Shown in pieces: positions 1 to 64,000 of a stretch of 64,000 bases of DNA. The stretch is from Modestobacter sp. Leaf380. Lineage in GTDB: Bacteria; Actinomycetota; Actinomycetes; Mycobacteriales; Geodermatophilaceae. The notes below the pieces were generated by a model. That model made no database searches, was not told the origin of the DNA, and was given only the letters and a program-made list of their open reading frames with translations. Location of the stretch: the NCBI RefSeq assembly GCF_001424485.1, contig NZ_LMQC01000025.1, forward strand, positions 1 through 64,000. Reading direction: 5' to 3'. The position numbers were made by a program, and so were the translations under genes. Every line of letters starts with the position of its first letter. The first letter of the stretch is position 1.

Positions 1-1356
1 CGAGGATGGCGCGGGTGACCGCGACCTGTTCGGTGAGGACGCCGCCGATGACGGCCTGGGTCTCGTTGATGGTGTCGATGACGGTGCTGATGGCGGCGAG
101 GGTGGCCACGACGGCGTCGACCTGGTCCTGGATGGCGGTGATCTTGGCGGTGACGTCGGTGGTGGCCACGGCGGTCTCGCGGGCCAGTTCCTTGACCTCG
201 TTGGCCACGACGGCGAACCCGCGGCCGGCCTCGCCGGCGCGGGCGGCCTCGATGGTGGCGTTCAACGCGAGCAGGTTGGTCTGGGCGGCGATGGTCCCGA
301 TGGTCTGGGCGACCTGACCGACCTGCTGGCTGGACTCACCCAGGGCGGCGACGACGGTGTTGGCCTGCTCGGCCAGGTCCCGGCCCTGGGAGGCCACGGT
401 GGTCGCGGAGAGCACGTTGCGCTCGACCTCCTCGATGGAGGTGACCAGTTCCCGGCCGGCGGTGGCCAGCTGCTCGGTGGCGGCGATGCGGTCCAGGGCG
501 GCACCGAGCAGGTAGGCGGTGTTGCGCAGCGCGGCTTCCCGGCCCGGGGACATCACCAGGGTCCAAGTGGCGAAGAAGTCCATGGTGCCGATGACCTGCC
601 CACCGGAGGTGATGGGCAGGCACACCCCGGACTTCACCCCGGCGCGCTGGGCGGCGGGGGCGCGCACGCAGTCGGTGAGCTCGCCCAGGTCGGGCACGAA
701 GACCATGTCGCGGCGCTGCCACGCCCGCCCCGACAGCCCCACACCGGGGGCGAAGGTCGCGGCCAGGGTGACGGCGCGGAACTCCGGGCCGGCGTCCCCG
801 GACTCCCGCTCGAACCGCAACACCCCTGCCGCGGGGTCGACCCGCCAGAACGAGCCGTAGGCCCAGCCGAAGTCGGTGCGGATGGTGTCCAGGGCGGCGG
901 CCAGCGCGGTGTCGGCGTCGGTGGCGGCGGTCAGCTGCTGCAGCACCTCGGTGACCGCGGCGACGTCCTGGGCGGACTTGGCCTGCGCCTCACCGGCGGC
1001 CAGGCGGGCCAGCGCCTGGGACACCAGGGTCCCGATCGCACGCAGGGTGGCCAGCCGGCGCGGTGCGAGCTCCAGGGTCTCGGTGGTGAAGAAGTCCATC
1101 GTCCCCACCACCGCACCGGCGGCCACGATCGGGAAGCACACCCCCGACCGCACCCCCACCCGCTGCGCCACCGGGGCCCGCACGCAGTCGCGCACCTGCC
1201 CCAGGTCCGGCACGAACACCAGGTCGGCCGTGGCCCACGCGCGCCCCGACAGACCCACACCCCGGGCGAACGTCGCGGTCGCCGTGACCCGCGCGAACTC
1301 CTCGCTCACCGACCCCGACTCCGAGGAGAAGTGCAACAGCCCATCGGCCGGATCGA
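1..1356 (-). pseudogene. Chemoreceptor-like gene, 3' fragment: GAF copy, second GAF, methyl-accepting signalling domain (runs off window)
   Basis: Continuation of the same gene, in the frame that resumes in the first repeat copy. It reads part of GAF1, then a linker ([20 protein letters not shown]), a second GAF with the same core motifs ([35 protein letters not shown]), and a coiled-coil methyl-accepting domain with the family hairpin signature [20 protein letters not shown] followed by [15 protein letters not shown] near bases 190-300. No membrane segment is seen, so the intact protein would be a cytoplasmic receptor or a chemotaxis-like signalling scaffold that talks to CheA/CheW-type partners. 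The C-terminus lies beyond base 1. No start codon with a ribosome site is seen for this half alone. Confidence 0.7.
1073..1356. repeat. 284-bp direct repeat, copy A (inside chemoreceptor gene)
   Basis: Bases 1073-1356 match 1404-1687 at 283 of 284 positions. The one difference is C at 1199 versus A at 1530, a synonymous glycine codon change on the coding strand. The unit covers most of a GAF domain. The period is 331 bases, not a multiple of three, so the repeat breaks the reading frame. Confidence 0.95.
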
Positions 1357-1403
1357 GGCACCGGACCAGGAGGAACCATGCCCAACCCGTTCGTGAAGTT
1401 CTG
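1357..1403 (+). other. 47-bp foreign insert resembling the 5' end of a pspA/IM30 gene with its ribosome site
   Basis: Between the two GAF repeat copies are 47 bases that do not belong to the receptor. On the plus strand they read AGGAGG, four bases, then ATG and codons for MPNPFVKF. PspA/IM30 family proteins of actinobacteria typically start with M-(A/P)-N-P-F-V-K, so this looks like the ribosome site and first eight codons of a pspA-like gene, lying antisense to the receptor. After this the sequence is GAF repeat again. The match is short, so the origin is an inference. Confidence 0.6.
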
Positions 1404-1687
1404 CAGGGTCTCGGTGGTGAAGAAGTCCATCGTCCCCACCACCGCACCGGCGGCCACGATCGGGAAGCACACCCCCGACCGCACCCCCACCCGCTGCGCC
1501 ACCGGGGCCCGCACGCAGTCGCGCACCTGACCCAGGTCCGGCACGAACACCAGGTCGGCCGTGGCCCACGCGCGCCCCGACAGACCCACACCCCGGGCGA
1601 ACGTCGCGGTCGCCGTGACCCGCGCGAACTCCTCGCTCACCGACCCCGACTCCGAGGAGAAGTGCAACAGCCCATCGGCCGGATCGA
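1404..1687. repeat. 284-bp direct repeat, copy B (original GAF1 location)
   Basis: Second copy of the 284-bp unit. It is flanked on its right by sequence that continues the GAF domain in frame to the gene start, so this copy sits in the native N-terminal context, while copy A is joined in frame to the downstream linker. Each copy therefore keeps one native junction. Confidence 0.95.
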
Positions 1688-1977
1688 TGGTCCAGTGCGA
1701 CCCGTAGGCCCACCCGAACCCCTCCCGGACAGCGGACAACGCAGCCCGCACCGCCTCCTGGCTGGACGAGACACCCGCCAACGCCGACACCACCGACGTC
1801 ACCGCATCGACGTCGGCCTCCGCGTCGGCGGTGAGGGCGGCGGCGTGGGAACGGGACAGGGCGGATCGCACGTGGGCCCTCCAGGGGCTGTACGGAGCGC
1901 GGGCCGCGGCTTCGACCGTCTCCTGTCTCTCCCTTCGGCGGCCCAGCCAGCCACTGAAGCGGTGGTTGAACACCGGA

Positions 1978-2730
1978 TCAGTCTGAATCAGCCGTTTCCG
2001 GAACGGGCCCATCCGGGCGGGAGAAGACGTACTCGGCGAACACCCCGTCGGCGGAGTACTCCGCGGTCTCCAGCACCAGGCCGGCCCGCTCCGCGAGAGC
2101 CTCGAACAGCCAGGTGAACGTCGAGTGCTCGTCGCGGACGTGCTCCTCGAAGTCCGCGCGACTCCACCCGTCGCCGCCGTCGGGACCGCCGGTGGCGCAC
2201 CACGCCTCCAGCCGCTCCTCGGCCTCGTGCACCTCGAAGGACCAGACGACGTCCCAGACCCGGAGCACCCCGCCGGGGCGCAGGGCGTCCCGGATGCGGG
2301 CCAGTGCGACGCCCTTCCAGAAGTCGGGCAGGTGGTGCATCGCGTACCGGCTGTAGACGACGTCGGCCGGCGGACCCTGGTGCTGGTAGTCCAGGAACCC
2401 GGCCTGCACGACGGTGACGTTCTCCAGCCCGGACCGCCTCAGCTTGGCCTCCAGCTCGGCGATCATCACCGGGGAGACGTCGACGGCGACCACCCGCCCG
2501 CACACCCGCGCCGCCGCGAGCGCGAACTGACCGGTGCCCGTGCCGAGCTCCACGACCACCGAATCGCCGTCCATGCCCCAACGCTGCAGCAGCGCCACCT
2601 CACGGTCGGGGGCGGCGTCCTCGATGGCGTCGTAGCGCGCGACGTGCCCGGCGTCGAGGTTCTCCCGGCCCGCGCTGGCGACCTGGTCCAGCAGCCACCC
2701 CGGACGGCCTGGTGCGTCTGCTGCTGTCAT
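1978..2730 (-). CDS. Class I SAM-dependent methyltransferase
   Basis: A 250-residue cytoplasmic methyltransferase of unknown substrate. The SAM-binding glycine-rich loop ELGTGTGQ is at residues 61-68, the acidic residue after strand 2 is in VAVDVS (81-86), and the motif ADVVYSRYAMHHLPDFWK fits small-molecule UbiE/Methyltransf_25-like enzymes. The ATG at 2730 is preferred over the upstream in-frame ATG at 2826 because the added 32 residues look non-coding and because a TACGGT -10 box ends six bases before the 2730 ATG, which suggests a leaderless transcript. It sits upstream of the broken receptor gene on the same strand with a gap of about 107 bases; no functional link is evident. Confidence 0.85.
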   Translation of the reverse strand: MTAADAPGRPGWLLDQVASAGRENLDAGHVARYDAIEDAAPDREVALLQRWGMDGDSVVVELGTGTGQFALAAARVCGRVVAVDVSPVMIAELEAKLRRSGLENVTVVQAGFLDYQHQGPPADVVYSRYAMHHLPDFWKGVALARIRDALRPGGVLRVWDVVWSFEVHEAEERLEAWCATGGPDGGDGWSRADFEEHVRDEHSTFTWLFEALAERAGLVLETAEYSADGVFAEYVFSRPDGPVPETADSD

Positions 2731-2736
2731 GCCCTG

Positions 2737-2742
2737 ACCGTA
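2737..2742 (-). promoter_or_regulatory. -10 box (TACGGT), leaderless start of methyltransferase gene
   Basis: On the minus strand TACGGT is followed by six bases and the ATG at 2730. This TANNNT-N6-start layout recurs at several genes of the window and is the usual appearance of leaderless actinobacterial genes. No clear -35 box. Confidence 0.5.
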
Positions 2743-2983
2743 GGGCCGGCGCGTCCCGCGGACGAGACCCCGCCACCCCTCGTCCCAGGCGCCGCCGACG
2801 CTGCGAGCGGGGTGCCAGGACCGCACGCGCCGGTCGCGGGTGGACCACGCGGCTCACATGCGTCTGCTGCGATACGGCATGGGATCGTTTGGGCTCCGAC
2901 CTGGGGCGATGTCCGTCTGGAATCTGATACCAACGGCCTCGCAATCCGCCCCCGGGATGACGCCACACGGCCTCCGCGGGCCC

Positions 2984-2989
2984 TAGGGT
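2984..2989 (+). promoter_or_regulatory. -10 box (TAGGGT) upstream of lipoprotein gene
   Basis: TAGGGT lies 30 bases before the GTG at 3020, with an AAGGAG ribosome site at 3010-3015 in between, so this gene would have a short conventional leader. The rest of the 289-base divergent gap (2731-3019) shows no other element I can name. Confidence 0.4.
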
Positions 2990-3019
2990 CTGGCTCACCG
3001 CCGTCTGAGAAGGAGAACC

Positions 3020-4012
3020 GTGCGCGTCTTGCGAGGTCCCGCCGTCCTGTCCGCCGCCACCGTGCTCGCCGTGCTGCTGGCCGGGTGCTCCGGCTCGGGG
3101 GACGACGACGCGTCCGGCGCGCCCGCCGAGCAGACGTCGCCCCTGTCGGAGTACCTGAGCGCCGTCTACGGCGGCGACCTGTCCCCCGACGAGCAGGAGC
3201 GCCAGTTCGCCGAGCAGCAGGCTCAGACCGAGGAACTGGTCGCACAGTGCATGCAGGACGAGGGTTTCGAGTACAGCCCGGACACCCAGAGCGGCGGCTT
3301 CACCAGCGGAGACGACATCGAGTACGAGCCCGAGGACCGCGACTGGGTCGCCCAGTGGGGTTACGGCGCCGTCAACTCCCCCTTCAACGACCCGGCGCAG
3401 CCCACCGAGGAGTACGTGGACCCCAACGGCGACTACCTCGCCACGCTGTCGGAGTCCGAGCAGGCGGCGTTCAACGAGGCGCTGTACGGGCCGGGCCCCG
3501 ACGAGGACGAGATCTCCGAGGACGGGTCCTTCGACTACGACTGGCAGACCGCCGGCTGCCAGGGCGCCGCCCAGCACCAGGTGTCCGGGGACGACCCGAG
3601 CCAGTCCGAGGAGTTCAAGCCGCTCTTCGACGCGATCAACGCCCTCTACGAGGACACCCAGTCCTCCCCCGAGATGTCCGACCTGGACGCCGAGTGGGCC
3701 GCCTGCATGGACGCGGCCGGCAAGACCGGGTTCACCATGCAGGCCGACGCGCAGAACTCGGTCTACGACGACATGAACGCCCTCTACGAGGAGATGCCCG
3801 TCTCCGAGGACGGCAGCGGTGAGCCCGACCAGGCCGCCACCGACGCGCTGGCTGAGAAAGAGGTCGAACTCGCCCTCGTCGACCTGGACTGCCGCGAGGA
3901 GACCGACTACCGGGACCGGTCGGCGGAGATCACCCGTGTCGCCGAGGAGCAGTTCATCAGCGACCACCAGGCCGAGCTCGACGCACTCGTCGCCGCCTCC
4001 GAGCAGGACTGA
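3020..4012 (+). CDS. Putative secreted lipoprotein, acidic, unknown function
   Basis: A 330-residue protein with a lipoprotein signal: a short basic start, a hydrophobic stretch and the lipobox LLAGC with the modified cysteine at residue 23, followed by a Ser/Gly/Asp linker. The mature part is strongly acidic and has spaced cysteines (VAQCMQDEGFEY, TAGCQGAAQHQ, WAACMDAAGKTGF, LDCREETDYR). That pattern is common in actinobacterial lipoproteins of unknown function. The GTG start follows AAGGAG with good spacing. It ends four bases before the adaptor gene of the MacB-like exporter and probably shares its transcript, so it may be an extracytoplasmic partner of that system; this is inference. Confidence 0.75.
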   Translation: MRVLRGPAVLSAATVLAVLLAGCSGSGDDDASGAPAEQTSPLSEYLSAVYGGDLSPDEQERQFAEQQAQTEELVAQCMQDEGFEYSPDTQSGGFTSGDDIEYEPEDRDWVAQWGYGAVNSPFNDPAQPTEEYVDPNGDYLATLSESEQAAFNEALYGPGPDEDEISEDGSFDYDWQTAGCQGAAQHQVSGDDPSQSEEFKPLFDAINALYEDTQSSPEMSDLDAEWAACMDAAGKTGFTMQADAQNSVYDDMNALYEEMPVSEDGSGEPDQAATDALAEKEVELALVDLDCREETDYRDRSAEITRVAEEQFISDHQAELDALVAASEQD

Positions 4013-4016
4013 GCCG

Positions 4017-5573
4017 GTGCCGGACGAGACCCCCGCCCTGCCCGGGGACCCCGCCCCCCGCGCCTCGCCCGCAGCGCGGCTGCGGGCCCGGCTCGGCGCA
4101 CTGCCGACCCTGGTGCGCCGCAACCGGGCGCTCTGGGTGACCGCGGCCGTCGCCGTGGTCGCCCTGGTCGCCGGGCTGCTCGTGGGCCGGTTCGTGGTGG
4201 CCCCGGACGACGCCTCGGCGCAGGTCCCGAGCCCTGGCCTGGTCACCGTGCCGGTGGGGTTCGGCCCGCTGAGCAACGACGTCACCATCCGCGGCGAGGT
4301 CGGCTACGCCGACTCCGTCGAGGTCACCATCGACACCTCCTCGATCTCCGGGCCGGCGGTGGTCACCGGGCAGGTCCCCGAGGTGGGTGCCGAGCTGGGC
4401 CCGCTGGGCGTCGCCCTCGAGGTCGCCGGCCGGCCCGTCGTGGTGCTGCCCGGTGAGCTGCCGGCCTACCGCACGCTGCGCTTCGGCGTCTCGGGCCCCG
4501 ACGTCGTCCAGTTCAAGGAGGCGATGCGGGCCGTGGGCCTGGACGCCGGCGACCCGGCCAGCAACGTCTTCGACCAGACCGCCGCCGCCGCCGTCACCTC
4601 CCTGTACGCCCAGGCCGGCTACCCGGTCCCCTCCGACGAGGACGGCGCGCAGGACGGCGTCCGGGCCGCGCAGGAGGGCGTCCGGGCCGCCGAGCAGGCC
4701 GTCTCCGCCGCCCAGGCGGAGGTCAGCTCGGCCCAGGGCGGCCCGACGGCGGTGCAGGTGCAGGAGGCCGACAACGCGGTCGCCGCCGCCCGCCGCGAGC
4801 TGGACGCCGCCCTGGCCGCCACCCCCGACGACGGCGTGGCGATCGGTGGGCTCCGCGACGCACTGACCCTGGCCCAGCTCCAGCGCCAGGCGCTGAACGC
4901 ACCCAAGGACACCACCGCCCAGCGGGCCGCGCTCACCGCCGCGCAGGGCCAGCTCACCCAGGCCCGCACCGACCTCACCCGCGCCCAGCAGGAGGCACTG
5001 CCCTCCCTGCCCGCCGGCGAGGTGCTCTACCTGACCCAGCTCCCCCGCCGGGTCGACGCCGTCGCCGCGGAGCGCGGGAAGGTCCTGGACGGGGCCGCGA
5101 TGACGGTCTCGGGGGCGACCCTGGCACTCAGCGGCACCGCCGCCGAGGCCGACGCCCGGTTGCTGGTCGTCGGGCAGCCGGCGACCTTCGACCTGCCCGA
5201 CGGGACCGAGGCTCCGGCGACGATCAGCAGCGTCGAGCCCGGTGCCGACGGCGAGGCCCGCTGGAGGGTGCTGCTGGCACCGGGGCCGCTGACCCCCGAG
5301 CAGGTCACCGAGCTGCAGGGCACCAACGTCCGGGTGTCGATCCCGGTCGGGGCGACCGAGGGCGACGTGCTGTCGGTGCCGCTGGCCGCGCTGAGCGCCG
5401 GGCCGGGCGGGGAGTCCCGGGTCGAGGTCGTCGACGGCGACCCGCGCGCGGGCGCACAGGCCCAGACCCGGCTGGTCGTGGTCGAGACCGGCCTGGCCGC
5501 CGACGGCGCCGTCGAGGTCCGGCCCACCGACGGCGACCTCGGCGAGGGCGACCTCGTCGTCGCGGGCCGGTGA
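4017..5573 (+). CDS. HlyD/MacA-like efflux adaptor with peptidoglycan-binding-type domain
   Basis: A 518-residue membrane-anchored periplasmic-adaptor-type protein. After a basic N-terminus there is one membrane anchor (LWVTAAVAVVALVAGLLVGR, about residues 37-57). Then comes a barrel-sandwich half (GPLSNDVTIRGEVGYAD), a PG_binding_1-like module (VSGPDVVQFKEAMRAVG), a long Ala/Gln-rich coiled coil (about 205-330), and C-terminal beta-barrel segments. The start is the GTG four bases after the lipoprotein stop; the frame is open further upstream but there overlaps the lipoprotein. Its stop overlaps the ATPase start (GTGA), so the set lipoprotein-adaptor-ATPase-permease is one operon. It would link the permease to the cell envelope for export of an unknown substrate. 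Confidence 0.85.
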   Translation: MPDETPALPGDPAPRASPAARLRARLGALPTLVRRNRALWVTAAVAVVALVAGLLVGRFVVAPDDASAQVPSPGLVTVPVGFGPLSNDVTIRGEVGYADSVEVTIDTSSISGPAVVTGQVPEVGAELGPLGVALEVAGRPVVVLPGELPAYRTLRFGVSGPDVVQFKEAMRAVGLDAGDPASNVFDQTAAAAVTSLYAQAGYPVPSDEDGAQDGVRAAQEGVRAAEQAVSAAQAEVSSAQGGPTAVQVQEADNAVAAARRELDAALAATPDDGVAIGGLRDALTLAQLQRQALNAPKDTTAQRAALTAAQGQLTQARTDLTRAQQEALPSLPAGEVLYLTQLPRRVDAVAAERGKVLDGAAMTVSGATLALSGTAAEADARLLVVGQPATFDLPDGTEAPATISSVEPGADGEARWRVLLAPGPLTPEQVTELQGTNVRVSIPVGATEGDVLSVPLAALSAGPGGESRVEVVDGDPRAGAQAQTRLVVVETGLAADGAVEVRPTDGDLGEGDLVVAGR

Positions 5574-6292
5574 CCGCCAGCCCGGCGGCCACCACCGCAC
5601 CACTCCCGGCCGGCGCGCCGGAGCCGGCGATCGAGCTGCGCGACGTCACCCGGTCCTTCCCCGGCCCGCCCGAGGTCCAGGCGCTCAAGGGCGTCAACGT
5701 CTCCGTCGCCGACGGCGAGTACGTCTCGATCATCGGCCCCAGCGGTTCCGGCAAGTCCACGATGCTGAACATCCTGGGCCTGCTGGACCGGCCCACGGTC
5801 GGTGAGTACCGGCTCGGCGGGGTGCTCACCAGTGGCCTGGGCGAGGACGAGCGCGCCGCTGTCCGGGCCCGGCAGCTGGGCTTCGTCTTCCAGGCCTTCC
5901 ACCTGATGTCCCGGCGGACGGTGCTGGAGAACGTGCTGCTGCCGATGCTGTACGCCGGCACCCCGCGGGCCGAGCGGGAGCCCCGAGCCCGGGAGGCGCT
6001 GGAGCGGGTCGGCCTGGGCCATCGGCTGGGGTTCCAACCCGGCACGCTGTCCGGCGGGGAGCGCCAGCGGGTCGCGGTGGCCCGCGCGGTGGCCACCCGG
6101 CCGCGCGTGCTGCTGGCCGACGAGCCCACCGGCAACCTGGACCAGGCCACCAGCGCGGAGATCATGGCGCTGTTCGAGGAGCTCAACGACGACGGCCTGA
6201 CCCTCGTCGTCATCACCCACGACGACGGCGTCGCCCGCCGGGCACACCGCCGCATCCGGCTGGCCGACGGCCGCGTCAGCAGCGCCGCGTGA
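5570..6292 (+). CDS. ABC transporter ATP-binding protein, MacB/LolD type
   Basis: A 240-residue ATPase subunit. Walker A GPSGSGKST at 56-64, Q-loop in FVFQAFHLM, signature LSGGERQRVAVARA and Walker B VLLADEPTGNLD are all present, and the wording is that of the MacB/LolD/FtsE-like group that powers FtsX-type permeases rather than classical transporters. The GTG start overlaps the adaptor stop by the GTGA arrangement, and the gene overlaps the permease start by four bases. It would drive a mechanotransmission exporter together with the neighbouring adaptor and permease. Substrate unknown. Confidence 0.93.
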   Translation: MTASPAATTAPLPAGAPEPAIELRDVTRSFPGPPEVQALKGVNVSVADGEYVSIIGPSGSGKSTMLNILGLLDRPTVGEYRLGGVLTSGLGEDERAAVRARQLGFVFQAFHLMSRRTVLENVLLPMLYAGTPRAEREPRAREALERVGLGHRLGFQPGTLSGGERQRVAVARAVATRPRVLLADEPTGNLDQATSAEIMALFEELNDDGLTLVVITHDDGVARRAHRRIRLADGRVSSAA

Positions 6293-7590
6293 GGGGACTC
6301 CGTGGACGCCGCGGTGGGCGTCGCGGCGACGCGGCCGGGCCGGCGACCACACCGCTGCGCGCCGTCGCACCGGCCGACCGGTTCCGGTTCAGCGACCTGC
6401 TGGGCGAGGCCACCGCCGACATCGGGTCCCGCCCCGGCCGGCTGGTCACCACGATCATCGGGACGGTGCTGGGGATCGCCGCGCTCATCGCCACCATCGG
6501 CTTCGCCCAGACCGCGGCCGGTCAGATCGCCCAGCAGTTCGACGCCACCGCGGCCACCCAGCTGTCGGTCACCCCGGCGACGGCGGACACCACCGGCGGC
6601 ACGACCGTCGCCGCCGGGGTGCTGCCCTGGGACGCCCCGGCCCGGCTGGAGCGGCTGGCCGGCGTCGAGTCCGCGGCCCTGCTGGCCGAGGTGTCGCTGC
6701 CCGAGGTGACCATCACCGCCGTCCCGGTCAACGACCCCTCGCAGGCACCGGTCGCCGCACCGCCGGTGTACGCCGCGTCGGAGGAGCTGCTGGACACCCT
6801 GGGCGGGCACGTGGCCACCGGCCGGTTCTTCGACCGCGGTCACGACGCGCGGGGCGACCGGGTCGCGGTGCTCGGCTCCCGGGCCGCCGAGCGGCTGGGC
6901 GTGCAGCGGGTGGACACCCAGCCCTCGGTGTTCATCGACGGCATCCCCTACACGGTGCTGGGGGTCGTCGACTCCTACGCCGCCCGCGCCGAGCTGCTCA
7001 ACGCCGTCGTCCTGCCCACCGGGACGGCGCGCGCCGACCTGGGGCTCACCACACCGGGCGACGCCCAGGCCCGCATCGCGATCGGCGCCGGACCGCAGCT
7101 GTCCGAGCAGGCCCCGCTGGCGCTGGCCCCCGACGACCCGGAGAGCCTGGAAGTCAGCGCGCCCCGCGGCCGTTCCGACCTCGGCGAGGACGTCCAGGCC
7201 GACGTGAACGGGGTGTTCGTCATCCTGTCGCTCGTCGTGCTGCTGGCCGGCGGAGTCGGCATCGCCAACGTGACGATGCTGTCGGTGGTCGAGCGGACCG
7301 GGGAGATCGGGCTGCGCCGCGCGGTGGGTGCCACCAGCCGGCAGATCGCGGGCCAGTTCATGGCCGAGTCCGTCGTCGTGGGTCTGCTCGGGGGGCTGAT
7401 CGGCGCCTCGCTCGGGGTGTTCTCCGTCGTCGGCCTCTCGCTGGCCCGCGGCTGGACCCCGGTGCTGGACCCCTGGGTGGCTGTCGGCGGAGCCCTGCTG
7501 GGAGCGGTGCTGGGTCTCGTCGCCGGGGGCCTGCCGGCCCGCCGGGCGGCCCGGATCGAGCCGGTCGACGCCCTGCGCGGGGGCACCTGA
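6289..7590 (+). CDS. ABC transporter permease, MacB/FtsX family
   Basis: A 433-residue permease. A basic N-terminus leads to TM1 (about residues 45-70), then a large extracytoplasmic MacB-type domain (about 75-300), then the FtsX domain with three membrane segments (about 305-425). The FtsX domain carries the typical VERTGEIGLRRAVGAT coupling helix region. The GTG start overlaps the ATPase stop. The last gene of the four-gene exporter operon; the next gene downstream has its own promoter. Macrolide, lipoprotein or peptide export are all possible; nothing in the sequence decides it. Confidence 0.92.
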   Translation: MRGLRGRRGGRRGDAAGPATTPLRAVAPADRFRFSDLLGEATADIGSRPGRLVTTIIGTVLGIAALIATIGFAQTAAGQIAQQFDATAATQLSVTPATADTTGGTTVAAGVLPWDAPARLERLAGVESAALLAEVSLPEVTITAVPVNDPSQAPVAAPPVYAASEELLDTLGGHVATGRFFDRGHDARGDRVAVLGSRAAERLGVQRVDTQPSVFIDGIPYTVLGVVDSYAARAELLNAVVLPTGTARADLGLTTPGDAQARIAIGAGPQLSEQAPLALAPDDPESLEVSAPRGRSDLGEDVQADVNGVFVILSLVVLLAGGVGIANVTMLSVVERTGEIGLRRAVGATSRQIAGQFMAESVVVGLLGGLIGASLGVFSVVGLSLARGWTPVLDPWVAVGGALLGAVLGLVAGGLPARRAARIEPVDALRGGT

Positions 7591-7621
7591 CCGCGCACTC
7601 CGTCCCGGGCATCGACGCCCG

Positions 7622-7627
7622 TAGGGT
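7622..7627 (+). promoter_or_regulatory. -10 box (TAGGGT), leaderless start of DIP1984 gene
   Basis: TAGGGT, six bases, then the GTG at 7634, with no ribosome site between. Same leaderless layout as at five other genes here. Confidence 0.55.
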
Positions 7628-7633
7628 CGGGGC

Positions 7634-8092
7634 GTGAAGATCGCCGAGGCACTGACCCTGCGGGCCGAGGCCCAGCGCAAGGTCCACCAGCTGCGGGCCC
7701 GGATCACGGCCAACGCCCACCACCAGGAGGGCACCGAGCCCACCGAGGACGCCGCGGAGCTGCTCGCCGAGGCCGAGGGCGTGCTCGACGAGCTGGAGGT
7801 CTGGATCACCCGGATCAACCGGACCAACGCCGCCGTCGACCTGGGTGCCGACGGCACGATGACCGACGCGCTGGCCCGCCGCGACGTGCTGCGCCTGCGG
7901 CACGGCCTGCTGGTCGGTGCGGCCGACGCCGCGGGCGGCGAGGGCTTCCGGCACCTGCGCAGCGAGCTGCGGCAGCTGACCACGCTCCCGGTGCGCGAGC
8001 TGCGCGCCCGCGCCGACGACGTCGCCCGGGAGCTGCGCGAGCTCGACGTCCGGGTGCAGCAGGCCAACTGGACCCACGACCTGCTGGACTGA
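7634..8092 (+). CDS. DIP1984 family protein
   Basis: A 152-residue, largely helical cytoplasmic protein. The opening KIAEALTLRAEAQRKVHQLR, the middle WITRINRTNAAVDLGADGTM, and the end LDVRVQQANWTHDLLD match the DIP1984 family (named from Corynebacterium diphtheriae, sometimes labelled septicolysin), whose biochemical role is not established. The start is a GTG with a -10 box six bases before it, so translation is probably leaderless. It lies alone between the exporter operon and the iron-regulated binding protein. No catalytic motif recognised. Confidence 0.85.
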   Translation: MKIAEALTLRAEAQRKVHQLRARITANAHHQEGTEPTEDAAELLAEAEGVLDELEVWITRINRTNAAVDLGADGTMTDALARRDVLRLRHGLLVGAADAAGGEGFRHLRSELRQLTTLPVRELRARADDVARELRELDVRVQQANWTHDLLD

Positions 8093-8358
8093 CCGGCTCC
8101 TACACTGGCCCGGCCGTCGCGGGAGCCGGTAGCCACAGGGGAGCGGGCACGGACCCGACCGTCCGGCGGGCATCCGGACCACTGCTGGCAGGTGGGGGGC
8201 AGCCTCGGAGTTCGACTCTCCGGAGCACGACGCAGCCCAGCACGACGCACCACCGACAGTGCACGCAGCACGACTCACCACCACGTGCCGGTCCCTGCGG
8301 TGAGGGTGGGGCAGGGGTCTCCCGCGACGGCCCCGCGGCCCCGGTTAGGCTCGCCAGG
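8093..8358. other. Intergenic leader with tRNA T-arm-like hairpin and short repeats
   Basis: This gap before the siderophore-binding protein holds no gene I can support. At 8101 TACACT could be a -10 box. At 8206-8222 there is a perfect 5-bp stem with a seven-base loop TTCGACT, exactly the shape of a tRNA T-arm, but no matching acceptor or anticodon arm was found. Directly after it, the motif AGCACGAC followed by GCA or TCA occurs three times (8224, 8239, 8267). It might be part of a structured RNA; I cannot name one. Confidence 0.3.
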
Positions 8359-8377
8359 TCAGGTTAGCCTCACCTCA
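8359..8377. promoter_or_regulatory. Iron box (IdeR/DmdR-type operator)
   Basis: Bases 8359-8377 match the 19-base consensus for IdeR/DmdR1 iron boxes (TTAGGTTAGGCTAACCTAA) at 15 positions, including the central GGTTAG and ACCT half-sites. It ends nine bases before the GTG of an iron-siderophore binding lipoprotein, where a bound iron repressor would block transcription under iron sufficiency. A further partial half-site (GGTTAGGC) lies at 8343-8350. Confidence 0.75.
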
Positions 8378-8386
8378 GGAGTCCCC

Positions 8387-9409
8387 GTGTTCTCGTCCTC
8401 CCGCCGCGCTGCCGTGCTCGCCGCCGTCTCTGCTCTGGTCCTCAGCGGCTGCGGCACCTCCGAGGAGCCGGCTGCCACGGCGGAGTCGGACTCCGCGTCG
8501 GCGTCGTCCTTCCCGCTCACGATCGAGCACGCGCTCGGGGAGACCGTGATCGAGGAGGTGCCCACGCGCGTGGTCACCTGGGGCTTCAGCGACGCCGACG
8601 CCGTGCTGGCGCTGGGCGTCGTCCCGGTGGCCATGCCCACGGTCACCTACGGCGCGAACCCCGACGGCGTGCTGCCGTGGATCCAGGACGCCGTCGACGA
8701 GGCGGTGGCCGGCGGCGCGGAGGCCCCGACGCTGCTGCCCGACAGCACCGAGGTCCCCTTCGAGGCGATCGCCGCAGCCGCGCCGGACGTCATCCTGGCC
8801 ACGTACTCCGGTCTCACCCAGGAGGAGTACGACACCCTCACCGACATCGCCCCGACCGTCGCCTACGCCGACGAGCCGTGGACGACGCCGTGGCGTGACG
8901 TCGTCACCGGCGTGGGCGAGGTCCTGGGACGTGAGGAGCAGGCCGCCGAGCTGGTCGCCGACACCGAGCAGCTGATCGCGGACGCGGCCGCGGCGCACCC
9001 CGAGCTCGAGGGCGCCACCGTGGCCGCCGTCTCGGACTTCTCGGGCACCTTCTACGTCTACGAGGAGGCCGACCCCCGAGTCGAGTTCCTCACCGACCTG
9101 GGCCTGCAGGTCGCGCCCAGCGTGGGCGAGCTGTCCACCGGCCAGTCGACCTTCTACTACGAGCTCAGCTACGAGGCACTGTCCGACCTGACCAGCGACG
9201 TCCTGCTGACCTACTCCGAGGACCGAGCGGCGCTGGACTCGTTCCTGGCCTCACCCCAGGCGCAGACCATGTCCCAGGTGCTGGAGGGCCGGGTGGCGCC
9301 CGTGGTCGGTGCCGACAAGGTGTCTGCGGTCTCCCCGCCGACGGTGCTGTCGCTGACCTACAGCCTGGACGACACCGTCGCGGCACTCTCCGCCGCCCTG
9401 GCCGCCTGA
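8387..9409 (+). CDS. Iron-siderophore ABC transporter substrate-binding lipoprotein
   Basis: A 340-residue extracytoplasmic binding protein of the FepB/FecB (Peripla_BP_2) family. The lipobox LVLSGC puts the lipid cysteine at residue 22. The mature part begins with the family pattern FPLTIEHALGETVIEEVPTR and VVTWGFSDADAVLALGVVP, and later has NPD...LPWIQ and EAIAAAAPDVILATYSGLT. The start is the GTG at 8387 with AGGAG five bases upstream; longer in-frame starts would read through the iron box. No permease or ATPase genes are adjacent, so it must use a transporter encoded elsewhere. Expected to be induced on iron starvation. Confidence 0.88.
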   Translation: MFSSSRRAAVLAAVSALVLSGCGTSEEPAATAESDSASASSFPLTIEHALGETVIEEVPTRVVTWGFSDADAVLALGVVPVAMPTVTYGANPDGVLPWIQDAVDEAVAGGAEAPTLLPDSTEVPFEAIAAAAPDVILATYSGLTQEEYDTLTDIAPTVAYADEPWTTPWRDVVTGVGEVLGREEQAAELVADTEQLIADAAAAHPELEGATVAAVSDFSGTFYVYEEADPRVEFLTDLGLQVAPSVGELSTGQSTFYYELSYEALSDLTSDVLLTYSEDRAALDSFLASPQAQTMSQVLEGRVAPVVGADKVSAVSPPTVLSLTYSLDDTVAALSAALAA

Positions 9410-9432
9410 GCCCTCGGCCGGAGGTCCCGGCG

Positions 9433-10308
9433 ATGACCGACGCCCAGGACGTGCTCGAGCAGCTCGTCCGGGCCGCCGCCGACGATGGGTTCCGCGCGCA
9501 CGCCGTGCACGTCCGCACCCGGACCGGCACGGCGGCGCACGCCTGGAGCCCGGACGTCCGCCGGGACGTGCACTCGATCGCCAAGGGCGTGTGCGTCCTG
9601 GCCGTCGGGATGGCGTGCGACGAGGGGCTCTTCGACGTCGACGCACCCGTGGGTGCCTCCCTGCCCGCGGTGGCGCTGGGACCCGGGGTGGACGAGGTGA
9701 CCACCCGGCACCTGCTGGGCATGACCAGCGGCATCGACCTGCCGTGGTCGGCGACGCTGATGACGGATTGGCCCGACCTGGCCGTCGAGTTCCTCGGCCG
9801 AGCGACCGCCGGGCGCGTGTTCCAGTACTCCAACGCCAGCACCTACACCGCGATGCGGGCCCTCGACGCGGTCGTCGGCGACGTCCTCGCGTGGCTGCAG
9901 CCACGGCTCTTCGAGCCCCTGGGCATCCAGGACCCCACCTGGGAACGCTGCCCCCGCGGCCACGTCGCCGGCGGCGCTGGCCTGCACCTGACCATCGGGG
10001 AGCTGGCCCGGCTCGGCCGGCTGATCGCCGACGACGGAGTGTGGGATGGACGGCCCCTGGTCTCCCGGCGGTGGACGGACGCGATGCACACGGACTGGGT
10101 CGACCGGGACGCCGGCCCCGGCTACACCCGCTACGCCCTCGCCGGCTGGGAGGGCCCGGGCGCAGCCTGGCGGCTGCACGGTGCCCACGGCCAGCTGCTG
10201 GTCTTCCGCGGCAGGGACGTCGTGACCATCACCGCCGACGACCACGCGGGTGCCGACCGGATGGCCGGACACGCGGCCGCGGCCTTGGAGCGCCTGCCCG
10301 GCGGTTGA
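9433..10308 (+). CDS. Beta-lactamase-family serine hydrolase (class C-like)
   Basis: A 291-residue cytoplasmic-looking enzyme without a signal peptide. The nucleophile motif SIAK (S-x-x-K, about residue 52) is followed by the Tyr-x-Asn element YSNAS and a C-terminal HGAHGQ region in place of the usual H-x-G, as in class C beta-lactamase/esterase EstB-like proteins. The text RHLLGMTSGIDLPW is typical of this family. Likely an esterase or peptidase acting on an unknown substrate. It follows the siderophore-binding gene by 23 bases and could be co-transcribed; a siderophore-ester hydrolase would fit the context but that is speculation. Confidence 0.82.
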   Translation: MTDAQDVLEQLVRAAADDGFRAHAVHVRTRTGTAAHAWSPDVRRDVHSIAKGVCVLAVGMACDEGLFDVDAPVGASLPAVALGPGVDEVTTRHLLGMTSGIDLPWSATLMTDWPDLAVEFLGRATAGRVFQYSNASTYTAMRALDAVVGDVLAWLQPRLFEPLGIQDPTWERCPRGHVAGGAGLHLTIGELARLGRLIADDGVWDGRPLVSRRWTDAMHTDWVDRDAGPGYTRYALAGWEGPGAAWRLHGAHGQLLVFRGRDVVTITADDHAGADRMAGHAAAALERLPGG

Positions 10309-10399
10309 CCCGGCCCCCCGGACGGGAAGGCGCCAGTGCCGACATCGGTGTGGGCCTCGGTGCCCCACCGCCACTGGGGACCCCAGCCGTCCCACGCCC

Positions 10400-10405
10400 T
10401 AGCCT
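10400..10405 (+). promoter_or_regulatory. -10 box (TAGCCT), leaderless start of quinone oxidoreductase gene
   Basis: TAGCCT, seven bases, then ATG at 10413. No ribosome site between them. Confidence 0.5.
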
Positions 10406-10412
10406 CGAGGCC

Positions 10413-11384
10413 ATGCGTGCAGTCCAGATCACCCGCTTCGGCGGCCCCGAGGTCCTCGACGTCGTCGACCTCCCCGACCCCACCCCCGGCGAGGGCCAGA
10501 CCCTCCACGAGGTGTCCGCGGCGGGGGTGAACTACGCCGACACCCACCAGGTGGAGAACTCCTACCTGGCCGCGCAGACCCTGCCGCTGGTGCCGGGCGC
10601 GGAGTTCGTCGGCACCCCGGTCGGCGGCGGGCAGCGCGTCGTCGGGCTGCTGGACGGCGGCGGCTACGCCGAGCGCGTCGCCGCGGTCGACCGGCTGTCC
10701 TGGGCGGTCCCGGACGGCGTCACCGACGAGCAGGCCCTGGCCCTCGTCCTGCAGGGCACCACCGCCTGGCACCTGCTGCGCACCAGCGCGCACCTGGCCG
10801 CCGGGGAGTCCGTCGTCGTCATCGCCGGCGCGGGCGGGGTCGGGTCACTGGCCGTGCAGCTGGCCAGGCAGTGGGGCGCTGGCCGGGTCATCGCCACCGC
10901 CTCCAGCCCGGACAAGCGCGCCCTGGCCGAGCGGCTCGGCGCCGACGCCACCGTCGACCCGGCGCTGGCCGACGACGACCCGAAGACCTTCACCGCCGCG
11001 CTGCGCGAGGCCAACGGCGGCAAGCCCGTGGACGTCGTCCTGGAGATGACCGGCGGCACCGTGTTCGACGGCTCGCTGCACGCGCTGGCGCCCTTCGGCC
11101 GGCTGGTGGCCTACGGCATGGCCGCCCGGACCCCGGCCGCACCGGTCCAGGCCCCGGCGCTGATGCAGAAGTCCCGCGCCGTCATCGGGTTCTGGCTGGC
11201 GCACTGCATGGCGCGCCCGGAGATGCTCGACGCGGCGATGACCGACCTGCTCGCCATGGTCGACGCCGGGACGCTGGAGCCGATCAGCGGCGGCCGCTAC
11301 CCGCTGTCCGCCGTCCGCGAGGCGCACCAGGACATCCTGGCCCGCCGCACCACCGGCAAGCTCAGCCTGGACCCCCGCCGCTGA
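10413..11384 (+). CDS. NADPH:quinone oxidoreductase / zeta-crystallin-type MDR dehydrogenase
   Basis: A 323-residue medium-chain dehydrogenase/reductase without zinc ligands. The N-terminal catalytic domain has VSAAGVNYADTHQ and LPLVPGAEFVG; the Rossmann domain has VIAGAGGVGSLAVQLARQWG (about residues 136-156) followed by RVIATASSPDKRALAERLGAD. Such enzymes reduce quinones or enones with NADPH. The ATG at 10413 fits both the family start (MRAVQITRFGGPEVL) and a leaderless -10 box. Ends just before a bidirectional terminator. Confidence 0.9.
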   Translation: MRAVQITRFGGPEVLDVVDLPDPTPGEGQTLHEVSAAGVNYADTHQVENSYLAAQTLPLVPGAEFVGTPVGGGQRVVGLLDGGGYAERVAAVDRLSWAVPDGVTDEQALALVLQGTTAWHLLRTSAHLAAGESVVVIAGAGGVGSLAVQLARQWGAGRVIATASSPDKRALAERLGADATVDPALADDDPKTFTAALREANGGKPVDVVLEMTGGTVFDGSLHALAPFGRLVAYGMAARTPAAPVQAPALMQKSRAVIGFWLAHCMARPEMLDAAMTDLLAMVDAGTLEPISGGRYPLSAVREAHQDILARRTTGKLSLDPRR

Positions 11385-11396
11385 GGGCCTCCTCCC

Positions 11397-11425
11397 ACCG
11401 TGGACCAGCTCAGCTGGTCCACGGT
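11397..11425. terminator. Bidirectional terminator hairpin
   Basis: A perfect 14-base inverted repeat around one base (ACCGTGGACCAGCT and complement), realistically a 12-bp stem with a five-base loop. It lies between convergent genes ending at 11384 and 11431, so it can stop both. Confidence 0.75.
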
Positions 11426-11430
11426 GAGTG

Positions 11431-12387
11431 CTACAGCAGGCGGTTGGTCCACAGCAGGGACAGCACCACGCCCAGGAACGCGAAGAGCACTCCCCCGCGC
11501 ACGAACCAGGGGCTGATGTCCTGCGGCTCGGTGGTGTAGCCGATCTGGCTGCCGATGTCGAAGTAGACCTGCTCCAGCTCGGAGGCGCTCGCGGCCTCGG
11601 AGTAGCTGCCACCGGTGGCGTCGGCGATCTGCTCCAGGGTGGCCCGGTCGACCGGCACCGGCTGCGACTGGCCCTCGATCTCCACGGTCCCGAAGTCGGT
11701 GCCGAACGCGATCGTGGACACCGGCACCTCGGCGGCGACCGCCGAGTCCACGGCCGAGCTGACGTCCCGGCCCACCGTGGAGTAGCCGTCGGACAGCAGC
11801 ACGACGCGGGCCGGCGGCGCGGACTCCCCCGCCTCCTCCAGCGTCGACTGGAAGTTCTGCACCGCGGTCAGCGAGGTGAAGACGGCGTCGCCGATCGCGG
11901 TGGCCTCCGACAGCTCCAGGTTGCCGATCGCCGCCGTCACCGCCTCCCGGTCGGTGGTGGGGCTCACCAGCGTGCTGGCAGTGCCGGAGAAGGCCACCAG
12001 CCCCAGGTTGATCCGCTCGGGCAGGACGGTCGCGAACTCCGCGGCCGCGGTCTGCATCGCCTCGAACCGGCTGGGCTCCACATCGGTGGCCTGCATCGAC
12101 AGCGAGACGTCGACGGCCATGATCACCGTCGCCCGCTCCCGCGGCACCCGCACCTCGGTGGAGGGCTGGGCCAGCGACAGCACGAACGCACCCAGGGCCA
12201 GTGTCACCAGACCGAAGGCCAGGTGCCGGCGCCACCCGGGCCGCTTGGGCACCAGCGAGCCGAGCATCGCGACGTTGGTGAACCGCGCCGCGTACTTCTG
12301 CCGACGCCGCTGCAGCACCACGTAGAACACGGCCAGCGCGACGACGGCCAGCAGCGCCAGCAGCCACCACGGGGACTGGAAGCTCAT
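11431..12387 (-). CDS. VWA-domain membrane protein, BatA-like
   Basis: A 318-residue protein: two N-terminal membrane segments (about 7-25 and 55-73), a von Willebrand A domain, and a C-terminal membrane segment (about 293-313). The metal-site motif is present as D-V-S-L-S (93-97), with TAIGDAVF and LLSDGYST completing it. It corresponds to the BatA component that accompanies MoxR ATPase and DUF58 proteins; mycobacteria have the same trio. Its ATG overlaps the DUF58 stop (ATGA), so it is the last gene of the MoxR-DUF58-BatA operon. The trio is thought to assist maturation of envelope or metal-dependent proteins; the client is unknown here. Confidence 0.9.
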   Translation of the reverse strand: MSFQSPWWLLALLAVVALAVFYVVLQRRRQKYAARFTNVAMLGSLVPKRPGWRRHLAFGLVTLALGAFVLSLAQPSTEVRVPRERATVIMAVDVSLSMQATDVEPSRFEAMQTAAAEFATVLPERINLGLVAFSGTASTLVSPTTDREAVTAAIGNLELSEATAIGDAVFTSLTAVQNFQSTLEEAGESAPPARVVLLSDGYSTVGRDVSSAVDSAVAAEVPVSTIAFGTDFGTVEIEGQSQPVPVDRATLEQIADATGGSYSEAASASELEQVYFDIGSQIGYTTEPQDISPWFVRGGVLFAFLGVVLSLLWTNRLL

Positions 12388-13349
12388 CGCGAGGCACCCC
12401 CGGCCCCGGCCCGACGCCGGTCGGCGACGAAGCGGACGACGTCGGTCACCCAGTCCCGGTCGGTGCGCAGCTGCAGGTGGCCGGCGCCGACCCGGCGCAG
12501 CGTCGTGGCGATCTGCCGGCGCTGGGCGGCGGCGCCCTCGGCGAACCGGCGGCGCACCTCCGCGTTGCCGGTGGGCACCTCCAGCGTCTGCCCGGTCTCG
12601 GGGTCGACCACGGTCAGCAGGCCGACGTCGGCCAGCTCCAGCTCGCGCGGGTCGACCACCTCGATGGCCAGCAGCTCGTGCCGGGTCGACAGTCCCCGCA
12701 ACGGGCGCTCCCAGTCGGCGTCGCCCAGGAAGTCCGAGACCACGCAGACCAGCCCGCGACGACGGGGCGGACGGCGCAGCGACTCCAGCGCCGCGGCCAG
12801 GTCACCGCGTCGTCCCCCGGCGGCGCGCGGGGTGCGCACCACCTGGCGGAGCATCCGGTCGGCGGCCAGCCGGCCGGGCAGCGCCGGGTACCGGTCGACC
12901 CGCTCGCCGGTGGTCACGATCGCGCCCAGCCGGTTGCCGTCGCGCACCGTCAGGTGGCTGACCGCCGACAGCCCGGCGATCGCCAGGTCGCGCTTCTCCA
13001 TGTCCGCGGTGCCGAAGTCCAGCGACGCGGACAGGTCCAGCACCACCCAGGTCTCCAGCTCCCGGTCGGCGATGGTCTCCCGCACGTACGGCGACTGGGT
13101 GCGGGCGGTCACGAACCAGTCCATCCGGCGGACGTCGTCCCCGGGGTGGTAGGAGCGGGAGTCGCCGGCCTCGGTGCCCGAGCCCGGGACCAGGCCCAGG
13201 TGGTCGCCCTGCAGCAGGCCGTCCAGCCGCCGCCGCACCGTCAGCTCCAGCCGGCGCAGCAGCACGTCGGCGTTGGTGTGGTCCGGCTCGGGGGCCGGTG
13301 GCACGGGCAGGGCGGTCGGCTCCCCCGAGCCCCGACGACGTCCGATCAC
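12384..13349 (-). CDS. DUF58 domain-containing protein
   Basis: A 321-residue soluble protein with the DUF58 core at about residues 55-140, including SRSYHPGDDVRRMDWFVTAR and the ETWVVLDLSASLDFG strand that begins a VWA-like fold. The GTG start at 13349 overlaps the MoxR stop (GTGA) and its own stop overlaps the BatA start, so the three are translationally coupled. DUF58 proteins work with MoxR ATPases as substrate adaptors. Confidence 0.9.
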   Translation of the reverse strand: MIGRRRGSGEPTALPVPPAPEPDHTNADVLLRRLELTVRRRLDGLLQGDHLGLVPGSGTEAGDSRSYHPGDDVRRMDWFVTARTQSPYVRETIADRELETWVVLDLSASLDFGTADMEKRDLAIAGLSAVSHLTVRDGNRLGAIVTTGERVDRYPALPGRLAADRMLRQVVRTPRAAGGRRGDLAAALESLRRPPRRRGLVCVVSDFLGDADWERPLRGLSTRHELLAIEVVDPRELELADVGLLTVVDPETGQTLEVPTGNAEVRRRFAEGAAAQRRQIATTLRRVGAGHLQLRTDRDWVTDVVRFVADRRRAGAGGASR

Positions 13350-14557
13350 GCGGACTGCGGTCCGAAGCCGCCCTGCGGTCCTTGCTGCGGTCCCTGCTGC
13401 GGCCCCTGCGGCGGACCCTGCTGAGGCGGACCCTGCTGCTGGGGACCCTGCGGGCCGCCCCACTGCTGCTGCGGGCCGCCGCTGCCGGGCACGACCGGCC
13501 CGCCGGGACTGCCCGGCCCGAAGCCGCCGGCGCGCTGGCGCGGGGTGACCTGCGGCAGTGGCACGCTCTGCACGATGCGCTTGACCACGTGGTCGGCCGG
13601 CACGCCGTCGGCGAGCGCGTCGTAGGACAGCACCAGCCGGTGGCGGAGCACGTCGGCGGTGATGTCCAGGACGTCCTGCGGGAGGACGTAGTCCCGGCCG
13701 CGGACCAGCGCGAGCGCCCGGCTGGCCGCCACCAGGCCCAGCGTGGCGCGCGGGCTGGCGCCGTAGGTGACCCAGTTGGCGACGTCGGGCATGCCGTGCT
13801 CGCGCGGCGTGCGGGTGGCCACGACCAGCCGGACGACGTAGTCGACCAGCGCGTGGTGCACGAAGACCCCGGAGGCCGTGCGCTGCAACCGGCGGAGGTC
13901 GTCGGGGCCCAGCACCGTCTCGGCGTGCGGCGGGTTGGCACCCATCCGGTAGACGATCTCGCGCTCCTCCTCGGGGCTGGGGTAGTCCACCAGCACCTTC
14001 ATCAGGAAGCGGTCCCGCTGGGCCTCGGGCAGCTGGTAGACGCCCTCGCTCTCGATCGGGTTCTGGGTGGCCAGCACCAGGAAGGGGTCGGGCAGCGGGT
14101 GGGTCACGCCGCCGATGGACACCTGGCGCTCGGCCATGACCTCCAGCAGCGCCGACTGCACCTTGGCCGGCGCGCGGTTGATCTCGTCGGTCAGCACGAA
14201 GTTGGCGAACACCGGGCCCAGCTCGGTGTCGAAGGCGTCCTGCCCGGCCTTGTAGATGCGGGTGCCGATGATGTCGGCGGGCACCAGGTCGGGAGTGAAC
14301 TGCAGGCGGGCGAACGAGCCGCCGACCGCGGTCGCCAGCGTCTCGACCGCCAGGGTCTTGGCCACCCCGGGCACGCCCTCCAGCAGCACGTGGCCGCGGG
14401 CGAGCAGCCCCACGAGCATCCGCTCGACGAGCCGGTCCTGGCCCACGATGACCCGCTTGACCTCGAAGAGGACCCGCTCGAGCAGCGCCGCGTCGGTCGA
14501 GGGCGGGGTGTGCTGCTGGGCGGGTGAGGCGGGCTGGCTGCTGGCAGCGCTGGTCAC
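13346..14557 (-). CDS. MoxR-family AAA ATPase
   Basis: A 403-residue AAA+ chaperone-like ATPase. Walker A GVPGVAKT at 61-68, then FTPDLVPADIIGTRIY, Walker B with VLTDEINRAPAKVQSALLE, sensor NPIESEGVYQLPEAQ and the arginine-finger segment AQRDRFLMKV are all seen. The GTG at 14557 is chosen because AGGGAG precedes it by four bases; the longer frame upstream is unsupported. The last 60 or so residues are a Pro/Gly/Gln low-complexity tail (units like QQGPPQQGPP), unusual for MoxR. First gene of the MoxR-DUF58-BatA operon. Confidence 0.92.
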   Translation of the reverse strand: MTSAASSQPASPAQQHTPPSTDAALLERVLFEVKRVIVGQDRLVERMLVGLLARGHVLLEGVPGVAKTLAVETLATAVGGSFARLQFTPDLVPADIIGTRIYKAGQDAFDTELGPVFANFVLTDEINRAPAKVQSALLEVMAERQVSIGGVTHPLPDPFLVLATQNPIESEGVYQLPEAQRDRFLMKVLVDYPSPEEEREIVYRMGANPPHAETVLGPDDLRRLQRTASGVFVHHALVDYVVRLVVATRTPREHGMPDVANWVTYGASPRATLGLVAASRALALVRGRDYVLPQDVLDITADVLRHRLVLSYDALADGVPADHVVKRIVQSVPLPQVTPRQRAGGFGPGSPGGPVVPGSGGPQQQWGGPQGPQQQGPPQQGPPQGPQQGPQQGPQGGFGPQSA

Positions 14558-14723
14558 GTGGCTCCCTGGTCCGGGCTGGTGGCTGGGCCGTGCTGGTGCA
14601 CCCGCCAGTGTCCCCCACCGAGCTGTGCGCGGCCGCACCGCGGAGCAGCCCCGTCGACGGCCGTCCACACGTCGCGTCGTCCCTGGTGTCCCAGCAGCCC
14701 CGGGGCTGCTACCGTGGTCCACG

Positions 14724-14755
14724 CGTCGGGCAGCTCCCCCCGTGGCTGCCCGACG
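14724..14755. other. Hairpin between MoxR operon and NlpC/P60 gene
   Basis: An 11-bp perfect inverted repeat (CGTCGGGCAGC and complement) around a ten-base loop, placed just beyond the stronger terminator at 14766-14803. It could be a second terminator stage or part of the MoxR operon promoter region; the 14558-14723 stretch upstream of MoxR shows no clear -10 box. Confidence 0.4.
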
Positions 14756-14765
14756 CCCCAACGCA

Positions 14766-14803
14766 CGAGAGGCCGGTGTCGGAACCCCGACACCGGCCTC
14801 TCG
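14766..14803. terminator. Strong terminator hairpin after NlpC/P60 gene
   Basis: A perfect 17-bp stem (CGAGAGGCCGGTGTCGG and complement) with a four-base loop, 17 bases past the NlpC/P60 stop on the minus strand. No U-tract, as usual in high-GC actinobacteria. Confidence 0.8.
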
Positions 14804-14819
14804 CGTTCCTGCCCCTGTC

Positions 14820-16211
14820 TCAGGCGCTGGGACGGACCGCCCCGTAGTAGTCGGCGCCGTACCGCACGTTGCTGACCTTGACGTCCTGGCCGCTCGTGGG
14901 GGCCTCGATCATCTGGCCGCCGCCGATGTAGAGGGCCACGTGGTAGATCGAGGTGTAGGCCGAGCCCGATCCCCAGAACAGGAGATCGCCGGCCTGCAGC
15001 GACGAGGCGTCGACCTGCTTGTTGCGGTTGTTCCACCACTGGTCGCGGCTGGTGCCGCCGATCCGGATGCCGGCGCGGGCGTAGGCGTACTCGGTGAGCC
15101 CGGAGCAGTCGAAGCCGTAGACCGCGGTGTCCGGCGGGATGCCGTAGCTCGGGCCGTTCGCACCGCCACCGCCCCAGGAGTAGGGCAGACCCAGCTGGGT
15201 GCGGGCGGCCGCGATGGCAGCCTGGGCCGTGGACTGGGACGGCGCCCCGGCGTTCCCACCGGACGGGGCCGGAGCGGGTGCCGGCGCGGGGGCCGGGGCC
15301 GGGCGGGACGACGAGCCGCCACCGGAGGACGTCGCCGGGCGGCTGCTGGTCGTCGCGGACGGCGCGGCCGGTGCGGCGGCCGGGGTGGAACGGGTCCGGG
15401 TGGGGACGGCGGCAGCTGCGGCGGCAGCGGCAGCGGCCTGCTGACGGGCCACCTCGCGGGCACCCTGCAGGCCGTAGAGCTCCTGCTGGGCGGACTGCAG
15501 CTGGGCCTGGAGACCGGCCTGCTGGCCGGCGAGGCCGTCGGCCTGTGAGCGGGCGGCGCTCTCCTGGGTCTGGGCGGTGGCCAGCGACGCCTCGGCCTGG
15601 GCCTGCAGGTCGGTGGCGGCGGTGAGAGTCTGCTCGGCCTGCTCCTCGGCCGCGGTGGCCTGGGCCTGCAGCTCGGTGAGCTCGACCAGGACGTCGGAGC
15701 GGTGGCTGCCGGCGGCCTCGAGCAGGGCGGCCCGCTCGATCAGCTCGGCCGGGCTGCCCGACGTCATCAGGCTGGCGACCCCGGGGGTGGTGCTGCCGTT
15801 CATGTAACTGGTGCGGGCGAAGCTGTCGACGTCGTCCTGGCCGACACCGACGGCCGCGACGGCGGCGTCCTCGGCGGCGGACGCGGCGTCGGCCTCGGCC
15901 TGGGCGGCCTGCGCGGCGGTCTGCTTGTCCTCGTAGTCCTGCAGGGCGATCTGCGCCTGCTGGTGGGCGGTGTCCGCGGCGACCTGGGCCGCGGCCAGCT
16001 GGGCCGAGATGGCCCCGACCTCGGCGGCGGCCTGCTCCTGGGCGGACTGCGCGGCGGCGATCTCGCCGTCGGTGGGGTTGGTCGGGGTGGCCTGGGCCAG
16101 ACCCGGGGCGAACCCGACGGTGACCGCGGCGGCCAGCAGCACCGCGGCCGACCGGGCCGACCACCGCTGTCCACGACTGCCCCGGAGGACTCCCTGCACC
16201 TTCGTCTGCAC
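14820..16211 (-). CDS. Secreted NlpC/P60 peptidoglycan hydrolase with coiled-coil stalk
   Basis: A 463-residue exported cell-wall hydrolase. The signal peptide (about residues 1-41, ending GLAQA) leads to a long coiled coil (about 45-280, Ala/Gln/Glu-rich), a Pro/Ala/Ser linker with repeated AP pairs, and a C-terminal NlpC/P60 domain with the catalytic cysteine in YGFDCSGL (about 369) and histidine in IYHVALYIGG (about 423). This matches RipA-like/cell separation endopeptidases that cleave the stem peptide. I chose the GTG at 16211, preceded by AAGAGG at nine bases; a longer frame to 16286 lacks a ribosome site. Monocistronic, between two strong terminators. Confidence 0.88.
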   Translation of the reverse strand: MQTKVQGVLRGSRGQRWSARSAAVLLAAAVTVGFAPGLAQATPTNPTDGEIAAAQSAQEQAAAEVGAISAQLAAAQVAADTAHQQAQIALQDYEDKQTAAQAAQAEADAASAAEDAAVAAVGVGQDDVDSFARTSYMNGSTTPGVASLMTSGSPAELIERAALLEAAGSHRSDVLVELTELQAQATAAEEQAEQTLTAATDLQAQAEASLATAQTQESAARSQADGLAGQQAGLQAQLQSAQQELYGLQGAREVARQQAAAAAAAAAAVPTRTRSTPAAAPAAPSATTSSRPATSSGGGSSSRPAPAPAPAPAPAPSGGNAGAPSQSTAQAAIAAARTQLGLPYSWGGGGANGPSYGIPPDTAVYGFDCSGLTEYAYARAGIRIGGTSRDQWWNNRNKQVDASSLQAGDLLFWGSGSAYTSIYHVALYIGGGQMIEAPTSGQDVKVSNVRYGADYYGAVRPSA

Positions 16212-16347
16212 GCCTGACGACCTCTTCCACCACCGGTCCACGGTGGCGCCGCCTGAGCGGTGCGCACCGCGGACGCTCTCGACCACGGGACACCACCGGT
16301 TGCAGTGGTGCCACGCGGTCCATCGACGGTGGCTCGGCGTGTCTTGA

Positions 16348-16377
16348 CACCGCCTCCCCCCATGGGGGGAGGCGGTG
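16348..16377. terminator. Terminator hairpin after acyl-CoA synthetase gene
   Basis: Near-perfect palindrome with a 14-bp stem (CACCGCCTCCCCC and complement plus one pair) and a two-base AT centre, 11 bases past the stop at 16388 on the minus strand. Confidence 0.75.
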
Positions 16378-16387
16378 GGCTACGGCG

Positions 16388-17926
16388 TCAGTTCACGGAG
16401 CGCTCGGAGCCCTCCCAGAAGGCCTGGCGCAGCTTGAACTTCTGGATCTTGCCGGTCGCCGTCCGCGGGATGCCGTCCCGGAACTCGACCCGCTTGGGCA
16501 GCTTGTAGCCGGCCAACCGGGTCCGGCAGTGCGCGATGAGGTCGGCCTCGGTGACCGTCTCCCCCTCGGTGAGGACGACCAGCGCGGTGACCATCTCGCC
16601 CCACTTGTCGTCGGGCACGCCGATGACGGCGACCTCGGCGACGGCCGGGTGGCTGAAGACCGCGTCCTCGACCTCGATCGAGGAGACGTTCTCCCCGCCG
16701 GTGATGATCACGTCCTTCTTGCGGTCGGAGATGGTGAGGTAGCCGCCCTCGTCGATGGTGCCGCCGTCCCCGGTGTGGAACCAGCCGCCCTCCAACGCAT
16801 CGGCGCTGGCGTCCGGGTTCTCCCAGTAGCCGGCCAGCACGGTGTTGGACTGCGCGAGCACCTCACCGGACTCACTGGTGCGCATCCGGGTGCCCAGCGC
16901 CGGGACGCCGGCCCGGGACAACGCCCTGGCCCGCTCGATGGGCTCCAGGTCGTCGTACTCGGCGCGCGGGCGGTTGACCGTCAGCAGCGGCGCGGTCTCG
17001 GTGAGGCCGTAGATCTGGTTGAACTCCCAGCCCAGCTCCTCCTCGACCCGGGCGATGGTCCGCGAGGGCGGCGGGGCGCCGGCGACGACGATGCGCACCT
17101 GGTCGCGGCCGGGCACCTCGCCGTCCCACTCGGCGGCGGCGTCCAGGACGGCGTTCCACACCGCGGGGGCCCCGGCCATCATCGTGACGCCGTGCTGCTG
17201 CACGCGGCGCAGGATCTCGGCGCCGTCGATCTTGCGGATCGGCACCTGGCGGGCCCCGACGCCGGCCATCGAGTAGGGCAGCCCCCAGCCGTTGCAGTGG
17301 AACATCGGCAGCGTGTGCAGGTAGACGTCGCGGTCGCTGACCTGCATGTGCATGCCGAAGACGACGGCGTTGGTCCAGATGTTGCGGTGGGTCATCTGCA
17401 CGCCCTTGGGGCGGGCCGTCGTCCCCGAGGTGTAGTTGACGGTGGCGGTGGCGTCCTCGTCGGGCTCGGCCCAGGGCCGCGGCTCGGTGTCGAAGCGCAG
17501 CAGGCCCTGCTCGTACTCCTCGCCGGTGAGCAGGCGGTGCTCGGCGGTGACGCCCTTCAGCGCGGGCTCCAGCTCGGGGTCCACCAGCAGCACCTTCGCG
17601 CCCGAGTGCTCGACGATGTAGGAGACCTCCTCGGCCGAGAGCCGGAAGTTGACCGGCACCAGCACCCGCCCCGAGCTGGGCACCCCGTAGAGCAGCTCCA
17701 GCACGCGGGCGGAGTTGTGGCTGACCACGGCCACCCGCTCCCCCTCGCCCACCCCGAGGGCGTCCAGCCCGGCGCCGACGGCCCGCGCCCGGCGGGCGAC
17801 CTCGCGGTAGGTCAGCTCGCCGAGGGAGTCCGCGGGCTGCTGCGGCTCGTCCACGATCCCGATCCGGTCGCCGTAGACGAGCTCCGCGCGCTCGAGGAAG
17901 TCGCGGGTGGTGAGGGGGACGCGCAT
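16388..17926 (-). CDS. Acyl-CoA synthetase (AMP-forming, fatty-acid--CoA ligase family)
   Basis: A 512-residue adenylate-forming ligase. The phosphate-binding loop YTSGTTARPKG is at 165-175, followed by the family segments YLHTLPMFHCNGWG, QIYGLTETAP, the hinge-region GWFHTGDGG and TISDRKKDVIITGGENVSS, and the C-terminal catalytic lysine in PRTATGKIQKFKLR. It activates a medium/long-chain or aryl acid to its CoA thioester. The ATG has an ACGGAG site five bases upstream. It has its own terminator and no catabolic partners next to it, so the acid cannot be inferred. Confidence 0.9.
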   Translation of the reverse strand: MRVPLTTRDFLERAELVYGDRIGIVDEPQQPADSLGELTYREVARRARAVGAGLDALGVGEGERVAVVSHNSARVLELLYGVPSSGRVLVPVNFRLSAEEVSYIVEHSGAKVLLVDPELEPALKGVTAEHRLLTGEEYEQGLLRFDTEPRPWAEPDEDATATVNYTSGTTARPKGVQMTHRNIWTNAVVFGMHMQVSDRDVYLHTLPMFHCNGWGLPYSMAGVGARQVPIRKIDGAEILRRVQQHGVTMMAGAPAVWNAVLDAAAEWDGEVPGRDQVRIVVAGAPPPSRTIARVEEELGWEFNQIYGLTETAPLLTVNRPRAEYDDLEPIERARALSRAGVPALGTRMRTSESGEVLAQSNTVLAGYWENPDASADALEGGWFHTGDGGTIDEGGYLTISDRKKDVIITGGENVSSIEVEDAVFSHPAVAEVAVIGVPDDKWGEMVTALVVLTEGETVTEADLIAHCRTRLAGYKLPKRVEFRDGIPRTATGKIQKFKLRQAFWEGSERSVN

Positions 17927-17957
17927 GCCGGCTCCGTGGGGTCGGGGCCGACCGGGG

Positions 17958-18944
17958 TCAGCCGCGGAGAGTGGTCGGCGTCACGCTAGCGCCCAGGAGG
18001 GACCGTCGCCGTTGCACGCCGGACGCAACCCCCTCCAGCACCGGGACCGCCCGCCACACCGCCACCGCGTAGGCCGCACCGAGCAGCGTGTCGACGACGT
18101 AGTGCTCCCCCGACCAGACCAGCGCCACGGGCATCGCCAGCGCGTAGGCCACCAGCAGCACCCGCTGCCAGCGCCGCCGGGCCCACGACCAGCCGACCAG
18201 GCAGACCAGGACGGCGAAGGCGGTGTGCAGCGAGGGCACCGCGGCCACCGGGTTCACCGCGCCCTGCCCGGCGTGCAGCAGCGCCCCGGCCCGGGGCAGC
18301 CCCAGCTCGGCCCAACCGTCGCCGCTGCGCCGGGCGACCTCGCCGATCACACCCTCCCGGGCGGCCAGCCACGGCGGCGCGGCCGGGTAGAGCACGTAGG
18401 TGACCAGCCCCGCCACGGACAGGCCGACCACCGTCCGCGCGTACCGGGCCCACCGCGCCCGGTCCCGCAGCCACAGCACCGCCAGCACCAGCGGCGTGAG
18501 GACGAAGTGCGAGGCGTAGACCAGCGTCACCGCCACGGCCAGCCAGCCCGGCGCGGTCAGGTGCGCCTGCAGCCACACCGTGGGGACGACGCCGAACAGC
18601 GCGGTGTCGACGGCGGCCGGCTCGGTGAGGTGCACCGGGGCGCCCAGGCCGTCCGCGATGCCCCGGCTGGCGTCGTAGAGCAGCAGCACCGCGCCCAGCG
18701 GCACCCAGTCGGCGAGCAGCCGGACCGCGGCGCGCCGACCCCGGCCCGCGCACCGGCAGGCCAGCCCCGCCAGCACCCACAGCAGCACGCTGAGCCGGTC
18801 GGTGGGCAGGCCCTGCCACGCCACGACCACCAGCAGCGCACCCAGGTGTGCCGTCGACAGGACGGCCCGCAGTGCGCGACCCCGATCCGGCAGCCCGGCC
18901 GCTGGTGCGGGGACGGCGGGGGTCCCCACCGCCGTCGCCGTCAT
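17958..18944 (-). CDS. PAP2-superfamily membrane phosphatase/transferase (Aur1-like)
   Basis: A 328-residue protein with about seven membrane helices. The PAP2 catalytic motifs are visible as PSLHT (237-241) and GEHYVVD (279-285), the spacing seen in inositol-phosphoryl-ceramide-synthase-like (Aur1) PAP2 proteins of actinobacteria, which act on lipid phosphates at the outer face of the membrane. The ATG at 18944 is six bases downstream of a TACCTT -10 box and lacks a ribosome site, so it is probably leaderless. Lies back to back with aconitase. Confidence 0.85.
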   Translation of the reverse strand: MTATAVGTPAVPAPAAGLPDRGRALRAVLSTAHLGALLVVVAWQGLPTDRLSVLLWVLAGLACRCAGRGRRAAVRLLADWVPLGAVLLLYDASRGIADGLGAPVHLTEPAAVDTALFGVVPTVWLQAHLTAPGWLAVAVTLVYASHFVLTPLVLAVLWLRDRARWARYARTVVGLSVAGLVTYVLYPAAPPWLAAREGVIGEVARRSGDGWAELGLPRAGALLHAGQGAVNPVAAVPSLHTAFAVLVCLVGWSWARRRWQRVLLVAYALAMPVALVWSGEHYVVDTLLGAAYAVAVWRAVPVLEGVASGVQRRRSLLGASVTPTTLRG

Positions 18945-18950
18945 GGCGGG

Positions 18951-18956
18951 AAGGTA
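18951..18956 (-). promoter_or_regulatory. -10 box (TACCTT), leaderless start of PAP2 gene
   Basis: On the minus strand TACCTT, six bases, then ATG at 18944. Confidence 0.5.
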
Positions 18957-19139
18957 GGTGTCGGAGTGCCCGGGACGGCGGTTCCGGCGCGCGAGCGGGC
19001 CACCTGTGCCCCAGCCGTCCCGTGAGCGCGGTCACGCACCATGTGGCAAGGGTTGCCTCACTCCGCACGCGTCAGCGGGAGCTGGGATGATCGGGGGTGC
19101 TCAGAGCGCGATGGGACCAGCGAGGGTGAGGCGCAAGCA

Positions 19140-21965
<2,826 letters not shown>

Positions 21966-21971
21966 TCCACC

Positions 21972-22733
21972 GTGGACCTGGGTCTGGGCGGTCGCGGCTA
22001 CCTGCTCACCGGCGCGAGCAGGGGGCTGGGGTTCGCGACCGCCCGGGCCCTGGTCGACGACGGGGCGCGGGTGCTGGTCAGCTCGCGTTCCGGTGACTCC
22101 GTCGACGCCGCCGTCGCCTCCCTCGGTGGGGCGCCGGCGGCGCACGGCCGCACCGCCGACCTGGCCGACCCCGCGTCGGCGCAGGACCTGGTGACGGCGG
22201 CCGTCGCCGAGCTCGGGCGGGTCGACGGGGCGCTGGTCTCCGTCGGCGGCCCGAAGCCCGGCTCGGTCCTGGACACCGACGAGGCCGACTGGCGCGACGC
22301 CGTCGACTCCGTCCTGCTGGGCACCATCCGGTTGGTCAAGGCCCTGGTCCCGGTCCTGGGCGAGGGCACCGCGATCGGCCTGGTGCTGTCCACCTCGGTC
22401 CGCCAGCCCATCGGTCACCTCGCCATCTCCAACGGCCTGCGCCCGGGCCTGGCCATGACCGCCAAGGCGCTGGCCGACGAGCTCGGACCCCGCGGCATCC
22501 GGGTCTTCGGCCTGCTGCCCGGCACCATCGCCACCGACCGGATCACCGACATCGAGGCCGCCTCCGGCGACGCCGCGGCCATGCGGGCCCGCACCGAAGC
22601 CGGCATCCCGCTGCGCCGGGTCGGCCGCCCCGAGGAGTTCGGGCGGGTGGCCGCGTTCGCGCTGTCCCCGGCCGCCAGCTACCTGACCGGCGTGATGATC
22701 CCCGTCGACGGCGGCGTCACGAGGGCCCTGTGA
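21972..22733 (+). CDS. SDR-family oxidoreductase lacking the Tyr-Lys catalytic pair
   Basis: A 253-residue short-chain dehydrogenase fold. The cofactor loop TGASRGLG is at 13-20 and the C-terminus SYLTGVMIPVDGG is standard. The catalytic region reads S-T-S then AISNGLRPG: serine 140/142 is kept, but Ile152 and Leu156 stand where the Tyr and Lys of YxxxK should be. This SNxLR variant belongs to a widespread but poorly understood SDR subgroup, so oxidoreductase activity should not be assumed. GTG start six bases after the aconitase stop; its own stop overlaps the next gene (GTGA). Probably an acnA-SDR-chelatase operon. Confidence 0.85.
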   Translation: MDLGLGGRGYLLTGASRGLGFATARALVDDGARVLVSSRSGDSVDAAVASLGGAPAAHGRTADLADPASAQDLVTAAVAELGRVDGALVSVGGPKPGSVLDTDEADWRDAVDSVLLGTIRLVKALVPVLGEGTAIGLVLSTSVRQPIGHLAISNGLRPGLAMTAKALADELGPRGIRVFGLLPGTIATDRITDIEAASGDAAAMRARTEAGIPLRRVGRPEEFGRVAAFALSPAASYLTGVMIPVDGGVTRAL

Positions 22734-23539
22734 GCGAGACACCCGTGGCCGCGGGGCACGTGCTCGTGGCGTGCGCGCACGGCACCCGCAACCCGACCGG
22801 GCGCCGGCTGATCGCCGAGCTGGCCCTGGGCGCCCGGGCGCTGCGCCCGGAGCTGCGGACCACGGCCGCCTTCGTCGACGTCCAGCCGCCCACCGTCGTG
22901 GACGTCGTCGCGGGGCTGGCCACCGAGGGCACCCCGGCCGTGGTGGTGCCGGTGCTGCTGTCCGGCGGCTTCCACGTGCACGTCGACATCGCCGGTGCCG
23001 TCCAGGCCCACCCGGGCACCCTGGCCGCCCGGCCACTGGGCCCGGACCTGCGGCTGGTCGAGGTGCTGCTGACCCGGCTGGCCGAGATCGGCGCGGACGC
23101 CGAGGACCCGACCACCGCCGTCGTCGTCGCGGCCGCCGGGTCCAGCGACGCCCGGGCCACCGCCGACGTCGAGGACACCGCCGACCTGCTGCAGCGCTCC
23201 TGGGCCGGGCCGGTCACCACCGGTTACGGCTCGGCCGCGCAACCGACCGTGCCCGACGCGATCGCCGCCGCCCGCGCCGCGGGCGCGCAGCGGGTCGTCA
23301 TCGCCGCCTACCTGCTGGCGCCCGGCCACTTCCACGACAAGGTCAGCGGCGCGGGGGCCGACGACGTCACCGCTCCCCTGCTGCCCGACGAGCGCATCGC
23401 CGCGGTGCTGCTGGACCGCTACGACGCCGCCCTGGAGACCGCCCGCCTGCAGGCCGACGCCGAGGCCCGCCGCCCCGGCTCGCCCAACCGGGTCGAGACG
23501 CTGGACTTCTGGCCCGGCCCGGACGACGTCGACACCTGA
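22730..23539 (+). CDS. CbiX/SirB-like sirohydrochlorin chelatase family protein
   Basis: A 269-residue two-repeat chelatase-fold protein. The first half opens with the metal-site histidine in VACAHGTRNP and continues AFVDVQPPTVVDVV and VVPVLLSGGFHVHVDI; the second half has VVVAAAGSSDARA and AYLLAPGHFHDKV, again with a histidine. Such proteins insert Fe or Co into sirohydrochlorin for sirohaem or cobalamin, or belong to an uncharacterised actinobacterial group often found near sulfur-assimilation genes. A rhodanese gene lies on the other side of the repeat array. The GTG start overlaps the SDR stop. Confidence 0.83.
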   Translation: MSETPVAAGHVLVACAHGTRNPTGRRLIAELALGARALRPELRTTAAFVDVQPPTVVDVVAGLATEGTPAVVVPVLLSGGFHVHVDIAGAVQAHPGTLAARPLGPDLRLVEVLLTRLAEIGADAEDPTTAVVVAAAGSSDARATADVEDTADLLQRSWAGPVTTGYGSAAQPTVPDAIAAARAAGAQRVVIAAYLLAPGHFHDKVSGAGADDVTAPLLPDERIAAVLLDRYDAALETARLQADAEARRPGSPNRVETLDFWPGPDDVDT

Positions 23540-23636
23540 GCCCGCACGACCCCGGTCACCGAGTGACCACCGGCGCCCGTGCGCGCCCGGACTCCTCCCC
23601 CCGGACCCCAGCCCGGCCAGGGCGCAGCGAGCTCCC

Positions 23637-23841
23637 GATGTCACATCGAGGGGTCCGGCGCCGGCGAGGAGCCGCTCGATGTGACATCCAGCGGTCTCGT
23701 GCCGGGCAAGGGCTGCTCGATGTGACATCGAGCGGTCCGGTGCCGGCGAAGGGCTGCTCGATGTGACATCGAGCGGTCTCGTGCCGGGCAAGGGCTGCTC
23801 GATGTGACATCGAGCGGTCTCGTGCCGGGGAGGGGCGGCAG
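23637..23841. repeat. Array of five 41-bp tandem repeats, each carrying a 17-bp palindrome
   Basis: The core GATGTGACATC (GATGTCACATC in the first unit) recurs at 23637, 23678, 23719, 23760 and 23801, exactly 41 bases apart. The typical unit is a palindrome CTCGATGTGACATCGAG (8-base arms around one base) plus a 24-base segment reading CGGTCTCGTGCCGGGCAAGGGCTG with small variants. Units 3-5 are nearly identical, unit 1 is most diverged. It fills the 308-base gap between the convergent chelatase and rhodanese genes, and every unit can form a hairpin. It is not a CRISPR because the intervening segments repeat too. Confidence 0.93.
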
Positions 23842-23847
23842 CGAGGG

Positions 23848-24645
23848 TCAGGTGCCGGTCGCCACCGGTCGCTGCGGGTCCGCCGACCACTCCGACCACG
23901 AGCCAGGCCACAGCGCCGCGTCGACCCCGGCGACGGCCAGCGCGGCCACCTGGTGTGCGGCGGTCACCCCGGAGCCGCAGTAGACGCCCACGGTCGTCCC
24001 CGGGGTCACGTCCAGCGCAGCGAACCGGTCGGCCAGGTCGGCGCGGAAGCGACCGGTCGGCGTCAGGTTGTCCGTGGTCGGTGCGCTCACCGCACCGGGC
24101 ACGTGCCCGGCGCGGGGGTCGACCGGCTCGGCCTCGCCCCGGTACCGCTCCCCCGCCCGCGCGTCCAGCAGCACCCCACCGGTGCCGGGCAGTGCGGCGG
24201 CCTCGTCGGCGGTCAGCACCGGCATCCCGCCCCCGGTCAGCACCACGTCACCGGGCTCGGGGACGACGTCACCGGACTCGACCGGACCGACCCAGTCGGC
24301 CAGCCCGCCGTCCAGGATGCGGACGTCGGCCACCCCGGCCCAGCGCAGCAGCCACCAGGCGCGGGCGGCCGCCGTCCCGGGGCCGGCGTCGTAGACCACG
24401 ACCCGGTCGCCGGCGGAGACGCCCCAGCGCCGGGCGGCGGCCTGCAGGTCGGCGAGCTCGGGCAGCGGGTGCCGACCCGCGGCGGACGCCGGTGCGGCCA
24501 GCTCGGTGTCCAGGTCGACGTAGACCGCCCCCGGCAGGTGACCGGAGAGGTACCGCTCGCGGCCGAGGCTGTCGCCCAACGCCCAGCGGACGTCGAGCAG
24601 CACGGCGCCGGCGACGTCGTCGGGCCCGGCGAGCACGGGGGTCAC
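23848..24645 (-). CDS. Thiosulfate/3-mercaptopyruvate sulfurtransferase (tandem rhodanese)
   Basis: A 265-residue enzyme with two rhodanese domains. The N-terminal domain (about 1-120) is inactive, with Asp86 in the loop position (VVVYDAGPG). The C-terminal domain carries the persulfide cysteine Cys223 in YCGSGVTA, and the protein ends GSWSEWSADPQRPVATGT as in mycobacterial SseA/CysA-type sulfurtransferases. It transfers sulfane sulfur to cyanide or thiols. The GTG start overlaps the stop of the upstream SnoaL-like gene (GTGA), so the two are co-translated. Confidence 0.92.
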   Translation of the reverse strand: MTPVLAGPDDVAGAVLLDVRWALGDSLGRERYLSGHLPGAVYVDLDTELAAPASAAGRHPLPELADLQAAARRWGVSAGDRVVVYDAGPGTAAARAWWLLRWAGVADVRILDGGLADWVGPVESGDVVPEPGDVVLTGGGMPVLTADEAAALPGTGGVLLDARAGERYRGEAEPVDPRAGHVPGAVSAPTTDNLTPTGRFRADLADRFAALDVTPGTTVGVYCGSGVTAAHQVAALAVAGVDAALWPGSWSEWSADPQRPVATGT

Positions 24646-25094
24646 CGCACGGACTCCAGCTCGGCGGTGAGCGCCGCGACCGCCTCGGGGCGGCCGTGGA
24701 ACTGGGCGGGGGTGGCGGTGAAGACCGAGATCTTCCAGCGCCGCCCGTCCCGCACGACCACAGCGGTGTGCACGGCGTGCAGCCCGGGGTCCAGGCGACC
24801 GGTGCCGGGCTGGGCCATGCCGGCGACGGCGTGCAGCACGGCCACGCCGTCGCTGATCGAGCGCACGGAGCGGACCAGCCCGACGTAGGCCGGGGTCTGG
24901 TGGTCGGCGAACAGCCGGCGCATGTCGGCGGCGATCTGCAGCCGACCGTGGGTGCTGCTGCCGTCGAAGCCGACGACGTCGCCGTCGTCGGTCAGCACGG
25001 CGGAGACACGGGCGCCGCTGCGGGCGTTCCACCCGGCCAGGTACTCGGCGTAGACGGCGCGGATCTCGGCGTCGTCGGGGTGCAGGGCGGACAA
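24642..25094 (-). CDS. SnoaL-like / SgcJ-EcaC family protein
   Basis: A 150-residue cone-shaped NTF2-like protein: EIRAVYAEYLAGWNARSG, VLTDDGDVVGFDGSSTHGR, then ADMRRLFADHQTPAYVGLV and VAVLHAVAGM. The arrangement is that of the SgcJ/EcaC (DUF4440-like) family; members have assorted or unknown activities. It starts with a rare TTG supported by a GGAGG four bases upstream. Overlaps the rhodanese gene. No specific substrate can be inferred. Confidence 0.82.
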   Translation of the reverse strand: MSALHPDDAEIRAVYAEYLAGWNARSGARVSAVLTDDGDVVGFDGSSTHGRLQIAADMRRLFADHQTPAYVGLVRSVRSISDGVAVLHAVAGMAQPGTGRLDPGLHAVHTAVVVRDGRRWKISVFTATPAQFHGRPEAVAALTAELESVR

Positions 25095-25143
25095 CGGGCC
25101 TCCGACGGGGTGGTGACGGCTGGGACTCCTGCGACGCTAGTGG

Positions 25144-27042
25144 TCAGGCCTGTGTGGCGGCGGGTGACACGGTCTCCTCGCGGTCGGAGAACTGCGTGCG
25201 GTACAGGTCGGCGTACCGGTGGCCCAGCGCCAGCAGCTCCTCGTGGGTGCCCTGCTCGACGATGCGCCCCTCGTCCACGACCAGGATCAGGTCGGCGGCC
25301 CGGATGGTGGACAGCCGGTGCGCGATGACCAGCGACGTCCGGCCGGTGAGCGCGGTGTCCAGCGCCTTCTGCACCGCGACCTCGCTCTCACTGTCCAGGT
25401 GCGCGGTCGCCTCGTCGAGGATGACGACACCGGGGCCCTTGAGCAGCACCCGGGCGATGGCCAGGCGCTGCTTCTCCCCGCCCGACATCCGGTAGCCGCG
25501 GTCCCCGACCACGGTGTCCAGGCCGTCGGGCAGCGAGGCGACGAGCGCGGCGATCCGGGCGCCGGTGAGCGCGGCCCACAGCTGGTCCTCGGTGGCCTCG
25601 GGGCGGGCGTAGACCAGGTTGGCCCGGATGGTGTCGTGGAAGAGGTGGCTGTCCTGGCTGACGACGCCGATCGCGGCGCGCAGCGAGTCCGCGGTGGCCT
25701 GCCGGACGTCGAGCCCGCCGACCCGGACGGCGCCGTCGGTGACGTCGTAGAGCCGGGGCACCAGGTTGGCGATGGTCGACTTCCCGGCCCCGGAGTGGCC
25801 GACGAGGGCGACCAGCTGGCCGGGCTCGGCCCGGAAGCTGACGTCGCGCAGCACGACCGTGGACCCGCCGTGCTCGGGCAGCGACAGGTCCTCCAGCGAG
25901 GCCAGCGACACCTGGTCGGCGGTCGGGTAGGAGAACGACACCCGGTCGAACTCCACCGAGCGGTCGTCGGCCGGGACCGGCCGGGCGTCGGGTGCCTCGG
26001 CGATCATCGGCTCCAGGTCGAGCACCTCGAAGACCCGGTCGAAGCTGACCATCGCGCTCATCACGTCCACCCGGACGTTGGACAGCGCGGTCAGCGGTCC
26101 GTACAGCCGGGACAGCAGCAGCGCCAGGGAGACCACCGCACCCGGGGACAGCGACCCGTCGAAGGCCAGCGAGCCGCCCAGGCCGTAGACCAGCGCGGTG
26201 GCCAGCGCGGCGACCAGGGTGAGGGCGGTGAAGAACGTGCGGCCGTACATGGCCGACAGCACCCCGATGTCGCGCACCCGGGCCGCGCGGGCCCGGAAGG
26301 ACTCGACCTCGGCCTCGGGCCGGCCGAACAGCTTGACCAGCAGCGCACCGGCCACGTTGAACCGCTCGGTCATCGTGGCGTTCATCGAGGCGTTGAGCCC
26401 GTAGGACTCCCGGGTGATCTCCTGCAGCTTGGAGCCGATCCGCTTGGCCGGGAGCACGAACAGCGGCACCAGCACGATCGAGAGCAGCGTGATCTGCCAG
26501 GACAGCGTCAGCATCACCCCGGCGGTGAGCACCAGCCCGATCGCGTTGGACACCACCCCGGACAGCGTCGAGGTGAACGCCTGCTGCGCGCCGATGACGT
26601 CGTTGTTGAGCCGGCTGACCAGCGCGCCGGTCTGGGTGCGGGTGAAGAACGCCACCGGCATCCGCTGCACGTGGGCGAACACCCGGGCGCGCAGGTCGTA
26701 GATGACGCCCTCCCCGATCCGGGAGGAGTACCAGCGCTGGGCCAACGAGCTGGCCGCGTCCACCAACGCCAGCCCGGCGATGAGGAGCGCGATCCGCACG
26801 ATGTCGGCGGCGGTGCCGTCCAGGCGGGCGATCCGGTTGACGATGTCGCCGGCCAGCAGCGGCGTCAGCACCCCGATCACCGCCGAGACGACGACCAGGG
26901 ACAGGAAGAACGTCAGGTCCCGCCGGTAGGGCCCGGCGATCCCCAGGATCCGCTTGACCGTCCCCGCAGGGATCTCCCGGCCCGGCTGTGGGTTGCGCTG
27001 GAACGACCGCATGGCGGCCATCGAGGTCATGGGTGAGCTCAC
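25144..27042 (-). CDS. ABC exporter, fused permease/ATPase
   Basis: A 632-residue half-transporter. Six membrane helices lie in residues 30-330 (ABC_membrane, type IV exporter fold), followed by an ATPase with Walker A GHSGAGKST, signature MSGGEKQRLAIARVLL and Walker B VVILDEATAHLD. The core is that of homodimeric multidrug/lipid exporters such as MsbA-like proteins. I prefer the GTG at 27042 because an AGAGG lies eight bases upstream; a GTG at 27051 and an ATG at 27030 are alternatives. No accessory genes indicate the cargo. Confidence 0.92.
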   Translation of the reverse strand: MSSPMTSMAAMRSFQRNPQPGREIPAGTVKRILGIAGPYRRDLTFFLSLVVVSAVIGVLTPLLAGDIVNRIARLDGTAADIVRIALLIAGLALVDAASSLAQRWYSSRIGEGVIYDLRARVFAHVQRMPVAFFTRTQTGALVSRLNNDVIGAQQAFTSTLSGVVSNAIGLVLTAGVMLTLSWQITLLSIVLVPLFVLPAKRIGSKLQEITRESYGLNASMNATMTERFNVAGALLVKLFGRPEAEVESFRARAARVRDIGVLSAMYGRTFFTALTLVAALATALVYGLGGSLAFDGSLSPGAVVSLALLLSRLYGPLTALSNVRVDVMSAMVSFDRVFEVLDLEPMIAEAPDARPVPADDRSVEFDRVSFSYPTADQVSLASLEDLSLPEHGGSTVVLRDVSFRAEPGQLVALVGHSGAGKSTIANLVPRLYDVTDGAVRVGGLDVRQATADSLRAAIGVVSQDSHLFHDTIRANLVYARPEATEDQLWAALTGARIAALVASLPDGLDTVVGDRGYRMSGGEKQRLAIARVLLKGPGVVILDEATAHLDSESEVAVQKALDTALTGRTSLVIAHRLSTIRAADLILVVDEGRIVEQGTHEELLALGHRYADLYRTQFSDREETVSPAATQA

Positions 27043-27115
27043 GGACTCCACCTCTCACGTGTCGGTGGGGCCAACCGGCGCAGCCGCGCCGGTGTTCCGC
27101 TCGGCGGTCGGTGGG

Positions 27116-27889
27116 TCAGCGGCCGGCGAGCGCGTGCAGCCGGGCCAGCTGGGCCGCCCGCTCGGCGGCGTCCTGACCCTCGGCGTCGACGGCCGCGGCC
27201 CGGCGGACCAGCTCCGCCGTCGCCCGGCTGGCGGCGATGTCGGGCCCCATGATGCCTGCGACCAGCGCGGTGACGGCGTCCTCGAGCTCCTCCGGCGCGA
27301 CGACGGCGTTGGCCAGCCCACTGGCCAGCGCCTCGGCGGCGCCCACCCCGCGGCCGGTCAGGCACATCTCCAGGGCCCGCGAGTACCCGACGGCCTGCAC
27401 CAGGGTGGAGGTGCCGGTCAGGTCGGGCACCAGCCCGAGCACGGCCTCCGGGAGCTTGAAGGTGGCCGCGGTGCTGCACACCCGCAGGTCGCAGGCCAGC
27501 GCCAGCTGCGCGCCGGCGCCGATGGCGTGCCCCTGCACGACGGCGACCGAGACGATGCCCGGGCGGCGCAGCCACCGGAAGCCGGCCTGGTACTCCCGGA
27601 TCCGCTGCTGCGCGCCGTCGTCGCCGAGGGCGAGGAGGGCACCGAGGCCGCCGTTCTGGCCGGGGTCGGTGGAGAACAGCGAGCGGTCCAGGCCGGCGGA
27701 GAAGGCCCGGCCAGCGCCCCGGACGACAACGACGCGGACGTCCGGGTCGAGGGACTCCCCGATGGCGGCCAGCCGGTACCAGGTCTGCGGGGTCTGGGCG
27801 TTGAGCTGGTCGGCACGGTCCAGGGTGACGGTGAGGACCGCGCCGTCCCGGGCGGTGGTGACCCAGCCGTCGGCCGGGTCGCCGCTCAC
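27116..27889 (-). CDS. Enoyl-CoA hydratase/isomerase family protein
   Basis: A 257-residue crotonase-fold enzyme. Oxyanion-hole segments are AGRAFSAGLDRSLF and QGHAIGAGAQLALACDLR; an acidic residue is present in KLPEAVLGLVPD where family hydratases carry a catalytic glutamate. It is likely to act on an acyl-CoA, hydrating or isomerising a double bond. The GTG start overlaps the stop of the small HTH gene upstream (GTGA), an unexpected partner. A second crotonase gene lies 5 kb away at 32455. Confidence 0.88.
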   Translation of the reverse strand: MSGDPADGWVTTARDGAVLTVTLDRADQLNAQTPQTWYRLAAIGESLDPDVRVVVVRGAGRAFSAGLDRSLFSTDPGQNGGLGALLALGDDGAQQRIREYQAGFRWLRRPGIVSVAVVQGHAIGAGAQLALACDLRVCSTAATFKLPEAVLGLVPDLTGTSTLVQAVGYSRALEMCLTGRGVGAAEALASGLANAVVAPEELEDAVTALVAGIMGPDIAASRATAELVRRAAAVDAEGQDAAERAAQLARLHALAGR

Positions 27890-28137
27890 GACGCCTGGGA
27901 GCGGTTGGCGCCGCCGCGGCTGCGGAGCGTGGCGCCGGACTCGCTGAGCAGACGGTGCACGAAGCCGTAGGAGCGCCCGGTGGACGCCGCCAGCAGGCGG
28001 ATGCTCTCCCCGGCGTCGTACCGCTTGCGCAGCTCGTCGGCGAGGGTGTTCCGGTCGTCCCCGGTGATCCGCTTGCCCTTGCCCAGTTCGGCGGCAGCGT
28101 CCGCTGCGGTCGAGTCGGCTGCGTTCGAGTCGGCCAT
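27886..28137 (-). CDS. Small helix-turn-helix protein
   Basis: An 83-residue protein. The C-terminal two thirds, KGKRITGDDRNTLADELRKR then SIRLLAASTGRSYGFVHRLL and ATLRSRGGANR, match a conserved actinobacterial HTH family in which the recognition helix SYGFVHRLLSE is nearly invariant. DNA targets are unknown. The ATG at 28137 follows GGAGGGG with good spacing; the acidic first 20 residues are variable. Translationally coupled to the enoyl-CoA hydratase. Confidence 0.85.
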   Translation of the reverse strand: MADSNAADSTAADAAAELGKGKRITGDDRNTLADELRKRYDAGESIRLLAASTGRSYGFVHRLLSESGATLRSRGGANRSQAS

Positions 28138-28300
28138 GACTCCCCTCCGTGCCAGCGTCTCCACGCCCGCCGCGGACGGCGGTCGTGGTCCCCCACTGGT
28201 CTGCCGGTGCCGCGTCCTGGTGACGTCGGCCTCCCACAAGGATGATCACCCCTGTGCGACCGTCGCGCCCGCTGACGACCGGAATGCCCCGGCCGGTCGC

Positions 28301-29434
28301 TCAGACCCCCCGTGCGGCCCCGACGACGACGTCGACGACCCGGTCGACCTCCTCCGCCGTCAGGTCGTTGGCCATGGGGAGGGCGAGTGCCCGCGCGGCC
28401 AGCGCCTCGGTGACGTCCAGCGGCCCGTGCCGGGGCGCGTCGGCGTACGCCGGGTGCCGGTGGGCCGGCCGGTCGTAGTAGGCCGTGATGCCCACCCGGC
28501 CGCTCGCCCCGGCCGCGAGGACCGCCGTCCGGGTCTCCGGGTCCGGCGCCGTGACGTAGCCGGCCTGCCACGTGCCGCCGGCATTGCCGACCTGGAACCG
28601 GAAGCCGAGCGGCGTCAGGTGCTCCCGGTAGTGCGCGGCAATCGCACGACGACGGGCCAGCACCGTGTCGAAGGTGTCGAGGACGGCCAGCGCCGACGCC
28701 GCGTGCAGCTCGTCCATCTTGGCGTTGATCCCGGCGTAGCCGGCGATCCTGCCCTCGGTGAAGCCGAAGGAGTGCAGCGCGTCGACCCGTGCCAGCAGGT
28801 CCTCGTCGAGGGTGGTCACCAGGCCGCCCTCCCCGATGGCGAAGGACTTCGTGGCGTGGAAGGAGTACACGTGGGGTGTCGCCTCCCGACCGCTGCGGGC
28901 CCCGCTGTCGTCGGTGGCCCCGAAGCCCGCGGCGGCGTCGACGACGAGCGGCACCTCGGCTGCGTCGCAGACCGCCTGCCACCGCCGTTGCAGGTCCGCA
29001 CGCGGCGGCGTCCCGAACGTGTGGGTCGCCAGGACGGCCGCCACCTGGCCACCGTGGTCGGACAGCGCGTCGGCGAGCGCGTCGGCGTCCATCTGCCAAC
29101 CGGCGGGCTCCACGTCGACGAAGAGCGGCTGGTGCCCGAGGACGCGGACGGCGCCGGCGGTCGCGACGAAGGTGTACGAGGGCACGACCACGAGGGGCAG
29201 CTCGGTGGTGCCCCGGGCGTCCATGACGGCCCGGAGGGCGACGACCAGGCCGCTGGTCGCGTTGGTGACCGGCACGCAGCCGACCCCGCCCAGGTAGTCG
29301 GACAACCGGCTCCGCAGCAGGCGCTCGCAGGGCCCGCCGTTGGAGAAGAACCGCGCCTCCTCGGCCAACCGGTAGTAGGCCCCGAGAGCCGACAGGGAGG
29401 GCAGCTGGGGCCGCAGGAAGGGTACTGCGTTCAC
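28301..29434 (-). CDS. DegT/DnrJ/EryC1/StrS-family PLP aminotransferase
   Basis: A 377-residue sugar aminotransferase-like enzyme. The PLP lysine is Lys196 in SFHATKSFAIGEGG, the cofactor-nitrogen aspartate is Asp166 in VVDAAAGFG, and the family opening PFLRPQLPSLSAL and VTNATSGLVVAL are present. Members aminate keto-sugars for surface glycans or natural products. It starts with GTG overlapping the stop of the glycosyltransferase-like gene (GTGA), so the two are a dedicated pair. No other sugar-nucleotide genes are nearby. Confidence 0.9.
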   Translation of the reverse strand: MNAVPFLRPQLPSLSALGAYYRLAEEARFFSNGGPCERLLRSRLSDYLGGVGCVPVTNATSGLVVALRAVMDARGTTELPLVVVPSYTFVATAGAVRVLGHQPLFVDVEPAGWQMDADALADALSDHGGQVAAVLATHTFGTPPRADLQRRWQAVCDAAEVPLVVDAAAGFGATDDSGARSGREATPHVYSFHATKSFAIGEGGLVTTLDEDLLARVDALHSFGFTEGRIAGYAGINAKMDELHAASALAVLDTFDTVLARRRAIAAHYREHLTPLGFRFQVGNAGGTWQAGYVTAPDPETRTAVLAAGASGRVGITAYYDRPAHRHPAYADAPRHGPLDVTEALAARALALPMANDLTAEEVDRVVDVVVGAARGV

Positions 29435-30390
29435 GCCCGGCCCTCCGGCGCGACGTCGATCCCGCGGTCCTGCGCCCAGGCCGCGGTCTCGGCTGCCACG
29501 GTCGACCAGTCGACGGCTGCCGTCCGCGTGCTGAGCTCGTGCCGCGCCCCGGGGATCGGGGCCTCCATGTGGTGGACGAGCTCGGGGTCGGAGGCGAAGA
29601 GCGTCCGCCGCCGCGAGGGACGACGTAGCGACCGGGCGCTGGCAGCGAGCCGGATGGACCCGCGGGCCAGTGCGCGCGGCCAGCCGGAGGGCGGGGTGGA
29701 CCGGAACGGGAAGAGGTCGACGCCCAGCTCGGCGGCGGTGAACGGGAGGTAGCCGCCGGCGACCATCCAGCTCGTCTGGTCCCAGGCCCCGCCGCTGAGG
29801 GCGCAGAACCGCAACAGCCGGAGGTCCTCGCGCAGGGTCCCGACGCGCAGACCGAACGTGCTGGTGGCGTACGCGGCCGGGTACCAGTCGAGACCGTGCA
29901 GGGAGACCGCAGCCGCGCCCGCGCCGGGCTGGTCCTGCTCGACGACCCGACGACGGCTGGCGGCCACGTCCAGGGCGCCGGACCCGTACACGGTCAGGTA
30001 GTCGGCCTGGGGCAGACCGGCGGCTCCCTCCGCCAGCCGACGCAGGGCGTCGGGGCGGTACAGGTAGTCGTCCTCGGCGAACCAGAGGAACGTGTCCAGC
30101 GGCGTCGCGCGGGCCGCCTCACGGCTGAAGGTGGTGCGCAGCGACCGGCGGTCGCTGCCTCCCCGGATGTCCACGACCTCACCGCTGGACTCCATCAGGG
30201 TCAGGAGGCGACCGGGGCGCACCTGGTCGTTGACGAAGACCAGCTCGGGAGCGTGGTCCAGCTCCTCGGCCGCGCGCAGCAGGGACGCCAGTGCCAGCGT
30301 CTTGCTGTAGTAGTCGGGCCGCGGCTTCGTGTTCTCCCCGCCGTAGTGGCGGTAGAGGACGCGGATCGGCGACGGGCCGGCGGTGGGCAC
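29431..30390 (-). CDS. Glycosyltransferase-like protein of unknown specificity
   Basis: A 319-residue soluble protein. After VLYRHYGGENTKPRPDYYSK it has an alternating alpha/beta half and the metal-site-like motif FAEDDYLYRP (Asp-Asp at 107-108), which resembles the DxD region of GT-A glycosyltransferases; GSGALDVAAS and WMVAGGYLPF follow. I do not recognise a named family. The GTG at 30390 has GAGGAG five bases upstream, a strong ribosome site that decides the start. Its stop overlaps the DegT aminotransferase gene, suggesting both make or attach an amino sugar. Confidence 0.72.
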   Translation of the reverse strand: MPTAGPSPIRVLYRHYGGENTKPRPDYYSKTLALASLLRAAEELDHAPELVFVNDQVRPGRLLTLMESSGEVVDIRGGSDRRSLRTTFSREAARATPLDTFLWFAEDDYLYRPDALRRLAEGAAGLPQADYLTVYGSGALDVAASRRRVVEQDQPGAGAAAVSLHGLDWYPAAYATSTFGLRVGTLREDLRLLRFCALSGGAWDQTSWMVAGGYLPFTAAELGVDLFPFRSTPPSGWPRALARGSIRLAASARSLRRPSRRRTLFASDPELVHHMEAPIPGARHELSTRTAAVDWSTVAAETAAWAQDRGIDVAPEGRA

Positions 30391-30771
30391 GGGGACTCCT
30401 CGGGTCGGCGGCGCCCGAGGACGGTGGCCCTGGGCACGACAGGGCACCCGACGTCGAGCCGACCGGGCGCCCCCGGACCGCGGCGCGCGACCGGCGGCAC
30501 GCCACGACTCGCCGCGCACCCCGTCCGGCCCGTACCGCGACCTGATCTGTCGCGAGCATGGCAGACGTAGGCCCTGGCGAGGGGCTCGGTCATCCTTTCG
30601 AGGGACCGGCGCGCGCGGTCCGTGACCCGTGTGGTGCGGCACGACCACGGACCGCGAACGACTTGCCATCGACTGTCCCCACGGAGGTCCTGGCCTCGTC
30701 GGTCGCCCGCGGCCGGGTGGGAGCGTGGCCGACGAGGACGCGGCGTTCAAGGCGCGTCGTCGGAGCCTCGA
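30391..30771. other. 381-base gap upstream of glycosyltransferase-like gene
   Basis: No gene is supported here. A 9-bp inverted repeat CCTCGTCGG/CCGACGAGG at 30694-30737 with a long loop may end transcription from the ABC-F gene on the minus strand. The promoter of the downstream pair should lie at 30400-30650, but I see no convincing -10/-35 pair. Confidence 0.4.
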
Positions 30772-32382
<1,611 letters not shown>

Positions 32383-32411
32383 GGTACTGGCGTCGGGGGC
32401 TGGAACCGACC

Positions 32412-32447
32412 CCTTCCCGGGGTGACATCGGTGGCACCCCGGGGAGG
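32412..32447. terminator. Terminator hairpin after enoyl-CoA hydratase gene (32455)
   Basis: A 13-bp stem with one wobble pair (CCTTCCCGGGGTG against CACCCCGGGGAGG) and a ten-base loop, eight bases past the minus-strand stop at 32455. Confidence 0.7.
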
Positions 32448-32454
32448 GTGGTGG

Positions 32455-33222
32455 TCAGCGGCCGGTCCACCCCGGGGCCTGCCGGCTGGTGAACGCAGCG
32501 ACTCCGGCGGCGAAGTCGGCCGAGCCGTACACCCGGTCCAGGACGTCGTCGGCCTGCACCGGCACCGCGGCGGCGTGCAGCCGGCGCAGCGTCTCCTTGG
32601 CCGCCCACTGGGTGAGCGGGGCGTTGGCCAGCAGCTTGCCGACGACGTCGGCCGTGGTGGCGGTGACGTCGTCGGTCACCCGGGTGACGAACCCGGCGCT
32701 GCGGGCCTCCTCGACGTCGAGCAGCCGGGCGGTCATCACCATGTCGACGGTCCGGGCGTGCCCGAAGTGCCGCAGGGTGAGCGCGTAGCTGGCCGCGGAC
32801 AACGTGTTGCCCAGCGTGCGGGCGATCGGGTAGCCGAAGCGGGCCGACCGGTCGGCGACCCGCAGGTCGGCGGCCGCGGCGATGGCCAGGCCGCCGCCGA
32901 TGCAGAACCCGTCGATCGCCGCGACCACCGGCACGGTGACGGCGAGCAGCCGTCCGATGGTGGCGTCGATGCGGGCCTCGTAGGCCACCCCGGCCGGTCC
33001 GTCGAAACCGGCGAACTGGGCGATGTCGGTGCCGGCGACGAAGGCCTGGCCCCCGGCGCCACGCAGCACCACGACCCGGATCTCGTCGTCAGCGTCGGCG
33101 CGCTCGCACGCCTCGACCAGTCCCTCGTACATCGCGAACGTCATCGCGTTGCGCTGGGCGGGCCGGTCGAAGGTCACCGACAGGACCGGCCCCTCGACCG
33201 CGACCCGGATGTCGGCGCTCAT
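32455..33222 (-). CDS. Enoyl-CoA hydratase/isomerase family protein
   Basis: A 255-residue crotonase-fold enzyme with FDRPAQRNAMTFAMYEGL, the oxyanion segment GGQAFVAGTDIAQF and DGFCIGGGLAIAAAADLR. FGYPIARTLGNT occupies the place where many hydratases have a catalytic glutamate, so the exact reaction is uncertain. The ATG overlaps the CaiB/BaiF stop (ATGA), and the pair CoA-transferase plus hydratase is a common arrangement for breakdown of an unusual carboxylic acid via its CoA ester. Confidence 0.9.
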   Translation of the reverse strand: MSADIRVAVEGPVLSVTFDRPAQRNAMTFAMYEGLVEACERADADDEIRVVVLRGAGGQAFVAGTDIAQFAGFDGPAGVAYEARIDATIGRLLAVTVPVVAAIDGFCIGGGLAIAAAADLRVADRSARFGYPIARTLGNTLSAASYALTLRHFGHARTVDMVMTARLLDVEEARSAGFVTRVTDDVTATTADVVGKLLANAPLTQWAAKETLRRLHAAAVPVQADDVLDRVYGSADFAAGVAAFTSRQAPGWTGR

Positions 33223-34361
33223 GCCGGCGCCCCGGTCGTCGAGGACCCCAGCGGCGGGCCGGCGTTGTCCCGCCGGGTGGGCGTGCGGGAGAAGCGCATC
33301 GGCGAGCCCAGCTGGGTGACGGGGCCGATGGTCGGGTGCTCGGCCTCCCAGAGGAAGTCCCGGGCGGTGAGCGCCTCGTCGGTGAAGACCTCGTCGTAGG
33401 TCTGGATCGGCGCGCAGGGCACGCCGCCTCCCTGGAGGGCGTCGAGCACCTGCGCGGTGGTCAGCGTGGAGGTGACCTCCTCGATCGCCGCGATCAGGGC
33501 CGGGCGGTTCGCCATCCGGGCGCTGTTGTCGACGAATCGGGGGTCCTCGGGCAGCGCGTCCAACCCGAGGGCCGTGCAGAACCGCAGCCACAGGCCAGGC
33601 GTGTTCGCGCCCACCGTCACATGACCGTCCGTGGTGACGACGGCCTGGTAGGGCGCCTGGGACTGGTGCGCAGCGCCCTGCGGGCCGGCGACGCCGCCGT
33701 CGCCGAAGTACCGGCCGGCCTCCCACACCGCCAGGGACACCCCGGACTCGTACAGCGAGACGTCCAGGTGCTGGCCCTGACCGGAGCGGTCCCGCTCGCG
33801 CAGGGCAGCGGTGACCCCGAGCGCCACGTAGAGCGCGCACACCAGGTCGCACACCGGGACGCCGACCTTGGCCGGCCCCGAGTCCGGGAACCCGGTGATG
33901 CTCATCAGGCCCGAGCGGGCCTGCGCCATGACGTCCAGGCCCGGCTGCTGGGCCAGCGGCCCGTCCTGCCCCCAGCCCGAGGCCGAGGCGTAGACCAGCC
34001 GAGGGTGGTCGGCGGCCAGGTCCTCGTAGCCCAGCCCGAGCCGGCGCATCGCGCCCGGGCGGAGGTTCTCCACCAGCACGTCGGCGTCGGCGACGAGGTC
34101 GAGGAAGGCGGCGCGGCCCTCCTCGGACTTCAGGTCCAGCGCGACGGACTCCTTGTTCCGGTTGATCCGCAGGAACGCCGAGCCCTCCCCCTGCACGAGG
34201 GGGGCGTTGCCGCGGACGAAGTCGCCGGTGCCCGGGGTCTCCACCTTCACCACCCGGGCACCCAGGTCGGCCAGCTGCATGCTGGCCCAGGGCGCGGCGA
34301 TGAAGGAGCCGACCTCGACGACGGTGACGCCGGTCAGCGGTGGTGCGGTCGGTGCGGTCAC
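33219..34361 (-). CDS. CaiB/BaiF-family CoA-transferase
   Basis: A 380-residue class III CoA-transferase. It opens LTGVTVVEVGSFIAAPWAS, then has LGARVVKVETPGTGDFVRG with the Glu/Asp region, INRNKESVALDLKSEEGR and DVLVENLRPGAMRRLGLGY, the conserved core. It moves CoA between carboxylic acids. The GTG start has AGAGGA seven bases upstream. It is followed by the coupled enoyl-CoA hydratase, and preceded by a GntP permease: uptake, CoA activation and hydration of one organic acid is a reasonable reading. Confidence 0.92.
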   Translation of the reverse strand: MTAPTAPPLTGVTVVEVGSFIAAPWASMQLADLGARVVKVETPGTGDFVRGNAPLVQGEGSAFLRINRNKESVALDLKSEEGRAAFLDLVADADVLVENLRPGAMRRLGLGYEDLAADHPRLVYASASGWGQDGPLAQQPGLDVMAQARSGLMSITGFPDSGPAKVGVPVCDLVCALYVALGVTAALRERDRSGQGQHLDVSLYESGVSLAVWEAGRYFGDGGVAGPQGAAHQSQAPYQAVVTTDGHVTVGANTPGLWLRFCTALGLDALPEDPRFVDNSARMANRPALIAAIEEVTSTLTTAQVLDALQGGGVPCAPIQTYDEVFTDEALTARDFLWEAEHPTIGPVTQLGSPMRFSRTPTRRDNAGPPLGSSTTGAPA

Positions 34362-34401
34362 GTGCGGGTCCTCTCGCTGGTGGGGTCGGTCGGGTGTGCT
34401 G

Positions 34402-35826
34402 TCACAGCACGAGGCTCAGCAGCAGGACGACGCCCAGCCCGACGACCGAGGCCACCGAGGTCGACGTCCCGACGACCTTGACGGCGCCCTTGGTGGTCTG
34501 ACCCAGCAGGTTCTTGGCCATCCAGAAGAAGTTGCTGTGCACCGTCATCAGGAACAGCGCGCCGGAGGCGGCGGCCAGTGCGATGAGCACCGGGTCGATG
34601 CCGGCGCCGGCGGCGACCGGGCCGAGGATGCCGGCGGCGGTGATGGCCGCGACGCTGACCGAGCCGATGGCCACGTGCAGCACGACGGCGATCAGCCAGG
34701 CCAGCAGGATCGGCGGACCGGCGCTGGACTCGAAGAACTGGCCCAGGACGTCGCCCAGGCCGGTGGCCTTGACCAGCCCGGCCAGCGAACCGCCCAGGCC
34801 GGTGAGCAGCAGCACCTCACCGAGGTTGGTGAACGAGCGGTCCAGGGACCGCTTGACCCCGGTCTGCCCGCGGTACACCTGCACCAGGACGACGGAGGCG
34901 AAGGCGCCGATGAGCAGGGCGATGGTCGGCGTCGCCAGGAACGTCAGCAGCGCGGCCTCGACGCCGAACACGTCGGTGAGCGAACCGGCGGCGATGAGCA
35001 GCAGCGAGACCACCACCGGGGCGACGGCGAGCCCGATGGGCACCCGTCGTCCCTCGGTCTGCGTCTCGGTCCGGGCGGGCGCGGTGGCCACGGCGCCGCC
35101 GGCACCGCCCGGAGGGGCGGAGCCCCCGGCGGACCCGTCCTCGGGCAGGTCCACGCCGTCGAGGCGGTCGAAGGTGACCCGGTCCTCGTCGGTCGCCGGG
35201 TCCCAGAACCGGGTGCGCTCGATGAGCACCTGCAGCACGAAGACGGTGACCACGATGGTGACGGCGCCGGCGAGGGTGCCGAAGAGCAGGTAGCGCCACA
35301 GCGGGATGTCGATGACGCCGGCCAGGGCCAGCGAGCCGACGCTGGGGATCATCATGGTGAGGCCGACGAGGATGCCGGTGACCAGCGCGGAGGCGACCCG
35401 CGGGATGCCCTTGTCCCCCACCGTTCGGGCCATGCCGCGGGCGATCGGGGCGGTCACCACCAGCATGACGTCGGCGAAGATCGACTGCAGCGCCGTGCCC
35501 GCGGTGACGGCGAGGGCGTAGGGCGAGCGCCGGGGCCCGAAGGCCCGCAGCAGCCCGCGGACGATCCGGTCGATGACGCCCAGCTCGCTCATCGTCGTCC
35601 CCAGCGTGATGCCGAAGGCGATGAGCAGGCCGATCTCGGCCAGGATCGAGCCGAAGCCGGTGGTGAGGGTCTCCACCGTGCCGTCCAGGCCGAGTCCCGA
35701 GGCGATGCCGAGGTAGAGGATGCCGGCCAGCAGGGCGAAGACCGGGTGGACCTTGAGCAGCACGATCAGGGCGATGACGCCGATGATCGTGATGGCGGTG
35801 TGCATCAGCAGGATGCCGTCGGACAT
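34402..35826 (-). CDS. GntP-family gluconate/organic-acid permease
   Basis: A 474-residue integral membrane protein with about twelve helices and a cytoplasmic acidic/Gly-rich insert (about residues 225-275). The segments IADVMLVVTAPIARGMAR-like and TVHSNFFWMAKNLLGQTTKGAVK near the C-terminus are GntP signatures. The family imports gluconate, fructuronate, glycerate or similar acids with protons. The ATG at 35826 follows GAAGG. It is divergent from a FadR-type regulator with paired operators between the two genes, so induction by the transported acid or its CoA ester is likely. Confidence 0.9.
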   Translation of the reverse strand: MSDGILLMHTAITIIGVIALIVLLKVHPVFALLAGILYLGIASGLGLDGTVETLTTGFGSILAEIGLLIAFGITLGTTMSELGVIDRIVRGLLRAFGPRRSPYALAVTAGTALQSIFADVMLVVTAPIARGMARTVGDKGIPRVASALVTGILVGLTMMIPSVGSLALAGVIDIPLWRYLLFGTLAGAVTIVVTVFVLQVLIERTRFWDPATDEDRVTFDRLDGVDLPEDGSAGGSAPPGGAGGAVATAPARTETQTEGRRVPIGLAVAPVVVSLLLIAAGSLTDVFGVEAALLTFLATPTIALLIGAFASVVLVQVYRGQTGVKRSLDRSFTNLGEVLLLTGLGGSLAGLVKATGLGDVLGQFFESSAGPPILLAWLIAVVLHVAIGSVSVAAITAAGILGPVAAGAGIDPVLIALAAASGALFLMTVHSNFFWMAKNLLGQTTKGAVKVVGTSTSVASVVGLGVVLLLSLVL

Positions 35827-35890
35827 GGGCGCGGACCTTCGTGTCGGCCGCGTCCGGGTGGGCGCGGCGCCTCGGCAGCGAGGCGGTGTG

Positions 35891-35915
35891 TGGTCGGACC
35901 TCAGTGGTCGGACCA
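35891..35915. promoter_or_regulatory. Two FadR/GntR-type operators between gntP-like and regulator genes
   Basis: Two copies of TGGTCGGACC lie 14 bases apart (35891-35900 and 35905-35914; the second extends to TGGTCGGACCA). The T-GGTC-x-GACC-A shape is the established half-site pattern for FadR-subfamily GntR regulators. The region lies about 65 bases upstream of the permease start and 125 bases upstream of the regulator start, suited to control the permease operon. Confidence 0.7.
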
Positions 35916-36027
35916 CACCGTAGCGGGGCACCTGTGACCTGGGCTACTCCGGCCCTCTTGGTTCCGTTGGCGTGTCGAGGGCGGCACCCGGCCCGCAGGG
36001 AGGGCGCCCGGGGCGCTGACGTGCTCG

Positions 36028-36033
36028 TACGCT
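36028..36033 (+). promoter_or_regulatory. -10 box (TACGCT), leaderless start of FadR-type regulator
   Basis: TACGCT, six bases, then GTG at 36040, without a ribosome site. Confidence 0.55.
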
Positions 36034-36039
36034 CACCCC

Positions 36040-36732
36040 GTGCGGGCCACCGAGATCGTCCTGCGGCACGTCGAGGACCAGCTGCAGGACGGGTCGCTGC
36101 TCGTCGGCATGCGACTGCCCGGGGAACGGGCGCTGGCCGAGCAGTGCGGGGTGTCCCGCGGCTCGGTGCGCGAGGCCCTGCAGGTGCTCGCCGCCATGGG
36201 CGTCGTCCGCCGGTCGGTGGGCTCCGGCGCCGACGCCGGTGCGGTGCTCATCGCCGAACCGCTCGCCCCGCTGAGCTCCGCGCTGCGGCTGCACGTGGCC
36301 ACCAGGGCCTTCCCGGTCGCCGACGTCGTGGAGACCCGGGTGATGCTGGAGTCCGGTGCGGTCGCCGCCGCCGCCCGCGCCGGCGCACCGCTGGACGGCG
36401 TGCTGGAGCTCCTCGCCGCCATGGAGGACCGGGCCCTCGACGTCCGCGCCTTCCTGCACCTGGACGCCCAGCTCCACGTGGCCATGGCCGAGCTGTCGGG
36501 CAACGTGCTGGTGGGCGCCGTGATGGCCTCGCTGCGGTCCTCCATCGAGACCTACGTGCAGGCCTCGGTCCCGCACGTGGCCGACTGGGACTCCCTGCTG
36601 GACCGGCTCCGCCGGGAGCACCGCGGGGTCGTGGAGGCCATCGCCGCCGCGGACCCGGACGCTGCCGCCGACCTCGTCTCCCGGCACATCCGGGGCTTCT
36701 ACGCCTCCTCGGGGCTGTCACCCGCTCCCTGA
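36040..36732 (+). CDS. GntR-family transcriptional regulator, FadR subfamily
   Basis: A 230-residue repressor/activator. The winged helix at residues 5-70 includes GERALAEQCGVSRGSVREAL and ends GVVRRSVGSGADAG; the FCD effector domain (about 85-225) keeps the acid and histidines that bind a metal and a carboxylate ligand (VVETRVMLE, HLDAQLHVAMAE, VSRHI). The GTG is preceded by a leaderless -10 box. Divergent from the GntP-CaiB-hydratase run, whose control region holds two matching operators, so it most likely regulates that set. Confidence 0.92.
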   Translation: MRATEIVLRHVEDQLQDGSLLVGMRLPGERALAEQCGVSRGSVREALQVLAAMGVVRRSVGSGADAGAVLIAEPLAPLSSALRLHVATRAFPVADVVETRVMLESGAVAAAARAGAPLDGVLELLAAMEDRALDVRAFLHLDAQLHVAMAELSGNVLVGAVMASLRSSIETYVQASVPHVADWDSLLDRLRREHRGVVEAIAAADPDAAADLVSRHIRGFYASSGLSPAP

Positions 36733-36828
36733 CCGCTGCGGGCGCCCCGGCGCACCCCTACCGTGGTCGGGAGGCCCCGCCGACCACTCCACCCCGACGT
36801 CCACCCGCAGCCCGGCCCGGAGGTGACC

Positions 36829-38844
36829 GTGAGCGCTCCCCCGCGCCCGTCGCGCCCGGTGCCCCCGCTGCCCTACCCGGTGGAGTCCTACCCGCCGCAG
36901 GTCCGGGCCGCCCCGCTGCGCGACCGCGTCACCCCGCAGCAGCTGCTGCTGGGCGGCGGTGCGGTGGCCGTCGTCGGCACCGGGCTGGCCGCGCTCACCG
37001 TCGGCAACCCGCTGGGTGTGGCCGTCGTGGTCGGGTTGCTGCTGGTCTGCGCGGCACTGGCGGTGCTGGCCGGGCACGCCGGCAGCCGCACCGCCGGTGA
37101 GGCGCTCGCGCTCAGTGCGGTGGCCTCGGCGGGCGCACTGGTCGGGGTGGGTGCCACCTCGGCACCCGACGGGCCACTCGCCGCCGCCACGCTGTCCGGC
37201 TTCGTGGCGGCGGCGGCGCTCGCGCTGTGGCCGTTGAGCCCCCAGCTGCGCACCTGGCCCGTGACCGCCTGGGTCGCCGGCCAGGTCGCCGTGCTCGTCC
37301 TCGTGCTGGACACCGGGGTCTCCGGGGTACGGGCGGCCGCGGTCCTGCTGACGGTCGCCGTGACGGGACTGGTCGTCGCCCGGCTCGGTTCCGACGCGGT
37401 CGCCTGGACCGGGCTGCTCGGCGCGGTGCCCTGGTGGGTGTGCGGCGTCGTCCTCGCCGAGCGGGTGGCCTGGTCGGGCGCGGACCCGCTGCCGGCGGCC
37501 GGGCTGGCCGTCGGTGCCGCCGTCGGGCTGCTCCTCACCGCCTCCCCGGACGTGCCCCAGCTGCCCACCCGCGGCCTGGTGCCGGTGCTGTCCGGGCTGA
37601 CCGCCGGGACGGCCGTCGGCGGTGCGGCGCTGACCGGCCCTCCGGGCTGGGTGCTCGGCGCCGGCTTCCTGGGCCTGGGGCTCGCCGCCGTGGTGGCGGT
37701 CGCCGCCTCCCGTGGACCCGACTGGGTGCCCCGCGACGCCGGCCTCACCGCAGCCGTCACCCTGACCACGCTCTCCTGCGCCGGACTGGGGCGCGCGGGC
37801 CGCTGGGGGGACCTGGGCCTGCTGCTGGTGGCCACCGCCGCCGCCGCGGCCCTGCTGTCGGCGCGCAGCCGGGACACCCGCCCCTCCACCGTCCCGGTCA
37901 CCGTGGGCGCCGCGGCCGCCGCGGTCGTGCTGCTGACCACCACCGGCCCGGTGTCGCCGTCCGGGGTGGCCGTCGTGCTGGTCGCCATCGCCGTCACCGC
38001 GCTCGGGGAGGCCGTGGTGCTCGCCGTGGTCCTCCCCCGCCGGGCCGCCTCGCGGGTCGCCTCCTGGGTGCGGTCCCGGGTCGGCGGTCGCGCCGCCCGG
38101 CGACCGGCCCCCGCCGACGTCCGCGACGCCTTCGCCGCCCGCGACACCGGCCGCACCGCGGAGCCCCGGCTCTCGCTGCGCCGCCCCGCGGGCGACTCCC
38201 CCGACGAGCGGGCCGCCGCGCCCACCGCCACCACCGGTGCGCTCGTCGGCGCCCTCGGGGTCGGGACGGCGGCGTCGGCCGGTGCGTGGGCGGTCACCGC
38301 GGTGCTGCTCGCCGTCCTCGGCCTGGCGCTCATGGGGCACGGCGACGTCACCCGGGAGCGGACCACCCGGGTGCTGGGCGGCCTGGCACTGGTCGCCGCG
38401 GCCTGGTCGGCCGGAGCCCAGCTGGGCTGGTCTGCCGTCGAGGTGGTGACGGTCCCCGCGGGCGTCGTGCTGCTGGCCGGGGACTGGCGGCGGCTGCCAC
38501 ACGGTGCGTCCTGGGCGGCCTGGGGCCCGGGTCTGGCCGTCGGCTTGCTGCCCTCGGTCGCCTGGACGCTGGTCGACCCCACCCCGCTGCGGCAGGTGCT
38601 GGTGCTGCTGGCGGCGCTGGTCTGCGTGGTCGGCGGGCTCGGTGGCGCGGTGCGGGCACCGTTCGTGCTCGGCCTGGTCGCCGTCGTGGGCGTGACCGTC
38701 GGCTGGCTGCTGGACGGCGTCCCCACGCCGTGGCTGGCCGCCCTCCTGGTGGTGGGCGCGCTGCTGCTGGCCCTCGGCGCCGCCCGAGAGCGGCAGCGCC
38801 GGCGCGGCGAGCGGGTGCCGTCCCGGCTGCGCACCTTCCGCTGA
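36829..38844 (+). CDS. Large polytopic membrane protein (SCO7613 C-terminal-type)
   Basis: A 671-residue protein with about twenty predicted membrane helices and almost no polar domains. A short proline-rich cytoplasmic start (PPRPSRPVPPLPYPVESYPP) leads directly into an Ala/Val/Leu/Gly-rich membrane region, interrupted by one basic loop (about residues 405-460, SWVRSRVGGRAARRPAPADV). This resembles the actinobacterial proteins named for the SCO7613 C-terminal domain; function unknown. I place the start at the GTG 36829, five bases after GGAGG; the frame is open further upstream. Confidence 0.75.
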   Translation: MSAPPRPSRPVPPLPYPVESYPPQVRAAPLRDRVTPQQLLLGGGAVAVVGTGLAALTVGNPLGVAVVVGLLLVCAALAVLAGHAGSRTAGEALALSAVASAGALVGVGATSAPDGPLAAATLSGFVAAAALALWPLSPQLRTWPVTAWVAGQVAVLVLVLDTGVSGVRAAAVLLTVAVTGLVVARLGSDAVAWTGLLGAVPWWVCGVVLAERVAWSGADPLPAAGLAVGAAVGLLLTASPDVPQLPTRGLVPVLSGLTAGTAVGGAALTGPPGWVLGAGFLGLGLAAVVAVAASRGPDWVPRDAGLTAAVTLTTLSCAGLGRAGRWGDLGLLLVATAAAAALLSARSRDTRPSTVPVTVGAAAAAVVLLTTTGPVSPSGVAVVLVAIAVTALGEAVVLAVVLPRRAASRVASWVRSRVGGRAARRPAPADVRDAFAARDTGRTAEPRLSLRRPAGDSPDERAAAPTATTGALVGALGVGTAASAGAWAVTAVLLAVLGLALMGHGDVTRERTTRVLGGLALVAAAWSAGAQLGWSAVEVVTVPAGVVLLAGDWRRLPHGASWAAWGPGLAVGLLPSVAWTLVDPTPLRQVLVLLAALVCVVGGLGGAVRAPFVLGLVAVVGVTVGWLLDGVPTPWLAALLVVGALLLALGAARERQRRRGERVPSRLRTFR

Positions 38845-38863
38845 CCCGGTCCGGGCCCGCCGC

Positions 38864-39478
38864 TCAGGAGCCGAAGAGGGACTCGGCGCAGACGACGCGG
38901 TAGCCCGCGGCCAGGAACGACCGCAGCGACGCGGTGTTGGCCGGGGCGACCTGGGCCCAGAGCGGACCGTCCACCAGGGCCGGTGCGGCGGCGGCCAGCG
39001 CAGCACCGAGCCCGCGGCCCCGGGCAGCCGAGTCCACCTCGATGCTGACTTCCCACCGGCCGGCGAGACCCCGCCCCAGCGTCAGCAGCGCCGCCGCGTC
39101 CGGAGTGCCGAGCACGCGGACGTCGGAGCGGTGGAGGTGCGCCCGCTGCACCCGGGGGTGCCCGGCTGCTTCCAGTGGCTGCAACGGGAGGGCCGGGCGC
39201 ACCGGGGCCGCGGGCGCGACCAGCACGGCGTCCACCACGCCCGGTTCGACCCCGGTCTCGTCGGCCAGCGCGGCCAGGAACCGGGCCGACAGCGGCGCGG
39301 CGATCGGGTCTGGGGAGGCCGCGGTCCACGCGCTCACCCAGCCGGGGTCGACGTCCGCGCCGACCACCGCCCACGCGGTTCCACCGACGACGACAGCCCG
39401 CGCCCCGAGGGGCGCGGGCTGTGTCGTGACGCTGCCGTCAGCGGCGGGGTCGACGCCCGCAACCAGGTCCGCCAGCAC
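38864..39478 (-). CDS. GNAT-family N-acetyltransferase
   Basis: A protein of about 204 residues whose C-terminal half is a GNAT fold: VSIEVDSAARGRGLGAALAA gives the acetyl-CoA pyrophosphate loop, followed by LWAQVAPANTASLRSFLAAGY. The N-terminal half (DPGWVSAWTAASPDPIAAPL, PGVVDAVLVAP) is a conserved actinobacterial extension. The start is uncertain: a GTG at 39478 has GGAGGA twelve bases upstream, which is far; a perfect 14-bp hairpin lies inside the coding part. Substrate unknown. Downstream of the suf operon terminator. Confidence 0.7.
   Translation of the reverse strand: MLADLVAGVDPAADGSVTTQPAPLGARAVVVGGTAWAVVGADVDPGWVSAWTAASPDPIAAPLSARFLAALADETGVEPGVVDAVLVAPAAPVRPALPLQPLEAAGHPRVQRAHLHRSDVRVLGTPDAAALLTLGRGLAGRWEVSIEVDSAARGRGLGAALAAAAPALVDGPLWAQVAPANTASLRSFLAAGYRVVCAESLFGS
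39393..39422. other. Perfect 14-bp inverted repeat inside the GNAT reading frame
   Basis: ACAGCCCGCGCCCC and its complement with a two-base loop. It looks like a terminator but lies about 55-85 bases into the assigned GNAT coding region. Confidence 0.6.
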
Positions 39479-39571
39479 CGCCGGGAGCGGTCCTCCGACC
39501 CTGTCCTGCGGCCTGCCTGCAGGAGTCCGCGGCGTGCGAGGCGAGGTGCTGGAACCGCCTTGCTGCAGGGA

Positions 39572-39597
39572 CCCACCGCGAGCTCGCTCGTGGTGGG
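39572..39597. terminator. Terminator hairpin of the suf operon
   Basis: A 12-bp stem with one wobble pair (CCCACCGCGAGC against GCTCGTGGTGGG) and a two-base loop, 19 bases past the last suf gene on the minus strand. Confidence 0.75.
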
Positions 39598-39615
39598 AGG
39601 CAGCAAGGTCCTCGG

Positions 39616-40050
39616 TCAGACCCGGAAGCCCAGTGCGCGCAGCTGCTCGCGACCGTCGTCGGTGATCTTGTCCGGGCCCCACGGCGGCATCCACACCCAG
39701 TTGATCCGGATGTCGTCGACCAGGCCGGGGCCGGGGCCGCCGGTGAGGGCCTGGCGGGCCTGGTCCTCGATGACATCGGTCAGCGGGCAGGCCGCCGAGG
39801 TCAGCGTCATGTCGATGACGGCGACGTTGGAGTCGTCGACCTCCAGGCCGTAGACCAGGCCCAGGTCGACGACGTTCACGCCGAGTTCGGGGTCGACCAC
39901 GTCGCGCATGGCCTCCTCGAGCTCCTCGAGGTCGGCCTTGATGAACGGGGCCCTGGGCGCCGCGGCGGCGGCGGGCGCCGACGTCGCGTCAGCGGCGGGG
40001 GCGTCGACGGCGGTGGTGTCGACGGCGGTGGTGTCGGTGGTCTCGCTCAT
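39616..40050 (-). CDS. sufT: SufT-like metal-sulfur cluster assembly factor (DUF59/MIP18 family)
   Basis: A 144-residue protein: a disordered Ala/Thr-rich N-terminus (about 1-45, with repeated TTAVD) and a DUF59 domain, EAMRDVVDPELGVNVVDLGL, with the conserved cysteine in SAACPLTDVIEDQ and the motif WMPPWGPDKIT. These proteins assist maturation or delivery of Fe-S clusters. The ATG overlaps the sufU stop (ATGA). Last gene of the suf operon, placed as in other actinobacteria. Confidence 0.92.
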   Translation of the reverse strand: MSETTDTTAVDTTAVDAPAADATSAPAAAAAPRAPFIKADLEELEEAMRDVVDPELGVNVVDLGLVYGLEVDDSNVAVIDMTLTSAACPLTDVIEDQARQALTGGPGPGLVDDIRINWVWMPPWGPDKITDDGREQLRALGFRV

Positions 40051-40522
40051 GCGGGCTCTCCCGTGGTCGTCGCTTCGGTGGGCTCCCAGGCCCGGGCGCT
40101 GGCGTCCTTGAGGGCCATCCAGCTCATCAGCGCGCACTTGACCCGCGCCGGGTACTTCGATACCCCGGCGAACGCGACGGCGTCCTCCAGGCTGTCCTCG
40201 AGCTCGTCGGCCACGGACGTGTCGCCCTTGGCCTGCATCAGCCGCACGAAGTCCTCACCGGTGGCCAGCGCCTCCGGCACGCTCTTGCCGACGACCAGGT
40301 CGTACATCGCCGACACCGAGGCCTGGCTGATCGAGCAGCCCTGCCCCTCGTAGGAGACGTCGGTGAGGGTGTCGCCCTCGACCTTGACCCGCAGGGTCAC
40401 CTCGTCCCCGCAGGTGGGGTTGACGTGGTGCACCTCGGCGTCGAACGGGTCGCGCAGACCGCGGCCGTGCGGGTTCCGGTAGTGGTCCAGGATGATCTCC
40501 TGGTACATGTCCTGCAGCTTCA

Positions 40523-40523
<1 letters not shown>
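40047..40523 (-). CDS. sufU: Fe-S cluster assembly sulfurtransferase SufU
   Basis: A 158-residue protein of the Gram-positive SufU group. The zinc/sulfur ligands are Cys38 (NPTCGDEVTL), Cys63 (GQGCSISQAS) and Cys130 (RVKCALMSW), and the insertion between the second and third cysteine that separates SufU from IscU is present. It takes persulfide sulfur from SufS and passes it to SufBCD. Its ATG overlaps the sufS stop by one base (TGATG). Confidence 0.96.
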
Positions 40524-42687
<2,164 letters not shown>

Positions 42688-42697
42688 GTCATGCCTC

Positions 42698-43057
42698 TCA
42701 GTTCGTCTCGGCCGCGGAGGTGTCGACGAGGACGTCGACGTAGATGCTGTCGCCCTCGACGCGGACCGGGTGGGTGGTGACCGGCTTGTTCGCCGGCAGG
42801 TTGGTGGGCGCACCGGTGCGCAGGTCGAAGCACGACCCGTGCCAGGTGCACTCGATGGTGGGGACGCCGTCGACGATCTCGACGTCCCCGTCGCTCAGCG
42901 GGTAGTCCTGGTGCGAGCACAGGTCGGTCAGGGCGTACACCTGACCCTCGTGCCGCGCCACGACGAGCTCGATGGCATCTGCGCCGTCGCCGACGGAGAC
43001 CGGGAGGGCCTCGCCGTCGGCGACCTCGGAGAGGGAGCAGACCCGCTGGTAGCTCAT
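42698..43057 (-). CDS. Rieske-type ferredoxin (non-haem oxygenase ferredoxin-like) in suf operon
   Basis: A 119-residue Rieske [2Fe-2S] protein with both ligand pairs: C-x-H in LCSHQDYPL and C-x-x-H in CTWHGSCFDL. It is a soluble ferredoxin of the NdoA/biphenyl-dioxygenase-ferredoxin style, regularly found between sufD and sufC in actinobacteria, probably as an electron donor for cluster assembly or as a client. The ATG overlaps the sufD stop (ATGA). Confidence 0.93.
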   Translation of the reverse strand: MSYQRVCSLSEVADGEALPVSVGDGADAIELVVARHEGQVYALTDLCSHQDYPLSDGDVEIVDGVPTIECTWHGSCFDLRTGAPTNLPANKPVTTHPVRVEGDSIYVDVLVDTSAAETN

Positions 43058-44388
43058 GCCGGCTGGAGCTCGCCCTGCTCGACGTCCTGCTCCTCGAGGC
43101 CCGGGAGGGCACCCAGCCGCTGCTCGATGGTGCCCATCAGGCGGTCGGCCAGCTCGGGGACGGCGATCTTCTGCACCACGTCGGCGAAGAAGCCGCGGAC
43201 GACCAGGCGGCGGGCGGTCTCGGCGTCGATCCCGCGCGAGCAGAGGTAGAACAGCTGCTCGTCGTCGAACCGGCCGGTGGCGCTGGCGTGGCCGGCGCTG
43301 ACGATCTCGCCGGTCTCGATCTCCAGGTTGGGCACCGAGTCGGCGCGGGCGCCGTCGGTGAGCACCAGGTTGCGGTTGAGCTCGTAGGTCTCGGTGCCGG
43401 TGGCCGCGGGGCGGATCCGGACGTCGCCGACCCACACCGTGTGCGCTTCCTCGCCCTGCAGCGCGCCCTTGTAGACGACGTTGCTGACGCAGTTCGGCGT
43501 GGCGTGGTCGACCCAGAGCCGGTGCTCCTGGTGCTGGGTCTCGTCGGCGAAGTAGACGCCGGAGAGGTCCGCGGTGCCGCCGGGGCCGGCGTACTCGACG
43601 TTGCTGACCAGCCGGACCAGGTCCCCGCCCAGGGTCACGACGACCTGGCGGAAGGTGGCGTCCCGGCCGACGACGGCGTCGTACTGACCGCCGTGCGCCG
43701 TGCCCGGCTCCCACTCCTGGACGCTGATGAGCTCGACGTGCGCGCCGTCGCCGACGAGCACCACCACCCCGCCGGAGTACTTGGCGGAGCCGGAGTGGTC
43801 CAGCACGACGGTGGCCTTGGCGAACGCGCCGACCTCGATGACGGTCTGGCCCCACACGACGTCGTCGGAGCCGGTGCCGCGCAGCGACAGCGTGACCGGG
43901 CGGTCCAGCTGCGCCTCCGCGGGCACCCGGACGACGGTCGCACCGCCCGCGCGGACGCGGGTGAGGGCGGCGAGCCGGTCGACGGGCTCGGGCAGGCCCT
44001 TGAGCAGCGGGTCGTCGGCGCCGACGGTGGTCAGCTCGACCCCGTCGGGCAGGTCCGACGTCAGCTCCAGGCGGGCGTCGGAGTCCGCGCCCTCCAGCAG
44101 CGGGCGGACCCGCTTCATCGGGGTGAAGCGCCACTGCTCCTCCCGACCCGTGACGACGGCGAAGTCGTCGGGGTCGGCGGAGGTGAACCGCTCGGCCGGC
44201 GAACCGGTCGGGGTCGGGCCACCGTGGCTGTGCGATCCCGGCCCGGCACCGGCGGTGCCGGTGTCGGAGGCGGGGGTGGTCGGCGGGCCGGCCTGTGCGC
44301 CGACGCCGGGAGCGAAGAGCTCGCTGGCCAGCGCGGCGGACTCGGCCGGTCCGGCGATCGTGTCGGGGGTGTCAGTGTTCTCCGGCAT
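43054..44388 (-). CDS. sufD: Fe-S cluster assembly scaffold SufD
   Basis: A 444-residue SufD. The N-terminal 65 residues are low-complexity (Gly/Pro/Thr/His) and look disordered, longer than usual. The beta-helix core follows, with VEYAGPGGTADLSGVYFADE and HRLWVDHATPNCVSNVVYKG, and the C-terminal SufC-binding helices DDEQLFYLCSRGIDAETARR. Its ATG shares a base with the sufB stop (TGATG). Partner of SufB and SufC. Confidence 0.95.
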   Translation of the reverse strand: MPENTDTPDTIAGPAESAALASELFAPGVGAQAGPPTTPASDTGTAGAGPGSHSHGGPTPTGSPAERFTSADPDDFAVVTGREEQWRFTPMKRVRPLLEGADSDARLELTSDLPDGVELTTVGADDPLLKGLPEPVDRLAALTRVRAGGATVVRVPAEAQLDRPVTLSLRGTGSDDVVWGQTVIEVGAFAKATVVLDHSGSAKYSGGVVVLVGDGAHVELISVQEWEPGTAHGGQYDAVVGRDATFRQVVVTLGGDLVRLVSNVEYAGPGGTADLSGVYFADETQHQEHRLWVDHATPNCVSNVVYKGALQGEEAHTVWVGDVRIRPAATGTETYELNRNLVLTDGARADSVPNLEIETGEIVSAGHASATGRFDDEQLFYLCSRGIDAETARRLVVRGFFADVVQKIAVPELADRLMGTIEQRLGALPGLEEQDVEQGELQPA

Positions 44389-45824
44389 CAGCCGACGGCA
44401 CCTTCCATCTGCAGCTCGATCAGGCGGTTCAGCTCGAGGGCGTACTCCATCGGCAGCTCCCGGGCGATCGGCTCGACGAAGCCGCGCACGACCATCGCCA
44501 TCGCCTCGTCCTCGGACAGACCACGGCTCATCAGGTAGAAGAGCTGGTCCTCACTCACCCGGGAGACGGTCGCCTCGTGGCCCATGGACACGTCGTCCTC
44601 GCGGACGTCGACGTAGGGGTAGGTGTCCGAGCGGCTGATCGTGTCGACCAGCAGCGCGTCGCACTTCACCGTGGAGCGGGAGCCGTGGGCGCCCTCGTCG
44701 ATCTGCACCAGGCCCCGGTAGGAGGTCCGGCCGCCACCGCGGGCGACGGACTTGCTGATGATGTTCGAGGAGGTGTGCGGGGCGGCGTGCACCATCTTGG
44801 CGCCGGCGTCCTGGTGCTGGCCCTCGCCGGCGAAGGCGATGGAGAGCACCTCGCCCTTGGCGTGCTCACCGGTCATCCACACGGCCGGGTACTTCATCGT
44901 CACCTTGGAGCCGATGTTGCCGTCGACCCACTCCATGGTCGCGCCCTCGTGGGCCACGGCCCGCTTGGTGACCAGGTTGTAGACGTTGTTCGACCAGTTC
45001 TGGATGGTCGTGTACCGGCAGCGGGCGTTCTTCTTCACGATGATCTCGACGACCGCGGAGTGCAGCGAGTCCGACTTGTAGATCGGCGCGGTGCAGCCCT
45101 CGACGTAGTGCACGTAGGCACCCTCGTCGATGATCATGAGCGTCCGCTCGAACTGGCCCATGTTCTCGGTGTTGATCCGGAAGTAGGCCTGCAGCGGGAT
45201 CTCCACGTTGACGCCCGGGGGCACGTAGATGAAGGAGCCACCGGACCAGACGGCGGTGTTCAGCGCGGAGAACTTGTTGTCCCCGGAGGGGATCACCGAG
45301 CCGAAGTACTCGCGGAACAGGTCCTCGTGCTCGCGCAGCGCGGTGTCGGTGTCCAGGAACAGGACGCCCTGCTGCTCGAGGTCCTCACGGATCGAGTGGT
45401 AGACGACCTCGGACTCGTACTGGGCCGCGACGCCGGAGACCAGGCGCTGCTTCTCGGCCTCCGGGATGCCCAGCTTGTCGTAGGTGTTCTTGATGTCGGC
45501 CGGGAGGTCGTCCCAGGTCGCGGCCTGCTTCTCCGTCGACTTCACGAAGTACTTGATGTTGTCGAAGTCGATGCCGGAGAGGTCGGAGCCCCAGTCGGGC
45601 ATGGGCTTCTTGCCGAAGAGCTTGAGGGCCTTGAGGCGGCGCTCGAGCATCCACTCGGGCTCGTTCTTGCGGCGCGAGATGTCGCGGACGACCTCTTCGT
45701 TGATGCCACGACGGGACGAGGCGCCGGCGACGTCGGCGTCCGCCCAGCCGTACTTGTAGCGGCCGAGCTGGTCGATCTGCTCGTCCTGCGTCAGCGGGGT
45801 GACGGGCTGCTCTGTGGTGGTCAT
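44388..45824 (-). CDS. sufB: Fe-S cluster assembly scaffold SufB
   Basis: A 478-residue scaffold subunit, full-length. Conserved segments include [40 protein letters not shown] with VEGCTAP, and the C-terminal [20 protein letters not shown]. There is no intein, unlike SufB of many mycobacteria. The ATG at 45824 overlaps the sufR stop (ATGA). First structural gene of the operon; forms SufBC2D with the downstream products. Confidence 0.97.
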
Positions 45825-46624
45825 GCGGGCGTCCTCTCCCGGGCGATCTGGCGGGTGTGGCTCGGTGCGGGGCGGGGTGGTGCGTCCGCCCGCTCTCTCG
45901 GTACAGGGCTCCCGGGGCGGGTTGTGTTCCCGCTCCGTCGGCTCCCGGGTATGTGGGTGGTGCAGACCCCGTCGCCGTGGGCGATGGTGGCCAGGCGTTG
46001 GACGTGCGTGCCGACCAGCCGCCCGATGACCGCGGTCTCGGCCTCGCACAGCTGGGGGAACTCCGCGGCGACGTGGGCCACCGGGCAGTGGTGCTGGCAC
46101 AGCTGGCCGCCGCTGGAGATGGCCGACGCCGAGGCCGCGTAGCCCTCGGCGGTGAGCGCCTCGGCCAGGACCTGGGCCCGGTCGACCGGCTCGGGGCCGG
46201 TCGTCGAGGCGGCCCGCTCGACGGCGGTGGAGCAGCGCTGCTCCAGGCCGGCCAGCTGGCGCTCGGCGACGTCCCGGACGGCGTCGGGGCCCCCGTGCGC
46301 GGCGACGAACCGCAGCGCGGTGAGCGCCAGGTCGTCGTAGGCGTGCGGGAAGCCTGAGCGGCCGGCGTCGGTGAGGCTGAAGTGCCGGGCCGGGCGACCG
46401 CGGCCGCGGACCGAGCCGGGCAACGAGCGCTCGGCGACCCGGCCCTCGGCCACCAGGCCGTCCAGGTGCCGGCGGACGGCGGCCGGCGAGACGCCCAGGC
46501 GGGTGGCCAGCTCGGTGGCGGTCTGCGCGCCGTGCTCCAGCAGCAGACCCGTCACACGGTCACGGGTGCGCCCGTCGTCGGCCGGTGCCGACGGACGGGC
46601 GGACTGCGCCGCAGTGGATTCCAC
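45821..46624 (-). CDS. sufR: SufR-like Fe-S-dependent transcriptional repressor
   Basis: A 267-residue regulator with an N-terminal winged helix (about 22-75: [20 protein letters not shown]) and a C-terminal cluster site with Cys176, Cys180, Cys193 and Cys221 in [19 protein letters not shown] and beyond. In mycobacteria and cyanobacteria SufR represses the suf operon when its cluster is occupied. The last 40 residues are an Arg/Pro-rich tail of unknown role. It starts with GTG at 46624 without a ribosome site and is coupled to sufB. Confidence 0.92.
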
Positions 46625-46635
46625 AACACGAGTGT
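46621..46635 (-). promoter_or_regulatory. SufR-type operator overlapping the sufR start
   Basis: On the minus strand ACACT, five bases, TGTGG. This matches nine of ten positions of the ACACT-N5-TGTGA palindrome reported for mycobacterial SufR (from memory). It covers the GTG start, and a candidate -10 (AAATAG/TAGCGC) lies just upstream at 46637-46645, so transcription may begin at or next to the start codon and be blocked by bound SufR. Confidence 0.65.
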
Positions 46636-46693
46636 GCGCTATTTCGCGGGGCTCGCAAGCAAGGTCGCCCTAACCCGAACGCGCCGGTCACGG

Positions 46694-46729
46694 GCGCGGG
46701 GAGGGGCCCCGGTGGACCCCTCCCCGCGC
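46694..46729. terminator. Terminator hairpin after clpC-like gene
   Basis: A perfect 13-bp stem (GCGCGGGGAGGGG and complement) with a ten-base loop, 20 bases past the minus-strand stop at 46750 and upstream of the sufR promoter. Confidence 0.75.
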
Positions 46730-46749
46730 TCGTGGCACCCGGTGCCAGG

Positions 46750-49263
<2,514 letters not shown>

Positions 49264-49452
49264 GGTGGTCACTCCTGGGGGTCGTCCTGCGCCGACTCCG
49301 CCCCGCCGGGTCTCGGCGGGGGGCCGTGCGCCGCGGGGGCCGGTCCGGGGCCGTCGCCCCGGGTGCCCTGCGCTGCCGGACACAGCGCTCACGCAGGGGG
49401 TGACCTTCCCCGCTTCGCCACCGGCGAACACGGCCTGCCCCCGACGGCCACC

Positions 49453-49458
49453 TACGCT
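49453..49458 (+). promoter_or_regulatory. -10 box (TACGCT), leaderless start of haem A synthase gene
   Basis: TACGCT, six bases, then GTG at 49465, the same sequence and spacing as before the FadR-type regulator. Confidence 0.55.
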
Positions 49459-49464
49459 GGGTCC

Positions 49465-50376
49465 GTGCCGGTCTCCTCTGCCGTCGTCAGCCGCGTCGCG
49501 CTCGCCAACGTCGTCGCCAACGGGCTCATCGTGGTCACCGGGGGCGCCGTCCGGCTCACCGGATCCGGCCTCGGCTGCCCGACCTGGCCCGAGTGCACCG
49601 ACGGCTCCATCGCCCCGACCCCCGAGCTCGCCGGCCACGGCCTGATCGAGTTCGGCAACCGGCTGCTGACCTTCGTCGTCGCCGTCATCGCCATCGCGAC
49701 CGTCGTCGTGGTGTGGCGCTCGGCCCGGCGCGAGCTGCGGAGGTGGGCGGTGGCCAGCTTCCTGGGCATCCCCGCGCAGGCCCTGCTCGGCGGGGTCACC
49801 GTGCTCACCGGGCTGAACCCGTGGACGGTGGCCGCGCACTTCCTGCTGTCCATGGTCCTGGTGGCCGTGGCGACCACGCTGTGGCTGCGGTCCCGGGAAC
49901 CGGGCGTGGGCCAGCTGCTGGTCCGGCGTCCCATCGCACTGCTGGTCACCGGCATCGCCGCCACGGTCGCCGCGGTCCAGGTGTTCGGCACCGTCGTCAC
50001 CGGTTCCGGTCCGCACAGCGGTGACCCCGACGCCGGCCGCACCGGCCTGGACGCCGAGCTGGTCAGCCAGCTGCACGCCGACGTCGTCTTCCTGCTGATC
50101 GGGCTCACCGTCGCGCTGCTGGTCGCGCTGTACGCCACCGACTCCCCCGGTCGGGTCCGCCGGGCCGCCCGCGACCTGCTGGTGGTCGAGCTGGCCCAGG
50201 GCGTCATCGGCTACGTGCAGTACTTCACCGACCTGCCCGTCGTGCTGGTGCTCCTCCACATGGCCGGCGCCGTGCTCATCTCGGCCTACACCGCCCGGCT
50301 GCTGTGGGCCGTCCGCGGGCCGGCGTCCGAACTGCCGGTCGACGCGCCCGCCGAGCCGTTCGCCGCCGCGCGCTGA
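49465..50376 (+). CDS. ctaA: Haem A synthase (COX15/CtaA)
   Basis: A 303-residue membrane enzyme with eight helices that oxidises haem O to haem A for the aa3 oxidase. The first extracytoplasmic loop has the cysteine pair Cys38/Cys44 (GCPTWPEC) of the Gram-positive type, and the haem-ligand histidines are visible in GHGLIEFGNR (58), AAHFLLSM, QLHADVV and LLHMAGAV. The GTG is set by the leaderless -10 box. It is convergent with ctaB, which makes the substrate haem O. Confidence 0.94.
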   Translation: MPVSSAVVSRVALANVVANGLIVVTGGAVRLTGSGLGCPTWPECTDGSIAPTPELAGHGLIEFGNRLLTFVVAVIAIATVVVVWRSARRELRRWAVASFLGIPAQALLGGVTVLTGLNPWTVAAHFLLSMVLVAVATTLWLRSREPGVGQLLVRRPIALLVTGIAATVAAVQVFGTVVTGSGPHSGDPDAGRTGLDAELVSQLHADVVFLLIGLTVALLVALYATDSPGRVRRAARDLLVVELAQGVIGYVQYFTDLPVVLVLLHMAGAVLISAYTARLLWAVRGPASELPVDAPAEPFAAAR

Positions 50377-50664
50377 CCCACGGGGCCGCGCGCCCCACCG
50401 AGTGACTCCTGAGGGGGCGCCGACACCCGTCGGACGCCCCCTCAGCCGTCGGTCGGCAGATCGCCGGGCCCGCCCCCGGGTCTCGTGCGGCGAGTGACAC
50501 GTGAGCGTGGACCACCGGCCGACGGGTCCACGCCCAGCTGTCACTCGACGGCCGGACCCGGGTGCCTCCTGCCGGGTGCGGCAGCGGTCCGAGCCCGTCC
50601 TGTCGTCGGCCGCGCCACGAGGTGCGCGGGGAGACGTGCGGGAGGGTGCAGGGCGACCGTGAGG
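50377..50664. other. Gap between convergent ctaA and ctaB with several hairpins
   Basis: Holds a terminator at 50410-50444 and a larger imperfect hairpin at 50491-50547 whose outer arms are CGAGTGACA/TGTCACTCG and inner arms GCGTGGACC/GGTCCACGC. The related strings GAGTGACTCCTGAG and GAGTGACACGTGAG at 50399 and 50492 suggest duplicated pieces. No gene. Confidence 0.6.
50410..50444. terminator. Terminator hairpin after ctaA
   Basis: A 10-bp stem (TGAGGGGGCG and complement) closed by a further five pairs, CCGAC/GTCGG, with one bulged A; 34 bases past the ctaA stop. Confidence 0.75.
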
Positions 50665-51582
50665 TCAGAGCAGGACGTCGACGGCCAGCGCGATGGACAG
50701 CAGGGTCATGTGCGTGATCGACACCGAGAACAGCCGCATCGGGCGGTCCGGGCCGCCGGCCCGGATCCGGTTGAGCCAGGCGTGGGACTCGGCCACGAAC
50801 CACAGGCCCAGCGCGACGAGGGCGACCAGCGTGATGACGCCCAGGCCCGGGGTCACCCACACCAGGGGCAGCGAGACGGCCAACGTGGCCCACGCCCACA
50901 CGACCGAGTGGCGGCCCACGGTCACCGCCCCGTCGGTCACCGTGAGCATCGGGACGCCGGCGCGGAAGTAGTCGTAGCGGTAGCGGCTGGCCAGCGCGTA
51001 GAAGTGCGGCATCTGCCAGCAGAAGACGATCGCGAAGAAGACGACGGCCGGCCAGTCCAGCGAGCCGGTGACCGCGGCCCAGCCGATGAGCACCGGGGCG
51101 GCGCCGGGGAAGCCCCCGACGACGGTGTTGTGCTTGGTCCGGCGCTTGAGGACCATCGTGTAGAGCACCGAGTAGGCCAGCACGGCCCCGGCGGTGAGCG
51201 CGGTGGCCAGCGGCGTGGTGAACACGCCCAGCACCACCAGGGACACCCAGGCCAGCAGCACCCCGAAGGTCAGCGCCGCGCGCGGGCTGATCACCCCGCT
51301 GGGGATGGGCCGGCTGCGGGTGCGCGACATCAGGCGGTCGATGTCGCGGTCGTACCAGCAGTTGATCGTGTTGGCCGCGCCCGCGGCCAGCATCCCGCCC
51401 ACCAGCGTGGCGACGACGAGACCCGTGCCCGGCCAGCCGCGGTCGGCCAGCATCATCGCCGGCAGCGTGGTGACCAGCAGCAGCTCGACCAGCTTGGGCT
51501 TGGTCAGCGAGACGTAGGCACCGACGAGGGCCAGCGGCGACGTCCGGAGCGCGGTGGTGCGGCGCTCGGCGACGGCCGTCAC
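50665..51582 (-). CDS. ctaB: Protohaem IX farnesyltransferase (haem O synthase)
   Basis: A 305-residue UbiA-family prenyltransferase with about nine helices. The first Asp-rich motif is NCWYDRDIDRLMSRTRSRP and the second site lies near RYRYDYFRAGVPML. It attaches farnesyl to haem B, giving haem O for cytochrome oxidase. The start is uncertain: I use the GTG at 51582 (VTAVAERRTT), which gives the usual family length; an in-frame GTG at 51651 would add 23 residues. Neither has a clear ribosome site. Divergent from tkt. Confidence 0.94.
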   Translation of the reverse strand: MTAVAERRTTALRTSPLALVGAYVSLTKPKLVELLLVTTLPAMMLADRGWPGTGLVVATLVGGMLAAGAANTINCWYDRDIDRLMSRTRSRPIPSGVISPRAALTFGVLLAWVSLVVLGVFTTPLATALTAGAVLAYSVLYTMVLKRRTKHNTVVGGFPGAAPVLIGWAAVTGSLDWPAVVFFAIVFCWQMPHFYALASRYRYDYFRAGVPMLTVTDGAVTVGRHSVVWAWATLAVSLPLVWVTPGLGVITLVALVALGLWFVAESHAWLNRIRAGGPDRPMRLFSVSITHMTLLSIALAVDVLL

Positions 51583-51928
51583 CGGGAGACCCCGGACGCG
51601 GGGCGCCCGCAGACGCTCGGTCGGCAGGTCAGCACGGGAGGATCCAACCACTTCGGCCGGGGGCGGGGGTTCACCCCATGGTAGCCCGGGAACACCTCGG
51701 GAACACCCCGCTACCACTAGGCTCGACACGTTGATGCTGCGTGCGCAGCGGGTAGGGCCCAGGTCGGCGACGATGCCGACGACGACGCCGCCCTCCTCCC
51801 CGACGACGGGGCGGGCGGGCGCGGGGAGACCACCCGCCGACCACGCACCGTCGTCCGCCCGGAGCGGCGGCACCACCGACGCCTCCGGACGGTCCGACGC
51901 ACGACCGACCCCGAGGAGCACGAGCCAG
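51583..51928. other. Divergent ctaB/tkt control region
   Basis: No gene. For tkt a TAGGCT -10 box is at 51718-51723. Just upstream, GGGAACACC occurs twice, at 51688 and 51699, spaced 11 bases or one helical turn, which looks like an operator for a DNA-binding protein on one face. The 200-base stretch from the -10 to the tkt ATG is Arg/Ser/Thr-rich in translation but has no supported frame. GAGGAG at 51913-51918 is the tkt ribosome site. Confidence 0.45.
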
Positions 51929-54142
<2,214 letters not shown>

Positions 54143-54169
54143 GCCGCACCCCACCACCCGTGAGTCAGC

Positions 54170-54195
54170 GGCGGGCCCCCGCGCGGGGGCCCGCC
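54170..54195. other. Strong hairpin between tkt and tal
   Basis: A perfect 11-bp stem (GGCGGGCCCCC and complement) with a GCGC loop, ending 23 bases before the tal ATG and adjoining its GGAGAGAAGG ribosome region. It may attenuate, terminate part of the transcripts, or protect the processed mRNA. Confidence 0.65.
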
Positions 54196-54218
54196 CGACC
54201 GGAGAGAAGGCACACCCC

Positions 54219-55322
54219 ATGACCCAGAACGAGAACCTGGCGAGCCTGTCCGAGGCCGGCGTCGCCGTGTGGCTGGACGACCTGTCCCGCGACCGGATCC
54301 GCAGCGGCAACCTGCAGCAGCTCGTCGACGAGCACTCCGTCGTCGGCGTCACCACGAACCCCTCGATCTTCGCCGCCGCCATCAGCGGCTCGGAGTCCTA
54401 CGACGACCAGCTGCACGCCATGGCCGTCCGCGGGGTCAGCGTCGAGGAGGCGCTGCGCACCATCACCGCCGCCGACGTCCGCGACGCCTGCGACCTGCTC
54501 GCCCCGGTCGCCCAGCGCACCGGCCGCGACGGCCGCGTCTCCCTCGAGGTCGCCCCCGGGCTGGCCCACGAGACCGACGCCACCGCCGCCGAGGCCGCCC
54601 ACCTGTGGTGGCTGGTCGACCGGCCGAACCTGTTCATCAAGATCCCGGCCACCGTCGAGGGCCTGCCGGCCATCACCGAGACGATCGCCAACGGGATCAG
54701 CGTCAACGTCACGCTGATCTTCAGCCTGGACCGCTACAAGGCCGTCATGGAGGCCTACCTGGCCGGCCTGGAGAAGCGCGCCGAGGACCCCGAGGCGTCC
54801 TTCGAGGGCATCGAGAGCGTCGCGTCCTTCTTCGTGTCCCGGGTGGACACCGAGATCGACAAGCGCCTGGACGACGCCGGTGCCGACGCCTCCCTCAAGG
54901 GCAAGGCCGGCGTCGCCAACGCGCAGCTGGCCTACCAGGCCTACGAGGAGGTGTTCTCCTCCGACCGGTGGAAGGCGCTCGAGGCGCGCGGGGCGAGCAA
55001 GCAGCGCCCGCTGTGGGCCTCGACCGGGGTCAAGAACCCCGACTACAGCGACACGCTGTACCTCTCCGAGCTCGCCGCCCCCGACACGGTGAACACCATG
55101 CCGGAGAAGACGATGCAGGCCTTCGCCGACCACGGTCAGGTGGGCCGCCCGGTCACCGGGACCTACACCGACGCCGCCGCGGTGCTGCAGTCGGTCACCG
55201 ACGCCGGCATCGACCTCGACGACGTCTTCCGCGTCCTGGAGGACGAGGCCGTGCAGAAGTTCAACGACGCCTGGGACGAGCTCACCACCTCCGTCCAGGA
55301 GCAGCTGCAGGACAAGAAGTAG
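54219..55322 (+). CDS. tal: Transaldolase
   Basis: A 367-residue pentose phosphate enzyme of the actinobacterial (TalB-like, longer) class. The Schiff-base lysine is in [15 protein letters not shown]; the opening [18 protein letters not shown] and [14 protein letters not shown] are typical. The ATG follows GGAGAGAAGG with about eight bases. In actinobacteria it is usually placed, as here, between tkt and zwf. Confidence 0.97.
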
Positions 55323-55328
55323 GACCCG

Positions 55329-55360
55329 GAGGGGCCGACGCACCGCCGCGTCGGCCCCTC
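55329..55360. terminator. Hairpin between tal and zwf (terminator or attenuator)
   Basis: A perfect 13-bp stem (GAGGGGCCGACGC and complement) with a six-base loop, directly after the tal stop and 38 bases before zwf. It should separate tkt-tal from zwf-opcA-pgl expression, at least in part. Confidence 0.7.
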
Positions 55361-55398
55361 GCCTGCACCGCCCCCACACCGTCACACCCGAGGGACAG

Positions 55399-56916
<1,518 letters not shown>

Positions 56917-56947
56917 CCCCCACCGCCCCCTGCCTGGAGACCAGCTC

Positions 56948-58087
56948 ATGAGCACCCTGTGGGACACCAACGGCTCGGCCATCGTCAAGGAGCTCGCTGC
57001 CCAGCGCCGCACCGGCGGCGCGGTGATGAGCGGGGTCGCCCTGACCCTGGTGGTCATCGCCGACGAGGACCGGGTCATCGAGGCCGAGGCGGCCGCCGCG
57101 GCCGCCGCCGAGGTGCACCCGTGCCGGCTGCTGGTCGTCGTGCGCCGCCAGGTCGCCGCGCCGTCCCCCCGGCTGGACGCCGAGGTGCTCATCGGCGGGC
57201 GCCTGGGCCCCGGTGAGGCCGTGGTCATGCGCATGTACGGCCGGCTGGGCCTGCACGCCGAGTCCGTCGTCCTGCCGCTGCTGGCCGCCGACGCCCCCGT
57301 CGTCACCTGGTGGCACGCGGCACCGCCGGACCGGATCGAGACCGACGCCCTGGGCGTCATCGCCGGCCGTCGGGTCACCGACAGCGCGATGGCCGAGGAC
57401 GCCCTGGCCGCGCTGCGAGCCCGGGCCGAGGACTTCACGCCCGGGGACACCGACCTGGCCTGGACCCGCAGCACCCCGTGGCGCTCCGCGCTGGCCTCCA
57501 CCCTGGACGCCGTCGTGGGCCGCCGGGGCGACGCCGTGCAGGTGCTCGGCGGCCACCTGGTCGGCGACCCGGAGAACCCGACCGCGCAGCTGGTGGCCGG
57601 CTGGCTGAGCTCGCGCTGCGGTTGCGCCGTGGACATCGAGCCCGGCCCCCGCAGGACCGGGTCCAAGGGCATCGACACCATCGTGCTGCGGCTGGACCGC
57701 GACGAGGAGGTGCGGCTGCAGGACGACCGCAAGGGCGGCGTCGTCATCAGCCAGCCCTTCCGGCCGGACTCCACGGTGGCCCTGCCCAAGCGCAGTCTCG
57801 GCGAGCTCCTGGGTGAGGAGATGCGCCGGCTGGACACCGACGAGCCCTACCGCGAGGCACTCGAGGCGGCCACCGGCGTCACCGGCCTGGCCGACCGCCC
57901 GGCCACCCGGGAGCACCGGTGGTTCGACCCGATGCGGCCGGCCGGTCCGCCCGCCCCGCAGGTGCCCGACGACTCCACCGAGGACGACGAGGTCGCCCAG
58001 ACCGGCACCACCGGCGACGACGACGGCGGCGACGACTCCCCGTCGGACGTCCCGGCCCCGGACGACACGGCGCAGGCGCAGTCGTGA
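56948..58087 (+). CDS. opcA: Glucose-6-phosphate dehydrogenase assembly protein OpcA
   Basis: A 379-residue protein of the OpcA family, which is needed for proper G6PDH assembly in cyanobacteria and redox control in actinobacteria. Core: MSTLWDTNGSAIVKELAAQR, then VLPLLAADAPVVTWWHA and GGVVISQPFRPDSTVALPKR. The last 45 residues form an acidic disordered tail, absent in many orthologues. ATG with GGAG eight bases before. Its stop overlaps the pgl start (GTGA). Confidence 0.95.
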   Translation: MSTLWDTNGSAIVKELAAQRRTGGAVMSGVALTLVVIADEDRVIEAEAAAAAAAEVHPCRLLVVVRRQVAAPSPRLDAEVLIGGRLGPGEAVVMRMYGRLGLHAESVVLPLLAADAPVVTWWHAAPPDRIETDALGVIAGRRVTDSAMAEDALAALRARAEDFTPGDTDLAWTRSTPWRSALASTLDAVVGRRGDAVQVLGGHLVGDPENPTAQLVAGWLSSRCGCAVDIEPGPRRTGSKGIDTIVLRLDRDEEVRLQDDRKGGVVISQPFRPDSTVALPKRSLGELLGEEMRRLDTDEPYREALEAATGVTGLADRPATREHRWFDPMRPAGPPAPQVPDDSTEDDEVAQTGTTGDDDGGDDSPSDVPAPDDTAQAQS

Positions 58088-58890
58088 GCCAGGAGTCCCC
58101 CGGCGAGCAGGTCGACGACGCCCTGGAGGCAGCCGGCCTGCCCACGCCCGACGTGGTCGTCGAGCCCGACGCCGACCGGCTGGCGCGTGCGGTCGCCTCG
58201 GCCCTGGTGGCCCGCTTGGCCGCCGCCCAGGCCGTGCACGGCAGCGCCTCGGTGGTGCTGACCGGTGGCGGCATCGGCACCGCGGTGCTCCGCGAGGTGG
58301 CCGCCCTGGCCGTCGAGCCCGAGGCCTCGGTCGTCGACTGGACGGCGGTCGACGTCTGGTGGGGCGACGAGCGCTGGGTGCCCGCCGACGACGACGAGCG
58401 CAACGAGAAGGGCGCCCGGGCGGCGCTGCTGGACGTCGTCGGGGTGCCTGCCGGGCGGGTGCACGCCATCCCGGCCTCCGACGCGGGCTTCGCCGAGCCG
58501 GAGGAGGCCGCTGCGGCCTACGCCGACGAGCTGGCCGCGTCCGGTGACGGCGGGCCGCCCCGTATCGACGTGCTGATGCTGGGCATGGGGCCTGAGGGCC
58601 ACGTGGCCTCGATCTTCCCCGACTCCCCCGCGGCCACCGACAGCCGGACCGTCGTCGCCGTGCGGGACTGCCCGAAGCCGCCGCCGACCCGGGTCAGCCT
58701 GGGCTTCGCGGCGATCAACGCGGCCGAGGAGGTCTGGCTGCTGGTCTCCGGTGAGGGCAAGGCCGAGGCCGTCGGGCGTGCGCTCACCGGTGGTCTGAGC
58801 GGCGTGGAGCTCCCCGCGGCCGGGGTGCACGGCACCCGGGCCACCCGCTGGCTGCTGGACGCCGACGCCGCCTCCCAGCTGCCCCGCTGA
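58084..58890 (+). CDS. pgl: 6-phosphogluconolactonase
   Basis: A 268-residue hydrolase of the DevB/SOL type opening 6-phosphogluconolactone. Seen: SVVLTGGGIGTAVLREVA, VDWTAVDVWWGDERWVP, the catalytic-site segment LGMGPEGHVASIFPDSPA, and VWLLVSGEGKAEAV. GTG start overlapping the opcA stop. It is the last gene of the pentose phosphate cluster and is followed by a strong terminator. Confidence 0.96.
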   Translation: MSQESPGEQVDDALEAAGLPTPDVVVEPDADRLARAVASALVARLAAAQAVHGSASVVLTGGGIGTAVLREVAALAVEPEASVVDWTAVDVWWGDERWVPADDDERNEKGARAALLDVVGVPAGRVHAIPASDAGFAEPEEAAAAYADELAASGDGGPPRIDVLMLGMGPEGHVASIFPDSPAATDSRTVVAVRDCPKPPPTRVSLGFAAINAAEEVWLLVSGEGKAEAVGRALTGGLSGVELPAAGVHGTRATRWLLDADAASQLPR

Positions 58891-58895
58891 CACAG

Positions 58896-58932
58896 CACCG
58901 GCCCGGCACCCCCGAGGGGTGCCGGGCCGGTG
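58896..58932. terminator. Bidirectional terminator between pgl and rbpA
   Basis: A perfect 17-bp stem (CACCGGCCCGGCACCCC and complement) with a three-base loop, between convergent genes ending at 58890 and 58944. Confidence 0.88.
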
Positions 58933-58943
58933 GCGTCCGCGGC

Positions 58944-59285
58944 TCAGGCGCCGCGGCGGGCCCGGAGCCGGGTGAGCGCCTCCTCGAGGAGGGCGTCGCC
59001 GTCGGCGTCCGAGCGGCGTTCCCGCACGTAGGCCAGGTGCGTCTTGTAGGGCTCGTTGCGGGGGGCCGGCGGCGGGTTCGCCTCGTCCTGTCCGGCGGGG
59101 AGCCCACAGCGCGGGCAGTCCCAGGTCTCGGGGACCTCGACGTCGCACGCGAACGCGATGCGGGTGTCGTGCTTGTTCGCGCACCAGAAGACGACCCGGG
59201 TGCGTGGCGCGGACTCACCCCGCTCCGACTCGCCCATCGGACCCGCCCCGACCCGGCTGCCCCGGATCGCGTTTCCACCAGCCAC
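58944..59285 (-). CDS. rbpA: RNA polymerase-binding protein RbpA
   Basis: A 113-residue actinobacterial transcription factor that binds RNA polymerase and the primary sigma factor and stabilises the open complex. It has the AIRGSRVGAG start, two cysteine pairs (WCANKHDTRIAFAC and WDCPRCG), and the C-terminal sigma-interaction region KTHLAYVRERRSDADGDALLEEALTRL. GTG at 59285 with AGGGGG five bases upstream. A TAGACT -10 box lies at 59347-59352 on the same strand. Its presence by itself marks the organism as actinobacterial. Confidence 0.94.
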   Translation of the reverse strand: MAGGNAIRGSRVGAGPMGESERGESAPRTRVVFWCANKHDTRIAFACDVEVPETWDCPRCGLPAGQDEANPPPAPRNEPYKTHLAYVRERRSDADGDALLEEALTRLRARRGA

Positions 59286-59481
59286 GAACGCCCCCTGCCA
59301 TCGAACCCGACACCGGACGGCGACCCCCGAGACCACCGTTGGGCCGCAGTCTAGGGCTCTCAGGCGACGCTCAGGTCACCGTCCGGTCACTGTTCCCGCT
59401 GGTCAGACGCGTGGTGTGCGACCGGATGGCAGGCGATGGGACGGATCCGTGCCGTTTCTGCAGGTGGGGCGGGTGGTGCAC

Positions 59482-59715
59482 TCAGACCTTGAGCAGGATG
59501 CCCAGCGCGACGATGCAGACGGTCCACACGGCGCCGGTGAAGACGGTCAGCCGGTTGAGGTTCTTCTCCACCACGGAGGACCCCGACAGCGACGACGACG
59601 CGGCGCCACCGAACATCGAGGAGAGGCCGCCGCCCTTGCCGCGGTGCAGCAGGATCAGCACGATCAGCAGCAGGCTGGTGAGGGTGAGCAGCACGTTGAG
59701 CACGATCTCGATCAC
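59482..59715 (-). CDS. secG: Preprotein translocase subunit SecG
   Basis: A 77-residue membrane protein with two helices (about 2-22 and 52-75) joined by the conserved loop LHRGKGGGLSSMFGGAASSS. It assists SecYEG. An ATG at 59721 sits immediately after AGGAG and would have no spacing; the GTG at 59715 has six bases, so I prefer it, which removes two residues. Standard neighbour of tpiA in actinobacteria, here separated by a lipoprotein gene. Confidence 0.93.
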   Translation of the reverse strand: MIEIVLNVLLTLTSLLLIVLILLHRGKGGGLSSMFGGAASSSLSGSSVVEKNLNRLTVFTGAVWTVCIVALGILLKV

Positions 59716-59859
59716 GGTCATCTCCTGTCCCGTTGCGCACGGGGTCCGTCTGTCACCCCGGGGTCGGGCGGGGAGTCGGGCTCGGGTCCGTCGGACGCCG
59801 GGCCACTCGACTCGTCAGCCTAACGGACGTCCGGCCCGCTCCCCTGCCGGCCGACGCGG

Positions 59860-61707
59860 TCAGTCGTCGCCGACGCCCACCGTCGCCACGTCGTATCCGC
59901 CGAAGGGCTGCATGACGACCCCGTTGCGCAGCCGCTGACCGGCCAGCAGCTGCACCCGGTTCTCCGCCAGCGGCACGTAGGCGGCGGTGGCCTGCGCGAG
60001 CTGCGCGACCTGACGCCAGGCATCGAGGGCGGCAGCCGGGTCCGGCGCCGCGACCGCGGCGTCGATGGCGGCGTTGACCCCGGGGTCGTCGAGCAGCGCG
60101 TAGTTGGCGTTGCCGGCGGTGGTCTGGATCGCCCGGCCGTCGACCAGCGGGCGCAGGAACGACGCCGGGGTCGGGAAGTCCGCACCGTAGATGGCCAGCA
60201 CCAGGCCGTAGCCGGCGCCGCTGACCGCCGCGGGCAGCCCGATGCCGGTGGAGTAGTAGGTCGTCGGGTCCAGCGGGGCCAGGGTGACCACGATGCCGAC
60301 CTCGGCGAGCGCGGTGACCAGGGAGTCGGCGACCGCCAGGCTCATCGGCACGTCGGCCACGGCCATCGTCACCGGGAAGCCGTCGGGCTGTCCGCACGCT
60401 GCCAGCGCGGTCCGGGCGGCGTCGGGGTCGGCGGCCGGGTCGGGGTCCTCCGGAGCGCCGGCGAGCACCCGGGGCCACAGCTGGGAGGTGCGGACGGCGC
60501 CACCGGACCCACCCAGCGCCTCCTGCACCGCGACCCGGTCGACGGCGGCGGCCACCGCTGCCCGGCAGGACGGGTCGGTCATCGGCGCCACCGTCGTCGG
60601 CATCGACAGGACCCGGATGGAGCCCGTGGTCAGGTCGTCGACCCGGTCGGTGAGCCCGTCGTCCCCCGTGCCGTCGCCGAACCGGGTGGTGGTCGCCTCC
60701 TGCACCCCGCTGCCGGACAGGTCTGCGTCCGCGGACCCGGCCAGCAGGGCCTGGTCCCGCTCGAGGCCGGTCATCCCGGTGCGCACCACGACCTGGTCGG
60801 GCAGGGCCGTGCGCACCGGGTCGCTGGCCTGGTCCCAGGCCGCGTTGCGGTCCAGCACGATGCCGGTCTGGGCGTCCACCGAGGTGAGGGCGTAGGGACC
60901 CGACGACACCGGGTCGTTGCCGTAGTCGGCCCCGGTGTCGGCCTCGATCGGCACCGGGCTGGAGGACGGCAGCGCCAGCACGAACGGGAAGTCCGGGTAG
61001 GGCCGGGACAGCGTGAAGACGATCGTGGCGTCGTCGGGGGTGGCGATGGAGGCCAGTCCCAGCTTGTCCGGCGTCTCGTCCTGGTAGGGGCCGGCGTACT
61101 GGCTGGTCGGGTCCAGCAGGTCCAGCACGTCGTTGGGTCCCCCGCTGACCACGTCCACGGCGAAGGACCGCTCGATGCCGTACTTGAGGTCGCGGCTGGT
61201 GATCGGCCGGCCGGTCTCGAAGGTGCTGCCCGGACGCAGGGTGAACGTCCAGGTCACCCCGCCGTCGGGGCTGCTGCCCAGGTCGGTGGCCAGGTCCGGG
61301 ACCAGCTCGTCGGTGCGGCCGGGTTCGGAGGAGTACGTGACCAGGGTGCGGACGTAGAGCCGCATCAGGTTCCACACGCCCGGCACGTAGGAACGCTGGG
61401 GGTCCAGGCTGTCGACCTGGCTGGTCACCAGACGCAGCGTGCCGCCGCGCTCGTCGGAGGGTGCCCGGACCCCGTCGAGCCCGCCGTCGGCGGCCCCGCT
61501 CTGGGTGGGCACCGCCGCGTCCGGCTCACCGTCGGCGCTGCACCCGGCGACCAGGGCCAGCAGCAGCAGGACCGCGACCACCAGCCGGCCCGGCGCCGCA
61601 CGACGACGGGGCGCCGCACCGGGGGTCCCGGTGCGACGCCCCGTCGGGGTGCCGTCCGACAGCCCCGTCCCGGGGCTGCGGTGCGTGCTGGTGGTGCGGG
61701 CTCTCAC
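59860..61707 (-). CDS. Oligopeptide-type ABC substrate-binding lipoprotein (SBP_bac_5), orphan
   Basis: A 615-residue extracytoplasmic binding protein. A long basic Arg/Pro/Thr-rich N-terminus precedes the hydrophobic core and lipobox LALVAGC (Cys56). The SBP_bac_5 domain follows: GGTLRLVTSQVDSLDPQRSY, ATDLGSSPDGGVTWTFTLRP, SRDLKYGIERSF and IVFTLSRPYPDFPFVLALP. It should bind peptides or other solutes for an ABC importer, but no permease or ATPase genes are here. The GTG at 61707 is a guess, with GGAGGA eleven bases away. It interrupts the usual tpiA-secG pairing. Confidence 0.87.
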   Translation of the reverse strand: MRARTTSTHRSPGTGLSDGTPTGRRTGTPGAAPRRRAAPGRLVVAVLLLLALVAGCSADGEPDAAVPTQSGAADGGLDGVRAPSDERGGTLRLVTSQVDSLDPQRSYVPGVWNLMRLYVRTLVTYSSEPGRTDELVPDLATDLGSSPDGGVTWTFTLRPGSTFETGRPITSRDLKYGIERSFAVDVVSGGPNDVLDLLDPTSQYAGPYQDETPDKLGLASIATPDDATIVFTLSRPYPDFPFVLALPSSSPVPIEADTGADYGNDPVSSGPYALTSVDAQTGIVLDRNAAWDQASDPVRTALPDQVVVRTGMTGLERDQALLAGSADADLSGSGVQEATTTRFGDGTGDDGLTDRVDDLTTGSIRVLSMPTTVAPMTDPSCRAAVAAAVDRVAVQEALGGSGGAVRTSQLWPRVLAGAPEDPDPAADPDAARTALAACGQPDGFPVTMAVADVPMSLAVADSLVTALAEVGIVVTLAPLDPTTYYSTGIGLPAAVSGAGYGLVLAIYGADFPTPASFLRPLVDGRAIQTTAGNANYALLDDPGVNAAIDAAVAAPDPAAALDAWRQVAQLAQATAAYVPLAENRVQLLAGQRLRNGVVMQPFGGYDVATVGVGDD

Positions 61708-61753
61708 GGGTGACTCGGTCCTCCGGGTGGCTGGCCGGCCACCCGGCGACGGG

Positions 61754-62563
61754 TCAGCGGCTCTCGGCTGCGGTGCGGCAGATCGAGGAGAACTCGTCGG
61801 CGTCCAGGCTCGCGCCACCGACCAGTGCCCCGTCGACGTCCGGTCCGGCGAGGATGCCGGCGGTGTTGCCCGCCTTCACCGAACCCCCGTAGAGGATACG
61901 GACGACGTCCGCCGTCTCCCGGCCATGACGCTCGGCGAGCCGGGCCCGGATGGCCCCGCACACCTCCTGCGCGTCGTCGGGGGTCGCGACCTCGCCGGTG
62001 CCGATGGCCCACACGGGCTCGTAGGCGATGACGATGCCGGCGACCGTGGCCGCGTCCAGGCCCTCGAGCGCGGCGTCGACCTGGGCGGTGGTGTGCGGGA
62101 CGTGCTCGCCGGCCTTGCGGACGTCGAGCCCCTCCCCCACGCACAGGATCGGCACCAGGCCGTGGTCCAGCGCCTTGCGGACCTTGCTCGCCACGACCTC
62201 GTCGGTCTCGGCGTGCAGGGCCCGGCGCTCGGAGTGCCCGACCACGACGTAGGTGCAGCCCAGCGCGGCCAGCTGGGAACCGCTGACCTCGCCGGTGTAG
62301 GCACCCGAGTCCTGGGTGGACAGGTCCTGGGCGCCGAAGCCGATCTCCAGCTTGTCGCCCTGCACGAGCGTCTGCACGCTGCGCAGCGCCGTGAACGGCG
62401 GGACGACGACGACCTCGGCGGCCTCGAGCTCGGGCTCCTTCAACGTGAAGGCGACCTTCTGCACCAGGCCGATGGCCTCCAGGTGGGTCAGGTGCATCTT
62501 CCAGTTGCCGGCGATGAGCGGGCGGCGCCCCTCGTAGACCTTCCCGGCTTTGGTGCGGGCCAT
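61754..62563 (-). CDS. tpiA: Triosephosphate isomerase
   Basis: A 269-residue glycolytic enzyme interconverting dihydroxyacetone phosphate and glyceraldehyde-3-phosphate. GNWKMH carries the substrate lysine, GHSERR the catalytic histidine, [10 protein letters not shown] the catalytic glutamate and the start of the mobile loop. ATG shares a base with the pgk stop (TGATG), so it is coupled to pgk. Confidence 0.97.
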
Positions 62564-63774
62564 CAGGCGCCCGCCCCGTCGGCCAGGACGGCCAGGCCCG
62601 GGAGCTCCCGGCCCTCCAGGAACTCCAGCGAGGCCCCGCCACCGGTGCTGATGTGGCCGTAGGACTCCTCGTCCAGACCCAGCTGCCGGACCGCGGCGGC
62701 GGAGTCGCCACCACCGACCACCGACAGCCCGTCGACGCCGGCGACCGCGGTCGCCACGCCCCGGGTGCCCGCGGTGAAGGGCGCCAGCTCGAACACGCCC
62801 ATCGGGCCGTTCCAGAACACGGTGTGCGCGTCGGCCAGGTGGCCGGCGAACAGCTCGACGGTGCGGGGGCCCACGTCCAGGCCCTTGAGCCCGTCCGGGA
62901 TGCCCTCCACGAGCGCCACCTTCACCTGGGCGTCGGCGACGAGCGCCTCGGCACAGACGACGTCGACCGGGAGCACGATCTTGTCCCCGGCGGACTCCAG
63001 CAGGCGCTTGCAGGTGTCGACCTGGTCGGCCTCCAGCAGCGAGTCGCCCACCCCGTGGCCCTGGGCGGCCAGGAAGGTGAAGCACATGCCGCCACCGACC
63101 AGGAGCTTGTCCACCTTGGGCAGCATGGCCTCGATGACGGCCAGCTTGTCGCTGACCTTGGACCCACCGAGCACCACGACGTAGGGGCGCTGCGGCTCCT
63201 CGGTCAGGCGGGTCAGCACCTCCAGCTCGCGGGCGACCAGCCGACCGGCCGCGTGCGGGAGCCGGGTCGCCACGTCGTACACCGACGCGTGCTTGCGGTG
63301 CACGGCGCCGAAGGCGTCGTCCACGTACAGCTCGGCCAGCGCGGCGAACCGGTCGGCCAGGGCACCCCGGGCGTCGTCGTCCTTGCTGGTCTCGCCCGCC
63401 TCGAAGCGGACGTTCTCCAGCAGGCAGACGTCACCGTCGGTCAGGGCCGCCGCAGCGGCCTCGGCGCCGGGACCGGCGGTGTCGGCCGCCAGCGGGACCG
63501 GGACGCCGAGCAGCTCGGAGAGCCGGGCCGCGACCGGCGCCAGGGAGTACCGGGGGTCCGGTGCGCCCTTCGGCCGGCCCAGGTGCGCCGCGACGACGAC
63601 GCGGGCGCCGGCGTCGCGGAGCGCCTGCAGCGTGGGCAGGCTGGCCTGGATCCGACCGTCGTCGGTGATGACCGGGTCGCCCGTGGAGTCGTCGAGGGGG
63701 ACGTTGAGGTCGGCGCGCAGGAAGACGCGCTTGCCCCGGACGCCCTCGGCGATCAACTCGTCGACGGTGCGCAT
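62563..63774 (-). CDS. pgk: Phosphoglycerate kinase
   Basis: A 403-residue ATP-generating glycolytic enzyme. [16 protein letters not shown] and [11 protein letters not shown] form the substrate side; [13 protein letters not shown] and [10 protein letters not shown], then [10 protein letters not shown], the nucleotide side. I use the ATG at 63774 ([11 protein letters not shown]), the usual family start; an in-frame ATG at 63786 overlapping the gap stop (TGATG, the same coupling seen at pgk/tpiA) is a serious alternative and would add MGAP. Confidence 0.96.
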
Positions 63775-63785
63775 GGGTGCGCCCA

Positions 63786-64000
<215 letters not shown>

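Follow-up and report, generated by a model that had tools for sequence, protein, structure and literature searches.

A frame-broken, partly doubled chemoreceptor gene in the draft genome of Modestobacter sp. Leaf380 is very probably an assembly artefact at a collapsed two-copy gene

Introduction

Unmerged contig overlaps and collapsed repeats occur in draft assemblies, and tandem duplications that bear filler DNA can arise by non-homologous end joining or template switching. The direct repeat in a chemoreceptor gene of Modestobacter sp. Leaf380 shares features with both. As with unmerged overlaps and collapsed repeats, direct copies stand at the join of overlapping contigs in a gene with a near-identical second copy, N or filler separates the copies, and overlaps near the word size of the assembly graph are found elsewhere in the assembly. 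Unlike the usual unmerged overlaps, however, the overlap here is 284 bases rather than ~99, and it encloses a 46-base exact filler from the start of a distant gene. As with a filler-bearing tandem duplication, direct copies flank a short templated insert, but the units come from two paralogues and similar joins recur, some of them holding N, which is impossible in real DNA. The gene pieces carry two GAF domains and an MCP signalling domain, as in GAF-GAF methyl-accepting chemotaxis proteins; in contrast to the single open frame at seven loci of six Klenkia species, the frame is interrupted in the present assembly.

The draft assembly consists of 25 contigs with 4,764,686 bases, and the window, i.e. 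the whole stretch of 64,000 bases analysed here, covers bases 1-64000 of contig C25. If the contig numbers were sorted as text, contig sizes would roughly follow a size ranking, and the exceptions, including C25, C6, C12 and C10, would suggest later joins. A pipeline of Velvet, wgsim and Allpaths-LG has been used for another actinobacterium (PMC5217420), and the genus Klenkia is the subject of another paper (PMC5742155); no tie of either to the present assembly was found. The start of C22, the ends of C5, C9, C11 and C14, and the starts of C7 and C12 all lie within one repeated element, perhaps an insertion sequence, which breaks the assembly.

Results

Structure of the repeat in the receptor gene

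The receptor gene lies on the minus strand at the very start of the contig, and the following features were assigned in the window.

1-99, minus strand: contig start, inside the 3' end of the receptor gene; overlaps C3 and C14 exactly and marks a two-copy fork
2-1356, minus strand: receptor 3' body, GAF-GAF-MCP, with GAF_2 twice and MCPsignal; read as the middles of two near-identical genes collapsed into one
1073-1357, minus strand: copy 1, consisting of the unit and one further base, with the letters of the C6 paralogue
1358-1403, plus strand: filler, identical at 46 of 46 bases to the region around the pspA start codon on C7
1404-1687, minus strand: second copy of the unit (copy 2; A at 1530), running into the gene start of C25 itself
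1688-2012, minus strand: receptor 5' part (gene A); mismatched with the start of the C6 gene at 1688 and 1725, the two sequences parting beyond about 1823

The original prediction described a 284-base unit at 1073-1356 that recurs at 1404-1687 with one synonymous difference, and this was confirmed: the period is 331, the intervening bases 1357-1403 number 47, and 1070-1356 aligns with 1401-1687 at 99%. The sole difference between the units, C at 1199 and A at 1530, changes GGG to GGT on the minus strand and is silent, both being glycine codons. The predicted loss of the frame by the 331-base shift (3 x 110 + 1) was also borne out, as no open frame crosses the join. The predicted double-GAF chemoreceptor identity agrees with the domains in the piece at 2-1591, where PF13185 (GAF_2; 2.1e-30) matches in two stretches and PF00015 (MCPsignal) matches with 3.2e-27; a third copy of the unit, 70% alike, lies at 554-840 within the second GAF domain of the gene. 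No N or other unresolved base is present at the join, and no N occurs anywhere in the window. Elsewhere in the window, a 41-base unit whose core is nearly palindromic (TCGATGTGACATCGA) occurs about five times in tandem at 23636-23834, an arrangement that looks natural.

Two near-identical receptor genes with one assembled middle

The start of the receptor gene is present twice in the assembly, at 1688-2012 of C25 and on C6, and its end is also present twice, on C3 and C14, whereas the middle was assembled only once. C3:1-99 and C14:1-98 are exactly identical to positions 1-99 and 1-98 of the window, and past this overlap the two contigs diverge, with different last residues and different neighbouring sequence. 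At the other side, C6:22-328 matches 1517-1823 of the window at 304 of 307 positions and diverges after that. A third gene, on C3, is the best other long match to 1-1072 (83% identity over 3-1063) among the best 40 of 1215 candidates, the higher identities among these listed matches being short pieces only. Thus, with two 5' ends, two 3' ends and more gene ends than assembled middles, the genome most simply contains two near-identical receptor genes whose middles have collapsed, and it is possible that a recent duplication or gene conversion lies behind the two.

The two units of the repeat can be assigned to these two genes. Copy 1 equals C6:22-194 at all 173 bases over 1186-1358, including C 1199 and G 1357, the base at 1358 fitting the filler as well. 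Gene A has A (1530) and T (1688) where the C6 version has C and G. At the start of C6 itself, a loop-back of 21 bases has the A version first and the C version second. Since copy 1 carries the C6 letters and copy 2 the gene-A letters, the silent difference is a difference between paralogues, and the duplicate does not derive from one and the same gene copy. The suggestion that this difference speaks slightly against an assembly copy therefore fails, and the difference was discarded as a sign of a real event.

The filler is a copy of the pspA start

The intervening 47 bases had been called unrelated, and of this description only the length holds: 1358-1403 is identical to C7:21821-21866 (46/46), namely to the 20 bases that precede the ATG of a PspA/IM30 gene, the pspA of this genome, and the 26 that begin with the ATG; G 1357 still belongs to the receptor in its C6 version. 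In each of eight Klenkia genomes, the filler match sits away from the receptor match (among the matches listed, with 34 candidates per genome scored); the identity of the matching place as pspA was checked in the own genome.

We compared nine loci, seven from six Klenkia species and the two own paralogues, with the interrupted gene. No 20-base piece of the filler was found in any of the nine, each of which has the matching receptor region in a single open frame. In seven of them the 450-residue part aligns over its full length; it aligns from residue 33 on in L082 and at 48% identity in L011. That the 47 bases might be a normal linker in an intact paralogue was thereby ruled out, 0 of 9 loci carrying the filler. 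Conserved gene order was sought in the same nine loci, each 6 to 8 kb long, and no match was found to the proteins neighbouring the own gene copies (a methyltransferase and a lipoprotein next to gene A, the product of the LacI-type gene on C6, and those of the next genes on C3 and C14), so that synteny could not be used.

The same loci bear on the proposal that recombination between the direct copies makes a reversible on/off switch of the receptor. Frame-breaking direct repeats of 284 bases could in principle recombine. However, recombination would be expected to delete one unit together with the filler and leave no way back. The filler is found at 0 of 7 loci of the six Klenkia species, all seven of which have the matching region within a single open frame, and the repeat is itself unlikely to be real. 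No recurrent repeat structure was seen at this locus in the relatives, and we regard a switch as extremely improbable.

Similar joins elsewhere in the assembly

We scanned seven own contigs or parts of them (811,996 bases), picked for their bearing on the tangles seen rather than at random, for loop-backs, i.e. direct copies of at least 75 bases within 1.5 kb, and found 27 including the receptor repeat, several of which overlap one another. They are distributed as follows.

C12, 1-200 kb: 19
C25: 3
C23: 2
C15: 2
C6: 1
C3, 1-100 kb: 0
C14: 0

In contrast, two related genomes, which were perhaps assembled by other methods, gave no loop-back in the 400,000 bases scanned (300 kb of G004 and 100 kb of G008). 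The same pattern thus occurs at other sites and is absent from the related assemblies. In eight of the 27, the unit measures 97-102 bases and the offset differs from it by two bases at most, as expected for overlaps placed one after the other; the loop-backs near C12:177 kb, including two of these eight, seem however to belong to a coding stretch that is repetitive by nature. N stands between the copies at four loop-backs (C15:2858, C25:187767, C25:148851 and C12:85009); N alone is not specific, as 100 kb of G008 holds four N runs and no loop-back.

Contig ends show a related pattern. A tandem copy of the first bases of the contig was found at 4 of 45 ends (C6, C12, C23 and C4, the last a simple repeat) compared with 60 of 63,500 window positions; these 45 come from 50 ends, of which three were not included and two were unreadable. 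The loop-back at the C12 start is absent from six other copies of that end, and at the C23 start all eight related genomes match only from base 15 on, with a single unit in the one inspected by eye. The gene near C12:84 kb (L094, ~83.8-85.3 kb) has five backward jumps, of 231, 99, 325, 33 and 106 bases, relative to the one-contig relative G004, in which no such repeats were found in the 6 kb read. Two different 3' continuations of this gene, on C12 and C23, have 98 exactly identical bases in common, from which we infer a second two-copy gene; two further jumps lie in C23:1-3016 (L095).

These observations weigh upon the possibility that the receptor repeat is a real and recent tandem duplication in one receptor copy, repaired by end joining or template switching with a captured paralogue fragment and the 46 pspA bases. 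A filler copied exactly from elsewhere in the own genome, junctions with at most about one base of microhomology by eye, and two non-identical units would all fit such an event. Against it, the difference between the units is the paralogue difference, similar structures are present at other genes, including a sigma-factor gene and some with N at the join, and there is no loop-back in the 400 kb of the two relatives. A real duplication is thus very unlikely. Neither of the two biological readings of the original prediction, recent inactivation by end joining and reversible phase switching, is supported, given that loop-backs recur in the examined part of the assembly, four with N, and number 0 in the 400 kb of control sequence.

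A sigma-factor gene with the closest parallel

The closest parallel lies on the same contig as the receptor join. At C25:148695-148966, a 115-base unit (148695-148809) is repeated at +157 and the frame is broken. The filler consists of 41 bases, identical at all 41 positions to C19:541479-541519, plus one N. The gene pieces match an RpoD/SigA-type sigma factor (NF004560; 3.4e-126 and 1.7e-111), each scoring under the whole-protein cut-off, as pieces would be expected to. Both sides of this filler align in all eight Klenkia genomes (one of them 73% complete) and no match passes through it, the furthest going 13 bases in. A primary sigma factor is essential. In the sigma relative on C6, 84 bases loop back at +85 and the frame is broken; other relatives, on C5, C20 and C4, have open frames, so that lethality of losing the broken gene does not follow. 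The 41 C19 bases in this join may stem from a wrongly filled gap or from a chimeric molecule. A biological account of the joins together seems to us very unlikely: one receptor gene would have been broken by a 331-base templated insertion made up of a paralogue fragment and the pspA start, and this would be one of several such events, the strain being unusually prone to template switching at its duplicated genes.

Discussion

Judged from the assembled contigs alone, the broken and partly doubled receptor gene is very probably an assembly artefact at a collapsed two-copy gene. Mis-assembly had been one option of the original prediction, and it is this option that gains support from the two starts, two ends and one middle of the gene, the paralogue-specific units, the identity of the filler, and the similar joins elsewhere in the assembly. 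In the proposed course of events, the genome would have two near-identical GAF-GAF-MCP chemoreceptor genes, whose middles would have been merged by an assembly working with overlaps near 99 bases. Two pieces ending inside the shared stretch would then have been joined with their 284-base overlap left unmerged, the left piece ending in the C6-type version and the right piece starting with the gene-A version, with 46 pspA-identical bases placed in the join. The size of this overlap, 284 rather than the usual ~99 bases, and the lack of N at the window join count against an artefact. From the contigs we infer which kind of assembly step was responsible, the role of a chimeric read, and the intactness of both genes in the living cell.

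The pspA bases in the receptor join count against an artefact as well. A wrong gap fill and a chimeric molecule are both possible sources; the filler suggests a molecule or a local assembly that contained both junctions. In a variant of the artefact, the fault would not be solely one of joining or gap filling: the assembler may have taken in a library molecule that was chimeric, or else a rare variant among the cells. One molecule with both junctions would account for the exact pspA segment, and likewise for the C19 segment at the sigma gene, but the N at other joins and the unmerged overlaps of ~99 bases point to the joining step. We consider this variant possible, though rather unlikely, and a chimeric molecule and a joining error may also have acted together.

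The same kind of search would be a cheap error filter for other drafts, the signal being exact direct copies that measure ~99 bases or, where a gene has two copies, more than that. Claims on frame-broken or tandemly duplicated genes that are based on the present assembly need reads. For the biology of this bacterium, a gene inactivation that would probably be false is struck off the list.
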